Assembly (NCBI RefSeq): GCF_024704385.1
Contig: NZ_JAJDFX010000002.1
Coordinates: 1,674,001-1,738,000, forward strand
DNA length: 64,000 nucleotides
Direction of reading: 5' to 3'
Origin: Cellulomonas sp. P24
GTDB lineage: Bacteria; Actinomycetota; Actinomycetes; Actinomycetales; Cellulomonadaceae
Every line of letters starts with the position of its first letter. The stretch's first letter is position 1. The notes beneath the pieces were generated by a model. It saw only the letters and a program-made list of their open reading frames with translations, searched no databases and was not told where the DNA came from. The translations under genes were made by a program, and so were the position numbers. Positions 1-64,000 of this stretch are shown here, one piece after another.

Positions 1-685
1 CCTCGTCGAGGTAGCCGGCGGAGTACACGTGGCTCGGCACCGCCCCGGCGACGGCACCGACCGAGAACAGCGCGATGTCGGCACGGTGCTGCACGTCGAG
101 CACCCGCTGCACCGACCGTTCACGCCACATCGCGGCCTTGGTCTCGGGGTAGTCGAAGAACGCCGGAACCGAGAATTGGTGCATAGCGGCACCGAACGCC
201 GCCCCGAAGCTCGAGATCAGGTCGCCCGCGTACTCGATGCCGCTGGTGCGGGTGTTGGCCGCTCCGTTGAGCTGGACGACGGCCGCGCCCCGGGTCGGTT
301 TGGGGGTCAGGTGCCTGCTGATCGCCGCGAGCGTCGTCCCCCAGGCGATCCCGAGCACCATGTCGGAGTCGAACCAGGAGGCGAGCAGCCGGGCCGACGC
401 CATCGCGGCCTGCTCGAGGCGTTCGACCTCGTTCGCATGGTCCGGGACAGGCACGACGTATGCGTCGATGCCGAATCTCGCCGCGATCGCGCGGCCGAGC
501 CCGGGGGCCCGCGTGCTCGCCGGACGGAGCGTGATCTCGACCAGACCGGTCTCCCTCGCGCGCTTGATCAGTCGGGACACCGTCGAGCGTGAGGTGTTGA
601 GCTGCCGGGCGATGACCTCCATCTTCATGTCCTGGAGGTAGTACATGGACGCAGCCCGCAAGACGTCCTGCTCCCGCTCTGCCAT
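1..685 (-). CDS. SorC/DeoR-type sugar-binding transcriptional regulator (3' end outside window)
   Basis: The protein starts at the ATG at 685, preceded on the minus strand by a GGGAGGGG ribosome binding site, and runs off the left edge after 228 codons. The N-terminus (about residues 10-45) is a helix-turn-helix with the SorC-style stretch DMKMEVIARQLNTSRSTVSR. The rest is the start of the sugar-phosphate-binding domain: it contains LGIAWGTTLAAI, QLNGAANT and ends in SHVYSAGYLDE, which in this family precedes the effector pocket. Family members bind phosphorylated sugars or polyols and control the adjacent catabolic genes. It is divergent from glpD, separated by 92 bp with a palindrome, so control of the glycerol genes is likely but inferred. 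The C-terminal third is not visible. Confidence 0.85.
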   Translation of the reverse strand, partial: MAEREQDVLRAASMYYLQDMKMEVIARQLNTSRSTVSRLIKRARETGLVEITLRPASTRAPGLGRAIAARFGIDAYVVPVPDHANEVERLEQAAMASARLLASWFDSDMVLGIAWGTTLAAISRHLTPKPTRGAAVVQLNGAANTRTSGIEYAGDLISSFGAAFGAAMHQFSVPAFFDYPETKAAMWRERSVQRVLDVQHRADIALFSVGAVAGAVPSHVYSAGYLDE

Positions 686-700
686 GACCCCTCCCGATTT

Positions 701-714
701 TGCACGTTTGTGCA
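701..714. promoter_or_regulatory. Palindromic operator candidate between SorC regulator and glpD
   Basis: TGCAC-GTTT-GTGCA, a perfect 5-4-5 inverted repeat, lies in the short divergent spacer, 15 bp from the regulator start and 63 bp from glpD. Its position would allow one bound regulator to control both genes. This is inference from position and symmetry; no clear -35/-10 pair was found around it. Confidence 0.45.
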
Positions 715-777
715 CCTTGGTTGCGCATCCGTTCGTCCCGTGATGACCATAGCGACTGAACCCCGAGGAGGCACACG

Positions 778-2547
778 ATGACGGTGACCGGACTGACCGC
801 ACAGGCGCGGTCCAACGCGTTGGACGCTCTGCGTGCAAGCAGCGCCGCAGGCCACGAGCTGGACGTCCTGGTCGTCGGAGGCGGAGTCACCGGAGCCGGC
901 ATCGCGCTCGACGCGATCACCCGCGGTCTGACCGTCGGCATCGTCGAGGCGCAGGACTGGGCGAGCGGCACGTCGAGCCGGTCGAGCAAGCTCGTGCACG
1001 GCGGCCTGCGCTACCTCCAGATGCTCGACTTCCACCTGGTCCGCGAGGCCCTGACCGAGCGCGACCTCCTGATCACGCGGCTGGCACCGCACCTCGTCAA
1101 GCCGGTCTCGTTCCTCTACCCGCTCGAGCACCGCGTCTGGGAACGCGCGTACGTCGGCGCCGGCGTCGCCCTCTACGACACGCTCGCCAGCGTCAACGGG
1201 CGGCGGCGCGCGCTCCCGATCCACCGCCACCTCACTCGTGGCGGCATGGAGAAGCTCTTCCCCGACCTCAAGCACGACGCCGCGATCGGCGCGGTCCGGT
1301 ACTGGGACGCCTCGGTCGACGACGCGCGTCTCACCTCGACCCTGATCCGCACCGCCGTGCACTACGGCGCCCACGCCGCGTCCCGGACCCAGGTCGTCGC
1401 GATGTCCACCAACGCGATCGGAACCGTCACCGGCGCCACGATCAAGGACCTCGAGTCCGGCGAGCAGATGGAGGTCCGCGCCCACTCCGTCATCAACGCG
1501 ACCGGCGTGTGGACCGAGCAGACCGAGGCGCTCGCCGGCAGCGAGGGCGGCCTGCGCGTGCTCGCCTCGAAGGGCATCCACATCGTGGTGCCGCGGGACC
1601 GGATCGCCGGCGACGTCGGGCTGATCCTGCAGACCGAGAAGAGCGTGCTGTTCATCATCCCGTGGTCCCGCTACTGGGTGATCGGCACGACCGACACCCC
1701 GTGGACGCAGGAGCTCCAGCACCCGGTCGCGACGTCTGCGGACATCGACTACGTGATCGACCACGCCAACGCGGTCCTGTCGCGTCCGATCACCCGCGCC
1801 GACGTCATCGGGCACTGGGCCGGGCTCCGCCCGCTGCTGCAGCCGGGCACCAAGGAGGGGACCTCGTCCGCGAAGGTCTCCCGCGAGCACACCGTGGCAT
1901 CGCCCGCCCCGGGCCTGGTCGTGATCGCCGGCGGCAAGCTCACCACGTACCGGGTGATGGCCAAGGACGCCGTCGACTTCGCCCTGGGCGAGCGGGCGGC
2001 GACCTCGCCGTCGATCACCGACCGGGTCCCGCTCCTCGGGGCCGAGGGGCTCACGGTGCTCCAGCGCAAGTCGCGGTCGATCGCCAAGCAGTACGGGTGG
2101 AACCAGTTCCGCATGGACCACCTGCTGCACCGCTACGGATCACTGCTCCCGGAGCTGCTCGCGATGGTCGACGCCGACCCGTCGCTCGGCGAGCCCCTCG
2201 AGGGTGCGCCGGCCTACCTCGCCGTCGAGGTCGCCTACGCCGCCACGCACGAGGGCGCCCTGCACCTCGACGACGTCATGATGCACCGGACCCGCCTGAA
2301 CTACGAGCAGGCCGACCGTGGGCTCGCGGCGGTCGAGCAGATCGCCGACATCCTCACCCCCCTGCTCGGCTGGGACAAGGCCCAGCGCGCGAAGGAGATC
2401 TCCATCTACCGCGAGCGTGCCGAGGCCGAGGAGGCCGCGGAGCACGAGCTCGACGACGAGAGTGCCGAGATCGTCAGGCTGCGGGCCGCCGAGCTCGCGC
2501 CTATGGTCAGCATTGCGGCAGGTTCGTCGGTCGGCGGTCACAGCTAG
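778..2547 (+). CDS. glpD: Glycerol-3-phosphate dehydrogenase (aerobic, FAD-dependent)
   Basis: This 589-residue flavoprotein oxidises sn-glycerol 3-phosphate to dihydroxyacetone phosphate and passes electrons to the quinone pool at the membrane. The FAD-binding glycine motif GGGVTGAG is at residues 34-41, followed by the family stretch GTSSRSSKLVHGGLRYL near residues 62-80. The middle holds the substrate domain (VIGTTDTPW) and the end is the alpha-helical GlpD C-terminal domain. A GAGGAGG site lies 6-7 nt before the ATG. It is the first gene of glpD-glpF-glpK. Length and motifs fit the family fully. The C-terminal 40 residues are rich in Glu and Ala, as is common in actinobacterial copies. 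Confidence 0.96.
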   Translation: MTVTGLTAQARSNALDALRASSAAGHELDVLVVGGGVTGAGIALDAITRGLTVGIVEAQDWASGTSSRSSKLVHGGLRYLQMLDFHLVREALTERDLLITRLAPHLVKPVSFLYPLEHRVWERAYVGAGVALYDTLASVNGRRRALPIHRHLTRGGMEKLFPDLKHDAAIGAVRYWDASVDDARLTSTLIRTAVHYGAHAASRTQVVAMSTNAIGTVTGATIKDLESGEQMEVRAHSVINATGVWTEQTEALAGSEGGLRVLASKGIHIVVPRDRIAGDVGLILQTEKSVLFIIPWSRYWVIGTTDTPWTQELQHPVATSADIDYVIDHANAVLSRPITRADVIGHWAGLRPLLQPGTKEGTSSAKVSREHTVASPAPGLVVIAGGKLTTYRVMAKDAVDFALGERAATSPSITDRVPLLGAEGLTVLQRKSRSIAKQYGWNQFRMDHLLHRYGSLLPELLAMVDADPSLGEPLEGAPAYLAVEVAYAATHEGALHLDDVMMHRTRLNYEQADRGLAAVEQIADILTPLLGWDKAQRAKEISIYRERAEAEEAAEHELDDESAEIVRLRAAELAPMVSIAAGSSVGGHS

Positions 2548-2635
2548 CTCTCAGGCGCTCTGCGCCCCCCGAACTCCTCGTGCCTGCGCGCGAGGTGCAC
2601 GTGACAACGACGTCCGTCAAGAAATGAGGCTCATC

Positions 2636-3370
2636 GTGGATCCATCGCTTGGCCAGGTATTCATCTCAGAGGTCCTGGGAACGGGGATGCTGCTGCTGCT
2701 CGGTGGCGGCGTGGTGGCGAACGTCATCCTCCCGAAGAACAAGGGCTTCGACAGCGGCTGGGTCGTCATCACCTTCGGGTGGGGACTCGCAGTCTTCTCC
2801 GGCGTCTACGTCGCGTTCCGCTCGGGTGCGCACCTGAACCCGGCCGTGACCATCGGGCTCCTCGCGGACGGCGCGAAGAACTACGCGACCGGCGTCCCCG
2901 TGTCGTTCAGCAGCACCATGGTGTATCTCGCAGGTGAGATGGTCGGTGCCTTCCTCGGTGCCGTCCTCGTCTTCCTCGCCTACAAGAAGCACTTCGACGA
3001 GAATGCCGACCCGGCCACCAAGCTGGGCGTCTTCTCCACCGGGCCCGCCATCCGCTCGTACGGCTGGAACTTCGTGACCGAGCTCATCGGCACCTTCGTC
3101 CTGGTCTTCGTCATCCTCGTCTTCGGCAAGACCCCGTCGGGTCTCGGCCCGCTCGCCGTGGCGCTCCTCGTGGTCGCGATCGGCATGAGCCTCGGTGGCC
3201 CGACCGGTTACGCCATCAACCCTGCCCGTGACCTCGGTCCGCGCATCGCGCACGCCCTCCTCCCGATCAAGGGCAAGGGCTCCAGCGACTGGGCGTACTC
3301 CTGGGTGCCGGTCTTCGGCCCGCTCGCCGGTGCCGTGATCGCCGGCCTCCTCGCCCGCGTCTACGTCTGA
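2636..3370 (+). CDS. glpF: Glycerol uptake facilitator (aquaglyceroporin, MIP family)
   Basis: A 244-residue, six-helix channel for glycerol entry. Both pore NPA motifs are present: HLNPAVT at 67-73 and [10 protein letters not shown] at 194-203. The Asp directly after the second NPAR is the residue typical of glycerol facilitators rather than water-specific aquaporins. I chose the GTG at 2636 because GAGG sits six bases upstream; the in-frame ATG at 2624 has no visible ribosome binding site. It follows glpD after 88 bp and precedes glpK by 43 bp, so the three probably share a transcript. Uptake, phosphorylation and oxidation of glycerol are thus encoded together. Confidence 0.94.
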
Positions 3371-3413
3371 TCCTCCGCCGCAGTACTCTCACCGTCGAGA
3401 AGGAACACCACTC

Positions 3414-4931
3414 ATGGCTGACTATGTCATTGCGATCGACCAGGGAACGACCAGCTCACGCGCCATCATCTTCAACCACTCGGGCACCATCGTGGAGACG
3501 GGCCAGCTCGAGCACGAGCAGATCTTCCCCCGCGCAGGCTGGGTCGAGCACAACCCCGTAGAGATCTGGAACAACGTCCGCGAGGTCGTCGGGCTGGCGC
3601 TCACCCGCGCCAACCTGACCCACCGGGACATCGCTGCCGTCGGCATCACCAACCAGCGTGAGACCACGGTGGTCTGGGACAAGACGACCGGCGAACCCGT
3701 CTACAACGCGATCGTCTGGCAGGACACGCGTACCCAGAAGATCGCCGAGGAGCTCGGTGCCCTCGGTGGCGGGGCCGACCGCTACAAGGCCAAGGTCGGT
3801 CTGCCGCTCGCGACGTACTTCTCCGGGCCGAAGGTGAAGTGGATCCTCGACAACGTCGAGGGCGCACGTGAGAAGGCCGAGCGGGGCGACCTCCTGTTCG
3901 GCAACACCGACGCATGGGTGCTGTGGAACATGACCGGCGGTGTCGACGGCGGCGTGCACGTCACCGACCCGACGAACGCGTCGCGCACGATGCTCATGGA
4001 CCTGGCGACGCTGACGTGGGACGCGGACATCGCGGCGGACATGACGATCCCGCTGTCGATGCTGCCGACCATCAAGTCCTCGTCCGAGGTCTACGGCTAC
4101 GGCCGTGAGGGCGGGATGGTCCCGGGGGTGCCGATCTCCGGCATCCTCGGCGACCAGCAGGCGGCGACGTTCGGCCAGGCGTGCTTCGAGGTCGGTACCG
4201 CGAAGAACACGTACGGCACGGGCAACTTCATGCTCCTCAACACGGGCACGACGCCCATCCCGTCGAAGAACGGCCTGCTCACCACCGTCTGCTACAAGAT
4301 CGGCGACCAGCCGACGGTGTACGCCCTCGAGGGCTCGATCGCGGTGTCGGGCTCGCTGGTCCAGTGGCTGCGCGACAACCTGGGGCTGATCTCCTCGGCC
4401 CCGGAGATCGAGGCGCTGGCCGGAACGGTCGAGAACAACGGTGGCGCGTACTTCGTGCCGGCGTTCTCGGGCCTCTTCGCACCGTACTGGCGGGCGGACG
4501 CACGCGGTGCGCTCGTCGGCCTGACGCGGTACGTCAACAAGGGTCACATCGCCCGCGCCGTCCTGGAGGCCACCGCCTTCCAGACGCGCGAGGTCCTGGA
4601 TGCCATGAACGCCGACTCCGGCGTCGACCTGACCGAGCTCAAGGTCGACGGTGGCATGGTCCAGAACGAGACCCTCATGCAGTTCCAGGCGGACATCCTC
4701 GGTGTCCCGGTGATCCGGCCGCAGGTGGCCGAGACCACGGCCCTCGGTGCGGCCTACGCGGCCGGCATCGCGGTCGGGTTCTGGAGCGGCGAGCAGGACG
4801 TGATCGACAACTGGGCCGAGGACAAGCGCTGGACGCCGGCGATGGCCGACGACGAGCGCGACCGTCAGTACCGGCTCTGGAAGAAGGCCGTCACCAAGAC
4901 CTTCGACTGGATGGACGACGACGTGGTGTGA
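3414..4931 (+). CDS. glpK: Glycerol kinase
   Basis: Transfers phosphate from ATP to glycerol, trapping it in the cytoplasm as glycerol 3-phosphate for GlpD. The 505-residue length is normal for the FGGY family. Residues 7-18 carry the first phosphate-binding motif ([12 protein letters not shown]); the central region has [13 protein letters not shown] and [11 protein letters not shown], and the C-terminal lobe has [20 protein letters not shown], all standard for GlpK. An AAGGA site precedes the ATG. It is last in the glp operon, followed by a strong hairpin at 4948. Confidence 0.96.
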
Positions 4932-4947
4932 GCCGACCCGTCGCCGA

Positions 4948-4983
4948 CGGTGGCCCGTCCTGCATCTGCGGGGCGGGCCACCG
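4948..4983 (+). terminator. Hairpin terminator candidate after glpK
   Basis: A 10-bp perfect stem (CGGTGGCCCG at 4948-4957 with CGGGCCACCG at 4974-4983) encloses a 16-nt loop, 17 bp after the glpK stop. There is no T-run, as is usual in actinobacterial terminators. Confidence 0.65.
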
Positions 4984-4994
4984 CCATGTCTGCG

Positions 4995-5044
4995 CCCGTG
5001 CCCACCCGTGCCCACCCCTGCCCGCCCGTGCCCACCGGTTCCCA
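4995..5044. repeat. 10-bp tandem array in glpK-iclR spacer
   Basis: Five consecutive 10-bp units, three of them exactly CCCGTGCCCA and two degenerate, fill the spacer after the glpK terminator. No coding signal is seen. It is one of several short tandem arrays in 3' spacers of this window. Confidence 0.7.
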
Positions 5045-5121
5045 TCGTGCCTGCCGCGCCTCGTCTCGCCTTCCCGCGCCGGACCCGGCGCTCGGCGCTA
5101 GCCTGACGCCAGGAGGATGCG

Positions 5122-5868
5122 ATGACGCACGAGCCGACGCTGATCGCCTCGGTGCAGCGGGCGCTGCACCTGCTCGACGCCGTCGGTGCGGCCGACCGTC
5201 CGCTGCCGGCCAAGGCGTTGGCCCGTCGGACCGGCCAGCCTCTCGGCACGACCTACCACCTGCTCCGCACGCTCGTTCACGAGGGCTACCTGACCCGGGT
5301 CGAGGGGCTCGGGTACGTGCTCGGGGACCGGATCCCCGCTCTGTCCGCCGGACCGGGCCGGGCGGCGACCGCCGTGGCCCAGGCGCACGAGGTGCTCCAG
5401 GCGCTGCACGTGGAGACGTCCGCCGCGGCGTACCTCACGACGATGGAGGACGGGGAGATCCACCTCACGGACGTCGTCGACAGCGCAGCCGCACCGCGCG
5501 TCGACCTGTGGGTGGACTTCCACGACGCGGCGCACGCGACCGCCGTCGGCAAGGCCATCCTGGCGGCCCTCGACGAGTCGCGGCGGCGCGACTACCTCGG
5601 CGACCACGCCCTGACCGACCTGACCCCGCACACGGTGACCGACCGCCGGGTGCTGCTGCGCCAGCTCACCACGGCGGGCGAGTTCTCCGTCGACCGTGAG
5701 GAGTACGCCCTCGGCACCGCCTGTCTGGCGGTCGCGGTGCCGTCGACCTCCTGGACCGGGGCGGTCGCGATGTCGGTGCCGGTGCGGCACGCCGACCGGC
5801 TCCTGGTGCACCGGGCGTCGCTGCGGCGCGCGGCCCGAGAGATCGCCGTCGGCGCCGTGAGCGTCTGA
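5122..5868 (+). CDS. IclR-family transcriptional regulator
   Basis: A 248-residue regulator. The N-terminal winged helix (about residues 8-65: IASVQRALHLLDAVG through GTTYHLLRTLVHEGYLTR) is characteristic of IclR, as is the effector domain with HDAAHATAVGKAILAAL and a C-terminal FSVDREEYALGTACLAVAVP. An AGGAGG site precedes the ATG. It lies between the glp operon and the 2-oxoacid dehydrogenase genes and may regulate either; the sequence does not decide this. Odd feature: its last 27 bp and stop are the first unit of a tandem array that continues past the stop codon. Confidence 0.92.
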   Translation: MTHEPTLIASVQRALHLLDAVGAADRPLPAKALARRTGQPLGTTYHLLRTLVHEGYLTRVEGLGYVLGDRIPALSAGPGRAATAVAQAHEVLQALHVETSAAAYLTTMEDGEIHLTDVVDSAAAPRVDLWVDFHDAAHATAVGKAILAALDESRRRDYLGDHALTDLTPHTVTDRRVLLRQLTTAGEFSVDREEYALGTACLAVAVPSTSWTGAVAMSVPVRHADRLLVHRASLRRAAREIAVGAVSV

Positions 5869-5978
5869 GATCGCCTTCGGCGCTGTCCTCGTCTGAGATC
5901 GCCTTCGGCGCTGTCCTCGTCTGAGATCGCCGTCGGCGCCGTCGCTGCCCGAGGTCGCCTCCGGCTCTGTCACCATCT
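5839..5978. repeat. 28-bp tandem array (5 units) growing out of the iclR 3' end
   Basis: Five head-to-tail 28-bp units, each beginning GAGATCGCC or GAGGTCGCC and the first three ending in GTCT, start inside the coding end of the IclR gene (codons for EIAVGAVSV) and continue 110 bp beyond its stop. Units 2 and 3 are identical; the outer ones diverge. As 28 is not a multiple of three, copies would not preserve frame, so the array is not coding. Confidence 0.9.
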
Positions 5979-6053
5979 GAACGACCCACCGTTGCCGCGC
6001 GGGCAGCACCGTCGCAGAGTCGTGATGAGGACAACGACGTCTGGAGGCGTGCC

Positions 6054-7073
6054 ATGACCACCACGACACCTGGCCGACCGCACCCGATGCAGGCCGGTCT
6101 GGACGGCCCGGCGAGAGTCGACCTGTACCGCACGATGGTGCTGATCCGCACCTTCGAAGAGGCGATCCGGCGCGAGTACTACGCCGACAAGGGCCCGGGC
6201 TTCGACATCGGCAAGGGACTGGTCCCGGGCGAGATGCACCTCGCGGCGGGTCAGGAGCCCGTCGCCGTGGGTGTGTGCGCCCACCTCACGACCGACGACG
6301 CGGTCACCGCGACGCACCGTCCGCACCACTTCGCGATCGCCCACGGCATGGACCTCAAGGCGATGGCGGCGGAGATCTTCGGACGGGAGACGGGGCTCGG
6401 CCACGGCCGTGGCGGTCACATGCACCTGTTCGACCCCGCGACGCACTTCTCCTGCTCGGGGATCATCGCCGAGGGGTACCCACCGGCCCTCGGGCAGGCC
6501 TTCGCGTTCCGGCACCAGGGCACCGACCGGGTCGTCGTCGCGGTGACCGGCGAGGGCGCCGCCAACCAGGGCGCCTTCCACGAGTCGCTCAACCTGGCGG
6601 CGCTCTGGAAGCTGCCGGTGGTCTTCGTCGTCGAGGACAACGAGTGGGGCATCTCGGTGCCGCGGTCGGCGTCGACCAGCGTGCACTCGAACGCGACGCG
6701 CGGCGTCTCCTACGGCATCCCCGCGGAACGGATCCGCGAGAACGACGTCGAGGCCGTCCACCTCGCCGCGTCGCAGGCGGTGGCGCGGGCCCGCGCGGGC
6801 GAGGGCCCGACGCTGCTCGAGGTCCACACCCTGCGCCTGTGGGGTCACTTCGAGGGCGACGCGCAGGGCTACCGCGGCGACCTCGACGACGTCCCGGCGC
6901 GCGACCCGATCCCGGCGTACCGCGCGACCCTCGGAGCGGCCGGACTGCTGGACGACGCCGCCGCGCAGCAGATCGCCGAGGAGGCGAGCACCCGGGTGGA
7001 GGACGCGGTCACCTTCGCCAAGGACAGCCCGCTGCCCGACCCGGCCGACGCCGGCTCGTACGTGTTCGCGTGA
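6054..7073 (+). CDS. 2-oxoacid (pyruvate/acetoin-type) dehydrogenase E1 component, alpha subunit
   Basis: A thiamine-diphosphate-dependent E1 alpha subunit of 339 residues. The TPP/Mg motif appears as GEGAANQG at residues 166-173, continuing into NLAALWKLPVVFVVEDNEWG. It also has THRPHHFAIAHG and GRGGHMHLFD near residues 86-127, as in the AcoA/PdhA family. With the beta subunit it would decarboxylate a 2-oxoacid or acetoin and transfer the acyl group to a lipoyl domain. GGAGG precedes the ATG. E1 beta follows after 10 bp. The substrate cannot be set from sequence alone. Confidence 0.92.
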   Translation: MTTTTPGRPHPMQAGLDGPARVDLYRTMVLIRTFEEAIRREYYADKGPGFDIGKGLVPGEMHLAAGQEPVAVGVCAHLTTDDAVTATHRPHHFAIAHGMDLKAMAAEIFGRETGLGHGRGGHMHLFDPATHFSCSGIIAEGYPPALGQAFAFRHQGTDRVVVAVTGEGAANQGAFHESLNLAALWKLPVVFVVEDNEWGISVPRSASTSVHSNATRGVSYGIPAERIRENDVEAVHLAASQAVARARAGEGPTLLEVHTLRLWGHFEGDAQGYRGDLDDVPARDPIPAYRATLGAAGLLDDAAAQQIAEEASTRVEDAVTFAKDSPLPDPADAGSYVFA

Positions 7074-7083
7074 GGAGGAGATC

Positions 7084-8130
7084 ATGACCATCATCGAGCA
7101 GCCGGTCGACACGGCTCCGCAGAGCAGCCACCGCCTCACCACGTCGAAGGCGATGGTCGAGGGCATCGAGATCGAGATGGCGCGCGACCCGTCCGTCATC
7201 TACCTCGGCGAGGACGTCGGGGCGTACGGCGGGATCTTCAGCTCGACGACCGGCCTGCTGGACAGGTTCGGCCCCGAGCGGGTGATCGACACCCCGATCT
7301 CCGAGACCGCGTTCATCGGTCTCGGCATCGGCGCGGCGGTCGAGGGCATGCGGCCGATCGTCGAGCTCATGTTCGCCGACTTCATGGGCGTGTGCCTGGA
7401 CCAGATCTACAACCACATGGCCAAGATCCACTACGAGTCCGGCGGGAACGTGAAGGTCCCGATGGTCCTCACGACGGCCGTCGGCGGCGGCTACTCCGAC
7501 GGCGCGCAGCACTCGCAGTGCCTGTGGGGCACGTTCGCGCACCTGCCCGGCATGAAGGTCGTCGTCCCGAGCAACCCGTACGACGCCAAGGGCCTGATGA
7601 TCTCGGCGATCCGCGACGACAACCCCGTGGTGTACATGTTCCACAAGGGCGTCATGGGTCTGCCGTGGATGGTCAAGAACGCCCGGGCGACGGCGGACGT
7701 GCCGGAGGGCGAGTACACCGTGCCGATCGGCGAGGCGAAGGTCGTCCGGCCCGGCAGCGACGTCACGGTCGTGACGCTCTCGCTCTCGGTGCACCACACG
7801 CTCGACGTCGCCGAGACGCTCGCGGCGGACGGGATCGACGTCGAGGTGATCGACCTGCGGAGCCTGGTCCCGCTCGACCGCGAGACGATCCTGCGGTCGG
7901 TCGGCAAGACGGGCCACCTGGTCGTCGTCGACGAGGACTACCAGTCGTTCGGGCTCTCGGGCGAGATCGCGGCCACCATCACCGACGTCGACCCCGGGAT
8001 GCTGCGGGCCCCGGTCGCACGGGTCGCGAACCCGGACACCCCGATCCCGTACTCCCACCCGCTCGAGTACGCGATCCTGCCCCGGCAGGACCGTATCGAA
8101 GCGGCGATCCGACGGACGGTGAGCCGATGA
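7084..8130 (+). CDS. 2-oxoacid (pyruvate/acetoin-type) dehydrogenase E1 component, beta subunit
   Basis: A 348-residue transketolase-like beta subunit. It opens with SKAMVEGIEIEMARDPSVIY and has GEDVGAYGG, then ISETAFIGLGIGAAVEGMRP, and in the C-terminal transketolase domain EVIDLRSLVPLDRETIL, all typical of AcoB/PdhB. A GAGGAG site lies just before the ATG. The stop overlaps the start of the lipoyl protein by four bases (ATGA), so translation is probably coupled. Confidence 0.92.
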   Translation: MTIIEQPVDTAPQSSHRLTTSKAMVEGIEIEMARDPSVIYLGEDVGAYGGIFSSTTGLLDRFGPERVIDTPISETAFIGLGIGAAVEGMRPIVELMFADFMGVCLDQIYNHMAKIHYESGGNVKVPMVLTTAVGGGYSDGAQHSQCLWGTFAHLPGMKVVVPSNPYDAKGLMISAIRDDNPVVYMFHKGVMGLPWMVKNARATADVPEGEYTVPIGEAKVVRPGSDVTVVTLSLSVHHTLDVAETLAADGIDVEVIDLRSLVPLDRETILRSVGKTGHLVVVDEDYQSFGLSGEIAATITDVDPGMLRAPVARVANPDTPIPYSHPLEYAILPRQDRIEAAIRRTVSR

Positions 8131-8363
8131 CCGACGTCGTCTTCCCTCCGCTCTCGGCCGAGAGGCCGGACGCGGAGGGAGTCCTCGCGACGTGGTTCGT
8201 CGCGGACGGCGAGCACGTGCGCGAGGACCAGCTCATCGCCGAGGTGCAGGTCGACAAGGTCTCCGCGGAGGTCCCGGCGCCCGTCGCCGGGACCATCCAC
8301 CTGCTCGTCGGCGAGGACGAGGCAGTCGTGCAGGGGACGCCGATCGCGCGCATCGACGCCTGA
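8127..8363 (+). CDS. Free-standing lipoyl-domain protein
   Basis: Only 78 residues: a single lipoyl (biotinyl/lipoyl-attachment) domain. The swinging-arm lysine is K44 in QVDKVSAEVPAPVAG, matching the DKxxxEV consensus. There is no subunit-binding region and no E2 acyltransferase catalytic domain, so it could carry an acyl or electron pair but not make acyl-CoA by itself. It overlaps the E1 beta stop by four bases. No E2 or E3 gene is nearby; it must use partners encoded elsewhere, or act in an unusual complex. Confidence 0.88.
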   Translation: MTDVVFPPLSAERPDAEGVLATWFVADGEHVREDQLIAEVQVDKVSAEVPAPVAGTIHLLVGEDEAVVQGTPIARIDA

Positions 8364-8364
8364 C

Positions 8365-8446
8365 GCGGCGGCCCGGTCGCGGCGGACTGGTCGCGGCGGA
8401 CTGGTCGCTGAGGCTCGTTCGCTGAGGCTCGTTCGCTGAGGTCGTC
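8365..8446. repeat. 14-bp tandem array after the lipoyl gene
   Basis: Units of 14 bp follow two bases after the stop: three copies of GCGGCGG(C/A)C(C/T)GGTC, two copies of GCTGAGGCTCGTTC and a decayed sixth. The two subfamilies share length and phase. No coding signal. Confidence 0.8.
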
Positions 8447-8494
8447 GCTCAGGGCGTCCAGCACCTCGGTGGACGCTGCGTAGACTCTCGCGTC

Positions 8495-9211
8495 GTGACC
8501 GGCACCGGAGGCCAGCCCGACGCGGCGATCGACGACGACGCCCGCCGACACCTCGCCGACGTCTCCACCTGGGCCGCGGCCGCCCCGGACCGGGCGATCG
8601 ACGCGATCGGCTACCTCGACCCGCAGCTGGCGGTCGACCGTGCGTCCGGGCAGCTCGCGGACTGGGCGCGCTCGACCGTCGTGGACGAGAACACCGGCGA
8701 ACCCGTCCTCGCCGCGACGGTCCTCCGCGCCCTCGGCGACCGCGCCGGGATCGAGGTCCGCTACCCCACCGCCAACGCCGGGCTCGTCCACGTCTACGGC
8801 TACCTGCTCTCCCCCGCCCCCACGCCGTACGGCCCCAAGCGGGCGCGATGGACCGACGGCGACCTGGCCCGGGCGCTCGGCCACCACCCGCACCACTTCC
8901 AGCCATGGCGGATCCCCGCGGGCGAGAGCCTGCTCGGGCGCGTGACCGCGAGCGCCCTCCCGATCGCGCGCGGTGACGTGACGGAGCACGGGCTGCTCGC
9001 GCGCGAGGACCCCGACGGTCACGGCGGGCTGCTGCGCACCGTGGTCTGGCGCGCCCCGGGGAGCGAGTCCGGTGCGCTCGTCTACGCGCACGTCACCACC
9101 CGGTGCCGGCTCGTCACCACGTTCCCGGTGGCGGCCACCCCCGCATGGCTGGCCGCCCTGGAGGCGCAGCCACCCACGCCGCGCTACAACGTGGTGGTCG
9201 CGGACTCCTGA
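8495..9211 (+). CDS. Conserved-looking hypothetical protein
   Basis: 238 residues, not recognised. It is soluble, with no signal peptide or membrane segment. The N-terminal 60 residues are acidic and helical; a central part (VHVYGYLLSPAPTPYGPKRARW) resembles a small beta domain, and the end (YAHVTTRCRLVTTFPV) is beta-rich. The GTG start is supported by TAGACT at 8481-8486, eight bases upstream, implying a leaderless message. Its last 28 bp overlap the convergent MMPL gene. Codon use matches the neighbours, so it is likely real. No function is offered. Confidence 0.75.
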   Translation: MTGTGGQPDAAIDDDARRHLADVSTWAAAAPDRAIDAIGYLDPQLAVDRASGQLADWARSTVVDENTGEPVLAATVLRALGDRAGIEVRYPTANAGLVHVYGYLLSPAPTPYGPKRARWTDGDLARALGHHPHHFQPWRIPAGESLLGRVTASALPIARGDVTEHGLLAREDPDGHGGLLRTVVWRAPGSESGALVYAHVTTRCRLVTTFPVAATPAWLAALEAQPPTPRYNVVVADS

Positions 9212-11406
9212 GCGAGCCGACGTGTGAGGGCCGCGCCCTCGATGTCGACGTTCGGGAGCACCCGGTCGAGCCACCGCGGGAGCCACCAGGCGCTGTCGCC
9301 GAGCAGCGTCATGACCGCCGGGATCAACACCATCCGCACGACCAGTGCGTCGACCAGGATCCCGGCCCCGAGCGCGAACGCCATCGGCGCGACCGTCGTG
9401 CTCCCGCCGAACACGAAGGCCACGAACACGGAGACCATGATCACCGCCGCGGCGAGGACCACGCGCGACCCGTGCTCGAACCCGACCAGGACCGCGCGCC
9501 GCGCCTCGGCGCCGTGCACGTGCTCCTCCCGCATCCGGGACACCAGGAACACCTCGTAGTCCATCGCGAGCCCGAACAGCACGCCGATGAGGATCACCGG
9601 CATGAAGCTGAGCAACGGGCCGGTGGCATTCACGTGGAACACGGAGGCCAGCCACCCCCACTGGTAGACCGCGACCGTCGCCCCGAACGACGCCCCGACC
9701 GAGAGCAGGAACCCGATCGCCGCCGTGACCGGGACGAGGATCGACCGGAACGCGACGAGCAGAAGGACCAGCGCGAGCCCGATGACGAGCAGCAGGAAGA
9801 CCGGGAGCGCCGCAGCGAGCTTGGCCGAGATGTCGATGTTCGCGGCTGCCGTCCCGGTGACCCAGATGACCGTGCCGGTCGAGGTCTCCAGACCCGGGCG
9901 CTCGGCGCGAATCGCGTTCACGAGGTCCGCGGTCTCGACGCTCGTGGGGCCGCCCGTGGGGATGACGGTCACGATCGCGGCGGTGTCACCGTCGTTCGGC
10001 GTGGGCGGTGCGACCAGGGCGACGTCGGGGAGCTCTCCGAGCTTCCCGGCGATCGTGGCCGCAGCTGCGGACGCACCACCTGACGGGGCATCGACCAGGA
10101 CGACGAGGGGCCCGTTGAACCCCGGTCCGAAGGTCGTCGCCTGGAGGTCGTAGGCCTGGCGCGCGTGGGACGTCGTCGGCGACTGCCCGTCGGTGGGCAG
10201 TCCGAGCCGCAGGCTGAGGGTCGGGACCGCCACCAGTGCGACGCCCGCGATCCCGAGGAGGAGCACGACGACCGGATGACCCGTCACGAGCCTGCCCCAT
10301 CGGCTCGCGACGAACGTCGCGTCATCCTCGGAGTCCGCTGCACGCGCGTGCCGCGGCGTCAGCCGTGACCCGGCGAAGCCGAGCAGCGCGGGGAGCAGCG
10401 TGATCGCGATGAGGACGGCGACTGCGACGGTCACAGCCGCCGCGACGCCCATCACCCCCAGGAACGGGATGCCGACGACGGCGAGCCCGGCGGAGGCGAT
10501 GACGACGGTCGTCCCGGCGAAGACCACCGCGCTCCCGGCCGTCCCGACCGCGCGCCCGACGGCGTCGAGCGGAGTCTTCCCCTCGGCGAGGAGCGATCGG
10601 TAGCGGGACAGGATGAACAACGCGTAGTCGATCCCGACCGCGAGACCGAGCATGAGCGCGAGCGCGAGGGTCGCCGAGGACACCGACGTCCAGGCGGATA
10701 TCGCGAAGATCCCGGCCGCACCGATGCCGACGCCCAGCAGCGCAGTGAGGATCGGCATCCCGGCAGCGAGCAACGAGCCGAGGGTGATGACGAGGACGAC
10801 GAGCGCGGCGATCACACCGATCGACTCGGCTCCCGAGAGGATCTCCAGCTTGTCGGCGAACGGGCCGCCGCTGATCGCCGCCTGCCAGCCTGCCTGCTGG
10901 GCTGCCGTCACGACGGCCTCGAGGTCGTGGACCGTCGAGGCGGGGACGTCCGCCGCCGGCACCGCCAGCTGGATGTCGGCGTACAGCGCGGAGGCGTTGG
11001 GGGCGATGGTCTTCTGGGTGAACGGGTCGCTGACGCCGGTGACACCCGGCACCGCGGCGGCCTGCGCCAGGAACACGCCCGCGGCTTGTGCGGTGGCCGG
11101 GTCCGCGACGGTGCTCCCGGCGGGTGCGGCGAGGATGATGCGCGCTGTCGCCGGCGTGGAGGTGGTGTCGGAGCCTCCGAGGGGCCCCTGCGCCGAGGCG
11201 TCAGAGAACGCGGCCCCGAAGCGTGCGGCGAGGACCTCCTGCGCGCGGGCGGACTCCGTCCCGGGGATCGAGAACGACTCCTGGAGGTGGGCACCGCTGG
11301 TCGCGGCGAGGGTGCCGACAGCGCTGAGCACCACGAGCCATCCCACCAGGACGAACCGGCGACGACGCATCGACCAGCGGCCGAGTCGATACAGAAGCGT
11401 GGCCAT
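9184..11406 (-). CDS. MMPL/RND-family membrane exporter
   Basis: 740 residues from the ATG at 11406, which has AAGGAG upstream. It has an N-terminal membrane helix, a large extracytoplasmic loop, then two sets of transmembrane helices. Each half carries the family motif in its membrane domain: GLAVGIDYALFILSRYRSLL and FGLAMDYEVFLVSRMREEH. These proteins export lipids, drugs or siderophores using the proton gradient. The divergent TetR gene starts 175 bp away, and such pairs usually form a repressor-exporter unit. The substrate is unknown. Confidence 0.92.
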   Translation of the reverse strand: MATLLYRLGRWSMRRRRFVLVGWLVVLSAVGTLAATSGAHLQESFSIPGTESARAQEVLAARFGAAFSDASAQGPLGGSDTTSTPATARIILAAPAGSTVADPATAQAAGVFLAQAAAVPGVTGVSDPFTQKTIAPNASALYADIQLAVPAADVPASTVHDLEAVVTAAQQAGWQAAISGGPFADKLEILSGAESIGVIAALVVLVITLGSLLAAGMPILTALLGVGIGAAGIFAISAWTSVSSATLALALMLGLAVGIDYALFILSRYRSLLAEGKTPLDAVGRAVGTAGSAVVFAGTTVVIASAGLAVVGIPFLGVMGVAAAVTVAVAVLIAITLLPALLGFAGSRLTPRHARAADSEDDATFVASRWGRLVTGHPVVVLLLGIAGVALVAVPTLSLRLGLPTDGQSPTTSHARQAYDLQATTFGPGFNGPLVVLVDAPSGGASAAAATIAGKLGELPDVALVAPPTPNDGDTAAIVTVIPTGGPTSVETADLVNAIRAERPGLETSTGTVIWVTGTAAANIDISAKLAAALPVFLLLVIGLALVLLLVAFRSILVPVTAAIGFLLSVGASFGATVAVYQWGWLASVFHVNATGPLLSFMPVILIGVLFGLAMDYEVFLVSRMREEHVHGAEARRAVLVGFEHGSRVVLAAAVIMVSVFVAFVFGGSTTVAPMAFALGAGILVDALVVRMVLIPAVMTLLGDSAWWLPRWLDRVLPNVDIEGAALTRRLAQESATTTL

Positions 11407-11444
11407 GACTCTCCTTCTCGGATTCTCGGACATCTGTAGGATAA

Positions 11445-11458
11445 CCGACAGTCGTCGG
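11445..11458. promoter_or_regulatory. Operator candidate between MMPL gene and TetR gene
   Basis: CCGAC-AGTC-GTCGG, a 5-4-5 inverted repeat in an AT-richer patch, lies 39 bp upstream of the exporter start, where a TetR dimer would block its promoter. Inferred from position only. Confidence 0.45.
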
Positions 11459-11581
11459 AATTCTTGCTCGGGCGGATCGTCGGCATACCGTGACCCGGAG
11501 GGTCGGCTCGACCGAGCCACCGGCGTGCGGGCCGGGCGGGGCTCGCCCGGGCGGGGAGATGCAGGGGACGGGAGGTCGGGC

Positions 11582-12157
11582 ATGAGCACGCAGGCGGACC
11601 CTCGCGTCGTACGCACCCGTCGGTTGCTCCAGGACGCCCTGCTCGAGCTCGCACGCGAGAAGTCCCTCGACGAGATCACGATCGCGGACATCGCCGATCG
11701 CGCCGCCGTCAACCGGAGCACCTTCTACCAGCACTACGCCGACAAGGAGACCCTGCTCGCCGACGCTCTCGACGAGCAGGCGGCCGCGGCGGGCGCCGAC
11801 CTCACTTCACCGGACCTCGTCCTGACCCCCGGCGGAACGACCTCACCCGACCTCGTGCTGCGCTACATCCGACACGTCACGGCGCACGCCGATCTCTACC
11901 GCCGCGCCCTCGGCGAGCACGGCTCGCCGATCGTCACCGCGCGGCTGCGGCGCCGCATCACGGCGCTCACCATGACCGGGTACGCGCTGTACGGCCTGGA
12001 CGAGACCGAGCTCAAGATTCCGGTGGACATCGCCGCGGCAGCGACGGTCGGCTCGTTGCTCGGGATGCTCCTCGCCTGCCTCGAGTCCGAGCCGCCACCC
12101 CCGCCGGAGCAGATCGCGGCGTGGATCTGGAGCGAGCTCCCGCGACCGCACGGCTGA
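11582..12157 (+). CDS. TetR-family transcriptional regulator
   Basis: 191 residues. The N-terminal helix-turn-helix (about residues 10-55) reads RRLLQDALLELAREKSLDEI then VNRSTFYQHYADKETLLADAL, a canonical TetR head. The C-terminal ligand domain is helical and unassigned. GGGAGG precedes the ATG. It is divergent from the MMPL exporter with a palindrome between them, so it most likely represses that exporter until a ligand binds. Confidence 0.92.
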   Translation: MSTQADPRVVRTRRLLQDALLELAREKSLDEITIADIADRAAVNRSTFYQHYADKETLLADALDEQAAAAGADLTSPDLVLTPGGTTSPDLVLRYIRHVTAHADLYRRALGEHGSPIVTARLRRRITALTMTGYALYGLDETELKIPVDIAAAATVGSLLGMLLACLESEPPPPPEQIAAWIWSELPRPHG

Positions 12158-12245
12158 CCCTGCGCGTCAGTCGGGCACGGTCGCACGGCGGCCGACGTCG
12201 GTGGACAACGATCCCGGCGTCGGTGGCGGATCGTAGGGTGGGGAC

Positions 12246-14110
12246 GTGCAGCCTCCTCCCCCGACGGTCGATGACGTGCGCGCCGTCGACCCGGTGACCG
12301 ACGGCGCACCCGCTGCTCCTCTCGACGTCCTGCGTCGCGTGTTCGGCTACGAGGCGTTCCGTGGCGACCAGGCCGAGATCATCGACACCGTCGTCGCCGG
12401 CGGTGACGCGCTCGTCCTGATGCCGACCGGCGGGGGAAGTCCCTGTGCTACCAGGTCCCTGCGCTGGTCCGGCCCGGCACCGGCGTCGTCGTCTCCCCCC
12501 TGATCGCCCTCATGCAGGACCAGGTCGACGCGTTGTCGGCCCTCGGTGTCCGCGCCGGGTTCCTCAACTCGACGCAGGACCTCACCGAGCGCCGCCGCGT
12601 CGAACGGGCCTTCCTCGACGGCGAGCTCGACCTGCTCTACCTCGCACCCGAGCGGCTGCGGGTCCCGGACACCCTCGACCTGCTCGATCGTGGGACCATC
12701 GCGCTGTTCGCGATCGACGAGGCCCACTGCGTCTCCCAGTGGGGCCACGACTTCCGCCCCGACTACCTGCAGCTCTCGGTGCTGCACGAGCGCTGGCCAA
12801 CGGTCCCGCGCATCGCCCTGACGGCGACCGCGACCGAGGCGACCCACACCGAGATCGCCCAGCGCCTGCAGCTCACCGACGCCCGGCACTTCGTGGCGAG
12901 CTTCGACCGCCCCAACATCCAGTACCGGATCGTCGGGAAGGACAAGCCACGCGCACAGCTCGTCGACCTGCTACGCGCCGAGCACCCGGGTGACGCCGGG
13001 ATCGTCTACTGCCTCTCCCGCGCATCGGTCGAGCAGACCGCGCAGCACCTGGTCGACCACGGCATCCCGGCCCTGCCGTACCACGCCGGCCTCGACGCGC
13101 GGGTCCGCGCGGCGCACCAGTCACGGTTCCTGCGCGAGGACGGCCTCGTCATGGTCGCGACGATCGCGTTCGGCATGGGCATCGACAAGCCCGACGTGCG
13201 GTTCGTCGCCCACCTGGACCTCCCGAAGTCGGTCGAGGGCTACTACCAGGAGACCGGTCGCGCGGGCCGGGACGGTCTGCCGGCGACGGCCTGGCTCGCC
13301 TACGGCCTGCAGGACGTCGTCCAGCAGCGCCGCATGATCGACACCTCCGAGGGCGACGCGACCCACCGTCGGCGCCTCGCCGCGCACCTGGACGCGATGC
13401 TCGCGCTGTGCGAGACCGTCACCTGCCGCCGGGTCCAGCTCCTCGCGTACTTCGGCCAGTCCGGGGAGCCGTGCGGGAACTGCGACACGTGCCTGGCACC
13501 GCCCGAGTCGTGGGACGGAACCCTCGCCGCCCAGAAGCTGCTCTCGGCCGTCGTGCGCCTCGACCAACGGGGCCAGCGCTACGGCGCCGGTCACGTCGTC
13601 GACATCCTGCTCGGACGCACGACCCCCCGGGTCGGTCAGCTCGGTCACGCGTCGCTGAGCGTCTTCGGCATCGGCGCCGACGTCTCGGAAGGCGAGTGGC
13701 GGGGCGTCGTGCGGCAGCTGCTCGCGCAGGGGTTGCTCGCCGTCGACGCCGACGGCTACGGCACCCTCCGCCTCACCGAGGCGAGCGCGGACGTGCTCCG
13801 TGGCGACCGGTCGGTGCTGCTCCGACGCGAGGCCCCGCGTGCGGCGCGCCCCACGCGGCAGGCCAGGCGCACCGCCGCGACGGACCTCGACGCCGACGCG
13901 CTGACCGTGTTCGAGCGGCTGCGGGCCTGGCGCGCCTCGACCGCGAAGACGAAGGGCGTCCCGGCGTACGTCGTCTTCCACGACGCGACGCTGCGCGAGA
14001 TCGCGACGCGGCTCCCGACCACCCTCGACGAGCTCGGCACCGTCAGCGGTGTCGGCGCCGCCAAGCTCGACACCTACGGAGCCGAGCTCCTCGAGGCGCT
14101 CCGCAGCTGA
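12246..14110 (+). CDS. recQ: ATP-dependent DNA helicase RecQ, interrupted by a one-base frameshift in Walker A
   Basis: Starts at GTG 12246 with TAGGGT at 12234-12239 (leaderless). The first 60-odd codons read cleanly to VLMPTGGG; then the frame breaks and continues in the +1-shifted frame as [26 protein letters not shown], the DEAH box ([19 protein letters not shown]), helicase motifs IV-VI ([13 protein letters not shown]), the RQC zinc cysteines ([16 protein letters not shown]...CGNCDTCL) and an HRDC domain ending [13 protein letters not shown]. Restoring one G in the run at 12432-12436 recreates GGGKS exactly. RecQ unwinds DNA in recombination repair. A base-calling error seems likelier than a true pseudogene, since the rest is intact. 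Confidence 0.9.
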
Positions 14111-14124
14111 TCCCGAGGGATCGT

Positions 14125-14236
14125 CAGCGCGCAGTCCCGTCAGCGCGCAGTCCCGTCGGCGCGCAGTCCCGTCGGCGCGCAGTCCCGTCAGCGCGAGGTG
14201 CGGTCAGCGCGAGGTGCGGTCAGCGCGCAGTCCCGT
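14125..14236. repeat. 16-bp tandem array (7 units) made from the 3' end of the aldo/keto reductase gene
   Basis: Seven consecutive 16-bp units, four or five matching CAGCGCGCAGTCCCGT closely and two reading CAGCGCGAGGTGCGGT. The rightmost unit (14221-14236) is the coding end of the minus-strand reductase (codons for GTAR plus part of the stop). The array fills the spacer between the convergent recQ and reductase genes. Confidence 0.92.
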
Positions 14237-15251
14237 CCACCGCATACGGCTCGATCGCGGCGAGCTCGTCCGCGGTCAACGGCGGGGCCGCGAGCGCGGC
14301 GACGTTGTCCTCGAGCTGGGCGACACTGCTCGCGCCGATGAGCGCCGACGTGACCCGCCGGTCCCGCAGCACCCAGGACAGCGCCAGCTGCGCGAGGGAC
14401 TGCCCCCGACCGGCCGCGACCTCGTTCAGCGCTCGCGCCCGGGTCAGGTAGGGCTCCGTGATCCGCTCCGGCTTGAGGAAGTGACCGACCGACGCACGCG
14501 ATCCCGCGGGCACCTCACCGGACAGGTATCGGCTGGTGAGCAGCCCCTGGTGCAGCGGGGAGAACACGATCGCCCCGATCCCCAGGTCACCGACCACGTC
14601 GAGCAGGGTCTCCCCCGCGTCATCCGCCTCCGGGATCTCCACGTGCCGGTTGAACATCGAGTACGACGGCTGGTGGATCAGCAGCGGGGTACCGAGGTCC
14701 GCCAGCACCCGGGCCGCGGTCCGGGTCTGCGACGGGGAGTAGTTGGAGATCCCGGCGTACAGCGCCCGCCCGCTCGTCACGGCGGTGTGCAGCGCCCCCA
14801 TGGTCTCCTCGATCGGCACCGACGGGTCGGGGCGGTGGGAGTAGAAGATGTCCACGTAGTCCAGGCCGAGTCGCGCGAGCGACTGGTCGAGAGACGAGAG
14901 CAGGTACTTGCGCGAGCCGCCGTCGCCGTAGGGCCCGGGCCACATGTCGTAGCCCGCCTTCGACGAGATGACGAGCTCGTCGCGGTACGGCCGCAGGTCT
15001 GCGGCCAGGTGGCGGCCGAAGTTCTCCTCGGCCGAGCCGTACGGCGGGCCGTAGTTGTTCGCCAGGTCGAGGTGCGTCACACCCAGGTCGAACGCGCGAC
15101 GCAGAACGGCCCGCTGGGTCTCGAACGGCGTCGTGTGACCGAAGTTGTGCCACAGGCCGAGCGACAGCGCCGGCAGGTCGAGCCCGCTGCGACCGCAGCG
15201 GCGGTAGGTCATCGTGTCGTAGCGGTCGGCGGCGGCGCTGTACAGGCTCAT
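14220..15251 (-). CDS. Aldo/keto reductase (L-glyceraldehyde 3-phosphate reductase / YghZ-like)
   Basis: 343-residue NADPH-dependent TIM-barrel reductase. Its N-terminus TYRRCGRSGLDLPALSLGLW, HLDLANNYGPPYGSAEENFG (catalytic Asp/Tyr) and later ISSKAGYDMWPGPYGDGGSR and YVDIFYSHRPDP match the YghZ/MgrA group, which reduces L-glyceraldehyde 3-phosphate and also resembles potassium-channel beta subunits. The gene ends in a tandem array that repeats its last codons. It is divergent from trmL by 43 bp. Confidence 0.9.
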   Translation of the reverse strand: MSLYSAAADRYDTMTYRRCGRSGLDLPALSLGLWHNFGHTTPFETQRAVLRRAFDLGVTHLDLANNYGPPYGSAEENFGRHLAADLRPYRDELVISSKAGYDMWPGPYGDGGSRKYLLSSLDQSLARLGLDYVDIFYSHRPDPSVPIEETMGALHTAVTSGRALYAGISNYSPSQTRTAARVLADLGTPLLIHQPSYSMFNRHVEIPEADDAGETLLDVVGDLGIGAIVFSPLHQGLLTSRYLSGEVPAGSRASVGHFLKPERITEPYLTRARALNEVAAGRGQSLAQLALSWVLRDRRVTSALIGASSVAQLEDNVAALAAPPLTADELAAIEPYAVDGTAR

Positions 15252-15294
15252 GCGTCGATCCTATTTGCACCGGAGGACGTGGCAGGATCGCGGC

Positions 15295-15758
15295 GTGCTG
15301 CGCATCGTCTTCTTCGAGCCCCGGATCGCCGGCAACACCGGGAACGCGATCCGGCTGGCCGCCGTGACCGGGCGGAGCTGCACCTCGTCGAGCCGCTCGG
15401 CTTCGACCTGTCCGAGCCGAAGCTGCGCCGCGCGGGGCTCGACTACCACGACCTCGCGCACGTCGTCGTGCACCCGGACCTCGCTGCAGCCCTGGCGGCC
15501 ATGCCCGAGGCGCGGGTCTTCGCCTTCACGACGCAGGCCACGACCCGGTTCACCGACGTCGCGTACCGCGGCGACGACGCCCTGATGTTCGGTCCCGAGC
15601 CCACCGGTCTGCCGCCCGAGGTCCTCGAGAACCCCCGGGTGACAGCGCAGCTGAGGATCCCGATGCTGGCCGGTCGGCGGTCGCTGAACCTGTCGAACTC
15701 CGCCGCGATCGCCACCTACGAGGCCTGGCGCCAGCTCGGGTTCGACGCCGCTCGATGA
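15295..15758 (+). CDS. trmL: tRNA (cytidine(34)-2'-O)-methyltransferase TrmL, with a one-base frameshift
   Basis: A small SPOUT-class methyltransferase that modifies the wobble base of leucine tRNAs. From GTG 15295 the frame reads RIVFFEPRIAGNTGNAIRLA, the TrmL opening; after AAVTG the frame breaks and resumes shifted as ELHLVEPLGFDLSEPKL, then ALMFGPEPTGLPPEVL and the SAM-binding knot IPMLAGRRSLNLSNSAAIA. Adding one G to the run at 15370-15372 gives one continuous protein of about 154 residues, the normal family length. Probably a homopolymer error, otherwise a pseudogene. Confidence 0.87.
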
Positions 15759-15848
15759 GGGCGTCCCGGGCCGACCCGGGTGGACGAGCAGTGCGCGTGG
15801 CGGATGGTGCCGGCGACCCCGGTTCGGGGGCCGATCCGGCCCCTCGGC

Positions 15849-15854
15849 TACCCT
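15849..15854 (+). promoter_or_regulatory. -10 candidate for the osmoprotectant transport operon
   Basis: TACCCT in the 208-bp spacer upstream of the first permease gene. No convincing -35 box is seen 17 bp further up, so the call is tentative. Confidence 0.3.
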
Positions 15855-15966
15855 GAACGACGAGACGAGCCTCGATCACGGGTTGAGGCGACAGCACGGG
15901 CCCTGGTCGCCGCCCCGTTCCGGGGAGGTGAGCCCTGGCCGACGTTACCGACGAGGGAGCTTGTTG

Positions 15967-16626
15967 ATGGACGGCATGTCGAGCTGGTTCGGGTATGTCG
16001 TCGATCACTGGGGGGACATCCTTCAGGCCTCTCTGCAGCACGCCCGGCTGGTGCTCGTCGTCATCGTGGTCGCGACCGTGTTCTCGGTCGTCGCCGGCGT
16101 CATGGTCCAGCGCCACGCGCTCGCCCGGACCGCGGCGCTGAGCATCGCGGGGATCTTCCTCACCATCCCGTCGCTCGCCCTGTTCGCGCTCTTCATCCCG
16201 ATCCTCGGGATCGGGAACCCACCGGCGATGCTGGCGCTCTTCCTCTACGCGATCCTGCCGATCCTCCGGAACACCGTCACCGGCCTGGAGGAGGTCGACC
16301 CGGCCGTGGTCGAGTCGGCCCGCGGGATGGGCATGGGCACCGTCCGGCAGCTCATGCAGGTCCGGCTCCCGTTGGCGTGGCCCGTCATCATGGCCGGGGT
16401 CCGGGTGTCCAGCCTGCTGGTCGTCGGCATCGCTGCGATCGCGGTGCTCGTCGGCGGCGACGGGCTCGGCACGTTCATCCAGGGCGGCCTGACCCGCCTC
16501 GGCCTACCCGGGAGCGTGGAGTCGGTCTGGGTCGGGACCGTGTTCACGGTCATGCTCGGACTCCTGCTCGACCTGGTGTTCGCCTTCGTGCAGCGCCTCA
16601 CCACCTCATCCGGCCTGCGGAACTGA
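15967..16626 (+). CDS. Osmoprotectant (glycine betaine/choline-type) ABC transporter permease
   Basis: 219 residues with about five membrane helices and the BPD-permease EAA loop (VVESARGMGMGTVRQLMQVRLP) near residues 115-137, as in OpuBB/OpuCB/ProW-like proteins. The ATG at 15967 is preceded by GAGGGAG. It heads an operon with the ATPase (11-bp gap) and a second permease. It would form half of the membrane channel importing a compatible solute. Confidence 0.9.
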   Translation: MDGMSSWFGYVVDHWGDILQASLQHARLVLVVIVVATVFSVVAGVMVQRHALARTAALSIAGIFLTIPSLALFALFIPILGIGNPPAMLALFLYAILPILRNTVTGLEEVDPAVVESARGMGMGTVRQLMQVRLPLAWPVIMAGVRVSSLLVVGIAAIAVLVGGDGLGTFIQGGLTRLGLPGSVESVWVGTVFTVMLGLLLDLVFAFVQRLTTSSGLRN

Positions 16627-16637
16627 AGGAGAGACCC

Positions 16638-17807
16638 ATGGACGACACCTCGATGATCCGCCTCGACCGAGTCACCAAGATCTACCCGGGCAGCGACGTG
16701 CCCGCCGTCGAAGAGCTCACCCTGGACGTGCGGAAGGGCGAGATCCTCGTCCTCGTCGGCCCGTCCGGGTGCGGCAAGAGCACCACGCTGCGACTCATCA
16801 ACCGGATGATCGAGCCCTCCGGCGGGCACCTGTACTTCGACGGCGAGGACGTCACGAAGGTCAACCCCGATCACCTGCGCCGCCGGATCGGTTACGTCAT
16901 CCAGCAGATCGGGCTGTTCCCCCACCACACGATCGCCGAGAACATCGCCACGGTCCCGAAGATGCTGGGCTGGGAGAAGAAGCGGATCAGTGCCCGCGTC
17001 GACGAGCTGCTCGACATCATGGGCCTCGAGCCGTCCGAGTACCGCAACCGCTATCCCAAGGAGCTCTCCGGCGGGCAGGCCCAGCGGGTCGGGGTGGCGC
17101 GGGCCCTGGGAGCGGACCCGGACGTCATGCTGATGGACGAGCCCTTCGGGGCGATCGACCCGATCACCCGGGACCGGCTCCAGAACGAGTTCCTGCGGCT
17201 GCAGGGCGTGCTGGGCAAGACGATCGTCTTCGTCACGCACGACATCGACGAGGCCATCAAGATGGGCGACCGCATCGCGATCCTCGGCGAGCGCAGCGCC
17301 ATCCGCCAGATCGACACCCCGGAGCGGATCCTCGCCCTGCCGGTCGACGACTTCGTGGACGACTTCATCGGCTCCGGCTCCACCCTGAAGGGCCTGCACT
17401 TCGAGCGGGTGAGCGGCCTGGACCTCAAGCCGTACCCGACGATGACGCTCTCCGACCCGGTCGAGGTCGGCCAGTCGACGCTGCGCGCCTCCGGGCGCGA
17501 GTGGCTCCTGCTGCTGGACGGCGAGCGACGCCCGGTGCGCTGGTTGCGGGCCGGCGACCTGAGCCGGGGCGGCGGTGGGCGCGACCTGCTCACCCGCGGA
17601 CAGCACGTCCGCAGCCGGGTCGAGGAGAACGCGACGCTGCACGACACCCTCGAGGAGATGCTCAAGTCCTCCACCGGGCGGGCTTGCGTGGTCGACCCCC
17701 GGGGTCGGTTCGTGGGCGCCGTGGAGATCAACCACCTCACCGAGGTCATCCGCAGGCTCCGCGACGAGGCCCAGGCCCACTACGACGCGCTGGAGGCGTC
17801 CTCGTGA
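16638..17807 (+). CDS. Osmoprotectant ABC transporter ATP-binding protein with CBS domains
   Basis: 389 residues. The nucleotide-binding domain has Walker A GPSGCGKST (about residues 40-48), Q-loop IGYVIQQIGLFPH, signature ELSGGQAQRVGVARAL and Walker B DVMLMDEPFGAID. After residue 250 there is a tandem CBS-like region ending GRFVGAVEINHLTEVIR, which in OpuA-type transporters senses ionic strength. It drives import of glycine betaine, choline or related solutes. The stop overlaps the next GTG start by four bases. Confidence 0.93.
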   Translation: MDDTSMIRLDRVTKIYPGSDVPAVEELTLDVRKGEILVLVGPSGCGKSTTLRLINRMIEPSGGHLYFDGEDVTKVNPDHLRRRIGYVIQQIGLFPHHTIAENIATVPKMLGWEKKRISARVDELLDIMGLEPSEYRNRYPKELSGGQAQRVGVARALGADPDVMLMDEPFGAIDPITRDRLQNEFLRLQGVLGKTIVFVTHDIDEAIKMGDRIAILGERSAIRQIDTPERILALPVDDFVDDFIGSGSTLKGLHFERVSGLDLKPYPTMTLSDPVEVGQSTLRASGREWLLLLDGERRPVRWLRAGDLSRGGGGRDLLTRGQHVRSRVEENATLHDTLEEMLKSSTGRACVVDPRGRFVGAVEINHLTEVIRRLRDEAQAHYDALEASS

Positions 17808-18661
17808 GCGGCCCCAGGGCCGTCGGGCGAACGGGCGCGCCGCCGCTCGAGGCCGATCGGTCGCGCTCGGCAGACGACGACGGCACCGATCTCGCGGTCG
17901 CGACAGCACGCACCCGGTCGACCCGGAACCGCCCGATCGGACTGGCGCTCGCCCCGGTCGGCATCCTCGTCCTCGCCGCCGGGCTCTGGTTCTACTACCG
18001 CGGCCTCCACCTCGACTCGGGGGACAACTTCCAGCAGGCCAGTGCGCTCGACTGGGGCGTCAAGCTCTGGCCAGAGACGGTGGAGCAGGTCACCATCGCG
18101 TTCTGGTCGACCGTCATCGTCGTCCTCATCGCCGTCCCCGCCGGCGTGGCACTCACCCGACCCGCGCTGCGACGGTTCGGCCCGGCCGTGCTGAGCGTGG
18201 CCAACGCCGGACAGGCGCTGCCCGCCTACGGGCTGCTCGTCATCTTCCTCGTGATGCTCGGCCAGGGCCTCACCACGGTCATCTGGGCGCTCGTGCTGTT
18301 CGCGCTGCTGCCCGTGCTGCGCAACACCATGGTCGGGCTGGACGGCGTCGACCGGCCGACGATCGAGGCCGGCCGCGGGATGGGAATGACGAGGTGGCAG
18401 GCGCTCGTGCACATCGAGCTCCCGCTGGCGGTGCCCGTCATCATCGCCGGGGTGCGCACGGCCATGATCATCAACATCGGGATGGCGACGCTGGCGTTCC
18501 TGGTCGGCGGTGGCGGGCTCGGGATCACGATCAACTCGGGTCTGAAGCTCCAGCAGGACCCCGTCCTCCTCGTCGGGGCCGGTCTGGTCGCGATCATCGC
18601 GCTCAGCTTCGACTGGCTCGGCGCCGTCGCCGAGCGCTACCTGAAGCCTCGGGGTCTCTAG
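17804..18661 (+). CDS. Osmoprotectant ABC transporter permease (second)
   Basis: 285 residues from GTG 17804 (GTGA overlap with the ATPase stop). A hydrophilic, Arg-rich N-terminal 45 residues precede about six membrane helices; the EAA loop is TIEAGRGMGMTRWQALVHIELP. It is homologous to the first permease and would complete a heterodimeric channel. The long charged N-terminal tail is unusual for the family. Followed by a strong bidirectional terminator. Confidence 0.9.
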   Translation: MSGPRAVGRTGAPPLEADRSRSADDDGTDLAVATARTRSTRNRPIGLALAPVGILVLAAGLWFYYRGLHLDSGDNFQQASALDWGVKLWPETVEQVTIAFWSTVIVVLIAVPAGVALTRPALRRFGPAVLSVANAGQALPAYGLLVIFLVMLGQGLTTVIWALVLFALLPVLRNTMVGLDGVDRPTIEAGRGMGMTRWQALVHIELPLAVPVIIAGVRTAMIINIGMATLAFLVGGGGLGITINSGLKLQQDPVLLVGAGLVAIIALSFDWLGAVAERYLKPRGL

Positions 18662-18689
18662 GGCCTGCACGCACCTGGCTCACACGCAC

Positions 18690-18722
18690 GAGGGCCCCTC
18701 ACCGCAACGGTGAGGGGCCCTC
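18690..18722. terminator. Bidirectional terminator between convergent transport genes
   Basis: A 15-bp perfect stem (18690-18704 with 18708-18722; arm GAGGGCCCCTCACCG) closes on a CAA loop. It sits 28 bp after the permease stop and 20 bp after the binding-protein stop on the other strand. Confidence 0.9.
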
Positions 18723-18742
18723 GTCGTGCGCGTGCCGGGCGG

Positions 18743-19705
18743 CTAGAGCAGCCCGATCTCCTTGAGGTAACCGGCTGCGACGTCCTTGGCCTTCTTGCCG
18801 TCGACGTCGACCTTCGCGTTGAGCTCGGCCATCTTCTTCTGGTCGAGCGGCTTGAGGATCTCGTCGGCCAGCTTCGTGTACGTCGCGGCGTGCTTCTCGA
18901 AGACCGCGTCCTTCCACGTGTAGGAGACGTTGTAGAGGATGAAGACCCCGGGGTCCTTCACCAGGCTGAGGTTCAGCGCGGTGATGCGGCCGTCGGTCGT
19001 GAAGATCTCACCGAACTGGCACGAGCCCTTCGCGGTCTCCGTGTAGATCAGGCCGGTGTCGAGGATCTGGATCTGGCTCTGCGGCACCTGGTACCCGGTG
19101 GCCTTCGTGAAGAGCGTCAGACCGTCGGGACGATCCGGGAACTCCGTCTCCATGCACAGCTTGGCCTCGGGGTGGGCCTTGAGGTAGTCCGCCATCGACT
19201 GCAGGTCGAACCCGCCCTGGGCCTTCGCCAGGTCACCGTTCGCGGCGAAGCCGTACGTGTCGTTGAACGGCGAGAGCCCGACCCACGTGATCTTGTTCTT
19301 CGTCAGGTCCATCGCGGACGTCGCGTCGAAGAGGGCCTGCGGGGTCTTGCTCGGGTCCTGCTGGCCGAGGTGGACGGTCCACCCGGTGCCGTCGTACTCG
19401 GGGTAGACGTCGATGTCGCCGGACAGCAGCGCCTTGCGGTTCACCGACGTGCCGCCGAGGTCGGTCCGGTCGGTGACGTTGGCGCCCTCGGCCGTCATGG
19501 CCTGGGCGAGCATCTCGCCGACCAGGATGTTCTCGGTGAAGTCCTTCGACCCCACCGTCACGTTCACGCCGTCAAGCGCCTTGGGGCTACCCCCGGCGGT
19601 CGGGGTGCTGCTGTTGCCGCTACAGGCGGCGAGCAGACCGACCGACAGGACTGCGGTCGCGGTTCCGAGAAAGCGGATTCTGGCGGAAAACAAGGTCAAC
19701 TCCAT
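18743..19705 (-). CDS. Osmoprotectant ABC transporter substrate-binding lipoprotein
   Basis: 320 residues. The N-terminus has a signal peptide with lipobox LAAC at about residues 23-26, so the protein is anchored outside the membrane. The mature part reads VTVGSKDFTENILVGEML and later IDVYPEYDGTGW and TTDGRITALNLSLVKDPG, characteristic of the OpuBC/OsmX/ProX type-II binding fold. Aromatic residues around the binding cleft would hold a quaternary ammonium. I chose ATG 19705; upstream residues do not form a signal peptide. It is the expected partner of the two permeases and ATPase but is convergent with them, so it has its own promoter. Confidence 0.92.
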   Translation of the reverse strand: MELTLFSARIRFLGTATAVLSVGLLAACSGNSSTPTAGGSPKALDGVNVTVGSKDFTENILVGEMLAQAMTAEGANVTDRTDLGGTSVNRKALLSGDIDVYPEYDGTGWTVHLGQQDPSKTPQALFDATSAMDLTKNKITWVGLSPFNDTYGFAANGDLAKAQGGFDLQSMADYLKAHPEAKLCMETEFPDRPDGLTLFTKATGYQVPQSQIQILDTGLIYTETAKGSCQFGEIFTTDGRITALNLSLVKDPGVFILYNVSYTWKDAVFEKHAATYTKLADEILKPLDQKKMAELNAKVDVDGKKAKDVAAGYLKEIGLL

Positions 19706-20028
19706 CAGTTGGGGATACGAGTCACACAACGGGGCCCCGCCTGAACGGGGCCTGTGCATCCCCCCAGACTGTCACACGGGGTCCGGCGTACCCCGGTCTC
19801 GGGGCGGCTCTCGGCGCCCCGCCACCATGTCGCGAGCTGCATCGGTGCAGGTCAGAGGCGTCTTCGACGAATGCGGGATGTGTTCGAGGTCGACGCCCCC
19901 TCCCTCGCCGCCACCGTGACCGGTCACCGTGCGTCTCGAGCGCCGGCACGAACGCGTGAGGGGCCCGGATCCGTGCGGATCCGAGCCCCTCACCTGTCGC
20001 GTCCCGACGCGGCCGCGTCGGACGTCCC
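19706..20028. other. Intergenic spacer between binding protein and clpC
   Basis: About 320 bp upstream of the osmoprotectant binding-protein gene and downstream of clpC. It holds the clpC terminator hairpin (19956-19993). No plausible gene is seen; open frames here lack ribosome binding sites and family features. Confidence 0.6.
19956..19993 (-). terminator. clpC terminator hairpin
   Basis: GTGAGGGGC (19956-19964) pairs with GCCCCTCAC (19985-19993), and inside it GGATCCG pairs with CGGATCC around a two-base loop. Located 36 bp past the clpC stop. Confidence 0.8.
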
Positions 20029-22617
20029 TCAGTTGGCCGCCGGCATGACCCCGCTGGCCGGTCCGTCCGAGGAGGACGGTCCCGCCGGTACGTCGATCCC
20101 CGACTTCGGGGTGCCCGTCTCGGCGGCCACGCCGACCGGGACCGGTTCGACGAGTGCCTGGTCGCCCTTCGGGACACCCTCGAAGGTGAACTCTCCGAGG
20201 AGACCCTCGCCGTGCCCGTCGACGCGGATCAGCTGACCGGCCTTGAGCTCGCCGAACAGGATCTTCTCGGACAGTGCGTCCTCGATCTCCCGCTGGATCG
20301 CCCGGCGCAGCGGGCGCGCCCCAAGGACCGGGTCGTACCCCTTCTCCGAGAGCAGGATCTTCGCGGCGGGCGTGAGCTCGATCGCCATGTCCTTGTCGCG
20401 CAGACGTGCGTCGAGCTTGGCGATCATGAGGTCCACGATCGCGACGATCTCCGGCTGCGACAGCTGCGGGAACACGACCACGTCGTCCACGCGGTTGAGG
20501 AACTCCGGGCGGAAGTGCTGCTTGAGCTCGTCGAGGACCTTGAACTTCATCCGGTCGTAGGACGTCGACAGGTCGCCGCCCACCTGGAAGCCGGTCTGGA
20601 GGCCCTTCGCGATGTCCCGCGTGCCGAGGTTCGTCGTCATGATGATGACGGTGTTCTTGAAGTCGACGACCCGACCCTGCGAGTCGGTCAGACGGCCGTC
20701 CTCGAGGATCTGCAGCAGCGAGTTGAAGATGTCCGCGTGCGCCTTCTCGACCTCGTCGAACAGCACGACCGAGAACGGCTTGCGCCGCACCTTCTCGGTG
20801 AGCTGACCGCCCTCGTCGTACCCGACGTAGCCGGGGGGCGAGCCGAACAGACGCGAGACGGTGTGCTTCTCCGAGAACTCGCTCATGTCGAGCTGGATCA
20901 GCGCGTCCTCGTCGCCGAACAGGAACTCCGCGAGCGCCTTGGCGAGCTCGGTCTTCCCGACACCGGTCGGCCCGGCGAAGATGAACGAGCCACCCGGGCG
21001 CTTGGGGTCCTTGAGCCCCGCACGCGTGCGGCGGATCGCCTGGGAGAGCGCCTTGATGGCGGCCTCCTGACCGACGACGCGCTTGTGCAGCTCGGCCTCC
21101 ATGTGGAGCAGCCGGCTCGACTCCTCCTCGGTGAGCTTGAACACCGGGATGCCGGTCGCGATCGCCAGCACCTCCGCGATGAGCTCCTCGTCGACCTCGG
21201 CCACCGCGTCCAGGTCCCCGGACTTCCAGGCCTTCTCCTTGTCGACGCGCCGCAGACCGAGCTGCTTCTCGGTGTCGCGCAGGCGCGCCGCCTTCTCGAA
21301 GTCCTGCTCGTCGATCGCCGACTCCTTGTCGCGACGCGTCTCGGCGATCTGCTCGTCGAGCTCGCGCAGCTCGGGCGGGGCCGTCATCCGGCGGATGCGC
21401 AGGCGCGCGCCGGCCTCGTCGACCAGGTCGATCGCCTTGTCGGGCAGGAACCGGTCGTTGACGTACCGGTCGGCCAGCGTCGCGGCCGCGACGAGCGCGC
21501 CGTCGGTGATGGACACCCGGTGGTGCGCCTCGTAGCGGTCCCGCAGGCCCTTGAGGATCTCGATCGTGTGCTTGAGCGTCGGCTCCGCCACCTGGATCGG
21601 CTGGAAGCGGCGCTCCAGGGCCGGGTCCTTCTCGACGTACTTGCGGTACTCGTCGAGCGTCGTGGCCCCGATCGTCTGGAGCTCGCCGCGCGCGAGCATC
21701 GGCTTGAGGATGCTCGCGGCGTCGATCGCACCCTCGGCGGCACCCGCACCGACGAGCGTGTGGATCTCGTCGATGAACAGGATGATGTCGCCGCGCGTGC
21801 GGATCTCCTTGAGGACCTTCTTCAGGCGCTCCTCGAAGTCACCGCGGTAGCGGCTGCCGGCGACGAGCGCACCGAGGTCGAGCGTGTAGAGCTGCTTGTC
21901 CTTCAGGGTCTCGGGCACGTCGCCGCGCACGATGTCCTGGGCCAGCCCCTCGACGACGGCCGTCTTGCCGACGCCGGGCTCGCCGATCAGCACCGGGTTG
22001 TTCTTGGTGCGGCGGGACAGCACCTGCATGACCCGCTCGATCTCCTTGCCACGACCGATGACCGGGTCGAGCTTGCCCTCGCGGGCGGCCTGCGTGAGGT
22101 TGCGCCCGAACTGGTCGAGCACGGCCGAGCCCGACGGCTGACCCTCGGCGGGGCCGCCGGCCGCGACCGGCTCCTTGCCCTGGTAGCCCGAGAGCAGCTG
22201 GATGACCTGCTGGCGCACACGGTTGAGGTCCGCGCCGAGCTTGTTCAGCACCTGGGCGGCAACACCCTCACCCTCGCGGATGAGGCCGAGGAGGATGTGC
22301 TCGGTGCCGATGTAGTTGTGGCCGAGCTGCAGCGCCTCGCGCAGGGAGAGCTCGAGAACCTTCTTGGCCCGGGGCGTGAAGGGGATGTGACCCGACGGGG
22401 CCTGCTGGCCCTCGCCGATGATCTCCTGCACCTGGGCGCGCACGGCGTCGAGAGAGATCCCGAGGGACTCGAGCGACTTCGCAGCGACGCCTTCGCCCTC
22501 GTGGATGAGACCCAGGAGGATGTGCTCGGTGCCGATGTAGTTGTGGTTCAGCATCCGTGCCTCTTCTTGGGCAAGGACGACGACCCGGCGGGCTCGGTCT
22601 GTGAATCTCTCGAACAT
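20029..22617 (-). CDS. clpC: ATP-dependent Clp protease ATP-binding subunit ClpC
   Basis: 862-residue AAA+ unfoldase that feeds substrates to ClpP. Two N-terminal Clp repeats ([20 protein letters not shown] and [19 protein letters not shown], residues about 25-105), first ATPase with Walker A GEPGVGKT, a UVR/M-domain coiled coil near residues 410-470, and second ATPase with [14 protein letters not shown] and arginine-finger region [11 protein letters not shown]. The LGF-type ClpP loop lies in the second module. ATG 22617 is chosen over GTG 22623 because GAGGAG sits 5-6 nt before it. The C-terminal 40 residues are Pro/Gly/Ser-rich and variable. Confidence 0.97.
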
Positions 22618-22764
22618 GTGCACTCCTCACGAGCGGCGTGCGGCCTGGGCACAGAGCCCCGGCGTGGGCGTTGTTCGATGCTAACGGGGGTACGGGGGCA
22701 AACCTGCCCGTGTTCGCCGCAGGCGTGACTGTCGGCCGGGCACGACCCACCGGACCGCTTCGCC

Positions 22765-23226
22765 TCACCAGCCGTGCAGCTCCGGTGCCACGCCCTCGTA
22801 CGCCTCGAACGCGGCCCGTTCCTCCGTGGTGAACGCGCGCGGGGCATGGGTCGCGGCGTCGAGCTGGACCATCCGTGAACGGGCCCGCAGGAACACCGTG
22901 CTGGAGCTCGCGGCGTCGAGGATCTCGTACGCGAAGTCCACCGACGAGCGACCGATCCTCGGGACCCACACCTCGACCGCGAACGGCGCGGGGCGGTAGG
23001 TGAGCGCTGCGAGGTACTCGATCTCGTGCTTGACCACGACCAGCATCGACGCCGTGAGCGCCCCGGTCTCGTCGACCCCCATCGACGGGAAGAGCGTGAA
23101 CCGGGCGTCGTCGAGGTACCCCAGGTACGCGGCGTTGTTCACATGCCCGAAGAGGTCGACGTCCGACCACCTGACCTGCATCACCACGCGTCCACGACGC
23201 GTGCCCGGTGCTCCCACGTTGTCCAC
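22765..23226 (-). CDS. Acyl-CoA thioesterase, 4-hydroxybenzoyl-CoA thioesterase/FadM type
   Basis: 153 residues, single hotdog domain. The signature VRWSDVDLFGHVNNAAYLGY (about residues 18-37) contains the catalytic Asp and the HVNN motif. The middle EYLAALTYRPAPFAVEVWV is also typical. It hydrolyses acyl-CoA thioesters; substrate unknown. The GTG start is supported by TAGGGT at 23233-23238 on the minus strand, six bases upstream, so the message is probably leaderless. It is divergent from the aminotransferase gene. Confidence 0.88.
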   Translation of the reverse strand: MDNVGAPGTRRGRVVMQVRWSDVDLFGHVNNAAYLGYLDDARFTLFPSMGVDETGALTASMLVVVKHEIEYLAALTYRPAPFAVEVWVPRIGRSSVDFAYEILDAASSSTVFLRARSRMVQLDAATHAPRAFTTEERAAFEAYEGVAPELHGW

Positions 23227-23232
23227 CCGGTC

Positions 23233-23284
23233 ACCCTAGCCGCGACACGCACGACATCTCCGCGTCACACGGAACGGCTACCGT
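23233..23284. promoter_or_regulatory. Pair of divergent leaderless -10 boxes
   Basis: Minus strand TAGGGT (23233-23238) is six bases from the thioesterase GTG; plus strand TACCGT (23279-23284) is seven bases from the aminotransferase GTG. Both genes would start transcription at or next to the start codon. Confidence 0.6.
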
Positions 23285-23291
23285 CTCGCGC

Positions 23292-24428
23292 GTGCCCACG
23301 CTCGCGCCGCACGTGCAGACCATCCCCGCCTCCGGCATCCGCCGCATCACCGAGCTCGCCTGGGCCACTCCGGGGACGATCGTGCTCAGCGTCGGTGAGC
23401 CGGACCTCCCCACGTCGCAGCACATCCTGCGTGCCGCGGTCGACACGCTCGTGCGGGACGACACGCGCTACACGCCGAACGGCGGCATCCCGCCGCTCCG
23501 CGCCGCCCTCGCCGCCCACCTGACGTACGACGGCGTGACCGTGGACCCCGACCAGGTGTGGGTGACCGCCGGCGGCGCCCAGGCGCTGCACCTGGGGCTG
23601 AGCCTCACGGTCGCGGCGGGCGACGAGGTGCTGGTGCCCGACCCCGGCTACCCGCCGTTCTCGATGGCGAGCCACCTGCTCCAGGCCGTCCCGGTGCCGT
23701 ACCCGCTGCGGGCGGAGGACGGGTTCCTGCCGGACCCCGCCGCGATCGAGGCCGCGATCACCCCGCGCACGCGCGTCCTGCTCCTCAACTCGCCGTCCAA
23801 CCCGCTCGGCACAGCGCTGCCGGCCGGCCTGCTCGAGGACCTCGTCGACCTCGCGCGACGGCACGACCTCTGGGTGCTGTCCGACGAGTGCTACGAGGCG
23901 TTCACGTATGACGTCCCGCACGTCCCGGCGGCACGGTTCGACACGGACGGCCGGGTCCTCACCCTGCACACGTTCTCCAAGACCCATGCGATGACCGGGC
24001 TGCGCGTCGGCGCCCTCGTCGTCCCGCGGTCGGTGATCCCCGTCATGGCTTCGGTGCAGGAGTCGATCGTCTCGTGCGTCAACACCCCGGCCCAGTACGC
24101 GGCGTTGGCCGCGCTCACCGGGCCGCAGAACGACGTCGCCGAGGCGGCACGCACCTACCGGGCGCACCGTGATCTCGCGTCGGCGGTGCTCGACGCGCAC
24201 GGCATCCCGTACCTGCCCGCGACCGGGGGGCTGTACCTCTGGGCTGACGTCTCGCGACTGTGCGGGGACGACGTCGCCGCGTGGGCCGAGCACCTCGTGC
24301 TCACGGCCGGGGTCGCGGTGGCTCCGGGGTCGGCCTTCGGCCGCGGCGGCGAGGGGTGGATCCGGATCTCCCTGACCGCGACGGTCGACGACCTCACGAC
24401 GGGGTTGAACCGCCTGACCCGCGGGTGA
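23292..24428 (+). CDS. Pyridoxal-phosphate aminotransferase, class I/II
   Basis: 378 residues, fold type I. Family stretches: LSVGEPDLPTSQHILRAA near residue 35, YTPNGGIPPLRAALAAHL near 62, the NSPSNPLGTALP region, DECYEAFTYD, and the PLP lysine in HTFSKTHAMTGLRVG. The C-terminal WIRISLTA holds the substrate-carboxylate Arg. It transfers an amino group between an amino acid and a 2-oxoacid; substrate uncertain. GTG 23292 is chosen because TACCGT lies seven bases upstream. Its 3' end overlaps the convergent macrodomain gene by 35 bp. Confidence 0.9.
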   Translation: MPTLAPHVQTIPASGIRRITELAWATPGTIVLSVGEPDLPTSQHILRAAVDTLVRDDTRYTPNGGIPPLRAALAAHLTYDGVTVDPDQVWVTAGGAQALHLGLSLTVAAGDEVLVPDPGYPPFSMASHLLQAVPVPYPLRAEDGFLPDPAAIEAAITPRTRVLLLNSPSNPLGTALPAGLLEDLVDLARRHDLWVLSDECYEAFTYDVPHVPAARFDTDGRVLTLHTFSKTHAMTGLRVGALVVPRSVIPVMASVQESIVSCVNTPAQYAALAALTGPQNDVAEAARTYRAHRDLASAVLDAHGIPYLPATGGLYLWADVSRLCGDDVAAWAEHLVLTAGVAVAPGSAFGRGGEGWIRISLTATVDDLTTGLNRLTRG

Positions 24429-24960
24429 GGGCTGACCGGAAAGCCTCGAGCGCGGTTTCGGAGAACAGCACGAACCGCACCAGCGTGACCGCGTGCTCGC
24501 GGCCCGACGCGTCGACCGGGTGCTGCTCGGCCCAGGACCGGACCGTGTCGACCGCGATCTGAGCGACGTCGTCCACCGCCCAGCCGTACACCCCCGCGCT
24601 CACGGCCGGGAACGCGACCGAACACGCACCGAGCGCGGCCGCGACGTCGAGGGACCGCGCGAAGCACGACGCGAGCAGCCCGGGGTCGGTCTGACCCCGG
24701 TGGCGGTCGGGACCGACGGTGTGGATCACCCAGCGTGCGGGCAGGTCGCCGGCGCCGGTGGCGACCGCGTCGCCCGTCGGCAACCCGTCCGGGAGGGTCG
24801 TCCGGCGCAGCTCACGGCACTCGGCCAGCAGCGCGGGCCCCGCAGCGACGTGGATCGCGCCGTCCACCCCGCCGCCACCCAGCAGCGACGAGTTCGCCGC
24901 GTTGACGATCGCGTCCACGTGCTCGCGGGTCAGGTCGCCACACACCGCCTCAATCAGCAT
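24394..24960 (-). CDS. Macrodomain protein (ADP-ribose/O-acetyl-ADP-ribose hydrolase type)
   Basis: 188 residues, one macrodomain. It has VNAANSSLLGGGGVDGAIH (adenine and ribose contact loop, about residues 19-37), GLPTGDAVATGAGDLPARWVIHTVGP and the phosphate loop FPAVSAGVYGWAVDDVAQIA, matching the MacroD/YmdB class that removes ADP-ribose or hydrolyses O-acetyl-ADP-ribose. ATG 24960 gives the usual family start. It is convergent with, and overlaps, the aminotransferase gene. Confidence 0.93.
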   Translation of the reverse strand: MLIEAVCGDLTREHVDAIVNAANSSLLGGGGVDGAIHVAAGPALLAECRELRRTTLPDGLPTGDAVATGAGDLPARWVIHTVGPDRHRGQTDPGLLASCFARSLDVAAALGACSVAFPAVSAGVYGWAVDDVAQIAVDTVRSWAEQHPVDASGREHAVTLVRFVLFSETALEAFRSALTRGSGGSTPS

Positions 24961-25018
24961 GGGCCCATCGTGACCCCGGTCGGGGCCCGGACGCACGGCG
25001 GCACGGCGCGGTGGGCCG

Positions 25019-25456
25019 CTACCGCGACGGGTCGGACTCGAGCAGGATCGTCACGGGTCCGTCGTTGACGAGCTCGACCGCCATGTCGGCGCCGAACACC
25101 CCCGTCGCGACCTCGAGCCCGCGGGCCCGCAGCGCGGCGACGACGTCGGCGACCAGTGGCTCCGCGACCGGGCCCGGCGCGGCCGCATTCCACGTCGGGC
25201 GTCGGCCCTTGCGGGTGTCCGCGTACAGCGTGAACTGGCTGACGACCAGCACCGGTGCCCCGACGTCGACCGCGCACTGCTCGTCACGAAGGATCCTCAG
25301 CTCGGCGATCTTCCGCGCGACGAGCTCGACCTGGGCCGGACCGTCACCGGGGGTCACCCCGATCAGTGCGACGAGACCCGGCCGGTCGATCCGCCCGACG
25401 ACCTCGCCGCCGACGGCCACCGAGGCATGCGTCACGCGCTGGACGACGGCTCTCAT
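25019..25456 (-). CDS. dtd: D-aminoacyl-tRNA deacylase
   Basis: 145 residues, the usual size. It begins [20 protein letters not shown] and contains the active-site strand [15 protein letters not shown] (catalytic Thr) and C-terminal [10 protein letters not shown] (the GP gate), all diagnostic. The enzyme frees tRNA from mis-charged D-amino acids. AGGAGAGG lies before the ATG at 25456. It is 46 bp downstream of the asparaginase gene and may share its transcript. Confidence 0.96.
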
Positions 25457-25502
25457 CCGGCCTCTCCTCCTGTCACGTGCCGGTACCTGCGCAGGTCGCC
25501 CC

Positions 25503-26516
25503 TCATGCGCCAGCCGGGGTGCCGAGCGTCGCCACGACCTCGCCCACCGGCTCGCCGTGGCCGAGGACCGGGGTGTGGCCGACGGCCCGCAGCGCATCGA
25601 GGTCGACCGCGGGGTCCAGGCCGGCGAGCAGGAGCGCGGCGACGAGCACCGCCGGCCGTGGCCGCGCGCCGCCGTCGGTGATCTTGAACGCGATCGCCCG
25701 GCCGTCGGGGAGCCCCGCGGCGTACACGCCATCGGCCCCGTCCTTCGCGACGAGGCCAGGCACCGCGCGCATGACCTGGGTCGCGTCGCGACCCGTCCCG
25801 GCGACGAGCCAGGGGTTCGCGGTCATCGCCGCCGCGACACGTGCCTGCGGGGTGCCGGGGGCGTCGCGCGGTGCGGCGGCGATCGCGCCGAACGCACGCG
25901 CGAGACCGGTGAGGGTCGTCGAGAACAGCGGGGCGCCGCAGCCGTCGACGGTCGCGTGCTGCACCGGGACGCCGGTGAGGTCCTCGAGCGTGCGACGGAT
26001 CGCGACCTGCAGCGGGTGCCCGGGGTCGAGGTACGACGCGAGGTCCCAGCCGTTCACGACGCACGTCGCGAGCATCGCCGCATGCTTGCCGGAGCAGTTC
26101 TGCGTCAGGGCGCACGCGACGTGCCCCGAGGACTGCCATGCGAGGGCCGCAGCCGGGTCGAGCGGCAGGTCCGGCGTGTTCCGCAGCGCGTCCTCCGTGA
26201 GGCCGGCGCCCGCGAGCACCGTCCGCACACGTTCGAGGTGGGCCGGCTCGGCGTTGTGGCTCGAGCACGCGATCGCCAGCTCCGGGCCGTCGAGCGCCAG
26301 ACCGTGCCGCAGCATCGCGATCGCCTGGAGCGGCTTGAGCGAGGACCTCGCCAGGATGGTGACGTCCGGGTCGCCGAAGGCGTGCTCGACCGTGCCGTCA
26401 GTGCCGTGGGTGCCGAGGACGACGAGGTGGCCGGTGTGCACCGACTCGACGAGGTCACCACGGACCACGCGTGCGAGCGGGACCGCGCGGGTCCCGACGT
26501 CGATCCCCATCGACAT
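25503..26516 (-). CDS. L-asparaginase II-family protein
   Basis: 337 residues of the Rhizobium etli-type asparaginase family, unrelated to the classical bacterial asparaginases. It carries the SxxK element [13 protein letters not shown] near residue 53, [14 protein letters not shown], and [13 protein letters not shown]; these Ser/Lys pairs form the active site in structurally studied members. It hydrolyses asparagine to aspartate and ammonia. An alternative start is the ATG at 26510, two codons in. It lies just downstream of the DUF2516 gene. Confidence 0.9.
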
Positions 26517-26524
26517 GCCCCGGT

Positions 26525-26863
26525 TCACCAGCCGCCGCGCGAGGTCGGGCCACGACGTCCACCGCGACCCGACGGCCCCTGGACGGCAGGGCGGACGTCG
26601 ACGAGGTACACGATCGCCGCCACGGCCGCGATGAGCGCGATGAACCCGAGATAGCCGTTCCCGAGCGGCGGCGGCAGGGCGACGAAGGCCACCGCCGTGG
26701 AGGCCGCGAGCACGATGACCCAGAAGTTCTTGGTGCGCTTGCCGGCCGACACGAACGCCTGCGGCGTGCGGATGAGGGCGTCGACGAGCCCCCACACGCT
26801 CAACCCGAAGATCGCGACGAACAGGATGAGGTACACGAGGTTCTGCAGCGAGGCGAAGATCAC
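26525..26863 (-). CDS. DUF2516-type small membrane protein
   Basis: 112 residues with three hydrophobic segments: LVYLILFVAIFGLSVWGLV, NFWVIVLAASTAVAFVAL and YLGFIALIAAVAAIVYLV. The order and length match the actinobacterial DUF2516 family, whose function is unknown. The tail is Arg/Gly-rich. GTG 26863 is supported by TAGGCT (26871-26876, minus strand) seven bases upstream. Confidence 0.85.
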   Translation of the reverse strand: MIFASLQNLVYLILFVAIFGLSVWGLVDALIRTPQAFVSAGKRTKNFWVIVLAASTAVAFVALPPPLGNGYLGFIALIAAVAAIVYLVDVRPAVQGPSGRGGRRGPTSRGGW

Positions 26864-26883
26864 CCTGCGGAGCCTACGAGACG

Positions 26884-27309
26884 TCAGGCGGTCGGGACCA
26901 CGGTCAGCCCCTCGGCGCGCGCCGCGGCGGCAAGGTGCTCGTCCCAGACCGCGACCACGAGGTCCGGCGAGGCGACGGCGAGCGCGCTCGCGAGGTGCAC
27001 CGCGTCGGCTCCGCGGACGGGGTGCCGTGCGATCAACCGCGCGGCGGTCGCCATGATCTCCGCGGTGACCTCGACCAGGTAGACGCTCGGCGCGAGCCGG
27101 TCCCAGATCCGCACCGCCGCGCCATGGTCCTCGGGCTCCAGCAGCCCGGCCCGTTGCGCAGCCGCGAGGGTCGCCCGGACCTCGGCATCGCACAGCCGCG
27201 ACGTCACCACCGCGTCGGCACCGTCCCACAGCCGCGACGCGAGGGGAGATCCCGGCTCGTGCACGCAGAGCTTGAGCACCGCGCTCGCGTCGACGTAGAC
27301 GAGCGCCAT
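26884..27309 (-). CDS. PIN-domain ribonuclease toxin (VapC-like)
   Basis: 141 residues. The PIN acidic residues are visible: Asp in VYVDASAVLKL at the N-terminus, Glu in LCDAEVRATL, and Asp in GADAVHLASAL, with a further Asp in VAVWDEHLAAAA. Such toxins cut RNA, often tRNA, when released from their antitoxin. It starts two bases after the antitoxin stop, the standard vapBC order. Confidence 0.9.
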   Translation of the reverse strand: MALVYVDASAVLKLCVHEPGSPLASRLWDGADAVVTSRLCDAEVRATLAAAQRAGLLEPEDHGAAVRIWDRLAPSVYLVEVTAEIMATAARLIARHPVRGADAVHLASALAVASPDLVVAVWDEHLAAAARAEGLTVVPTA

Positions 27310-27311
27310 CG

Positions 27312-27578
27312 TCAGCGCCGGAGCCGACGCACGAGGCCGGTCACACCCGTCGCGCTGCGCGCACCGGGCCGCTCGTCGCCCTCGACCACCGGCCGCGGCG
27401 CATCGGGTGCGGTGAGCAGGCCGTCGTGCAGGAGCTGCGTGAGGAGGTCGGCCGACGCGACCCCGGTGAGACGGGCGACCGGCACGCCCCGCTCGGTGAT
27501 GACGACGTCCTCACCGCCTCGCGCGGCCTCGATCCACTGCTTGAGCTCGGCGCGCAACGTGCTGACCGGAACGTCCAT
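27312..27578 (-). CDS. Type II antitoxin, Phd/YefM-like
   Basis: 88 residues. The N-terminal part (VSTLRAELKQWIEAARGGED through VVITERGVPVARL) is the Phd/YefM DNA-binding fold; the C-terminal part is basic and probably the toxin-binding tail. It is immediately upstream of the PIN toxin gene, so together they form a VapBC-type toxin-antitoxin pair that would autorepress its own promoter. Confidence 0.88.
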   Translation of the reverse strand: MDVPVSTLRAELKQWIEAARGGEDVVITERGVPVARLTGVASADLLTQLLHDGLLTAPDAPRPVVEGDERPGARSATGVTGLVRRLRR

Positions 27579-27617
27579 CTTCAGACGGTACAGCCGATCG
27601 TCGTGCGCGTGTACGCC

Positions 27618-28889
27618 TCAGAGCTCCGGCAGGGCGTCCCGCGCCGCGCCGGGGTCCTCGCCGGTCGCCTCGAGGAGGTCGACCACGAGCGAGCGGCACA
27701 GCAGCACGAGGCTCTGCACGTGCCAGTCGTCGGGAGCGAGCACGAACGGGTCCAGCCGGCCCGCGAGCACCAGGAGCTCCTCGCGCGCACGGACCGGTTC
27801 ACGGCCTGTCGCGAGCGCGATCCCCAGGTCGTCGCACGCGACCGCGAACCCGTCGACGACCGTCGCCACGTCGGCACGGTCGTGGACGTGACCGTCCTCG
27901 ATCGTCGCGAGCGCGCGCCTGACCAGCACCCGGGCGTTGCGCATCGCCCGGTCCACCCGCACCGCCGAGTTCCCGAGGGCGGTCAGCTCGTCGCGGTGGC
28001 GGCGCCCCGCCGGCGACACCCGGGCGAGGTCACGGGCGTTGCGTGCACCCTCCCGCCAGTCGTCGAGAGCCGGCTGCGAGGCCCGTCCCCGGATCAGCGC
28101 GTCCTCGACGTCGTGCGCCGACCCGTTCCGGAGGCCCCGGGCGAGCAGGTGCAGCATCCCGGCGAGCTCGCCGACGGCGTTCTTCGCCTGCATCCGCGGC
28201 CGGCGCCGCGGGTCGCTCGGGGTCAGCGCGGCGACTGCGAGCGCCACCGCGCCGCCGACGAGCGCATCGGTCCACCGGCCGAGCGGGCCGCCGTTCGCCC
28301 CGAGCGCCGGCAGGCCCACGATCACCAGCGCCTGCACCCCGGCCTGGGTCGCGAGCACGACGCCACGGTCGATGAACCGCGCCAGCAGCGCCGAGACCGC
28401 CAGGACGAGCGCGACCTGCCACCACCCGCTGCCGATCACGTGCACCACGAGGTCACCCAGACCGACGCCGACCGCGACACCGATCGCGAGCTCCGCGACC
28501 CGTCGGACCTGCCGGTCCATCGAGAACCCGAGCGCGACCCAGGCGGACACCGGCGCGAAGAACGGGAACTCGTGCCCGAGGACGTGCCGCCCGATGGCGT
28601 ACGACGCCCCGGCGGCGACCGACGCCTGCAGCACCGGGAAGAACGACGCACGGACCCGGCCCCAGCCCTGCCGCACGCGCGCCTCGCCGAGGACCCGTGC
28701 GGACCGACGCCCCCGCAGGTCGACGGCCGTGCGCCCGACGTCCCGACCGCTGCGACCCTCGGAGCCGACCGCTCCGCCGGTGCCGCCCGTCTCCCCGGCG
28801 CCGGTCTCGGCGCCACCCGCAGAGTCACCCGCGGGGCCGCCCGCACCTGCCACGTCCGCAGGGTCGCCGGTGCCCGCGGGCTCGCTCAC
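27618..28889 (-). CDS. FUSC-family membrane protein
   Basis: 423 residues. The first 70 are low-complexity Gly/Ala/Thr, then four to six membrane helices (FFAPVSAWVALGFSMDRQVR, LAIGVAVGVGLGDLVVHVIG, VGLPAL...) typical of the FUSC domain of aromatic-acid exporters, followed by a helical cytoplasmic domain. Substrate unknown. The GTG start overlaps the ygfZ stop by four bases, so the two are co-translated. Confidence 0.85.
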   Translation of the reverse strand: MSEPAGTGDPADVAGAGGPAGDSAGGAETGAGETGGTGGAVGSEGRSGRDVGRTAVDLRGRRSARVLGEARVRQGWGRVRASFFPVLQASVAAGASYAIGRHVLGHEFPFFAPVSAWVALGFSMDRQVRRVAELAIGVAVGVGLGDLVVHVIGSGWWQVALVLAVSALLARFIDRGVVLATQAGVQALVIVGLPALGANGGPLGRWTDALVGGAVALAVAALTPSDPRRRPRMQAKNAVGELAGMLHLLARGLRNGSAHDVEDALIRGRASQPALDDWREGARNARDLARVSPAGRRHRDELTALGNSAVRVDRAMRNARVLVRRALATIEDGHVHDRADVATVVDGFAVACDDLGIALATGREPVRAREELLVLAGRLDPFVLAPDDWHVQSLVLLCRSLVVDLLEATGEDPGAARDALPEL

Positions 28890-30079
28890 AGGCGCGGTGG
28901 GTGACCGAGCCCGCGCGCGACAGGGCCGCGCTGCGGTGGCCGGTCGACGGAGACGCCGTCCGCGGCGATCACGACCTCCTGGGCCGCGGACACCGCGCCG
29001 CCGTCGCAGTCGACGACCAGCACCGCGTCCTCGGGCAGACTCCGCTTGACCAGCGCGAGGGCCACCGGTCCGAGCTCGTGGTGCCGGGCCACCGAACCGA
29101 CCTCGCCGACCACCCGGTCACCGCCGCCCTGCACCCGGATCGCCGCGCCGTGGGCGGGGAGCAGGTGGCCGGAGCCGTCGAGCAGCAGCATCACGAGCCG
29201 GCGCGGCGGGCGACCGAGGTTGTGCACCCGTGCCACGGTCTCCTGCCCCCGGTAGCAGCCCTTGTGCAGGTGGACCGCGGTCCGCAGCCAGTCGAGCTCG
29301 TGCGGGATCGTCCGGTGGTCGACGTCCAGGGCCAGGCGCGGACGCCAGGCCTCGATCCGCAGCGCCTCGCTCGCCCAGGTCCCTGCGATCCGCCACCCGC
29401 TCGCCTCGCGTGCCGCGACCTCGTCCACCAGGGTGGCCCGCGGGACGAGGACGTGACGCCACGGCCGGTCCCCACCGGGGTGCTCCTCCTCCGGGCGCCC
29501 GTACCGCGTGCCACCGGGTGCGACCCTCGGCCACGGGTCGCGCCACGTGACCGGTTCCCCGTCGCCCCCCTCGGAGTCGAGCGGCTCGCCGAGCGTCGCC
29601 CACTCGTCGCTGACGTCCGCGACCTCCACCCGGAGCATGAACCTCATCCGGTCGAGCCACGCCGCGAGCGCGGGGGCGTCGGAGCCGTCGGTCAGGAGCC
29701 AGGTCGCGTCGCCGTCGTCCACGACACCGGCGGCGTGCTCGACGTGCCCCTGCGGGCTGAGCACCAACGTCTCGGTCGAGGTGCGCGGCGCGAGCTCGGT
29801 GAGGTCCTGCGACGTGATCGAGTTCAGCCACGAGAGCCGGTCCGGCCCGGTCACCCGGACGACGCCGTGGTGGGACAGGTCCACGACCGCGCCACCTTGC
29901 GCCAGGGCGCGCTGCTCGGCCGTCGGGTCCCCGTAGTGCCACGCGACGCCGTCGTCCGCACCGGCGGCCGCCACCGCGCCCCGCCGTGCGAGCAGCGGGC
30001 TCCGGAACCTCGCTTCGGGCCAGACGCGCGCCCCTGCCTCCGAGGTCGTGATCGGTGTCGCGCCGGGGTCCGTCGTCAT
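28886..30079 (-). CDS. ygfZ: Folate-binding protein YgfZ/GcvT-like
   Basis: 397 residues of the tetrahydrofolate-binding GcvT-like fold. The diagnostic Cys motif is KGCYRGQETVARVHNLGR near residue 283. The N-terminal barrel reads VVDLSHHGVVRVTGPDRLSW and SITSQDLTEL. YgfZ supports iron-sulfur cluster enzymes such as MiaB using folate. It precedes the FUSC gene and follows the nitrobindin gene by 7 bp, an order shared by many actinobacteria. Confidence 0.92.
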   Translation of the reverse strand: MTTDPGATPITTSEAGARVWPEARFRSPLLARRGAVAAAGADDGVAWHYGDPTAEQRALAQGGAVVDLSHHGVVRVTGPDRLSWLNSITSQDLTELAPRTSTETLVLSPQGHVEHAAGVVDDGDATWLLTDGSDAPALAAWLDRMRFMLRVEVADVSDEWATLGEPLDSEGGDGEPVTWRDPWPRVAPGGTRYGRPEEEHPGGDRPWRHVLVPRATLVDEVAAREASGWRIAGTWASEALRIEAWRPRLALDVDHRTIPHELDWLRTAVHLHKGCYRGQETVARVHNLGRPPRRLVMLLLDGSGHLLPAHGAAIRVQGGGDRVVGEVGSVARHHELGPVALALVKRSLPEDAVLVVDCDGGAVSAAQEVVIAADGVSVDRPPQRGPVARGLGHPPRL

Positions 30080-30086
30080 CGCCTGC

Positions 30087-30692
30087 TCACGCGTCCTGTC
30101 CGTCGTCGTCCACGTCGACCCTGCTCAGCCGTGCGGACACGTAGGACTGCAGACCCTGCCCGAAGGCCGCCAGGTCCCACGCCCACATCAGCTCGCCCTG
30201 GACGTAGCCGTACATCCGGGTGGCCGCCGTGATCTCCGCCGCGCTCGACGTGCGCGCGATCAGGTCGCTCACGAGGTCGACGCGGCCGTTGCCGGTGGAG
30301 CCGACGTACAGCGACAGGTGGCCCGCCGGGTCGGTGAGCAGCACCTCGAGCGGGTGCCGGTCGGCGGGCAGCGAGGGTTCCCGTTCCGGCGAGACGCGCC
30401 AGTACCCCGTCTCGGTGGACCACACGGGTCCCGGTGCGGGGCCGTCGACCGCCTGGACCTCACCGTCGGGCCCCGGCACGAGCGCCGAGCCGTCGTCCGG
30501 TGCGACGACCAGCCGGAGCGTCGACTCGTACCGCAGGTACGGACCCCCGTCGTGGTCGAAGACGACGTCCTGGGTGACCACGGTCTCCTCGATCCCCGGG
30601 TACGCGACGACGCCCTCGCCGTGCCAGCGGCCCAGCAACCAGGCGAGCGGGTACGCCTCGGGGGCGAGGTCGTCCGGGATCACGAACGCCAT
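30087..30692 (-). CDS. Nitrobindin-family heme-binding beta-barrel protein
   Basis: 201 residues. It opens with PLAWLLGRWHGEGVVAYPGI, the GxWxGxG motif of the THAP4-like/nitrobindin (FABP-like) barrel; the C-terminal His expected as heme ligand cannot be assigned with certainty. Mycobacterial orthologues bind ferric heme and handle nitric oxide or peroxynitrite. Its place between ygfZ and the thioredoxin/GlnR genes matches the mycobacterial neighbourhood. Confidence 0.87.
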   Translation of the reverse strand: MAFVIPDDLAPEAYPLAWLLGRWHGEGVVAYPGIEETVVTQDVVFDHDGGPYLRYESTLRLVVAPDDGSALVPGPDGEVQAVDGPAPGPVWSTETGYWRVSPEREPSLPADRHPLEVLLTDPAGHLSLYVGSTGNGRVDLVSDLIARTSSAAEITAATRMYGYVQGELMWAWDLAAFGQGLQSYVSARLSRVDVDDDGQDA

Positions 30693-30765
30693 GTCAGCAC
30701 CTCTCTCGACGCGACCGCTCCGGCCGGGGCGTTCCCCGACGGGTACGGGCCCGACGTGGGCAGGT

Positions 30766-30873
30766 TCAGTGCTGTCCCTTGTAGAGCCGGTAGACGACGA
30801 ACCCCGCGAACCACGCGATCGCGATCGTCGTCAGCAGCAGCAGACCGATGAAGAAGCCTTCGAGCGCGCTCAT
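30766..30873 (-). CDS. 35-residue single-span membrane protein
   Basis: ATG 30873 to TGA 30766 encodes MSALEGFFIG, a hydrophobic stretch LLLLTTIAIAWFAGFVVY and the tail RLYKGQH. This is one transmembrane helix with a short basic cytoplasmic end. TAGGAT (30880-30885, minus strand) lies six bases before the ATG, the same leaderless arrangement as proven-looking neighbours, which argues it is translated. Function unknown. It is divergent from the DsrE-like gene. Confidence 0.7.
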   Translation of the reverse strand: MSALEGFFIGLLLLTTIAIAWFAGFVVYRLYKGQH

Positions 30874-30879
30874 GGGGCG

Positions 30880-30938
30880 ATCCTAACGACGACCGGCGGC
30901 AGATGCGCCGACGTGTCCACGCCGCGCGCGCCTACCCT
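30880..30938. promoter_or_regulatory. Pair of divergent leaderless -10 boxes
   Basis: TAGGAT on the minus strand (30880-30885) serves the 35-residue membrane protein; TACCCT on the plus strand (30933-30938) is six bases from the DsrE-like GTG. Confidence 0.55.
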
Positions 30939-30944
30939 GACGAC

Positions 30945-31316
30945 GTGAGCCGACCCGAACGCCCCCTCGTCGTCAAGACCACCGCCGGCGCCGACCGCCT
31001 CGAGGCCTGCAACCAGGCGTTCACCGTCGCCGCGACCGCCGTCGCCGCGGGGGCCGACGTGAGCCTGTGGCTCACCGGCGAGGCGAGCTGGCTCGCGCTG
31101 CCCGGACGGGCCGAGCAGCTCGCGCTCGAGCACGCCGCTCCCCTCGGCGACCTCCTGGCCGCGGTGCTGGCCGGCGGTCGCGTGACGGTCTGCACCCAGT
31201 GCGCCGCCCGGCGGGAGATCGGCCCCGACGACGTCCTCCCCGGCATCCGCATCGCGGGGGCCGCGGTGTTCGTCGAAGAGGTGCTGTCCCCGACCGCGCA
31301 GGCGCTCGTCTACTGA
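30945..31316 (+). CDS. DsrE-family small protein
   Basis: 123 residues from GTG 30945. It has the Rossmann-like DsrE/peroxiredoxin-like pattern: LVVKTTAGADRLEACNQAF, AATAVAAGADVSLWLTGEASWL and a CxxC in VTVCTQCAARREIG. DsrE-like proteins carry sulfur as persulfide on a Cys; the CTQC here could do so. The neighbours (thioredoxin, DUF4395, nitrobindin) suggest a sulfur or redox role, which is inference. Confidence 0.8.
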   Translation: MSRPERPLVVKTTAGADRLEACNQAFTVAATAVAAGADVSLWLTGEASWLALPGRAEQLALEHAAPLGDLLAAVLAGGRVTVCTQCAARREIGPDDVLPGIRIAGAAVFVEEVLSPTAQALVY

Positions 31317-31332
31317 GCGACAGGGGCCCGGC

Positions 31333-31857
31333 TCAGGCCTCGCGAGAGCGCAGGCGCAGGCCGAGCAGGTACAGCTCGCACCCGAGGCACAACCCGAACA
31401 CGGAGTTCAGGAACGCCGCGACGAGGGCGAACGCCGCCGCCGTCGGGATCGCGGCACCGACCCCCACCGCGCCGAGCAGCACGCCGAGGCCGGTGATCAC
31501 GAGGCCGACCCCTTGAGCGAAGCGCGGCGGACGCGGGTCCTCGAGCTCGGTGGGCGGCGCGAGACGCGGCTGCACGAACGCGCGGAACAGGCGTCCCTGG
31601 ACGGAGCCCTGGGCGCCGCGCACCGTTCCGACGAGGAACAGCGCGGCGATCACGGCGAGCAGGACGAGCGCGGCGGTGCCGGTGCCGAGGAGCAGGGTGG
31701 TCGCGAGGAGCAACGCGGTGATCGCGGCACCGACGCGCGGCCCGCGCGGGTCGATCCCGGTGGGAGGGTGCGGGGTCGTGCGGGAGTGGTCGGGCAGTAC
31801 GTGGTCGGGCAATGCGTGGTCGGGCACGGTCTGGTCAGGCGTGGTCTGGTCAGGCAT
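31333..31857 (-). CDS. DUF4395-family membrane protein with N-terminal pentapeptide repeat
   Basis: 174 residues. About residues 2-25 are five imperfect PDxxx repeats (PDQTT, PDQTV, PDHAL, PDHVL, PDHS) encoded by a 15-bp tandem repeat. Then come four membrane segments and a final pair of cysteines in GLCLGCELYLLGLRL, as in the DUF4395 family, which is usually next to a thioredoxin gene. Function unknown; transfer of reducing power across the membrane is a common guess. Confidence 0.85.
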   Translation of the reverse strand: MPDQTTPDQTVPDHALPDHVLPDHSRTTPHPPTGIDPRGPRVGAAITALLLATTLLLGTGTAALVLLAVIAALFLVGTVRGAQGSVQGRLFRAFVQPRLAPPTELEDPRPPRFAQGVGLVITGLGVLLGAVGVGAAIPTAAAFALVAAFLNSVFGLCLGCELYLLGLRLRSREA

Positions 31858-31860
31858 GGG
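31786..31860. repeat. 15-bp in-frame tandem repeat (5 units)
   Basis: Five 15-bp units, the first three beginning GTGGTCGGGCA and the last two CTGGTCAGGC, at the 5' end of the DUF4395 gene. Being a multiple of three, copy changes would keep the reading frame. Confidence 0.9.
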
Positions 31861-31911
31861 TGTCTCCGGTCTCGTTCGAGGGTCGAGCAGTGCCGGGGCC
31901 GGTGACCGCGC

Positions 31912-32397
31912 TCAGTGCGCGCGGGCACCGTCAGGACACTGCCCGAGCGACTCGAGCGAGGCGATGGCGTGGTGGTGGCTGACCGCACCGCTCATGCGGC
32001 CGCAGACGGTCCCGTCCGGACCGAGCACGAGGACGGTCGGGGTGCGCAGCACGTGGAAGCGCCGCACGAGCTCGAGGTGCTCCTCGACGTCGAGCTCGAC
32101 GTGCACGACTCCGGGGTGGTCCGCCGCGACGGAGGACAGCACGACGGCGGTCCGCCGGCAGGGTGCGCACACCTCCGAGGACAGCTGCACGAACGTCGCC
32201 CGCGCGCCTGGGGCGACGCCCAGCTCCGCCGGTGTCACCTGGGGAGAGGCGGCGGAGGGCACGTCGTCGCTCTCGTGGGCGACCGCCGCGACCCGCTCGG
32301 ACACTGCCGTGAAGCGGCCGTTGCGCCACGACCACCACCAGCCGAGCGCGCCGGCCAGCACCAGTACCGCGAGCAGCAGCTCGATCCTCGTCTGCAT
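31912..32397 (-). CDS. Membrane-anchored thioredoxin-like protein (ThiX-type)
   Basis: 161 residues: one N-terminal membrane anchor (about residues 5-23, LLLAVLVLAGALGWWW), a short linker, then a thioredoxin domain with active site CAPC (in SSEVCAPCRRTAVVL) and cis-Pro strand LRTPTVLVLGPDG. The domain should face outside the cytoplasm. Mycobacteria have a comparable gene (thiX) beside GlnR. It follows the membrane-protein gene after a 3-bp gap, so the two are in one operon. Confidence 0.88.
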   Translation of the reverse strand: MQTRIELLLAVLVLAGALGWWWSWRNGRFTAVSERVAAVAHESDDVPSAASPQVTPAELGVAPGARATFVQLSSEVCAPCRRTAVVLSSVAADHPGVVHVELDVEEHLELVRRFHVLRTPTVLVLGPDGTVCGRMSGAVSHHHAIASLESLGQCPDGARAH

Positions 32398-32400
32398 CGC

Positions 32401-33135
32401 TCAGCCCACCAGGACCCGGCCGACGACGTACACGAGGATCCCCGTGACCGTCACCGGGAGGACCAGGGCGGCGAGAGCGGCAGGCAGCTTCCGCAGTGCC
32501 CGGAGCCGGTCGAAGAGCACGTGCAGCGACGCGACCAGCACACCGACGGCGAGGCCCAGCAGCGCACCGGCGACCACATCCATGCCCGGGACGAGCGCAC
32601 CGGCCCCCGCACCGGCCCCCGCGGCGACCCCCACCGTGACGAACGCACCGATCCAGCCGGAGATCGGCAGGACCACCACCGCGGACCCGACCGCGAGCGC
32701 GAGCGCCCCGGTGATGACCAGGCCGGTGCCGCCCGACGTCCGACCGGATGCGACCCACCCGGCGACCGAGGCCACGACGAGGGTGCCCGCGACGACCCCG
32801 GAGACCGACTCCAGCAGCCGCTCACGCCCGTCGGTGCGCAGCAGCTCGCTGACGAACGCCAGCAGGATCGACAGCGCGACGACTGCGGGGAGCTCACGCA
32901 GGAACGGCTCGCCGCGGGTGAAGGTGATGGCGGCGACCGCGCCCACGCCACCGACGCCGATGACCACGGAGGCCCCCGGTCTGCTCGGCAGCCCGAGCAG
33001 CACCGGCCACCCGAACGCGACGACGACGGCCAGGACGGCGCAGAACGCGGCCAGGGGCGTCTCGCCGACGTACGCCGCGACCGCGATGAGCGTCGCGACG
33101 AACGCCGTCCACACCGCCCGCGTGGTCAGGCTCAT
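32401..33135 (-). CDS. Polytopic membrane protein of unknown function
   Basis: 244 residues with about seven hydrophobic segments, Gly/Ala/Val-rich, and almost no charged residues outside a central [12 protein letters not shown] loop and the [11 protein letters not shown] loop. No transporter motif recognised. I chose ATG 33135; the upstream in-frame region is Arg-rich and improbable. It precedes the thioredoxin gene by 3 bp and is divergent from glnR by 260 bp. Confidence 0.72.
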
Positions 33136-33335
33136 CGGGGCCACCGCCCGTTCACCGGTGCCGCGGGCGCACCGTGGCGGCCGCGGCGGACGCGGTCGTC
33201 CGGGCGCGCGGCGGCGCGGGCGGGGGTGGGCACGCGGACGATTGTCGCAGATGCGCCGGCGCGGGCCGGTTGCGGCCGCCCGTCGGACGGCCGCACGGCG
33301 AGCGGCGATCACCCGGCTCAGGCGCTGGAACGCCG

Positions 33336-33374
33336 CGTGTGGGACACGCCACGCGTTGTAGCGTGTCCCACACG
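33336..33374. promoter_or_regulatory. Perfect 14-bp inverted repeat in the glnR 5' region
   Basis: CGTGTGGGACACGC (33336-33349) and GCGTGTCCCACACG (33361-33374) are exact reverse complements across an 11-nt spacer, ending 21 bp before the glnR GTG. Each arm is itself a near-palindrome (GTGT...ACAC). TAGCGT at 33359-33364 could be a -10 lying in the middle, so a protein bound here would cover the promoter; alternatively it forms a leader hairpin. Confidence 0.6.
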
Positions 33375-33395
33375 GCAAGCAAGGAGGTTCTTCCG

Positions 33396-34205
33396 GTGGC
33401 AGACCTGCTGCTGCTCACTCCCTCGTCCGGTGGCCCGGCCCAGGTGCTCCCCGCTCTCGGTCTGCTGACCCACCGGATCCGGGTGCTGCCCGTCGAGCCC
33501 TCGGCCCTGCTGGAGGCCCCGGAGGCCGATGTCGTCCTGATGGACGCACGGCGTGACCTCGCCACCGCACGGACCACCTGCCGCATGCTCCGCGCGACCG
33601 GGCTCACGGTCCCGGTCATCCTGATCCTCACCGAGGGCGGCCTGACGGTGCTCACCGCCGAGTGGGGGGTCGACGACCTCGTCCTCGCGAACGCCGGCCC
33701 CGCCGAGGTCGAGACCCGGATCCGCCTCGTCATCGAGCGCTTCGCGACCCCCGCGGTCGACTCGGCGCCCGAGGAGATCTCCGCCGGCGAGCTCACGATC
33801 GACGCGAGCGGCTACTCGGCGCGGCTGCGTGGGCGCCACCTCGACCTCACCTACAAGGAGTTCGAGCTGCTGAAGTACCTGGTGCAGCACCCCGGCCGGG
33901 TGTTCACCCGGGCGCAGCTCCTCCAGGAGGTCTGGGGCTACGACTACTACGGAGGCACCCGGACCGTCGACGTCCACGTCCGGCGTCTGCGCGCCAAGCT
34001 CGGTCCGGAGCACGAACAGCTGATCGGCACGGTCCGCAACGTCGGCTACCGGTTCGACATGCCGAAGGACCGACGCTCGTCGCTCGACAGCGGGCGCGGG
34101 ACGGATGCGGACGCACCCGACGACGCGGAGCCCGGCCCCGCGACCACGACGACACCCTCGAGGTCCGGGGATACCGGCACACCTCGTGAGACCGTCGCCC
34201 GCTGA
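33396..34205 (+). CDS. glnR: GlnR-type nitrogen regulator (OmpR-family winged helix)
   Basis: 269 residues. The receiver-like half (residues 1-125) keeps an Asp in [16 protein letters not shown] but otherwise departs from phosphorylated regulators, as expected for actinobacterial GlnR, which works as an unphosphorylated dimer. The C-terminal winged helix reads [49 protein letters not shown] and [11 protein letters not shown]. It has an extra 40-residue acidic/Thr-rich tail. AAGGAGG precedes GTG 33396. GlnR controls ammonium assimilation genes. Placement beside the thioredoxin and nitrobindin genes matches other actinobacteria. Confidence 0.92.
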
Positions 34206-34276
34206 CCGGTCACGCGCGCCATGGCCCCGCACGTTCCGCATCCCCCGCGAGCACGGAACGAGGTAGGTTCGCCCAA

Positions 34277-35200
34277 GTGAGCGTCGACTCGACCGCCGTC
34301 CTGATCGAGGGCCCATGGCGGCACCAGTTCGTCCCGGCCAACGGGGCGCGCTTCCACGTCGCCGCCGCCGGACCGGACGACCGTGAGGCCCCGCTCGTCG
34401 TCCTCCTGCACGGGTTCCCCGAGTTCTGGTGGGCGTGGCGGCACCAGATCCCGGCGTTGGCCGACGCCGGTTACCGGGTCGTGGCGATGGACCTTCGCGG
34501 GACGGGCGCCTCGGACAAGCCCCCGATCGGGTACGACGTCCCGACGCTCTGCCGGGACGTCGCCGGGCTCGTGCGCTCGCTGGGCGTCGACCGCGCCGTC
34601 GTCGTCGGCCACGGCGTCGGTGGCTCCGTGGCCTGGGCGATGACGGCGCTCGAGCCGTCCGTCACAGCGGCCGTCGGGTCGTTCGGCATGCCGCACCCGG
34701 TGCATGCGCGCGCCCTCGGCCGAGCGGCCCTGACGCCGACCGCGCTGCGTCACCTGCTCTACTTCCAGCTGCCGACGCTCCCGGAGCGGTCGATGACACG
34801 AGGCGACCTCGTCACCCGCCTGCTGCGCGAGTGGGGTGCCGACGGGTGGATCACCGACGACGACGCCGAGACGTACCGGGTCGCCGCCCAGGTGCCGTTC
34901 GCCGCGCACAGCGCGATGGAACGCCTCCGCTGGCTGGTCCGCTCGACACCACGTACCGACGGCCGGCGCTACCTGGCACGCTTGCGCGCCCCCGTCACGG
35001 TGCCGGTGCTCCAGGTCCACGGCTCCGGCGACCGCTGCCGGCCCGCCGCCACCGCGTCGACCCCGGTCTCGCTCAGCGGGTCCCGCTACCGGTTCGAGCT
35101 CGTGGCGGGCGCCGGGCACTTCGTCCCCGAGGAGGCGCCGGACGTCGTCGGCGCCCTCCTGCTGGACTGGCTCGCCGACGTGGCACCGCTCGCCGGCTGA
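34277..35200 (+). CDS. Alpha/beta hydrolase, epoxide hydrolase-like, with a glycine at the nucleophile elbow
   Basis: 307 residues. Oxyanion region HGFPEFWWAWRHQ (residues 45-57) is that of epoxide hydrolases, and the catalytic His is H281 in GAGHFVPEEAP. The nucleophile elbow, however, reads GHGVGG at 111-116: the nucleophile place (113) is Gly instead of Asp or Ser. Ordinary epoxide or ester hydrolysis by covalent catalysis therefore looks impossible. GTG 34277 follows TAGGTT (34264-34269) by seven bases. An EphE-like gene sits in the same place near nth and crp in mycobacteria. Confidence 0.88.
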   Translation: MSVDSTAVLIEGPWRHQFVPANGARFHVAAAGPDDREAPLVVLLHGFPEFWWAWRHQIPALADAGYRVVAMDLRGTGASDKPPIGYDVPTLCRDVAGLVRSLGVDRAVVVGHGVGGSVAWAMTALEPSVTAAVGSFGMPHPVHARALGRAALTPTALRHLLYFQLPTLPERSMTRGDLVTRLLREWGADGWITDDDAETYRVAAQVPFAAHSAMERLRWLVRSTPRTDGRRYLARLRAPVTVPVLQVHGSGDRCRPAATASTPVSLSGSRYRFELVAGAGHFVPEEAPDVVGALLLDWLADVAPLAG

Positions 35201-35215
35201 CCGCACCAGTCGACC

Positions 35216-35244
35216 GACCCCGGGCGACCGCTGCGGCCCGGGTC
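35216..35244. terminator. Hairpin between convergent hydrolase and nth genes
   Basis: GACCCCGGGC pairs with GCCCGGGTC, with one bulged C, around an 11-nt loop. It reaches into the nth stop codon and could end transcription from both sides. Confidence 0.55.
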
Positions 35245-35956
35245 AGTCCTTGACCAGGTCGGCGGCCCGCGCGGGGTCGATCTCCCCGATCCCGAACGAC
35301 GGGCAGTCGGAGGCGATCGGGCACGCACCGCACGCGGGGCGACGGGCGAAGCACACGCGTCGCCCGTGGAAGATCAGCCGATGCGACAGCAGGGTCCACT
35401 CGCGCTTCTCGATCAGGTCCGCGATGTCCTGCTCGACCCGGACCGGGTCCTCGCTCGTCGTCCACCCCAGGCGCCGAGCCAGGCGCCCGACGTGCGTGTC
35501 GACCGTGATCCCCGGTGTCGCGAACGCGTTGCCCAGCACGACGTTGGCCGTCTTGCGTCCGACCCCAGGGAGGGTCACCAGGTCGTCCAGCCGAGACGGG
35601 ACGCGCCCGTCGAACCGTTCGACGAGCTCCCGCCCGATGCCCATGAGCGACTCGGCCTTCGCCCGGAAGAAGCCCGTGGACCGGATCAGGTCCTGCAGCT
35701 CCGCGCGGTCCGCACCGGCGTAGGCCTGCGCGTCCGGGTACCGGTCGAACAGCTCGGGGGTGACCATGTTCACCCGCTTGTCGGTGCACTGGGCCGAGAG
35801 CACCGTCGCGACGAGGAGCTCGAGCGGCGAGCCGAAGTCGAGCTCGCACGCGGCCTCGGGGTGCCGCTCCGCGAGGGCCCGGTTGATGCGCCGGGCCCGC
35901 CGGACGAGCGCGAGGTGGGACTCTCCGGCTGAGGACGGCGCTGTGGTCGAGGTCAC
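35243..35956 (-). CDS. nth: Endonuclease III (DNA glycosylase/AP lyase)
   Basis: 237 residues. Base-excision repair enzyme removing oxidised pyrimidines. The helix-hairpin-helix [17 protein letters not shown] contains the catalytic Lys, followed by the catalytic Asp in [13 protein letters not shown]. The [4Fe-4S] cluster loop is C-x6-C-x2-C-x5-C in [17 protein letters not shown] near the C-terminus. GTG 35956 is supported by TACGCT (35963-35968, minus strand) six bases upstream. Confidence 0.96.
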
Positions 35957-36115
35957 GCCGGAAGCGTACGTCCGATGCGTCGTCCCTGGTCCGCACGGGT
36001 GATCCTGGCCTTCGTTGCGCGTGCTCGGCTCAAGTGCGCGCTCGATCGGGTCGAGAAGCGGTGGAACGAGCCGACGTGACGAGCACGGCGGCGCGGCGCA
36101 CGGTGAGGGAGCACG

Positions 36116-36571
36116 GTGGACGCCACAGCGGCGGCAGGGCCGACGGACGCCCTGCGCGAGCCGGAGCCCGGTCTGCGGAGACTCCGTCATTCGCGCCGTG
36201 ATCTTCGGCTCGAGCTCCTCCGGGTCAACCGGTGGCGTCGCCTCGTGAGGGCGCGCATCGAGGTCGCCGTCGCCGCTGCGACGATGCCCGACCCGCTGGG
36301 CCAGGACCCCCTCCCCTACCTGGGTGTCGACGTCCAGGCCCTTCTGCCGATGCAGGTCGAGCTCGAGACGGCGCTGCGCAGCGGCCTGCCGATCGGCGAG
36401 CTCGACCGTCTCGACCTGCTCCGCGACCTCGACCGACGGCTCTGCGCGTACCAGCAGTCCGTGGCGACCGCTCTCGAGCTCGCGACGGAGGACTTCATCG
36501 CCCACCTGGCGCTCCACCCGGCGGCGGCGCTCGACCTCCCCGCGCTGCAGAGTGCTCGCGAATCAGCCTGA
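36116..36571 (+). CDS. Helical hypothetical protein, remotely RsiG-like
   Basis: 151 residues, starting GTG 36116. Two long Arg/Leu-rich helices ([20 protein letters not shown] onward, and [19 protein letters not shown] onward) are separated by a Pro-rich loop [14 protein letters not shown]. The first helix segment [13 protein letters not shown] resembles the SYLRRLVQGRLDI helix of RsiG anti-sigma proteins, but the c-di-GMP signature is not kept (Ser to Asn, Gln to Arg, Asp to Glu). An anti-sigma or coiled-coil adaptor role is only a guess. It lies directly upstream of crp on the same strand. Confidence 0.65.
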
Positions 36572-36635
36572 TACGGCAGACTGGGCCCGATCCCAGACGT
36601 CGCACAACAGGTTGAGAAGGTCGGTGAAGGACATC

Positions 36636-37313
36636 GTGGACGACGCCGTCGTGCTCTCTGCTCCCTTGTTCTCCCACATGGAGCCCGAGGCGTCGCGAGC
36701 CCTCCTGTCGTCCATGACACCCTTGGAGTTCGCTCGCGGCGCGGCCATCTTCCACGAGGGCGACCCGGGCGACCGGCTCTACGTGATCGCCAGCGGGAAG
36801 ATCAAGCTCGGGCGCCGCTCGAACGATGGCCGCGAGAACCTTCTCGCGGTGATCGGCCCGGGCGAGATGTTCGGCGAGCTCTCGCTGTTCGACCCGGGTC
36901 CGCGGACCGCGTCCGCGACGGTCGTCGCCGACGCTGTGGTGCTCGAGCTCGACCACGCCGAGCTGAACACCTGGCTCGCCGACCACCCGAAGGTCGCGAT
37001 CCACCTGCTCCAGGCCCTCGGCCACCGGCTTCGCCGCACCAACGAGACGCTCGCCGACCTGGTCTTCTCCGACGTCCCCGGTCGGGTCGCCAAGGCCCTG
37101 CTCGACCTCTCGACGCGGTTCGGCGAGCCGGTCGACGACGGTCTGCGCGTCGCGCACGACCTCACCCAGGAGGAGCTCGCCCAGCTCGTCGGTGCCTCGC
37201 GGGAGACGGTCAACAAGGCCCTCGCAGACTTCGCCGCCCGCGGCTGGGTCCGCCGCGACGGCCGAGCCGTCGTCCTCCTCGACCTCCCCCGCCTCGAACG
37301 CCGAGCCCGCTAA
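36636..37313 (+). CDS. crp: Crp/Fnr-family transcriptional regulator (cAMP receptor protein type)
   Basis: 225 residues, as in mycobacterial Crp. The cyclic-nucleotide domain has FHEGDPGDRLYVIASGKIKL and the phosphate-binding cassette IGPGEMFGELSLFDPGPRTASA, with the Glu and Arg that hold cAMP. The C-terminal winged helix is DLTQEELAQLVGASRETVNKAL. GTG 36636 is preferred, with AAGGA just upstream; GTG 36624 is an alternative adding four residues. Neighbours nth upstream and ridA/whiB downstream match the conserved locus. Confidence 0.94.
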   Translation: MDDAVVLSAPLFSHMEPEASRALLSSMTPLEFARGAAIFHEGDPGDRLYVIASGKIKLGRRSNDGRENLLAVIGPGEMFGELSLFDPGPRTASATVVADAVVLELDHAELNTWLADHPKVAIHLLQALGHRLRRTNETLADLVFSDVPGRVAKALLDLSTRFGEPVDDGLRVAHDLTQEELAQLVGASRETVNKALADFAARGWVRRDGRAVVLLDLPRLERRAR

Positions 37314-37347
37314 CCCCGCCCCCGCCCCTGACGCCCCTCGCCCCTGA

Positions 37348-37421
37348 CGCCGAGATCGTGAGTGCGCGCCGAGATCGGGGGTTCCACCGTGCGATCTCGG
37401 CGCGCCGTCACGATCTCGGCG
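37348..37421. repeat. Two-tier palindrome, left copy
   Basis: Outer stem 37348-37361 with 37408-37421 (14 bp perfect), a 2x2 internal loop, inner stem 37364-37377 with 37392-37405 (14 bp perfect), and a 14-nt loop at 37378-37391 ending CGTG. It begins 35 bp after crp and ends 126 bp before the AbiEi/DUF559 gene. Architecture is the same as the element at 38624. It might also end crp transcription. Confidence 0.9.
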
Positions 37422-37547
37422 GGCGGTTGGCGGCTGGCGGCGGCGGTTGGCGGGGTGAGGCGTCCACAAGTGGGGCGGCGCGCGGGTGGCGCACTGAGGC
37501 GGGTGGCGCGCCGAGGGTGACGGGTCTCGATCTGCGACTACTGGGGC

Positions 37548-38597
37548 ATGTTCGTCACGTTGAACGGGTACCTGTCGCCATCGGCACCGAACGCCGACGC
37601 AGGACCGCTGCCCTCGTCGTCCGTCGTGCTCGCGCGCGAGATCGACCCGTCCGACCTGCGGCACGCCGTGCGGTCCGGCGCGCTGGTGCGCATCCGCCGC
37701 GGGGCGTACCACTCGCGTGCGGAGCCGACGGCGTCTGATCCGATGATCGGCGCGCGGCGGCGCATCGCGGCAGTCGCGCACCAGCTGACGGCCGACTTCT
37801 GGTTCAGTCACGAGTCGGCCGCACTCGTCTGGGGGCTGTGGCTCTCCACACCACCGGCCCAGACGCACCTGATCCAGACGGTGAACCCGAACCGTCACAC
37901 GGACCGAGGCATCCGTCGCCACTGCTCCGAGCTCCCGCTGCGCGACCGCGACCAGCACGCCGGCGTCCCCGTGACCTCGCTCCTCCGCACCGCGGTCGAC
38001 TGCGCGATGTCACTGCCTGGACCACAAGGGCTCGCCGTCGTCGACTCAGCTCTCCGGCTCGACGCATCGGTGGTCGACACATCACCGTGCGGGACCGCGC
38101 TGGACCGAGCCGGTCAGGGTACGTCGAGACGTCCGTCGACGTGCCAGGCGGTGCGAGACGAGCTGGAGGCACGCCTCCGCCGGTCCGCCGGTCGTCGAGG
38201 TGTCCGACGAGCACGGGTCGTCGCCGCCTGGGCGGACGAGGGGTCCGAGTCGCCCGGCGAGTCGATGACACGGCATGCCCTGCTCAGCGGTGGGTTCCCC
38301 CGACCGACGACCCAGGTCCTGGTCGCAACGAGGATCGGCGTCTTCCGCGTCGACCTCGGCTGGCCGCAGTGGAAGGTCGGGATCGAGTTCGACGGGTTCG
38401 TGAAGTACGCGGACCCCCGAGCGGGCAGCGCTGCCGATGCCGTGTTCGCCGAGAAGAGACGGCAGGACGCCCTCGAGGAGGCCGGCTGGATCATCGTCCG
38501 CGTGACGTGGGCCGACCTGAAGGACCCGTGTGCACTGGCCCCTCGCATCGCGGCTACCGTCCGCCGACGCCGCCCCACGTTCCCCGCGATGCCGTGA
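37548..38597 (+). CDS. AbiEi-type winged helix plus DUF559 nuclease-like protein
   Basis: 349 residues. The N-terminal part (REIDPSDLRHAVRSGALVRI then RRGAYHSRAE, about residues 30-60) is the AbiEi-antitoxin winged helix; a middle region HESAALVWGLWL follows. The C-terminal 84 residues are a DUF559/Vsr-like fold: D269 in FRVDLGWPQWKVG, E280 and D282 in GIEFDGFVKY, K303 in FAEKRRQDALEEAGW, then IIVRVTW, an arrangement like PD-(D/E)XK nucleases. No toxin partner is adjacent. It sits between two matching palindromes (ends at 37421 and 38624) and interrupts the usual crp-to-ridA order. Nuclease activity and any link with the palindromes are inferred. Confidence 0.82.
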   Translation: MFVTLNGYLSPSAPNADAGPLPSSSVVLAREIDPSDLRHAVRSGALVRIRRGAYHSRAEPTASDPMIGARRRIAAVAHQLTADFWFSHESAALVWGLWLSTPPAQTHLIQTVNPNRHTDRGIRRHCSELPLRDRDQHAGVPVTSLLRTAVDCAMSLPGPQGLAVVDSALRLDASVVDTSPCGTALDRAGQGTSRRPSTCQAVRDELEARLRRSAGRRGVRRARVVAAWADEGSESPGESMTRHALLSGGFPRPTTQVLVATRIGVFRVDLGWPQWKVGIEFDGFVKYADPRAGSAADAVFAEKRRQDALEEAGWIIVRVTWADLKDPCALAPRIAATVRRRRPTFPAMP

Positions 38598-38623
38598 CCC
38601 GCGGCGAACCCCCCGCCCCAACG

Positions 38624-38695
38624 CGCGAACTCGTGACGGCGCGTCGATCTCGTACATCAGAACGTGCGAGATCGACGCGCAGTCACGAGTTCGCG
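38624..38695. repeat. Two-tier palindrome, right copy
   Basis: Outer stem 38624-38637 with 38682-38695 (14 bp perfect), a 1x1 internal loop, inner stem 38639-38652 with 38667-38680 (14 bp perfect), and a 14-nt loop 38653-38666 ending CGTG. It starts 26 bp after the AbiEi/DUF559 stop. Stem bases differ from the left copy at several paired positions, yet pairing is kept. Confidence 0.9.
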
Positions 38696-38745
38696 GGAAG
38701 GCCCGGGTGAGGGCTGAGGGGAGGGAGCCGGGGTGGGGACGAGGG

Positions 38746-39225
38746 TCAGGGGTGGGTGAGCTCGACGATGAGCTCGACCTCGACGGGAGAGTCGAGCGGG
38801 AGGACCGCGACGCCGACGGCGCTCCGCGCGTGGATGCCTGCCTCGCCCATGACCTCACCGAGGAGCTCGCTCGCGCCGTTCACCACACCGGGCTGACCGG
38901 TGAAGTCGGGGGCGCTCGAGACGAATCCGACGACCTTGACCACACGCAGACGGACGTCCTCGTCGACGACGGAGAGGACCGCCGCCAGCGCGTTCAGCGC
39001 CGCCGTGCGCGCAAGTCCCTTCGCCACTGCCGGATCCACCAGGTCGGCACCCACTCCGACCTTGCCGGTCGTCGACAGCGCACCCGCCACGAACGGCAGC
39101 TGGCCCGAGGTGTAGACGTAGTCACCCGACCGCACCGCAGGGACGTACGCCGCGACAGGTGCAGCGACCGGGGGCAGAGTCAGCCCGAGCTCGGCGAGTC
39201 GTGCGAGCAGCGCGGCGCGGTTCAT
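38746..39225 (-). CDS. RidA/YjgF-family enamine deaminase
   Basis: 159 residues. RidA proteins hydrolyse reactive enamine/imine intermediates from PLP enzymes. Seen here: YVPAVRSGDYVYTSGQLPFV, the central NALAAVLSVVDEDVRLRVVK, and the C-terminal RSAVGVAVLPLDSPVEVELI where the substrate-binding Arg of this family lies. The ATG overlaps the DUF4177 stop (ATGA), so the two are co-translated. The pair lies between crp and whiB as in mycobacteria. Confidence 0.92.
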   Translation of the reverse strand: MNRAALLARLAELGLTLPPVAAPVAAYVPAVRSGDYVYTSGQLPFVAGALSTTGKVGVGADLVDPAVAKGLARTAALNALAAVLSVVDEDVRLRVVKVVGFVSSAPDFTGQPGVVNGASELLGEVMGEAGIHARSAVGVAVLPLDSPVEVELIVELTHP

Positions 39226-39398
39226 CGTGCGCCCTCGGGCTGCCCACCGGTCGGGCGCTTGAGGTACGCGACGAGCCCGGCATCGGGCCCCTGCACGACC
39301 TGGACGAGCTCCCACCCGTCGGCGCCCCACTGGTCGAGGATCGCCTTGGTGGCATGGATGATCAACGGGACGGTCGCGTACTCCCAGGTGGTGGCCAT
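39222..39398 (-). CDS. DUF4177-family small protein
   Basis: 58 residues from ATG 39398: it starts MATTWEYATVPLIIH and has WGADGWELVQVVQG and VAYLKRP, the WEYxxxP...GWELV pattern of DUF4177. No known function. TAGGCT (39405-39410, minus strand) is six bases upstream, giving a leaderless DUF4177-ridA transcript; that box overlaps the last codon and stop of whiB. Its stop overlaps the ridA start by four bases. Confidence 0.88.
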   Translation of the reverse strand: MATTWEYATVPLIIHATKAILDQWGADGWELVQVVQGPDAGLVAYLKRPTGGQPEGAR

Positions 39399-39407
39399 GG
39401 GCTCAGC

Positions 39408-39710
39408 CTAGCGACGGCCTCCCGCATACACGTCGAGCAGCGCGTCGGGAGACGTCAGTACCTCGCGCCACGACGTCACGTCGGGTTGTCGCCTGAGCAG
39501 TGCGCGCCGTTCACGTTCGGTCATGCCCCCCCACACACCGAACTGCATCCCCGAGTCGAGGGCGTCGGCCAAGCAGTCGAGCTTGACCGTGCACCCCATG
39601 CAGACCGCGCGCGCCTCACGTTGGGCCGCGCCCTGGACGAACAGCTCATCCGGAGACCTCCCGGCACACGCCGCCTCCGCCGCCCAATGCTGATCCTGGA
39701 GCACTGCCAC
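39408..39710 (-). CDS. WhiB-family iron-sulfur transcription factor (WhiB4-like by position)
   Basis: 100 residues. The four cluster cysteines are present: one in EAACAGRSPDELF, then CMGC and the last in TVKLDCLADAL; the turn GVWGG follows and then ERRALLRRQ, the basic DNA-binding tail. WhiB proteins sense O2 or NO through a [4Fe-4S] cluster and bind sigma factor. GTG 39710 has a GGGGGG run upstream. Divergent from the PBP gene, the same pairing as whiB4-ponA2. Confidence 0.93.
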   Translation of the reverse strand: MAVLQDQHWAAEAACAGRSPDELFVQGAAQREARAVCMGCTVKLDCLADALDSGMQFGVWGGMTERERRALLRRQPDVTSWREVLTSPDALLDVYAGGRR

Positions 39711-39888
39711 GACGTCCCCCCCTTTCGCCGGGCCGCAAAGCGGTCCCACTGTGGAGCGACCCTCGCGTCTCGCGAGCGCCATCGCTCTGAACGGAGCATT
39801 CCCCGCCCCCATACGGACGCTATCTGGTCCCCCCCGGTCCCTGCATAGGCCATTCGGCTCAGGAAAGCGCACGCATGCACCCGAGCGG

Positions 39889-39953
39889 TGCAGCGTGATG
39901 CCCCGATCGGGTGCCCTGTGCAGGAACCGTGCAGGTGCCGCGATCACGCTGCA
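39889..39953. promoter_or_regulatory. 11-bp inverted repeat and GTGCA boxes between whiB and PBP genes
   Basis: TGCAGCGTGAT (39889-39899) and ATCACGCTGCA (39943-39953) are exact reverse complements 43 bp apart. Two further GTGCAG boxes lie between. The 286-bp divergent spacer is otherwise without a gene. A role as regulator site for either gene is inferred. Confidence 0.45.
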
Positions 39954-39996
39954 CAGCGCGGTCCACCCGGCGTGACCTCCCGTACCCTGAGGGACT

Positions 39997-42516
39997 ATGG
40001 CTTCCTCTGCACGCCCGCGCGGCCGTCAGGTCAACGTCCTGCAGGCGCTCGCGCTCCTCCTTGCGTTCCTGCTCGTCGCGGGTATCGGTGGCGTGCTGGC
40101 CGCCGGGCTCGCACTGCCGGCAGCAGCGACGGTGAGCTCGCTGACCAACGGGACCGCCCAGGTCTTCGAGGACCTCCCGACCGCTCTGGAGGAGCTCCCG
40201 CTCTCGCAGAAGTCGACGATCTACGCGGCCGACGGCACGGTGCTCGCGACGTTCTACTACGAGAACCGGATCGTCGTCCCGCTCACGGACATCTCTCCGC
40301 TGATGCAGCGTGCTGTGATCGACACCGAGGACAAGCGCTTCTACGAGCACGGCGGCGTCGACCCCACCGGAATCCTGCGGGCCGCTGTCAAGAATGCGAC
40401 GACGAGCGGCCTCCAGGGCGCCTCGACCCTCACGCAGCAGTACGTGAAGAACGTCCTGATCGAGGACGCGTTGGCGAAGAACGACCAGGCGGCCGTCAAT
40501 GCCGCCCGCGACGACTCGATCAGCCGCAAGCTCCGTGAGGCGAAGCTCGCGATCGCACTGGAGCAGAAGTACACCAAGGACGAGATCCTCGGCCGGTACC
40601 TCAACATCGCCCAGTTCGGCATCAACGTCTGGGGCGTCGAGGCCGCGTGCGAGTACTACTTCGGCCACTCGGCGAAGGAGATGACGCCGGCCGAGGCGGC
40701 GACCCTGGCGGGGGTGACCAACGGCCCGAGCATCTACGACCCGGAGCACAGCACGGCGAAGTCGCAGGAGCGCCGCAACATCGTCCTCGGTCTCATGCTC
40801 GCGGAGCACGACATCACCGAGGCCGAGTACCAGACCGCGATCGCGACTCCTCTCAAGGACATGCTGCACATCACGCCCACCGCCCAAGGGTGCATGTCCG
40901 CCAACGTGATCGGCGGGGTCACGTACAACGCCGGGTTCTTCTGCGACTACGTGACCTGGGTCATCAAGAACGACCCGGCGTTCGGCAAGACCGTCGAGGA
41001 CCGCAAGCAGCTGCTCGAGCGTGGCGGCCTCGACATCCACACGTCGATCGACCTGCACCTCCAGCAGATCGCCAACACCGAGGTCAACAACGGCGTCCCG
41101 CAGAACGACCCCTCAGGGGTCGCGTCCTCGATCGTGACGGTCGAGCCCGGGACGGGCCTGATCAAGGCGATGGCGGAGAACCGGACGTTCAACAACACCA
41201 GTGCGCCGGGCGACCGCGAGACGGCGGTGAACTTCAACACCGGCACGGCCTACGGGTCATCGACGGGCTTCCAACCGGGATCGTCGTTCAAGCCCTTCAC
41301 GCTTCTCGCGTGGCTCCAGGACGGCCACAGCCTGTACGAGACCGTCAACGGCGCCAAGGTGTCGTACAACGGCAACGCGTTCAAGGCGTCGTGCCTCGAC
41401 GGCGGCGCGTACCGCCTGTACTCGCCGTGGACCCCGTCCAACTCCGAGGGCGGCGGGACGGGCAACGTCACCGCGCTCCAGGCCACGACGAACTCGATCA
41501 ACACCGCGTACGTCGCGATGGCCAGCAAGATCGATCTCTGCGACACGTTCACGAACGCGAAGAACCTCGGCGTGACCGCCGCCAACGGCGGCCCGCTCCA
41601 GATCGCGCCATCCGGAGTCATCGGCGGTGCGAGCAACGTCTCCCCGCTGAGCATGGCGGCGGCCTACGCCGCGCTCGCGGCCAACGGGAACTTCTGCGAG
41701 CCGGTCGCGATCACGAGCATGACCGACGCGAGCGGCAAGTCACTGGCGGTCCCGCAGCCGAACTGCCGTCAGGCGATCGACCCGAAGGTCGCCGCGACGG
41801 CCGTCTACGCGATGAGCACGGTCATCAAGTCCGGCACCGCGTCCGGGATCCACTGGCCGTCGTCGCGGCCGGCGGCCGGCAAGACCGGGACGACGGACCA
41901 CAGCGTCGAGACCTGGTTCGTCGGGTTCACCCCGCAGCTGTCGACCGCCGTGTGGACAGGGTATTCCGAGGGCAACCACCCGCTCGAGCGCATGACGATC
42001 AACGGCGTCTACAAGAGCGCGTTCTACGGCGCGACGATCTCCGCCCCGACCTGGAAGCGGTTCATGCTGCAAGCGCTCGCGAACGCACCGGCGACGCCCT
42101 TCCCGGCCCCGGACCCGACCCTCCTCTATGGCGCCAAGGTCACCGTGCCGAACGTGGTCGGCCAGTCGCCGGCCGCAGCGACGGCCACGCTCCAGGCCGC
42201 CGGCTTCACCGTCACGACGGCCCCGGCACCGGTGTACTCGGATCAGCCGGCCGGCACCGTAGCCTCGACGAACCCCGCCGCGGGCTCGAGCGTGACCCGG
42301 GGCAGCAGCGTCGAGCTGACCGTGTCGAACGGACCGGCTCCGGTCGTCGTCTCGCCGCCCATCGGGCTGCCGACGGGCCCGCCCAACGGGAAGTCGAACC
42401 CCCTGCGGTCGGCCATTGAGGCACGCCGGCACAGCTGTCGGCAGCCTCGCGGCGGCTGGGGCAGCGGCGCTCGCCTACGCCTCGCTCGTCGAGCGCAACT
42501 GGTATGCGCTGCGTGA
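39997..42516 (+). CDS. Bifunctional penicillin-binding protein with PASTA domain (PonA2-like)
   Basis: About 839 residues as read. N-terminal membrane anchor (residues 10-35); glycosyltransferase-51 domain with AVIDTEDKRFYEHGGVDPTG and GASTLTQQYVKN; transpeptidase with nucleophile motif SSFKPF, SIN in TNSINTAYVAM and KTG in AAGKTGTTD; then one PASTA domain starting VTVPNVVGQSPAAATATLQA. It polymerises and crosslinks peptidoglycan. TACCCT (39983-39988) lies 8 nt before the ATG. The C-terminal 33 residues are Arg-rich and odd; one extra C in the run 42399-42403 would instead end the protein at 42419 with a TTGA overlap onto the next gene. Confidence 0.92.
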   Translation: MASSARPRGRQVNVLQALALLLAFLLVAGIGGVLAAGLALPAAATVSSLTNGTAQVFEDLPTALEELPLSQKSTIYAADGTVLATFYYENRIVVPLTDISPLMQRAVIDTEDKRFYEHGGVDPTGILRAAVKNATTSGLQGASTLTQQYVKNVLIEDALAKNDQAAVNAARDDSISRKLREAKLAIALEQKYTKDEILGRYLNIAQFGINVWGVEAACEYYFGHSAKEMTPAEAATLAGVTNGPSIYDPEHSTAKSQERRNIVLGLMLAEHDITEAEYQTAIATPLKDMLHITPTAQGCMSANVIGGVTYNAGFFCDYVTWVIKNDPAFGKTVEDRKQLLERGGLDIHTSIDLHLQQIANTEVNNGVPQNDPSGVASSIVTVEPGTGLIKAMAENRTFNNTSAPGDRETAVNFNTGTAYGSSTGFQPGSSFKPFTLLAWLQDGHSLYETVNGAKVSYNGNAFKASCLDGGAYRLYSPWTPSNSEGGGTGNVTALQATTNSINTAYVAMASKIDLCDTFTNAKNLGVTAANGGPLQIAPSGVIGGASNVSPLSMAAAYAALAANGNFCEPVAITSMTDASGKSLAVPQPNCRQAIDPKVAATAVYAMSTVIKSGTASGIHWPSSRPAAGKTGTTDHSVETWFVGFTPQLSTAVWTGYSEGNHPLERMTINGVYKSAFYGATISAPTWKRFMLQALANAPATPFPAPDPTLLYGAKVTVPNVVGQSPAAATATLQAAGFTVTTAPAPVYSDQPAGTVASTNPAAGSSVTRGSSVELTVSNGPAPVVVSPPIGLPTGPPNGKSNPLRSAIEARRHSCRQPRGGWGSGARLRLARRAQLVCAA

Positions 42517-43366
42517 GGTCACTGTCCCGGTGCTGCCGCCAGGCGCGTCGCCGTTGCGGGTCCTGCACCTGTCGGACCTGCACCTGACGCCGTCGCAGCG
42601 GCGGAAGCGCGACTGGGTCCGCGATCTTGCGAGCCTGCGGCCGGACCTCGTCGTGGACACCGGGGACAACATCGCGCACGCTGACGGCCTGCGCCCGGTG
42701 CTGGATGCGCTGGATCCCCTGCTCGGTACCCCCGGCGCCTTCGTGATGGGGTCGAACGACTACTACGCGCCCCGGCTGAAGAACCCGGCCCGATACCTAC
42801 GCGCGGATGCCCGGGACACGCATCACGTCCTCCCCGTTCGCCTACCGGCCGGAGAGCTCGCGGCAGAGCTCGTCCGCGCGGGCTGGCGCGACCTGACGAA
42901 TACCCGCGACTCGGTCGAGGCCGGGGGCCGCACGGTCGACCTCGTCGGTGTCGACGACCCTCATCTCGACCGCGACCGGTTCCCGATCCGTCCCCCCGAG
43001 GCCGCCTCCGCACCCGGCACGACCGGCACGGAACGCGCACTCAGGATCGGCGTCGCGCATGCCCCGTACGTCCGGGTGCTCGACGCGATGCTCGCCGACG
43101 GCAGCGACCTGATCCTCGCGGGACACACGCACGGCGGCCAGCTCGCGGTCCCGTTCTACGGCGCCCTGGTGACCAACTGCGACCTCGACCCCGGACGGGC
43201 CAAGGGTCTGCACGGGTGGCCAGGAGCCCGGCCCGACACTCCCGCGGGGCAAGCGGTCCACTCGACCTGGCTGCACGTCTCGGCGGGCCTCGGGACGTCC
43301 CCGTACGCGCCGGTCCGGTTCGCCTGCCGACCTGAGGCGACGCTGCTGACGCTCGTCGGTCGCTGA
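42416..43366 (+). CDS. Metallophosphoesterase, membrane-associated
   Basis: 316 residues from a TTG at 42416. A hydrophobic N-terminus (GSLAAAGAAALAYASLV) is followed by the calcineurin-like core: LHLSDLHLTPSQ (D-x-H), VDTGDNIAH (GD), MGSNDYY (GND), and AGHTHGGQLAVP (GHxH). It hydrolyses phosphoesters with two metals; substrate unknown. It follows the PBP gene, as in other actinobacteria, probably with a four-base overlap if the PBP frame is corrected. Confidence 0.93.
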   Translation: MRHAGTAVGSLAAAGAAALAYASLVERNWYALREVTVPVLPPGASPLRVLHLSDLHLTPSQRRKRDWVRDLASLRPDLVVDTGDNIAHADGLRPVLDALDPLLGTPGAFVMGSNDYYAPRLKNPARYLRADARDTHHVLPVRLPAGELAAELVRAGWRDLTNTRDSVEAGGRTVDLVGVDDPHLDRDRFPIRPPEAASAPGTTGTERALRIGVAHAPYVRVLDAMLADGSDLILAGHTHGGQLAVPFYGALVTNCDLDPGRAKGLHGWPGARPDTPAGQAVHSTWLHVSAGLGTSPYAPVRFACRPEATLLTLVGR

Positions 43367-43403
43367 TCCGTGGACCGGTTTCGTGGCACTGCCCAACCTC
43401 GGC

Positions 43404-43409
43404 TATCCT
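43404..43409 (+). promoter_or_regulatory. -10 box of tRNA-Pro
   Basis: TATCCT 13 bp before the mature 5' end of the tRNA. No clear -35 was found. Confidence 0.45.
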
Positions 43410-43422
43410 GAGCAGGCTTCAC

Positions 43423-43498
<76 letters not shown>

Positions 43499-43505
43499 GG
43501 TGGAT

Positions 43506-43537
43506 GAGGGCTCGTCAGAGGGATCTGACGGGCCCTC
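43506..43537. terminator. Terminator after tRNA-Pro
   Basis: GAGGGC pairs with GCCCTC and, inside, CGTCAGA with TCTGACG around a four-base loop: 13 base pairs with one mismatch. It lies 10 bp past the tRNA and 65 bp past the stop of the minus-strand monooxygenase, so it may serve both. Confidence 0.8.
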
Positions 43538-43601
43538 TGTCGTCCCTGGAGCAGGCGCCATCACCGCACCCGGGCACGCGCCATCGATCCCCCCACCCGG
43601 G

Positions 43602-45587
43602 TCAGGGCAGGAGCTCGTAGTCGTCCAGGTCGACCGACTCGGTGACGTCCCAGTACTCCGCATTCGTGAACGGCCAGATCTGCGAGACGCGACCGAACCG
43701 GTTCTGGTACCAGCTGTGGACGTACGGCTGTCCCCAGGACATCTTCCGGTTCTCGGCGTCGACCCAGGCGACGAACCGGTCGAGCGCCTCCTGCCGGACG
43801 TCCAGCGCGCGAACCCCGCGGACCAGCAGCTCGTGCACGGCCTCGAGCGCGTACTCGGAGGCACGTTCGAGCATGAAGTGCAGGCTGCCGGCGACGACGC
43901 CGCCGACGTTCGGGCCGTAGATCATGAAGAAGTTCGGGAACCCCGGGACCGTCACTCCGTTGTAGGCGCGGGCGTCGGCGGCCCAGTAGTCGTGGATCTC
44001 GCGGCCGTCACGTCCGCGCACGACGACCCCGTCGAGGAAGTCGGCGGCCCGGAACCCCGTCGCGTAGACCACGATGTCGACCTCGTGGTGCACGCCGTCC
44101 GCGGTGACGATGCCGTTCTCGGTGAACCGGTCGATCCCTGAGGTCACGAGGGTCGTCCGGGGAGAGCGCAGGGCGGCCGCCCAGACCCCGTTGTCGCGCA
44201 GCATCCGCTTCGCGCCCGGCGGGTACCCGGGGATCGCGTGCTCGAGCAGGTCGGGTCGGCCGTCGAGCTGCTCGGCGAGCCGTGCGACGAGGACGTCGCG
44301 CACCCGCTGGTTCGTCGGGGAGACGCTCAGCGGCGCACCGTCCCAGCCCTCCTCGGCGGTGACCGTGTGGATCCGGCCGGGAATGCCGAGGAGGGTCACC
44401 CACAGCCGGTGCCACTGGGCGTAGTGCGGCACCTTGCGCACGAGCCACGCGAACGTGTCGGTCATCGGCTCGTGGTAGTTGTCGGCCGGGAGCATCCACG
44501 GTGCGCTGCGCTGGAACACGACGAGCTCCGCAACCTCGTCGACGATCGCCGGGACGATCTGGTAGGCGCTCGCGCCCGTGCCGATCACGGCGACCCGCGC
44601 GCCCCGCCAGTCGACGGAGTCGTCCCACTCCTGCGAGTGCATCGTGACCCCGGTGAAGGTGTCGCGGCCCGGGAGGTCGGGGATGTTCGGGCGGTCGAGC
44701 TGGCCGAGGGCGCTGACGACGACGGCGAAGCGGCGGACCTGCTCGACGCCGTCGGCGGTGCGCGTCGTGGCGAGCCAGACCCGCTCGTCGTCGTCCCACT
44801 CGGCCCGCACGAGCGCGGTCGAGAACTCGATCCGGTCGGTGAGCCCGGCCCGGTCCGCGACGGTCTCGAGGTAGTCGAGGATCTCCCCGCCCTCGGCGAA
44901 CTGGTGCGGCCAGTCGGGGCGCTGCGCGAACGAGTAGGAGTAGCCGAACGTCGGGGTGTCGAGGCGGACGCCCGGGTAGTGGTTCTTCCACCAGGTGCCG
45001 CCGATGCGGTGCGAGGCCTCGACGATCGTCACGGGCAGGTGCGCCTGCGAGAAGCGGTGGGCGGCGGCGATCCCGGCGACGCCGGCGCCGACGACGAGCA
45101 CCTCGACGGGACGGTCGCCGGCGAGGTCCTCGTAGCGCCAGTCGGGCGCCCCGCCCTTGTCCGCGGCGAGGTCGAGCTCGTGCCGCAGCGACGGCCACCA
45201 CGCGGGCCGGCCGTCCGTGAGGTACGCGAGGATCGCGTCGACGGTGGTGTCCGGGAGCGTGTCGACGCTGGTGATCCGCTCGTCGCGCAGCCGGCGCAGC
45301 CCGTCGAGCGCGATCTCGCGCGCCCGGACCTGCTGCTGCTCGGTCATCCCGCCGTGCGGGTGCCCCACCGTGTCGACCGGGGTGAGGGGCGGCCGCAGCT
45401 CGTCGAGGAGCAACGACGGGTCCCGGGTCGCGGCTGCGAGCGCGGCGAGGAGGGCCGGGAGCTCGGCGCGCTCGACGACGTCCCGCAGCTCCTGGTCACT
45501 CTCGGTGATCGGCTCGTACTCGTCCTGCCAGAACAGGTCGTCGTGGGCGGTCGACGGTGGTGTCGACACGTGCGGGGTCCTCGGCAT
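43602..45587 (-). CDS. Baeyer-Villiger monooxygenase (4-hydroxyacetophenone monooxygenase-like)
   Basis: 661 residues. After a 155-residue N-terminal extension, as in 4-hydroxyacetophenone monooxygenase, come the FAD motif GAGVAG (167-172), GGTWW (196-200), the Baeyer-Villiger fingerprint FTGVTMHSQEW (311-321) and the NADPH motif GTGASA (336-341). It inserts oxygen next to a ketone carbonyl, turning an aryl ketone into an ester. It is last in a run with the FAD hydroxylase (16-bp gap) and FAH-family gene. The actual ketone is unknown. Confidence 0.92.
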   Translation of the reverse strand: MPRTPHVSTPPSTAHDDLFWQDEYEPITESDQELRDVVERAELPALLAALAAATRDPSLLLDELRPPLTPVDTVGHPHGGMTEQQQVRAREIALDGLRRLRDERITSVDTLPDTTVDAILAYLTDGRPAWWPSLRHELDLAADKGGAPDWRYEDLAGDRPVEVLVVGAGVAGIAAAHRFSQAHLPVTIVEASHRIGGTWWKNHYPGVRLDTPTFGYSYSFAQRPDWPHQFAEGGEILDYLETVADRAGLTDRIEFSTALVRAEWDDDERVWLATTRTADGVEQVRRFAVVVSALGQLDRPNIPDLPGRDTFTGVTMHSQEWDDSVDWRGARVAVIGTGASAYQIVPAIVDEVAELVVFQRSAPWMLPADNYHEPMTDTFAWLVRKVPHYAQWHRLWVTLLGIPGRIHTVTAEEGWDGAPLSVSPTNQRVRDVLVARLAEQLDGRPDLLEHAIPGYPPGAKRMLRDNGVWAAALRSPRTTLVTSGIDRFTENGIVTADGVHHEVDIVVYATGFRAADFLDGVVVRGRDGREIHDYWAADARAYNGVTVPGFPNFFMIYGPNVGGVVAGSLHFMLERASEYALEAVHELLVRGVRALDVRQEALDRFVAWVDAENRKMSWGQPYVHSWYQNRFGRVSQIWPFTNAEYWDVTESVDLDDYELLP

Positions 45588-45603
45588 GCTCGACTCCAGC
45601 TCC

Positions 45604-47211
45604 TCAGTGCTGCGATGGGCGGCGGTCGTCGACGAACTCGCGCAGGGCGGCGACCACTCTGCGCTCGTCGTCGGCGGGGAAGACGGCGGCGACGTATCGG
45701 TCGGGCCGGACCACGACGTACTGCGTGTCGGCGAGCTCCTTCGCGACGCGGGCGACCGCCCCGGTGCGGCAGACGAGCTCGACGTGCGAGGTGGCGCCGG
45801 ACCGCTGCGCGCCGTGGGTCAGGAGGCGCACCCGTCTGGCGCCGATCGCGTCCCAGAACCGGTCCAGCCCGACGAACGCGTCGTCGCCGGGGCCGAGGGC
45901 GAGGAGCGTCCAGCCGGAGCCGAGGTGCGCGTCGAGCCCGGAGGCCAGGCCGTCGGCGGCCTCGACCTCGGGCTGCCAGAGCCCGTGGCCTATCCAGGAC
46001 GCCAGTCGCCAGTCGGCGGTGCGGCCGACGGGGACGGCCACGCCGTCGCTGTAGTCGGGTGGCGTGATGAACCGCATGCTCGTGAGGTAGGCGCGGATCG
46101 AGGGGACGGCGCGCAGGAGCCGCAGAGCGAGGTCCCGGGCGCGGGGCTTGAACGGTCCGGTCGCCATGACGACGGCGCCGGTGCGGCGGGAGACGCGCAC
46201 CATCTTCGTGCCGTGCGTGCGCCGCTCGTGCTCGTAGCTGTCGAGCAGCCGGTCGGTCGCCCGCCCGTCGAGCGCCTCGAGCAGCTTCCAGGAGAGGTTG
46301 AGGGCGTCGCGGACACCCGCGTTGAGCCCTTGACCGGAGAACGGCGGCATGAGGTGGGCGGCGTCGCCGACGAGGAACGCGCGTCCACGCCGGTAGGTGC
46401 GGGCGACGCGCTGGTGGGCGATGTAGACCGCGGCCCGCCTGATCTGGTCGGGGCGCACATGCGGATGGAACGGTCGGACGAGCTCGCGGATCCGTTCCGG
46501 GCTCGTCATCGCGTCGGGGTCCTCGTCGGGGAACAGCATGAACTCCAGGCGTAGTCGCCCTGCTGCGCCCGGGACGAGGACGTAGGGCCGGGTGCCGTTG
46601 CCGTGGAACTCGGCGAACCGCTCGTGCTCGCCTGGGGTGCCGAGCAGGTCGATGACGATCCACCGCTCGACCTGCGTCGAGCCGACCAGGGCGATGCCGA
46701 GCGCGTCCCGGGTGAAGCTGCGGCCGCCGTCGGCGCCGACCAGCCACGTGGCGCGGATCCGCACGGCACCGGTCGGTGCGTCCAGGTCGACGTCCACGCC
46801 GGCGTCGTCGACGGTGATCGCCGTGGCCGCGGTGCCGGTGAGGAAGCGGATGCGCTCGTGGTCCTGCGCGCGACGCCAGAGCAGGTCCTCCATCACCGGC
46901 TGGTCGAACTGGGACTTCGCCGGGTGCCCGATCCGGGACGGGACGGGCTTGGACTCCGCGAGGAGCCGGTCCCCGCGGCCGTAGTAGCGGCTGCCCGTGT
47001 CGAGCAGGGACTCGGCCTTGAGCGCGTCGCTCAGCCCGAGCCGGGCCAGGGTGCGGAAGGTCTCGTCGGCGATGCTGATCGCGCGCGGGAGGTCGCTCGG
47101 CGCGGTCGCGGACTCGACGAGGACGACGTCGGCGCCGCCGTCGGCGAGCAGCAGCGCAGCCGTGAGCCCGACGGGCCCCGCGCCGATCACGACGGCATCG
47201 CTACGTGTCAT
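45604..47211 (-). CDS. FAD-dependent aromatic hydroxylase (MhpA/PheA-like)
   Basis: 535 residues. FAD motif GAGPVG at about 10-15, DG-like motif VGADGGRSFTR, and GD motif GRAFLVGDAAHLMPPFSGQG followed by NAGVRDALNLSWKL. These place it with the class A flavoprotein hydroxylases that add one OH to a phenol ring using NAD(P)H. A thioredoxin-like C-terminal domain follows (YVVVRPDRYVAAVFP). GGAGG precedes ATG 47211. A second, divergent homologue lies at 54230. It could act on the phenol formed after the Baeyer-Villiger step. Confidence 0.9.
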   Translation of the reverse strand: MTRSDAVVIGAGPVGLTAALLLADGGADVVLVESATAPSDLPRAISIADETFRTLARLGLSDALKAESLLDTGSRYYGRGDRLLAESKPVPSRIGHPAKSQFDQPVMEDLLWRRAQDHERIRFLTGTAATAITVDDAGVDVDLDAPTGAVRIRATWLVGADGGRSFTRDALGIALVGSTQVERWIVIDLLGTPGEHERFAEFHGNGTRPYVLVPGAAGRLRLEFMLFPDEDPDAMTSPERIRELVRPFHPHVRPDQIRRAAVYIAHQRVARTYRRGRAFLVGDAAHLMPPFSGQGLNAGVRDALNLSWKLLEALDGRATDRLLDSYEHERRTHGTKMVRVSRRTGAVVMATGPFKPRARDLALRLLRAVPSIRAYLTSMRFITPPDYSDGVAVPVGRTADWRLASWIGHGLWQPEVEAADGLASGLDAHLGSGWTLLALGPGDDAFVGLDRFWDAIGARRVRLLTHGAQRSGATSHVELVCRTGAVARVAKELADTQYVVVRPDRYVAAVFPADDERRVVAALREFVDDRRPSQH

Positions 47212-47241
47212 GACTGGTCCTCCCACGCGACGGCGTCCGGG

Positions 47242-48085
47242 TCAAGAGACGAGGCGGTTGCGGAGCGTCCCGAGCTTGGAGATCTCCACCTCGACGACGT
47301 CCCCGGCGGAGAGGAACTGCGGTGGCGTGCGGAACAGGCCCACCCCGCCGGGGGGTGCCCGTGACGATGACGTCTCCTGCGGCGAGCGGGGTGAACGTCG
47401 TGACGTAGGCGATGATCGCGGGGATGTCGAAGATGAGGTCGGAGAGACGCGCATGCTGGCGCACCTCACCGTTGACCCGCGTCTCGAGGACGAGGTCGGT
47501 GATGTCGCCGAGGTCGCCCGCCGGTGTGTAGAAGGGGCCGAACGGCCCGCTCGCCGGAAAGTTCTTGCCGGGGGTCCACTGACCGGTGTGCCGCTGCCAG
47601 TCACGGGCACTGAGGTCGTTGAACGCGGTGTATCCCGCGACGACGTCCCACGCGTCTGCCTCCGACACATGGGAGGCGGGGGCGCCGACGACGAGGGCGA
47701 GCTCGCCCTCGTAGTCGTACATGGCCGTCTCGGAGGGGATCGGCAGATCGGCGCCGTGTGCGGCGAGCGTGTCCGGGTAGCGGATGAACACGGTGGGTGC
47801 GGGGACGTCGGCCCGGCCGGTCTCGCTCTGGTGCGTCCGGTAGTTGACGCCGATGCAGATGATCTTCCCGGGGTCGCCGATCACCGGCAGGAAGGTCGTC
47901 CCGTCGGTGGGCTGCGTCGGGGCCGTGCCGAGGTCGGGGAGGTCGGCGAGCCGCGCGTCGACGATCGCCGCCTTGAGCGTCGACGCGACTCCGAGACCGC
48001 TCGGGCCGAGGTCGTGCAGCATCCCGCCTTGCTCGGCGCCCCAGGTGGGCACCCCGGCCAGGTTGAGGTAGCTCGCAAACCGCAT
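47242..48085 (-). CDS. Fumarylacetoacetate hydrolase-family protein, with a one-base frameshift
   Basis: About 280 residues once corrected. It has IICIGVNYRTHQSETGR, the metal-binding YDYEGELALVVG, DWQRHTGQWTPGKNFPAS and VNGEVRQHARLSDLIF, as in 2-hydroxyhepta-2,4-diene-dioate isomerase/acylpyruvate hydrolase relatives. Near the end the frame breaks at VTGTP: with one G fewer in the run 47350-47355 it continues GGVGLF...FLSAGDVVEVEISKLG, the normal ending. ATG 48085 has GAGAGGA upstream. It heads the short operon with the hydroxylase and Baeyer-Villiger genes and would cleave a C-C bond of a ring-opened product. Confidence 0.87.
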
Positions 48086-48168
48086 GTCGGTCCTCTCGGT
48101 CGTCATTGACGTCGTTGCGCGCGACCCTCATGACCGTCGCGTCGGCGGCGGCTCGCTCCTGGTGCGCT

Positions 48169-48196
48169 GGTAATACATTCTGACTTGGGTAATGCA
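48169..48196. promoter_or_regulatory. Direct repeats GGTAATRCA in the divergent FAH-operon/GntR spacer
   Basis: GGTAATACA (48169-48177) and GGTAATGCA (48188-48196) are spaced 19 bp apart in an AT-rich patch. On the minus strand TTGTGC and TGTATT, 16 bp apart, could be the operon's -35 and -10. The divergent GntR regulator is the likely ligand. Confidence 0.45.
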
Positions 48197-48234
48197 CAAT
48201 AGCAAGCGGATTGCGGGTTGGATACGCTGTGCCC

Positions 48235-49008
48235 ATGGCGCGACGGTCGAAGTGGGAGAGCCTCAGCGACGCGGTCCGGGATCTGCTGCGGAACGACATC
48301 CTCGGGGCGGAGTGGGCACCGGGCGCCCGGCTGCCCGTGGGTCGGCTCGCCGAGCGCTATGAGACGAGCACCACCGTCGTCCGCGAGGCACTGACCCGGC
48401 TCGCAGGTGAGAGGCTCGTCCGGTTCTCGCCGAACCACGGGTTCTTCGTCGCGGAGCTGTCGCTCGACGAGCTGCGCGACCTCACCGAGCTGCGGTGCCG
48501 GGTCGAGGCGTTCGGGATCGCGCTCGCCGTCGAACGGGGCGACCTCGCCTGGGAGTCCGAGCTCATCGCCATCCACCACACGCTCGAGCGCACTCCTCGC
48601 CGACGGCCCGACGACCCCCACCACATCACCGACGAGTGGTTCGTCGCCCACCAGGCGTTCCACGCGAAGCTCCTCGAACCGTGCCGGCTCGCCGTCCTCA
48701 CGGATCTCGCCGCCACGCTCGCCGACGCCACCGCGCTGTACCGGCAGTGGGCGGCCGCCTCTCCCCAGGCCGAGGCCCGGGACATCGAGGCCGAGCACCG
48801 GGCGATCCTCGACGCCGTGCTCGCACGGGACGCCGACGAGGCGGCCCGACTCCTGCACTCGCACTACACCCTCAGCGTCACGGTGATCGAGGCGGCGGAG
48901 CTCCTCGCGCCGGACCCGGCCACGCGCGCCGGCACCGGAGCGGGCACGGCTGCCGGCACCGCCACCAGAACAGGCGCCGCCGCCAGACCGGGCGCCGAAC
49001 CGGCCTGA
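48235..49008 (+). CDS. GntR-family transcriptional regulator (FCD subfamily)
   Basis: 257 residues. The winged helix (about residues 5-70: SLSDAVRDLLRNDILGAEWA, RLAERYETSTTVVREALTRL) is FadR-like. The FCD effector domain has its metal-binding His/Asp pattern in TDEWFVAHQAFHAKLLEPC and EAEHRAILDAVLARD. Such regulators sense organic acids. The last 30 residues are Ala/Gly/Thr low complexity. ATG 48235 is preceded by TACGCT (48223-48228) by six bases. It is divergent from the FAH/hydroxylase/BVMO operon and probably controls it. Confidence 0.92.
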   Translation: MARRSKWESLSDAVRDLLRNDILGAEWAPGARLPVGRLAERYETSTTVVREALTRLAGERLVRFSPNHGFFVAELSLDELRDLTELRCRVEAFGIALAVERGDLAWESELIAIHHTLERTPRRRPDDPHHITDEWFVAHQAFHAKLLEPCRLAVLTDLAATLADATALYRQWAAASPQAEARDIEAEHRAILDAVLARDADEAARLLHSHYTLSVTVIEAAELLAPDPATRAGTGAGTAAGTATRTGAAARPGAEPA

Positions 49009-49014
49009 CCCGGC

Positions 49015-49050
49015 CGGCACCTCAGACCCGGTCGGCACCTCAGACCGACC
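49015..49050. repeat. 18-bp tandem duplication at the SDR 3' end
   Basis: Two 18-bp units beginning CGGCACCTCAGACC; the second overlaps the last codons and stop (TCA, 49040-49042) of the minus-strand SDR gene, so the stop region has been copied into the spacer. Confidence 0.75.
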
Positions 49051-49753
49051 GCGTGACCCCGCCGTCGATGCGCAGGTTCTGGCCGGTGACGTACGACGAC
49101 TCCTCCGTCGCGAGGAACCGGATGAGGCGGGCGACCTCGGCGGTGCTCGCCGCGCGCCGCAGCGGGATCCGCGACGTCCACTCCGCGGGCACCGTCGACG
49201 GGTCCTCCTTGGTGAAGCCGGGGAGCACGTTGTTCATCCGGACGTTCGACGGCCCGTACTCGTCGGCGTACAGCTTGGTGAACGACGCGAGCGCGGCCCG
49301 GAACGTCGCCGAGACCGGGTACCGCGGGTTCGGCTCGAACGGCGAGCTCGTCGAGATGTTCACGATCGAACCGCCGCCGGCGGCGATCAGGTGCGGGGTG
49401 ACGAGGCGCGCCATCCGGACGACGTTGAGCAGGTAGCCCTCCATGCCGTCGGTCCAGTCCTCGTCGGTGAGGTCGAGCACCGGACCGCTCGCCGCGTGCC
49501 CCGACCCGTTGACGACCGCGTCGATCCGGCCGTACCGCGTGAGGGTGAGGTCGACGATCGCCGCGAGGTCCTCGACCGAGCGGTTCGACCCGTCGAGCCC
49601 GACGCCGCCGAGCTCCGCGGCGAGGGCCGAGCCTCGACCGGAGGGCGACATCACGGCGATGCCGTAGCCGTGCCGGGCGAGCTCGGTGGCTGCGGCGGCG
49701 GCGATCCCGGAGCCACCTCCGACGATGATCGCGGCCTTGGTCGGTCGTGGCAT
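49040..49753 (-). CDS. Short-chain dehydrogenase/reductase with a degenerate catalytic site
   Basis: 237 residues. The cofactor motif is GGGSGIAAA (12-20) and the C-terminal FLATEESSYVTGQNLRIDGG is classical. The catalytic region is not: after NISTSSP (Ser present) the expected YxxxK appears as RYPVSATFRAAL, putting Val147 and Phe151/Arg152 where Tyr and Lys should be; Tyr145 has Ala149 at +4. It may bind a nucleotide without normal oxidoreductase chemistry. It precedes no gene closely on its 3' side and follows the TetR gene by 3 bp, so they are co-transcribed. Confidence 0.87.
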   Translation of the reverse strand: MPRPTKAAIIVGGGSGIAAAAATELARHGYGIAVMSPSGRGSALAAELGGVGLDGSNRSVEDLAAIVDLTLTRYGRIDAVVNGSGHAASGPVLDLTDEDWTDGMEGYLLNVVRMARLVTPHLIAAGGGSIVNISTSSPFEPNPRYPVSATFRAALASFTKLYADEYGPSNVRMNNVLPGFTKEDPSTVPAEWTSRIPLRRAASTAEVARLIRFLATEESSYVTGQNLRIDGGVTRSV

Positions 49754-49756
49754 GCG

Positions 49757-50443
49757 TCAGCCCTCCCCCACATGCTCAGCATGTTCGGCCAGATCGGCGA
49801 CTCCCACTTGGTCCGCCGGAGCCCCGTGGTCGGCGTAGCGCGCGACGAGCGCCTCGATTGCGGTCGCCGACAGGTCGGCGAACTCGGCGAAGTCGATGTC
49901 GTCGCCCGCCGAGGCCGCGATGTAGAAGCCGTCGGTGAGCGCCCGGCCCAGGACGACGATCTTGCGCGCAAGGTCGGGCTCGGCGGCGAGAGCGGCCGCC
50001 GGGAGCGTGTGGCCGACCTGCGCGACGATGATCTCGAACATCCTCTCGCGCACGTCGAGGTACCGCTGCCGTGCCTGGTTCCGTTCGAGCCGCTTCTCGA
50101 GGGCGAAGATCAGGCCGATGATCCAGAACGCCTCGGGGGCGTTCTTCGGGTCCGCCGAGAGCGCCGCGGAGCCGGCGATGCTCGTGCTGAGGATGTCGCG
50201 GTTGGTCGGGCCGGTGTGCGCCGTCTTCCACAGCTCGAAGCAGTAGTCGATCAGGGCGACGAACAGCTGCTCCTTGTTCTCGAAGTGCCAGTAGACCGAC
50301 CCGATGGGCAGGCCGGACACCCGGGCCACGTCGGCCATCGTGGTGCCGTCGTAGCCGGCGGTGACCGCGAGCGACAGGACCGCGTCCAGGATCGCGCGCT
50401 CGTTCTCGGGTGTCGTCTGATGGGCGTGAGGTCGCCTGGCCAT
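49757..50443 (-). CDS. TetR-family transcriptional regulator
   Basis: 228 residues. The HTH is ERAILDAVLSLAVTAGYDGT then GLPIGSVYWHFENKEQLFVALI, a clear TetR head; the C-terminal part is helical and unassigned. GGAG lies a few bases before ATG 50443. It is followed by the SDR gene. It probably controls its own operon and perhaps the transport or meta-cleavage genes of the island; ligand unknown. Confidence 0.9.
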   Translation of the reverse strand: MARRPHAHQTTPENERAILDAVLSLAVTAGYDGTTMADVARVSGLPIGSVYWHFENKEQLFVALIDYCFELWKTAHTGPTNRDILSTSIAGSAALSADPKNAPEAFWIIGLIFALEKRLERNQARQRYLDVRERMFEIIVAQVGHTLPAAALAAEPDLARKIVVLGRALTDGFYIAASAGDDIDFAEFADLSATAIEALVARYADHGAPADQVGVADLAEHAEHVGEG

Positions 50444-50552
50444 TCTCGCTCCGCAATCTCCGAACCGGCTCGTGGAGAGCCGGACCCCCTCCGGGGTGAT
50501 CAGCGTAGTTGTCGACGATGTGCCGCGGTGTGCCGACACCGCGGCCCGGCGG

Positions 50553-51377
50553 TCATCGCACGATCGCGGCGCGGACGCCGCCACGGTTCGTCTTGGCCAT
50601 CTGGACCTGGTCGTAGACCTGCTCGCGCAGCTCGGCGAACCGCGGGAGCGCCCGGGTGACGCCCTGGTCGCGATCGACCGGGAGGTCGATCGTCAGGTCG
50701 TGCTGGACGACCGTCGGCGAGCTCGACAGCACGAGCACGCGTTCGCCGAGGTAGACCGACTCGTCGATGTCGTGCGTGATGAACAGGATCGTCATGTCGT
50801 GCGTCTTCCACACGCGCCGCACGAGGTCCTCGAGCTCGGCGCGGGTCTGGGCGTCGACGGCGGCGAACGGCTCGTCCATGAGGAGCACGCTCGGGTGCGA
50901 GGCGACCGCGCGTGCGATCGCGACCCGCTGCTGCATGCCGCCGGAGAGCTGCCACGGGTGGCTCTTGCGGACGTGGTCGAGCCCGACGGAGGACAGCGCG
51001 TCGGCGATCCGCTCCGCCCGCTCCGCCTTGGGGATGCCGGCCGTCTTGAGCGGCAGCTCGACGTTCGCCTCGACCGTCATCCACGGGAAGAGGCTGCGGG
51101 CGTACTCCTGGAACACGACGGCCATGCCCCTGGCCGGACCTACCACCCGTTCGCCGTCGAGGACGATCGTGCCGGAGGTGGGCTCGAGCAGACCGGCGAT
51201 GCACTTGAGCAGTGTCGTCTTGCCGCTCCCGGACGGCCCGACCAGGCAGGCGAACTCCTTCGCACGCAGGTCGAAGGTCAGCGACCGCACCGCCTCGACG
51301 TCCGCACCCGTGCGCGACCGGTAGATCTTCTGCACCTCATGCACCCGGAGTCGGACGTCTGCCGTCTCATCCGTCAT
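50553..51377 (-). CDS. ABC transporter ATP-binding protein (SsuB/TauB/NitT type)
   Basis: 274 residues. Walker [13 protein letters not shown] (near residue 43), Q-loop MAVVFQEYARSLFPW, signature LSGGMQQRVAIARAV, Walker B SVLLMDEPFAAVD, H-loop FITHDIDE. The Q-loop and FPWMTV context is that of nitrate/sulfonate/taurine-type importers. The start overlaps the permease end by 11 bp and its AAGGAGG lies inside that gene. It powers the importer encoded by the three preceding genes. Confidence 0.93.
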   Translation of the reverse strand: MTDETADVRLRVHEVQKIYRSRTGADVEAVRSLTFDLRAKEFACLVGPSGSGKTTLLKCIAGLLEPTSGTIVLDGERVVGPARGMAVVFQEYARSLFPWMTVEANVELPLKTAGIPKAERAERIADALSSVGLDHVRKSHPWQLSGGMQQRVAIARAVASHPSVLLMDEPFAAVDAQTRAELEDLVRRVWKTHDMTILFITHDIDESVYLGERVLVLSSSPTVVQHDLTIDLPVDRDQGVTRALPRFAELREQVYDQVQMAKTNRGGVRAAIVR

Positions 51378-52140
51378 GGGAAGCCTCCTTCAGGCCGATG
51401 TACCACGCGAGGATCCGGCGCTGGACCGTCTGGAACAGCGCGGACAGCGCCACGCCGATGATGCCGAGCAGCAGGATGCCGCCCCACATGTCGGGGATGG
51501 CGATGCGGTTCTGGAAGTCGATGATCGCGAAGCCGATCCCCGCGGTCGACGCGAACATCTCGGAGACGACCATGAGGATGAGGCCGACCGAGAGGCTCTG
51601 CCTGATCCCCGTCATGATCTGCGGCGAGGCTCCGGGCAGGGTCAGGTACATCAGGCGTGCGCGTCCCTCGATGCGGTAGACGTGCCCGGTGTCGGAGAGC
51701 ACCTCGTCGATCGCCCGCACCCCGGCGATCGTGTTGAGCAGGATCGGCCAGACGCAGCCGAGGACGATGACGGTGATCTTCGTCGCGTCGTTGATGCCGA
51801 TGACGAGGAGCAGCACCGGGATGAGGATCGTCGCCGGGATCGCACGCATGAACTCCAGGAGCGGCTCGACGAGCCAGCGCACCCGTCGGGACGCGCCGAT
51901 GACGGCCCCGAGGCCGATGCCGACGACGATCGAGATGACCAGCGCGGCGGCCAGACGCAGGAGGCTCGGCACGACGTCGGACACGAGGAGCTCGCCGAGC
52001 CAGACGTGCACCAGCGAGTCGAGGATCTGACCCGGCTGGGGCACGTAGAAGTTCGCACCGTCGCGGGTGAGCAGCCACCAGGCCCCCACGAGGAGGATCG
52101 GGAGGCCGAACCACCGGGCGAGCAGTCGCAAGGCCCTCAT
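51367..52140 (-). CDS. ABC transporter permease (SsuC/TauC type), second
   Basis: 257 residues, about six membrane helices. The EAA loop is TGHVYRIEGRARLMYLTLPG, and it ends with FQTVQRRILAWYIG, as in SsuC-like permeases. Overlaps the preceding permease stop by four bases (ATGA) and the ATPase start by 11. Pairs with the other permease as a heterodimer, since the operon has two different permease genes. Confidence 0.91.
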   Translation of the reverse strand: MRALRLLARWFGLPILLVGAWWLLTRDGANFYVPQPGQILDSLVHVWLGELLVSDVVPSLLRLAAALVISIVVGIGLGAVIGASRRVRWLVEPLLEFMRAIPATILIPVLLLVIGINDATKITVIVLGCVWPILLNTIAGVRAIDEVLSDTGHVYRIEGRARLMYLTLPGASPQIMTGIRQSLSVGLILMVVSEMFASTAGIGFAIIDFQNRIAIPDMWGGILLLGIIGVALSALFQTVQRRILAWYIGLKEASHDG

Positions 52141-52976
52141 GCCGCCACCTCCGACCGGATCGAGGAGTGCCAGAACAGCACGCGCCGTTCGAGGAAACGC
52201 ATCACCGCGTTGATCGAGATGCCGAACACGCCGCTGGTGAGGATGAGGGCGATGAGGGCCGGCGCGGAGCCGTTGATCTGGGCCTTCGCGACCTCGTGCC
52301 CCAGGCCGGGGGTGCCGACGATGAGCTCGACGCTGATCGCGAGGATGAGCGCGACGGTGGCGGTGAGCCGGATTCCGGTGACGAGGTACGGCAGGAGCGT
52401 CGGGAACACGAGGTACTTAACCCGGTCCTTCGGGCCCATCCGCATCGTGCGGACCGTGTCGTCGGCGACCTTGTCGATGTCGGCGATGCCGTAGAGCACC
52501 TGGATGAGCACGATCCAGAAGCACGCGTAGACGATGATCATGAGCTCCGACCCGATCCGCGGACCGAACAGCAGCGCCGCGAGCGGGATGAGACCCACGG
52601 ACGGGATCGGCCGGAGGAACTCGATCGTCGAGTGGGTGGCCTCGCGCAGGAACCGGCTCGACCCGATCGCGAGCCCGGCGATGAACCCGGCCACCGCGGA
52701 CACGGCCAGCCCGAGGAACCACGCCCACAGCGTGTGCCCGATCGCGACCCAGAACTGCACGTACGTGAGGTTGAGGAAGAACTGACGCAGGACGATCGTC
52801 GGCGGCGGCAGGTGCTCCGGGTCGACGGGGCCGAGGAGCGAGTACAGCTGCCAGAGCACGAGGGACGCGAGGATCCCTGCCGCACCGAGCACGATCGGGC
52901 CGGACGAGCTCCACGACACCCGGACGCGACGGCGCGGGGGTCGCCCCAGGCCGGGTTCGGGAACGGCGTGGCTCAT
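52137..52976 (-). CDS. ABC transporter permease (SsuC/TauC type), first
   Basis: 279 residues, with a basic N-terminal tail and about six membrane helices. The region TLWAWFLGLAVSAVAGFIAG and the EAA loop VRTMRMGPKDRVKYLVFPTL fit the family. AAGGAG is well placed before ATG 52976. It follows the substrate-binding-protein gene across a spacer with a strong hairpin. Confidence 0.91.
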   Translation of the reverse strand: MSHAVPEPGLGRPPRRRVRVSWSSSGPIVLGAAGILASLVLWQLYSLLGPVDPEHLPPPTIVLRQFFLNLTYVQFWVAIGHTLWAWFLGLAVSAVAGFIAGLAIGSSRFLREATHSTIEFLRPIPSVGLIPLAALLFGPRIGSELMIIVYACFWIVLIQVLYGIADIDKVADDTVRTMRMGPKDRVKYLVFPTLLPYLVTGIRLTATVALILAISVELIVGTPGLGHEVAKAQINGSAPALIALILTSGVFGISINAVMRFLERRVLFWHSSIRSEVAA

Positions 52977-53076
52977 GTCGACTGGCTCCTTCCTGGTGGT
53001 GCGGGCACCGACGGCGGGTGCGTGGGGTGGCGGTACGAGCGGGGGCGGGGCCACCGGGGCGGTGCGACCGAGGGGC

Positions 53077-53113
53077 GGGGCGGGGAGTCGCCGAGGTCGA
53101 CGCTCCCCGCCCC
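53077..53113 (-). terminator. Intra-operon hairpin after the substrate-binding-protein gene
   Basis: GGGGCGGGGAG (53077-53087) and CTCCCCGCCCC (53103-53113) form an 11-bp perfect G+C stem with a 15-nt loop, 7 bp after the binding-protein stop. Such hairpins let binding protein be made in excess over the permeases by partial termination or mRNA protection. Confidence 0.65.
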
Positions 53114-53120
53114 GGCCGAG

Positions 53121-54110
53121 TCAGTGCGCCCAGACGGTCGCGTTGACGTCCGGCTGCTTCTTGACGATGTCGAACTTGACCATGAGGTCGGCGAAGGTGC
53201 CGAGTGCGGCCTGGTGGACCGTCGGGTCCCAGATCATGAACTCCGACTTGGCCGCGACCGCCGCGGGGATACCGAGCACCTTGGGCATCATGTCGATGAT
53301 CGCCTGGTGGTGCTCGTTGAGGTACGGCAGCGCCTTGTCGAGAGCGGCGACGAAGGCCTTCACCTTCGCGGGGTCCTTGGTGGTCAGGTTGCCGCTCGCG
53401 GCGATCACGAGCTCGCTCTCCCCGAGGCCCGCAGCGGTGATGAAGTCGCTCACGACGCGACCACCCTTGTCGAGGACCTGCTGGATGAACGGCGAGCCGG
53501 TCATGCCTGCGTCGATCTGGCCGGCGGCGACCTGCGCGGGCACCTCGCTGAGCCCGAGCTGGACGAACTTGATCGTGCTGGGGTCGCCGCCGTCCTTCTC
53601 GACGGCTTCCTTGATCCCCATCTCGCCGACGCTCCCGAGGGCGTTGACCGAGACGGTCTTGCCGGCCAGGTCCTTCGCGCTGTGGATGGTCGAGTCCTTG
53701 CCGGTCACGACGACGGTCGAGTCGTCGACGACGTCGGGGTTGTTGCGGGCGTAGCCGGAGATGATCTTGACGTCGAGGCCCTGGGTGTTCGCGAGCAGCG
53801 GCGTGATCGGGCTGGTGAGCATGAAGTCCAGGCTCCCGGAGCTCAGCGCCGGCAGCTGGGCTGCGCTGCCCTGGCCGACGACGAGCTCGAGGTCCAGCCC
53901 CTGGTCCTTGAAGAAGCCCTGGTCGATGGCGACCTGGAAGGCGGCCTGCGCCGAGGACGGGAAGAGCCCGAGGGTCACGTGGGTGAGCGTCGAGTTGGCG
54001 CTCCCGTTGTCGGTGGTGCCCCCCGACACCGATCCGTTCGAGCAGCCGGACAGCACCAGTGCGAGCCCGAGCGCACCCACGGCGAGTACGCGCGATGTGA
54101 ATGACTTCAT
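53121..54110 (-). CDS. ABC transporter substrate-binding lipoprotein (SsuA/THI5-like)
   Basis: 329 residues. Signal peptide with lipobox LSGC (about residues 20-23), then the NMT1/SsuA fold: VTLGLFPSSAQAAFQVAIDQ, FFKDQGLDLELVVGQGSAAQ, SAKDLAGKTVSVNALGS and AGQIDAGMTGSPF. It would bind the island's aromatic or sulfonate-like substrate outside the cell. GAGGGAG precedes ATG 54110. It leads the transporter operon under a good promoter at 54183-54211. Confidence 0.91.
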   Translation of the reverse strand: MKSFTSRVLAVGALGLALVLSGCSNGSVSGGTTDNGSANSTLTHVTLGLFPSSAQAAFQVAIDQGFFKDQGLDLELVVGQGSAAQLPALSSGSLDFMLTSPITPLLANTQGLDVKIISGYARNNPDVVDDSTVVVTGKDSTIHSAKDLAGKTVSVNALGSVGEMGIKEAVEKDGGDPSTIKFVQLGLSEVPAQVAAGQIDAGMTGSPFIQQVLDKGGRVVSDFITAAGLGESELVIAASGNLTTKDPAKVKAFVAALDKALPYLNEHHQAIIDMMPKVLGIPAAVAAKSEFMIWDPTVHQAALGTFADLMVKFDIVKKQPDVNATVWAH

Positions 54111-54182
54111 TGTCTCCCTCTTCTTTGAGCGAACGTACGGGCCGGCGGCGTCATCGTTGACGGGCTTCGGCAGGCATCTCAC

Positions 54183-54211
54183 AACGTAGGTGCGTACAAC
54201 GCATTCGTCAA
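54183..54211 (-). promoter_or_regulatory. Promoter of the ABC importer operon with internal operator
   Basis: On the minus strand TTGACG (54206-54211) and TACGTT (54183-54188) are separated by exactly 17 bp. Inside the spacer is the inverted repeat TGCGT-ACA-ACGCA (54191-54203), a good place for a repressor. The -10 is 72 bp upstream of the binding-protein ATG. Confidence 0.7.
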
Positions 54212-54229
54212 TAGATTATGCATTCTGCG

Positions 54230-55870
54230 TCACCGCAGTGCGGCGGTCGGCCGCGTCGTGGCGATGACCTTGTCCACCACGGCGTCGAGCTCCTGCGCCA
54301 GGCACTCCGCAGCGACCACGTGGTCCGGGCGCACGACGATCGCGGAGAACGGGCGCCGGTGGAACCACGCCTTGAGCGCACCCGACGTGTCGCCCACGAC
54401 GAGCACCCCCGGCGACGCATGCTGGACGGCCCACGGGAGCTGCTCGGACGGGACGACCTGGACGAGTCGCGCCTCGAGGCCGTCGAGCCGGCGTCGGGTC
54501 GCCTCCGACAGGAACAGCACCGGGTCGTTGTTCCACATGAACACCCGCCAGTCGCTGCCCGTCGCGTCGTCGAGCAGCACGTCGCGCGCGTCCGCCGTGC
54601 GCACGCGTGGCTGCGGGAACAGCATCCCGGTCGACCGGTGACCGTCGTCGACGACGGGCACCGACTTGAACCTCGGCAACGGGGTCGCCACGACCACCCC
54701 GTCCTCGTACTTCGGCATCGGCTTGAACCCCTGCCCGGAGACCCACTCCCGGAGCCGGGGCAGCCGATCGACCACCGCGGCGGTGGCGTCGCGCAGGCCC
54801 GAGCGCAACGGGCTGCGGTTCGCGACGAGGTTGCTCATGCTCACCGACAGCTCGACCATGGCCTTGACGTGGTCGCGTCGTTCCCGCGCGTACGTGTCGA
54901 GCAGCGCGTCCGTGGACCGGCCCTCGACGACGGCGGCCAGCTTCCACCCCAGGTTCATCGCGTCGCGGATGCAGGAGTTCCAGCCCTGCCCGGCCACGAC
55001 CGGCATGACGTGCGCCGCATCGCCCGCGAGCAGGACCCGACCCTCCCGGAAGCGCTCGGCGATCCGCGCATGGTGGGCGTACACCCGCCTGCGGATGATC
55101 TGCAGCGACCGGGGGTCCGGCACGTGCGCGGCCAGCAGCCGGTGGACGAACGCGTCGGAGGTCGCGACCTCGTCCGTCTCGTCGTCGAGCAGCATGAACT
55201 CCCAGCGGCGGATCCCGTGGGGCAGGCTGAGCGTCGCGTAGCCGCGCTTCGGGTCACCGCCGAACACGGCGTGCGGCGTGCCGAGCGGGTCCCGCTCGAC
55301 GTCGATCACCAGGCCCCGCTGCTGCCGCGTCTCACCGTCGAACGCGATGCCGAGCTGCTGCCGGGTGAAGGACCGGCCACCCTCGCACCCGACCACGTAG
55401 CGCCCGACGACGTCCGTGGTCGTCCCGTCCGCGGCGCGCACCACGACGGTCGCGCTGTCGGCCCCCTGGCGGAGCCCGACGGCCTCCACCCCGAACCGCA
55501 CGTCCACCGTGTCGAAACGCTTCAGCCCGTCGAGGAGCACCTGGTCGACCAGGGGCTGCACGAACCCGTTCCGACGCGGCCAGCCGAACTCCCGGGTCCG
55601 CGGGTCGATCTCCGCGATGACCTTGCCGGCACCGTTGACAATCCGCACGGCCTGGTCGGGGACGGTGTGCGGGAGCACCTCGTCCACCAGGCCGATGGTC
55701 TGCATGGCGCGCATCGACTCGTCGTCGATGCCGACCGCGCGGGGGTAGTCGATCAGCTCGGTGCGCGCCTCGAGGAGCACGACGCGGATGCCGCGCTGAC
55801 CGAGCAGGTTGGCGAGGGTCAGGCCGGTGGGACCGGCGCCGATGATGACGATGTCGGTGTCGACGTTCAC
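54230..55870 (-). CDS. mhpA: FAD-dependent 3-(3-hydroxyphenyl)propionate hydroxylase-like enzyme
   Basis: 546 residues. FAD motif GAGPTG (11-16), GCEGGRSFTRQQLGI in the DG position, and the GD motif GRVLLAGDAAHVMPVVAGQG then NSCIRDAMNLGWKL, closely like MhpA. It would add a hydroxyl ortho to an existing one, giving the catechol that MhpB opens. The GTG start overlaps the aldolase stop by four bases, making it the last gene of the meta-cleavage operon. The mhpA name is by family resemblance; the side chain of the real substrate is not known. Confidence 0.88.
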   Translation of the reverse strand: MNVDTDIVIIGAGPTGLTLANLLGQRGIRVVLLEARTELIDYPRAVGIDDESMRAMQTIGLVDEVLPHTVPDQAVRIVNGAGKVIAEIDPRTREFGWPRRNGFVQPLVDQVLLDGLKRFDTVDVRFGVEAVGLRQGADSATVVVRAADGTTTDVVGRYVVGCEGGRSFTRQQLGIAFDGETRQQRGLVIDVERDPLGTPHAVFGGDPKRGYATLSLPHGIRRWEFMLLDDETDEVATSDAFVHRLLAAHVPDPRSLQIIRRRVYAHHARIAERFREGRVLLAGDAAHVMPVVAGQGWNSCIRDAMNLGWKLAAVVEGRSTDALLDTYARERRDHVKAMVELSVSMSNLVANRSPLRSGLRDATAAVVDRLPRLREWVSGQGFKPMPKYEDGVVVATPLPRFKSVPVVDDGHRSTGMLFPQPRVRTADARDVLLDDATGSDWRVFMWNNDPVLFLSEATRRRLDGLEARLVQVVPSEQLPWAVQHASPGVLVVGDTSGALKAWFHRRPFSAIVVRPDHVVAAECLAQELDAVVDKVIATTRPTAALR

Positions 55871-56616
55871 GGGGTGCCTTTCAGCTGCTCGATGAGGTCA
55901 CGGGCCGCGCGGGTGACGAGGACCAGGTCGATGCCCAGTCCGACGTAGTCGACGAGCCCGCGCTCGAGAAGCGCGGCGGCGTACCCGGCCGACGCGCAGT
56001 AGAGGCCGACGGTCCGGCCATGGCGCCGGGCTGTAGCCGTCGCGGTCTCGATCGCGTCGAGGACCGGTCCCGCCTCCCAGTCGGCCCGACCCGGCAGACC
56101 GTACGAGACGGCCAGGTCGGCAGGGCCGAGGTAGACCGAGTCGACCCCCTCGACCGCGAGGATCTCGTCCGCGCGCTCGACCCCGAGGCGGGTCTCGATC
56201 TGCACGACGGCGGCGACGGCCGCGTTGCCCGCCCGGCAGTAGTCCGCGCCGTCGTACAGCGCGGGGCGGCTCGGGCCGAGGCTGCGCCGACCCAGCGGCG
56301 GGTACTTCGCCGCGGCGACGAGGGCGCGGGCCTCGTCCGCGGACTCGACCGTCGGCGCGACGATGCCGCGCGCGCCGCTGTCGAGCAGCCGGCCGATCGC
56401 CCCGGAGTCGATGCTCGACACCCGGGCGTAGGCGTGCGCGGTGCCACGCGGGATCGCGCGCAGCATCATGCAAGCGGCCTCGAGGCCGACCTCGCCGTGC
56501 TGGAGGTCGACCACCACGCCGTCGTAGCCGGCCGCCAGGACACCCTCGACGACGGACAGCGACGGGGTCGCGACGTGCAGCAGGGCGGGGCCGCGACGCT
56601 GCAGGTCGGCCGTCAT
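55867..56616 (-). CDS. HpcH/HpaI-family class II aldolase
   Basis: 249 residues, TIM barrel. It has VVVDLQHGEVGLEAACMMLR, catalytic region GARGIVAPTVESADEARALV, metal-binding Glu in VVQIETRLGVERADEIL, and YLGPADLAVSYGLPG, as in HpaI/GarL. It would cleave a 4-hydroxy-2-oxoacid to pyruvate and an aldehyde. In the E. coli mhp operon this step is done by MhpE with acetaldehyde dehydrogenase MhpF; neither is present here. ATGA overlap with the NTF2-like gene. Confidence 0.9.
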   Translation of the reverse strand: MTADLQRRGPALLHVATPSLSVVEGVLAAGYDGVVVDLQHGEVGLEAACMMLRAIPRGTAHAYARVSSIDSGAIGRLLDSGARGIVAPTVESADEARALVAAAKYPPLGRRSLGPSRPALYDGADYCRAGNAAVAAVVQIETRLGVERADEILAVEGVDSVYLGPADLAVSYGLPGRADWEAGPVLDAIETATATARRHGRTVGLYCASAGYAAALLERGLVDYVGLGIDLVLVTRAARDLIEQLKGTP

Positions 56617-57065
56617 CCCTGGCCTCCCTCGGCGAGGCGCCGGGCGTGCGCGGCGGCGTTCGCCGCACCGAACACCGGCACGATCTCGCGGCGCCGGATC
56701 AACCACCGCCCGTCGACGTTCGCGTACTCCTCGCGGAACTCGCCGACGCTCGCCGGCAGCAGCGGGTCCGGGGACGAGTCGCGGAACGTGAGGTAGTACG
56801 TCGTCCCGCGCAGGACGCCGTCCTCGAGCGACAGCCGGGTCCCGCCCGAGAGGTGCCGGACGACGCCACCGCTCTGGGTGACCCGCCGTTCGCCCCACGC
56901 GCGGATCGCGTCCCGCCCCTCCATGGTCCCCAGTGGACCGGTCGAGACGGCGTCCTCGGTGTAGAGGGTGTGGAGCAGGTCCGCGCGACCGTGGTCGAGG
57001 AGCCAGTGGTGCTCGGCGACGAGCTGCTCGATCTGCACCCGGGTACGGACGTCGATCTCGGTCAT
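56613..57065 (-). CDS. SnoaL/NTF2-like protein
   Basis: 150 residues with the alpha+beta cone fold pattern: VRTRVQIEQLVAEHHWLLDH, LLHTLYTEDAVSTGPLG, MEGRDAIRAWGERR and YANVDGRWLIRRREIVPVFG. Members include ketosteroid isomerase-like enzymes, dioxygenase small subunits and ligand-binding proteins. Located between hydratase and aldolase genes with four-base overlaps on both sides, it probably belongs to the pathway, perhaps as an isomerase or tautomerase. No catalytic assignment is made. Confidence 0.85.
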   Translation of the reverse strand: MTEIDVRTRVQIEQLVAEHHWLLDHGRADLLHTLYTEDAVSTGPLGTMEGRDAIRAWGERRVTQSGGVVRHLSGGTRLSLEDGVLRGTTYYLTFRDSSPDPLLPASVGEFREEYANVDGRWLIRRREIVPVFGAANAAAHARRLAEGGQG

Positions 57066-57859
57066 GCTGTCGCCCCCGTCGAGTCGAGGGTGGCGGTGAC
57101 CGTGCCGAGGCCACCGGTGTAGGACGCCGTGTACGGCACGTCGGGGTCCCACCAGACGATGAGCCCGATCGACCCGGAGAGCAGGATCTCCCCGGCGCGC
57201 AGCGGCTTGCCGATGCGGATCGACGTCTCGGCGAGCCACCGGATCGCGTTGACCGGGTCCGTCATGACGTTGCGGCCCACACCACGGGTGACCTCCTCGT
57301 CACCGCGGTAGAGCACCATCTCGACCTCGCGGAGATCGAGCTCGCCGTACGGGACGCGCACCGCACCGGTGACGAGCCCCGCGCACGCCGCGTTGTCCGC
57401 GATCGTGTCGACGATCCCCATCTTGTAGTCGAGGTAACGGCAGTCGACCAGCTCGATGGCCGGCGTGACGTAGTCGATCGCACCGACGACGGCGTCCAGG
57501 TCGGACGAGAGCAGGTCCTCGCCGAGCACGAACGCGATCTCAGCCTCGATCTTCGGCTTGATGTACGCCGTCTGCGGGCGGACCACGCCGTCGGTGAACA
57601 CCATGTCGTCGAGGACGATCCCGTAGTCCGGCTCCTTCACGCCGGCCCACTCCTGCACCTTCGGGTTGGTCAGCCCGACCTTCCGGCCGACGCGGACGCG
57701 CCCTTCCTCGACCTCGCGCCGGTGGGTGTTGATCTCCGAGATCGCGTAGGCCGCGTCGAGGTCGCGCTCCGGCAACCGGTGCCGGATGTGCGGGATGGGG
57801 ATCCGCGTGCGCCGCGCCGTCGCGAGGTCGTCGGCGATCTGCTGGTACAGCTCCGGCAT
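57062..57859 (-). CDS. mhpD: 2-keto-4-pentenoate hydratase (MhpD-like)
   Basis: 265 residues. Adds water to a 2-hydroxypenta-2,4-dienoate to give 4-hydroxy-2-oxovalerate. Family features: RVGRKVGLTNPKVQEWAGV, KPKIEAEIAFVLGEDL (metal-binding Glu residues), IELVDCRYLDYKMGIVDTIA and SGSIGLIVWWDPDVPY near the end. AAAGGG lies before ATG 57859. It follows the hydrolase gene by 5 bp and overlaps the NTF2-like gene by four. Confidence 0.93.
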   Translation of the reverse strand: MPELYQQIADDLATARRTRIPIPHIRHRLPERDLDAAYAISEINTHRREVEEGRVRVGRKVGLTNPKVQEWAGVKEPDYGIVLDDMVFTDGVVRPQTAYIKPKIEAEIAFVLGEDLLSSDLDAVVGAIDYVTPAIELVDCRYLDYKMGIVDTIADNAACAGLVTGAVRVPYGELDLREVEMVLYRGDEEVTRGVGRNVMTDPVNAIRWLAETSIRIGKPLRAGEILLSGSIGLIVWWDPDVPYTASYTGGLGTVTATLDSTGATA

Positions 57860-57864
57860 CGTCG

Positions 57865-58728
57865 TCAGCCCTTTCTGCCCAGGAAGTCCAGGACGCGCTC
57901 GTTGAAGGTGGGGGCGTCCTCCCACTGCGGCCAGTGCGCCGCGTCGCGGATCACGAGCAGCTCGCCGTCCGGGATCATCGCGGCGAGCCGCTCCCCGGTC
58001 TCGATCCCGCCCGACGGCTCGTGGTCCGTCCACACGAGGAGCGTCGGGACCGGGATCGCGGCGTAGTCCTCGTCGGAGACCCGGTTGCGGAACCTCGTCT
58101 CAGGGTCCTGGAGCACCATGATGTGGTCCATCGAGCGGGCGAAGCCGTCGCGGGCGTAGATGCTGCGCCGCACCTCGACGAGCTCGTCGGTGATCAGGTT
58201 CGGGTCGTGGATCACGACCTGCAGGCGAGCCTTGACGTTCTCGAACGTGGGCTGCTCGACGGCCTGCCGGCTCACCGATCGGGTCCGGCCGATCGCCCCG
58301 GTGGTGACCATCCGGCCGCCCGGTGCGGCGAGGACGAGCGTGCGTACCCGCTCGGGGTGGTGGGCCGCGACCTTGATCGCGATCCACCCCCCGAGCGACT
58401 CCCCGCACAGGTCAACTGCGTCGAGCCCGAGCGCGTCGAGCAGCCCGAGGAGGTGCTGCTCGTAGTCCGGGATCTCCAGGTCGGACTCCGCGAGGGTCGT
58501 GAAGCCGTGACCCGGGTAGTCGTACGCGACGACACGGTAGGCCTGCGCCAGCGCGCGGATGTTGTGCGTGAACGCCTCGATGTGCCCGCTGGTGCCCGCG
58601 AGCAGGACCACGGTGCGCTCACCGTCACCGACGGTGAGCACCCGGGTGCGCCACGGGCCGACGTCGACGTACTCGAGCCGGTGCGGAAGGTCGGCGACCT
58701 CCGGCCAGAAGGTCCCGAGCGACGTCAT
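57865..58728 (-). CDS. mhpC: Meta-cleavage product hydrolase (MhpC-like alpha/beta hydrolase)
   Basis: 287 residues. Catalytic triad: Ser in LCGESLGGWIAIK, Asp in the VWTDHEPSGG loop, His in RDAAHWPQWEDAP. The N-terminal VVLLAGTSGHIEAFTHNI carries the oxyanion loop. It hydrolyses the C-C bond of the ring-opened dienoate, releasing a short acid and 2-hydroxypentadienoate for MhpD. The ATG overlaps the dioxygenase stop by four bases. Confidence 0.9.
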   Translation of the reverse strand: MTSLGTFWPEVADLPHRLEYVDVGPWRTRVLTVGDGERTVVLLAGTSGHIEAFTHNIRALAQAYRVVAYDYPGHGFTTLAESDLEIPDYEQHLLGLLDALGLDAVDLCGESLGGWIAIKVAAHHPERVRTLVLAAPGGRMVTTGAIGRTRSVSRQAVEQPTFENVKARLQVVIHDPNLITDELVEVRRSIYARDGFARSMDHIMVLQDPETRFRNRVSDEDYAAIPVPTLLVWTDHEPSGGIETGERLAAMIPDGELLVIRDAAHWPQWEDAPTFNERVLDFLGRKG

Positions 58729-59669
58729 GCGGCGTCGCTCACCGCAGCGGTGACCGCGAAGCCGCTGCCCCAGGAGTGCACGGGCCAGTACTCGTCGACG
58801 ACCAGGTGGTACGGGCCGGCCGTCGCGAGGCCGCTGTACGCGGCGATCCAGGTGCGGACCTCCTGCGCGCCCCTGCCGCCACCGGCTCGCATCCATGCGC
58901 TGGTCCACGGGTCGACGACGGTGAGGTCGCCGCCACGGCACGCGTCGAGGATCGTGGTGTCCCACTCCTCGTCCAGCGGCTGCATCGACGTCGCGGTCGC
59001 CTCGTCGTAGTTGCGCAGCCCCTCGAGGATCGCGGCCTCCCGAGCGGCCTGCTGCTCACGGGTCGTACCGCCGGTCGTGATCCGGTCGCGCACCGCCTGC
59101 TCGGCGATGTCCCACTCGGGCAGCGGCGGGTCATGGGACAGCCCGCCGGAGGCGAGCATGAGCACGCGCTTGTCGAGCTTCTGCGCCGCGCGGCCCACGG
59201 CCTCGCCGAGGAGGCGCACCCGGTTCATCGGCGTCAGCGGGTGACCCACGGAGTTGACGAAGATCGGCACGAACGCGGTCGTGAAGTCGTGCCCGTAGAG
59301 GAACTCCAGCGGCTGGAGCATGCCGTGGTCGACGCGGAGCCGCTCGGACCGCGCGATGTCGATGCCCTCGGCGAGGACGGCCTCGAGCAGCTCTCGCGCG
59401 AGGACGCTGTCGACGGGCAGCGGGCCCTCCCGGGTGCCGTAGTCGCCGATGCCGCTGGCCTGGGCGCCGATGCAGAAGGGCGGCATCATCTCGTAGAGGA
59501 CGCCGTTGAAGTGGTCCGGCCCGAACGCGATCGTGACGTCGGGGTCGAAGTCCTCGACGAACGCGCGGACCCGACCGATCGCGGCGTTCATCTCCTCGAA
59601 GATCGTCCCGCCGGGGTCGACGACCCCGAAGCCGGGGACATGGGACATCGCAGCTACGGCAAGCGTCAT
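58725..59669 (-). CDS. mhpB: Extradiol ring-cleavage dioxygenase (MhpB-like, LigB superfamily)
   Basis: 314 residues, the same length as E. coli MhpB. Iron/catalytic His residues lie in MSHVPGFG at the start, FGPDHFNGVLYEMMPPFCIG, and LRVDHGMLQPLEFLYG, with ASGGLSHDPPLPEW later. It cleaves a 2,3-dihydroxyphenyl compound next to the diol using Fe(II) and O2. I chose ATG 59669, which has GAGGAA upstream; ATG 59690 is an alternative. First gene of the meta-cleavage operon. Confidence 0.92.
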   Translation of the reverse strand: MTLAVAAMSHVPGFGVVDPGGTIFEEMNAAIGRVRAFVEDFDPDVTIAFGPDHFNGVLYEMMPPFCIGAQASGIGDYGTREGPLPVDSVLARELLEAVLAEGIDIARSERLRVDHGMLQPLEFLYGHDFTTAFVPIFVNSVGHPLTPMNRVRLLGEAVGRAAQKLDKRVLMLASGGLSHDPPLPEWDIAEQAVRDRITTGGTTREQQAAREAAILEGLRNYDEATATSMQPLDEEWDTTILDACRGGDLTVVDPWTSAWMRAGGGRGAQEVRTWIAAYSGLATAGPYHLVVDEYWPVHSWGSGFAVTAAVSDAA

Positions 59670-59730
59670 TGCTTCCTCGTTCCTCGTCATGAGCCACATC
59701 GGTCTGTCGAGCGTAGAACGAGGATTCTAG

Positions 59731-59747
59731 ATTGTGGGTACCAGAAT
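59731..59747. promoter_or_regulatory. 17-bp operator candidate upstream of mhpB
   Basis: Read on the minus strand, ATTCTGGTACCCACAAT has the symmetric halves ATTnTGG and CCAnAAT around TAC. It lies in an AT-rich patch 62 bp before mhpB, with TAGAAT just downstream as possible -10. Confidence 0.5.
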
Positions 59748-60161
59748 GTACAGTGCCTGAATCGCACCGGCGCAGCACGACGACGGCGCCGCCGACGCGC
59801 CTGCGAACGGGCAAGCGGACGCGCAGGCGAACGGGGATCGGCCGGGTCGGCCGGAGGCACGGATGACCTTGCCGACGGCAACGTGCCGTGGGTCAGCGTC
59901 CGCGCTCAGCGCGCAACGAGGTATCGCGCGTCGACGCCGCCGCGACGCGCGTCGCGATGTCACCGCAACGCGCCGACCGGTCCGAGAGTCGAGCCGGACA
60001 TGCCCACCACGGGCACGGACACGGCAAGGCCCAGCCCGAGGCAGGGCACGGCCGTCACGGGCACACGGCGGGCACACCGGGTGGCCCCTGGCGCACCCGT
60101 CAGCGAGGCTGCGACGGCCGCGAGCGCCCTCGCTCGGGCAGCGGCCGCCGACCTCGCGGTG
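59748..60161. other. Long spacer without a recognisable gene
   Basis: About 410 bp between the mhpB promoter and the asd 3' end. Open frames exist in both directions but are His/Arg/Gly-rich, have no ribosome binding site and resemble no family. Short imperfect repeats (CACGGGCAC, GAACGGGG) occur. It may be the decayed junction of the catabolic island. Confidence 0.5.
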
Positions 60162-62600
<2,439 letters not shown>

Positions 62601-62622
62601 TCACCGCGGAGTCTATGACGGC

Positions 62623-62656
62623 CCACACTGCGGAACGGTGGAGGTCCGCAGTGTGG
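62623..62656. promoter_or_regulatory. 12-bp perfect inverted repeat upstream of lysC
   Basis: CCACACTGCGGA (62623-62634) and TCCGCAGTGTGG (62645-62656) with a 10-bp spacer. On the minus strand a -10-like TAGACT (62610-62615) lies just downstream, so the repeat would overlap the -35 region of lysC-asd. Confidence 0.5.
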
Positions 62657-62768
62657 ATACACCGGTCGCGCCCTGCGACGGGAGCGCTCAGCAGTCGCGC
62701 GGAACACGCACATGATCTGCACAGCGAACGCCGCGCGCACGCCGAGGCAGCCCCCTAGCGTGAAGGTC

Positions 62769-63737
62769 ATGTCGATCACAGGGGCGGGCGACGGTCCGCG
62801 TGCACGAGGCATCGTCGCCACCGGGGTGCACCGTTCCTTCGGCTCGGTCCACGCCGTCGCCGGCGTCGACCTGACCGCACGGGCGGGCGCCGTCACGGCC
62901 CTCATCGGTCCGAACGGCTCCGGCAAGACGACGCTGCTGCTGATGCTCGCCGGTCTCCTCGTCCCCGACGCGGGCCACCTGACGGTCGACGGCTACGACC
63001 CCGTGACCGAGGGGTACGCCACCCGGGCGCTCGTCGGCTGGATGCCCGACGCGTTCGGCACGTGGGACTCGCTCACCGCACGCGAGGTGCTCACGACCGT
63101 CGGCGCCGCGTACCGGATGTCCCGCGCGGACGCCGCGAGCCGGGCGAGCGAGCTGCTCGACACGGTGCACCTCACCGAGCTCGCGGACAGCCCCGCACGC
63201 GTGCTGTCGCGCGGTCAGAAGCAGCGCCTCGGTCTCGCCCGCGCCCTGGTCCACGACCCCTCCGTGCTGCTGCTCGACGAACCCGCCGGCGGCCTCGACC
63301 CACGCTCCCGGGTGGACCTGCGGCTCCTGCTCCGCCGGCTCGGGGCCGAAGGGCGGACGGTCCTCGTGTCGAGCCACGTGCTCACCGAGCTCGACGAGAT
63401 GGCCGACGACGCCGTGTTCCTGTCGCGCGGTCGGACCGTCGCCGCCGAGACCGTGCAGGCCGCGAGCGCGGCGCGTCGGACGTGGCGCGTGCGTGCGCTG
63501 TCCGCGAGCGCCCTCGCCGCGTGGCTGACGAGCGTCCGGGTCCCGTGGGACGCGGAGGACTCGGTCGCCCCACCGGCCGACGCCCCCGGGGCGCTGCTCA
63601 TCGCCCTCGACGGCGAGGCGTCCGCGGCCGCACTCCTGAAGGACGCCGTGACAGCCGGGATCCCCGTGACGTCGCTCGCGCCGGCCGGCGGCGCTCTCGA
63701 GCAGACCTACCTGTCCCTCGAGGAGGAGCGGCGATGA
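62769..63737 (+). CDS. ABC exporter ATP-binding protein
   Basis: 322 residues. Walker [35 protein letters not shown] (Q-loop region), signature [16 protein letters not shown] (LSRGQ rather than LSGGQ), Walker [19 protein letters not shown]-loop [12 protein letters not shown]. The C-terminal 100 residues are an extra alpha/beta domain as in CcmA/DrrA-like ATPases. ATG 62769 follows TAGCGT (62756-62761) by seven bases. The permease gene overlaps the stop by four bases. Confidence 0.91.
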
Positions 63738-64000
63738 GCACCGTCGAGAGCGCCGTCGGCGCAGGCCCCGTCCGCCCGTCGGCGCCGCACCGTGGGGCGT
63801 GGGCCCTGACCTGGAGCGGCGTGAGGACCGTCGCCGTGCTGGAGCTCCGGCAGCGGGTGCGCTCCACCCGGTGGATCGTCGCGCTCGTCGTGTGGTTCGT
63901 CGTCGTCGGCGGGATCACGGCCCTCGCGTCCGGCAGCGTCTCGTTCCTGAGTGGGACGGGCGGGGTGGCACCGGCGGGCCCGGTGATCTTCGGGTTCGTG
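63734..64000 (+). CDS. ABC exporter permease (5' part only)
   Basis: The first 89 codons are visible. A 45-residue N-terminal cytoplasmic stretch (VLELRQRVRSTRW) leads into the first membrane helix IVALVVWFVVVGGITALASG. This is the usual start of ABC-2-type permeases. It overlaps the ATPase stop (ATGA), so the two form one transporter; the substrate is unknown. Confidence 0.8.
   Translation, partial: MSTVESAVGAGPVRPSAPHRGAWALTWSGVRTVAVLELRQRVRSTRWIVALVVWFVVVGGITALASGSVSFLSGTGGVAPAGPVIFGFV

Follow-up and report, generated by a model that had tools for sequence, protein, structure and literature searches.

Genes that encode an AbiEi-like part joined, in the predicted structure, to a Vsr/I-Bth0305I-like nuclease are generally bracketed by two hairpins, and further copies of these hairpins lie dispersed in the genomes that carry the gene. 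The scattered copies in gene-bearing actinobacterial genomes suggest an undescribed selfish repeat system, with an enzyme unrelated to the known one. We think it rather probable that gene and hairpins form a two-part genetic element resembling REP/RAYT, as proposed in an earlier note made from this DNA alone, which gave as its alternative that the protein targets these hairpins; the enrichment of hairpins at the genes and the tracking of the cognate gene by dispersed copies both support that proposal.

The gene and its hairpins in the window

The window is the whole stretch of DNA that was analysed, 64,000 nucleotides of Cellulomonas sp. P24. It holds a single gene between two hairpins, H1 and H2 (Table 1). 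The sole Pfam matches of this gene were AbiEi_4 and MTES_1575, both under the curated cut-offs (23.6 bits for AbiEi_4, against a cut-off of 25), and the NCBIfam search gave nothing. It was matched by the AbiEi models of PADLOC (best 8.6e-12); one weak non-AbiEi match of PADLOC fell in locus L236. The AlphaFold2 model (pLDDT 86.9, pTM 0.86) has two modules. In this predicted structure, residues 23-230 resemble AbiEi 6y8q (rmsd 6.3 over 167 residues), and residues 235-343 resemble the catalytic domain of I-Bth0305I, 3r3p (rmsd 2.8, 97 of 97 residues); the nuclease module also resembles Vsr (Z 7.4). The best Foldseek E-value, 4.7e-4, was that of Rv2827c; 3r3p had a TMt of 0.76 but an E-value of 0.11. 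Both domains announced in the earlier note, a winged helix and a Vsr-like nuclease, were recovered by structure, the first also through PADLOC. Residues E238, D269, E280 and D282 are invariant across 25 chosen aligned sequences, and K286 is present in at least 90% of them; these residues may correspond to the E-D-x-H-D catalytic pattern of EDxHD homing endonucleases.

Neither Pfam nor structure comparison detected a Y1/HUH tyrosine transposase in the gene product, and the window has no AbiEii (DUF1814) toxin gene beside it, the flanks being of Crp and RidA type. Named relatives of the gene occur in Cellulomonas, Cellulosimicrobium, Sanguibacter, Promicromonospora, Isoptericola and others. The gene was almost absent from phages (one record, 31% identity) and plasmids (three records, 27-33% identity), and no mobile carrier of the unit was found in the PADLOC, phage and plasmid searches.

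Table 1. Positions in the window of the gene, its neighbours and the two hairpins
Feature	Position	Strand	Remarks
Left flank, Crp/Fnr-type regulator gene	36629..37313	+	start not proven
Hairpin H1	37348..37421	.	5' of gene; 14-nt loop
H1 copies of motif CGAGATCG	37351-37358 and 37370-37377; inverted copies 37392-37399 and 37411-37418		19-bp period
Gene for predicted AbiEi-like part and Vsr/I-Bth0305I-like nuclease	37548..38597	+	349 aa; start codon not proven
Gene part for residues 23-230	37614..38237	+	predicted structure aligned to AbiEi antitoxin 6y8q, Z 9.2
Gene part for residues 235-343	38250..38576	+	predicted structure aligned to I-Bth0305I catalytic domain 3r3p, Z 9.6
Hairpin H2	38624..38695	.	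3' of gene
H2 four motif copies	38626-38633, 38645-38652, 38667-38674, 38686-38693		
Right flank, RidA/YjgF-type gene	38746..39234	-	

H1 and H2 have the architecture originally described for them: a 14-bp outer stem, a 2x2 or 1x1 mismatch, a 14-bp inner stem and a 14-nt loop ending in CGTG. Their folding energies as single-stranded DNA, -42.3 kcal/mol for H1 and -47.1 kcal/mol for H2 (z -7.8 and -10.0), were equalled by none of 200 shuffles; a few loop bases pair too in the predicted fold of H2. The 64-kb window contains no further hairpin with at least 24 of 30 arm matches and a loop of 3 to 20. Rfam recognised no family at the hairpins of the window and seven loci, and the 140.5 kb searched gave just one tRNA and a c-di-GMP riboswitch.

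Hairpins at homologous genes

A homologue of the gene is present in 134 of 150 genomes of the family. We took 80 of 98 further homologous genes, chosen without regard to hairpins, with 5 kb on either side where the contig allowed (18 were omitted, some for small contigs), and searched them without a model for hairpins with 24-bp arms and loops of 3 to 30. At 21 of 24 matches, 75 hairpins lay in the 63.8 kb that are no more than 400 nt away from a gene edge, one lay inside a gene and eight were found in the remaining 675.6 kb. The density was 1.175 per kb at gene edges compared to 0.0118 per kb elsewhere, or about 100-fold. Hairpins occupied both sides of the gene in 21 of these loci, one side in 32 and neither in 27. 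Both sides were occupied in 42 of the 80 loci at 19 of 24 matches, and in 55 at 18 of 24 (one side in 21, neither in 4), where the background rose to as much as 0.27 per kb and the enrichment was 8-fold. The 5' hairpins mostly lie 100-300 nt before the start of homology, and the 3' hairpins mostly 25-75 nt past the stop codon. A named sample of 80 loci, which overlaps the first in species and is not independent of it, gave 1.03 compared to 0.016 per kb at 21 of 24 matches (63-fold).

Across the class to which the window belongs, a profile search found a match in 217 of 296 genomes. For the other families of the class, 40 listed loci from 40 genomes were analysed. The density at gene edges was 0.475 compared to 0.0113 per kb at 21 of 24 matches (42-fold), and 1.139 compared to 0.045 per kb at 19 of 24, with both sides occupied in 13 loci, one side in 10 and neither in 17. 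Enrichment in this sample was 25- to 42-fold at 19 to 22 of 24 matches and 7-fold at 18 of 24; at this laxest threshold it was just 7- to 8-fold across the three samples. Bracketing by hairpins is general among the homologous genes. The clustering of hairpins at AbiEi/DUF559 genes, which the earlier note had proposed as a check, is borne out by strong enrichment across genera and families; the earlier note had named as refutation ordinary terminators with no enrichment near DUF559 genes, and what was found is the roughly 100-fold enrichment at 21 of 24 matches.

Several of the listed homologues outside the family (for example, G360, G368 and G443) have an internal TGA or TAG stop, and broken gene copies seem common there. 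At four loci of two genera in family f26 (L346, L347, L351 and L356, in genomes G349, G168, G375 and G251), the hairpins share a TTTCTCG core; mostly they have a 4-nt loop, TGCA or CGCA, a style that differs from the type with 19-bp repeats.

Among 83 gene-flanking hairpins of the named set with 20 of 24 matches or better, 54 have a clear direct repeat within one arm (at least 8 of 9 matches). Its spacing is 19 bp in 38 hairpins, 20 bp in 13 and another value in three, that is, 19 or 20 bp in 51 of 54. Shuffled arms reached such a match in 20 of 415 cases, none at 19 bp and two at 20 bp. The layout of 14-bp stems, small mismatch and 14-nt loop put forward in the earlier note is true for the hairpin family of the window genome; the general pattern is that of four motif copies, and the shared architecture is better described by their 19-20 bp period. 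Some copies are runs of the 19-bp unit, and others form clusters. At L309 (G137:C13:2860-2974) and at G117:C6:204708-204841, one arm is expanded to a tandem array of four to five 19-bp units, as if this unit, rather than the whole hairpin, could multiply.

The two hairpins of a gene are paired with each other. Among the 51 of 80 loci with both hairpins at 18 of 24 matches, the 5' hairpin matched its own 3' partner better than any other in 41, and this partner ranked 2 to 34 in the remaining ten; the median score was 76 for own pairs compared to 18 for other loci. Hairpin and gene also diversify together: hairpin similarity tracks protein identity (Mantel rho 0.327, none of 2000 permutations as high, over 47 loci and 1081 pairs, four loci having been dropped as their own two hairpins scored under 40), a correlation that arises in part because common descent contributes. 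The coefficients by domain, 0.30 for the N-terminal and 0.29 for the C-terminal part, do not distinguish which of the two sets the motif. Paralogues in one species carry different motifs (for example, L215 compared to L273, and L234 compared to L236).

Dispersed copies, and sites with and without the gene

The genome to which the window belongs (4.42 Mb, two contigs) has at least 24 places with a full-length hairpin, H1 and H2 included, as found with a covariance model built from three copies, for which the 150 best of 2169 candidates were scored; two weak, short matches of a covariance model were dropped from this set. With 24 copies in 4.42 Mb, simple arithmetic gives a chance of about 2e-6 that a given gene has a copy on each side at a distance of 250 nt or less. 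BLAST yielded just one more clear copy because the hairpin arms diverge, and a covariance model was therefore needed to find the copies. The aligned copies follow the consensus CGAGATCG-N11-CGAGATCG-N14-CGATCTCG-N11-CGATCTCG, with a 1-nt insertion in two copies, and a short motif is present four times in each hairpin, as a direct pair with a 19-bp spacing and as an inverted pair. Compensated stem changes, claimed earlier from H1 and H2, hold on this wider set: in the 24-copy alignment, both partners have changed in 15 of 27 stem pairs, and covariation scores 0.328 compared to 0.111 in shuffles (none of 500 as high), values biased toward paired sites by the selection of the copies with a hairpin model. 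The 12-nt flanks of the 24 copies, inspected by eye, show no GTAG, and CGTC in 2 of 24, hence no conserved tag of REP type.

The 22 copies besides H1 and H2 are mainly intergenic, in co-directional, convergent and some divergent gaps according to a crude gene caller; four of them overlap called frames, which are perhaps over-long at their start, and many dispersed copies sit, by the same crude calls, shortly 3' of stop codons. No homologue of the gene was found in 16 stretches of 9-19.5 kb each around these 22 copies. The window genome has two homologues by single-sequence search and three matches by profile search; the second homologue has one hairpin of different sequence 68 nt past its stop codon, and none upstream. 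In the same-genus relatives, the first covariance model found two places in one genome and none in the other, and the second model gave one weak match in G002. Two hairpins of the window family lie 141 bp apart at G000:C2:2245379 and 2245520 (L047:4380-4588), between genes called as convergent and with no gene between them. L040:2680-2754 (G000:C2) holds a c-di-GMP-I-GGC riboswitch (Rfam RF03167, above threshold), and a dispersed hairpin follows about 1.5 kb later. A G001 hairpin (L055:4243-4310) stands beside a likely orthologue of the gene that neighbours a G000 hairpin (L045:5000-5067), with its stem strongly altered; old hairpin copies seem to persist and drift.

Dispersed copies that lack the gene track the presence of the cognate gene elsewhere in the genome. 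We counted the motif pair GMTGCGTC-N11-GMTGCGTC in 17 Cellulosimicrobium genomes, where one intact hairpin may give two matches and a tandem array more. There were 5 matches in G133, 25 in G117, 17 in G137, 18 in G049, 18 in G064, 5 in G145 and 7 in G149. Five of these genomes (G133, G117, G137, G049 and G145) have the cognate gene, and the other two (G064 and G149) have a site emptied by gene loss. The remaining ten genomes gave no match in seven cases and one match in three; the reversed pattern, used as a control, gave one match over all 17. By listed places, the matches away from the gene or emptied site numbered 3 in G133, 23 in G117, 12 in G137, 15 in G049, 16 in G064, 6 in G149 and a single one in G145, a gene carrier whose genome is 83% complete. 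These genomes are related and not independent, and shared ancestry inflates both this tracking and the Mantel test; G097 and G111, however, have flanks as close as those of the carriers, yet one match each.

A second motif, the GAGATCTGG pair, was found in five of the 150 family genomes (40, 49, 7, 6 and 3 matches; control, 0), and three of these, G032, G063 and G122, hold the cognate gene (loci L230, L247 and L259). In the two others, G116 and G110, no gene adjoins the 3 and 2 copies of this type that were inspected, and other hairpins flank the single homologue examined per genome. At L414-L416 (G032:C1 and C4), many GAGATCTGG copies are clustered in one region and resemble clustered REP arrays. 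Among 28 hairpin-centred loci chosen from model matches, three hold the gene, as expected of dispersed repeats. The search for copies genome-wide that the earlier note had called for thus yields the same answer in Cellulosimicrobium and for the GAGATCTGG motif.

Genomes rich in hairpins and lacking the gene had been named beforehand as contrary evidence. One such case was found. In 16 family genomes there was no protein match at E 1e-3 (single query, at most 13 candidates scored), and three of them have hairpin-model matches: at least 34 in G040, 6 in G134 and 1 in G107. G040 is chiefly the exception to the link between gene and hairpins; at least 14 of its hairpins are near-uniform, and 14 stretches around its hairpins hold no homologue. 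The G134 and G107 matches, together with the copies in G116 and G110, are lesser cases. At L418, L423 and L430 of G040 (contigs C94, C89 and C45), where no cognate gene was found, the stems are nearly identical and the loops differ. Each of these three contigs has a hairpin centre no more than about 110 nt from its start, and the gene may therefore be missing from the assembly.

The comparison of filled and empty sites, also suggested in the earlier note, was informative at one orthologous site of the 17 Cellulosimicrobium genomes, aligned by DNA matches to one locus. Four genomes have hairpin, gene and hairpin there (G133, G117 and G049, plus G033 with another motif). The gene is deleted in two: G064 retains two hairpins and a gene remnant, and G149 two hairpins and no gene. 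Eight (G097, G111, G087, G128, G105, G141, G123 and G077) have 70-136 nt of filler that includes a single hairpin, the arms of which match at 14-18 of 18 positions, and G009, G137 and G145 were not placeable. At the empty sites, the lone hairpins vary in sequence and could be native terminators. At one dispersed hairpin site, the hairpin is of the cognate type in G117, G049, G149, G064 and G133 and decayed in G097; G111, G141, G128, G087, G105 and G077 carry other hairpins, and five genomes are without one anchor. A clean insertion of a single hairpin, sought at this site, was not found, the relatives having other hairpins and no clean gap. In the window's own genus, crp and ridA are adjacent in two relatives, with 132 and 65 nt between them and no gene. 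Neither gap has a clear hairpin, and the full model finds nothing convincing. A search for half a hairpin was as well matched by 13-58 of 100 shuffles in G001; in G002 it was matched by 2 of 100 for one query and by 23 and 17 of 100 for the other two, and this suggestive remnant was discarded as evidence.

Known systems and possible explanations

REP/RAYT elements (REPtrons) also consist of a resident enzyme gene with flanking palindromes, many gene-less copies and repeats that co-evolve with the enzyme, according to the available parts of PMC3733652 and PMC8266576; here, there are palindromes on both sides (H1 and H2) and 22 gene-less dispersed copies besides these. The enzyme there is a Y1/HUH transposase, whereas here it is an AbiEi-like part with a Vsr-like nuclease; the palindromes there measure 20-40 bp and carry a conserved tag, GTAG (or CGTC), on one of their ends, whereas here no such tag is conserved and the length is about 70 bp, with the motif present four times at a spacing of 19-20 bp (PMC3733652, in part). 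The actinobacteria are not named as a phylum with REP/RAYT in the available parts of PMC3733652 and PMC8266576. The unit thus follows REP/RAYT logic, but it falls outside that class, since it has neither a Y1 transposase nor a conserved GTAG tag. The 2013 survey, as far as its available text goes, ties REP palindromes to RAYT transposases and reports CGTC-type REPs without a known enzyme (PMC3733652). The nuclease fold is likewise that of MTES_1575-type restriction endonuclease domains and of the mismatch endonuclease Vsr. Vsr is part of mismatch repair. The MTES_1575 domain is described within a large HEPN fusion protein, with no hairpin association in the portion available (PMC3710099), and the available text of PMC12907096 deals with a Vsr-like protein in Caulobacter and mentions DUF559 once. 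Among the matches listed from the open-access PMC literature, no report ties DUF559/AbiEi genes to hairpin repeats.

We infer that the protein cuts and mobilises the hairpins. The gene would be kept between two palindromes of about 70 bp, each with four motif copies (two direct at 19-20 bp, two inverted), and the protein would bind its own motif through the AbiEi-like winged-helix part. Probably as a dimer, it would recognise the palindrome, since AbiEi proteins bind inverted repeats (PMC7319586, in part) and I-Bth0305I dimerises on its target (PMC3943268, in part). It would nick the palindrome, or its extruded or single-stranded hairpin form; repair or replication would then copy hairpins to intergenic sites, and after loss of the gene the hairpins would remain. 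If true, a restriction-type enzyme would have arrived independently at the REP/RAYT way of life, and the existence of a second enzyme class, unrelated to the first, would mean that palindromes and nucleases form partnerships repeatedly. Very common orphan genes of AbiEi/DUF559 type (a profile match in 217 of 296 class genomes) would gain a function, and natural pairs of enzyme and recognition site of about 70 bp would become available for direct testing. The wider claim, of a widespread undescribed class of actinobacterial replicators in which palindromes with 19-20 bp units are spread and maintained by a resident AbiEi-Vsr-type nuclease with a lineage-specific motif, is one on which we would give even odds.

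The main rivals are autoregulation and homing, and one protein may combine two or more of these roles. The hairpins could be operators for AbiEi-style autoregulation, possibly also terminators, with the dispersed copies as a regulon and the nuclease domain otherwise employed, which we judge unlikely. AbiE type IV toxin-antitoxin systems (AbiEi, Rv2827c) share an N-terminal DNA-binding part followed by another domain, and AbiEi binds inverted repeats adjoining its own gene: the sites are 23-bp inverted repeats in the promoter of the antitoxin, of which Rv2827c binds four (available part of PMC7319586). The mostly upstream position of the 5' hairpin, 100-300 nt before the start of homology, and the many dispersed copies shortly after stop codons (crude gene calls) would suit this. 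However, the bracketed unit has no AbiEii toxin, an extra nuclease domain, and hairpins on both sides and dispersed; the second, matching hairpin lies past the stop codon, mostly by 25-75 nt, the near-perfect palindrome arms of about 30 bp exceed what an operator needs, tandem arrays and clusters of copies also occur, and the nuclease residues are invariant. Homing, in which the nuclease would cut gene-less hairpin sites and repair would copy in the gene and a second hairpin, is more doubtful still. With EDxHD homing endonucleases, an allele that contains the element no longer has an intact recognition site. If that site is the hairpin, it is intact here, both beside the gene, in the filled state, and as further motif pairs elsewhere in gene-bearing genomes, and such copies would therefore keep being cut; moreover, G149 has both hairpins and no gene, no intron or intein was seen, and the AbiEi-like part is a fusion. 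What speaks for homing is that I-Bth0305I, an EDxHD homing endonuclease, is the closest solved fold to the predicted nuclease part (Z 9.6), that it acts as a dimer on a target of nearly 60 bp and is present or absent at an orthologous site (PMC3943268, in part), and that one hairpin occurs at the eight gene-less sites and two at the four gene-bearing ones.

That the gene is a mere passenger, for instance a defence gene, in a hairpin-delimited cassette moved by another recombinase seems highly improbable to us. PADLOC does list AbiEi among defence proteins, and at one site the unit is present or absent as a cassette; against this, the hairpin motif is specific to the gene and diversifies with it, and the dispersed copies track the AbiEi/nuclease gene itself. 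Ordinary terminators or chance palindromes are scarcely credible as an explanation. In species that lack the gene, single hairpins do stand 3' of genes at the corresponding site, and a hairpin with 18 of 24 matches is no rarity in these genomes, at 0.2-0.3 per kb. Hairpins are, however, found upstream of the gene too and contain internal repeats of 19-20 bp; we disfavour terminators on account of the matching of motif to gene and of hairpin density, which at 21 of 24 matches is 0.012 per kb in the rest of the loci and 1.18 per kb at gene edges.
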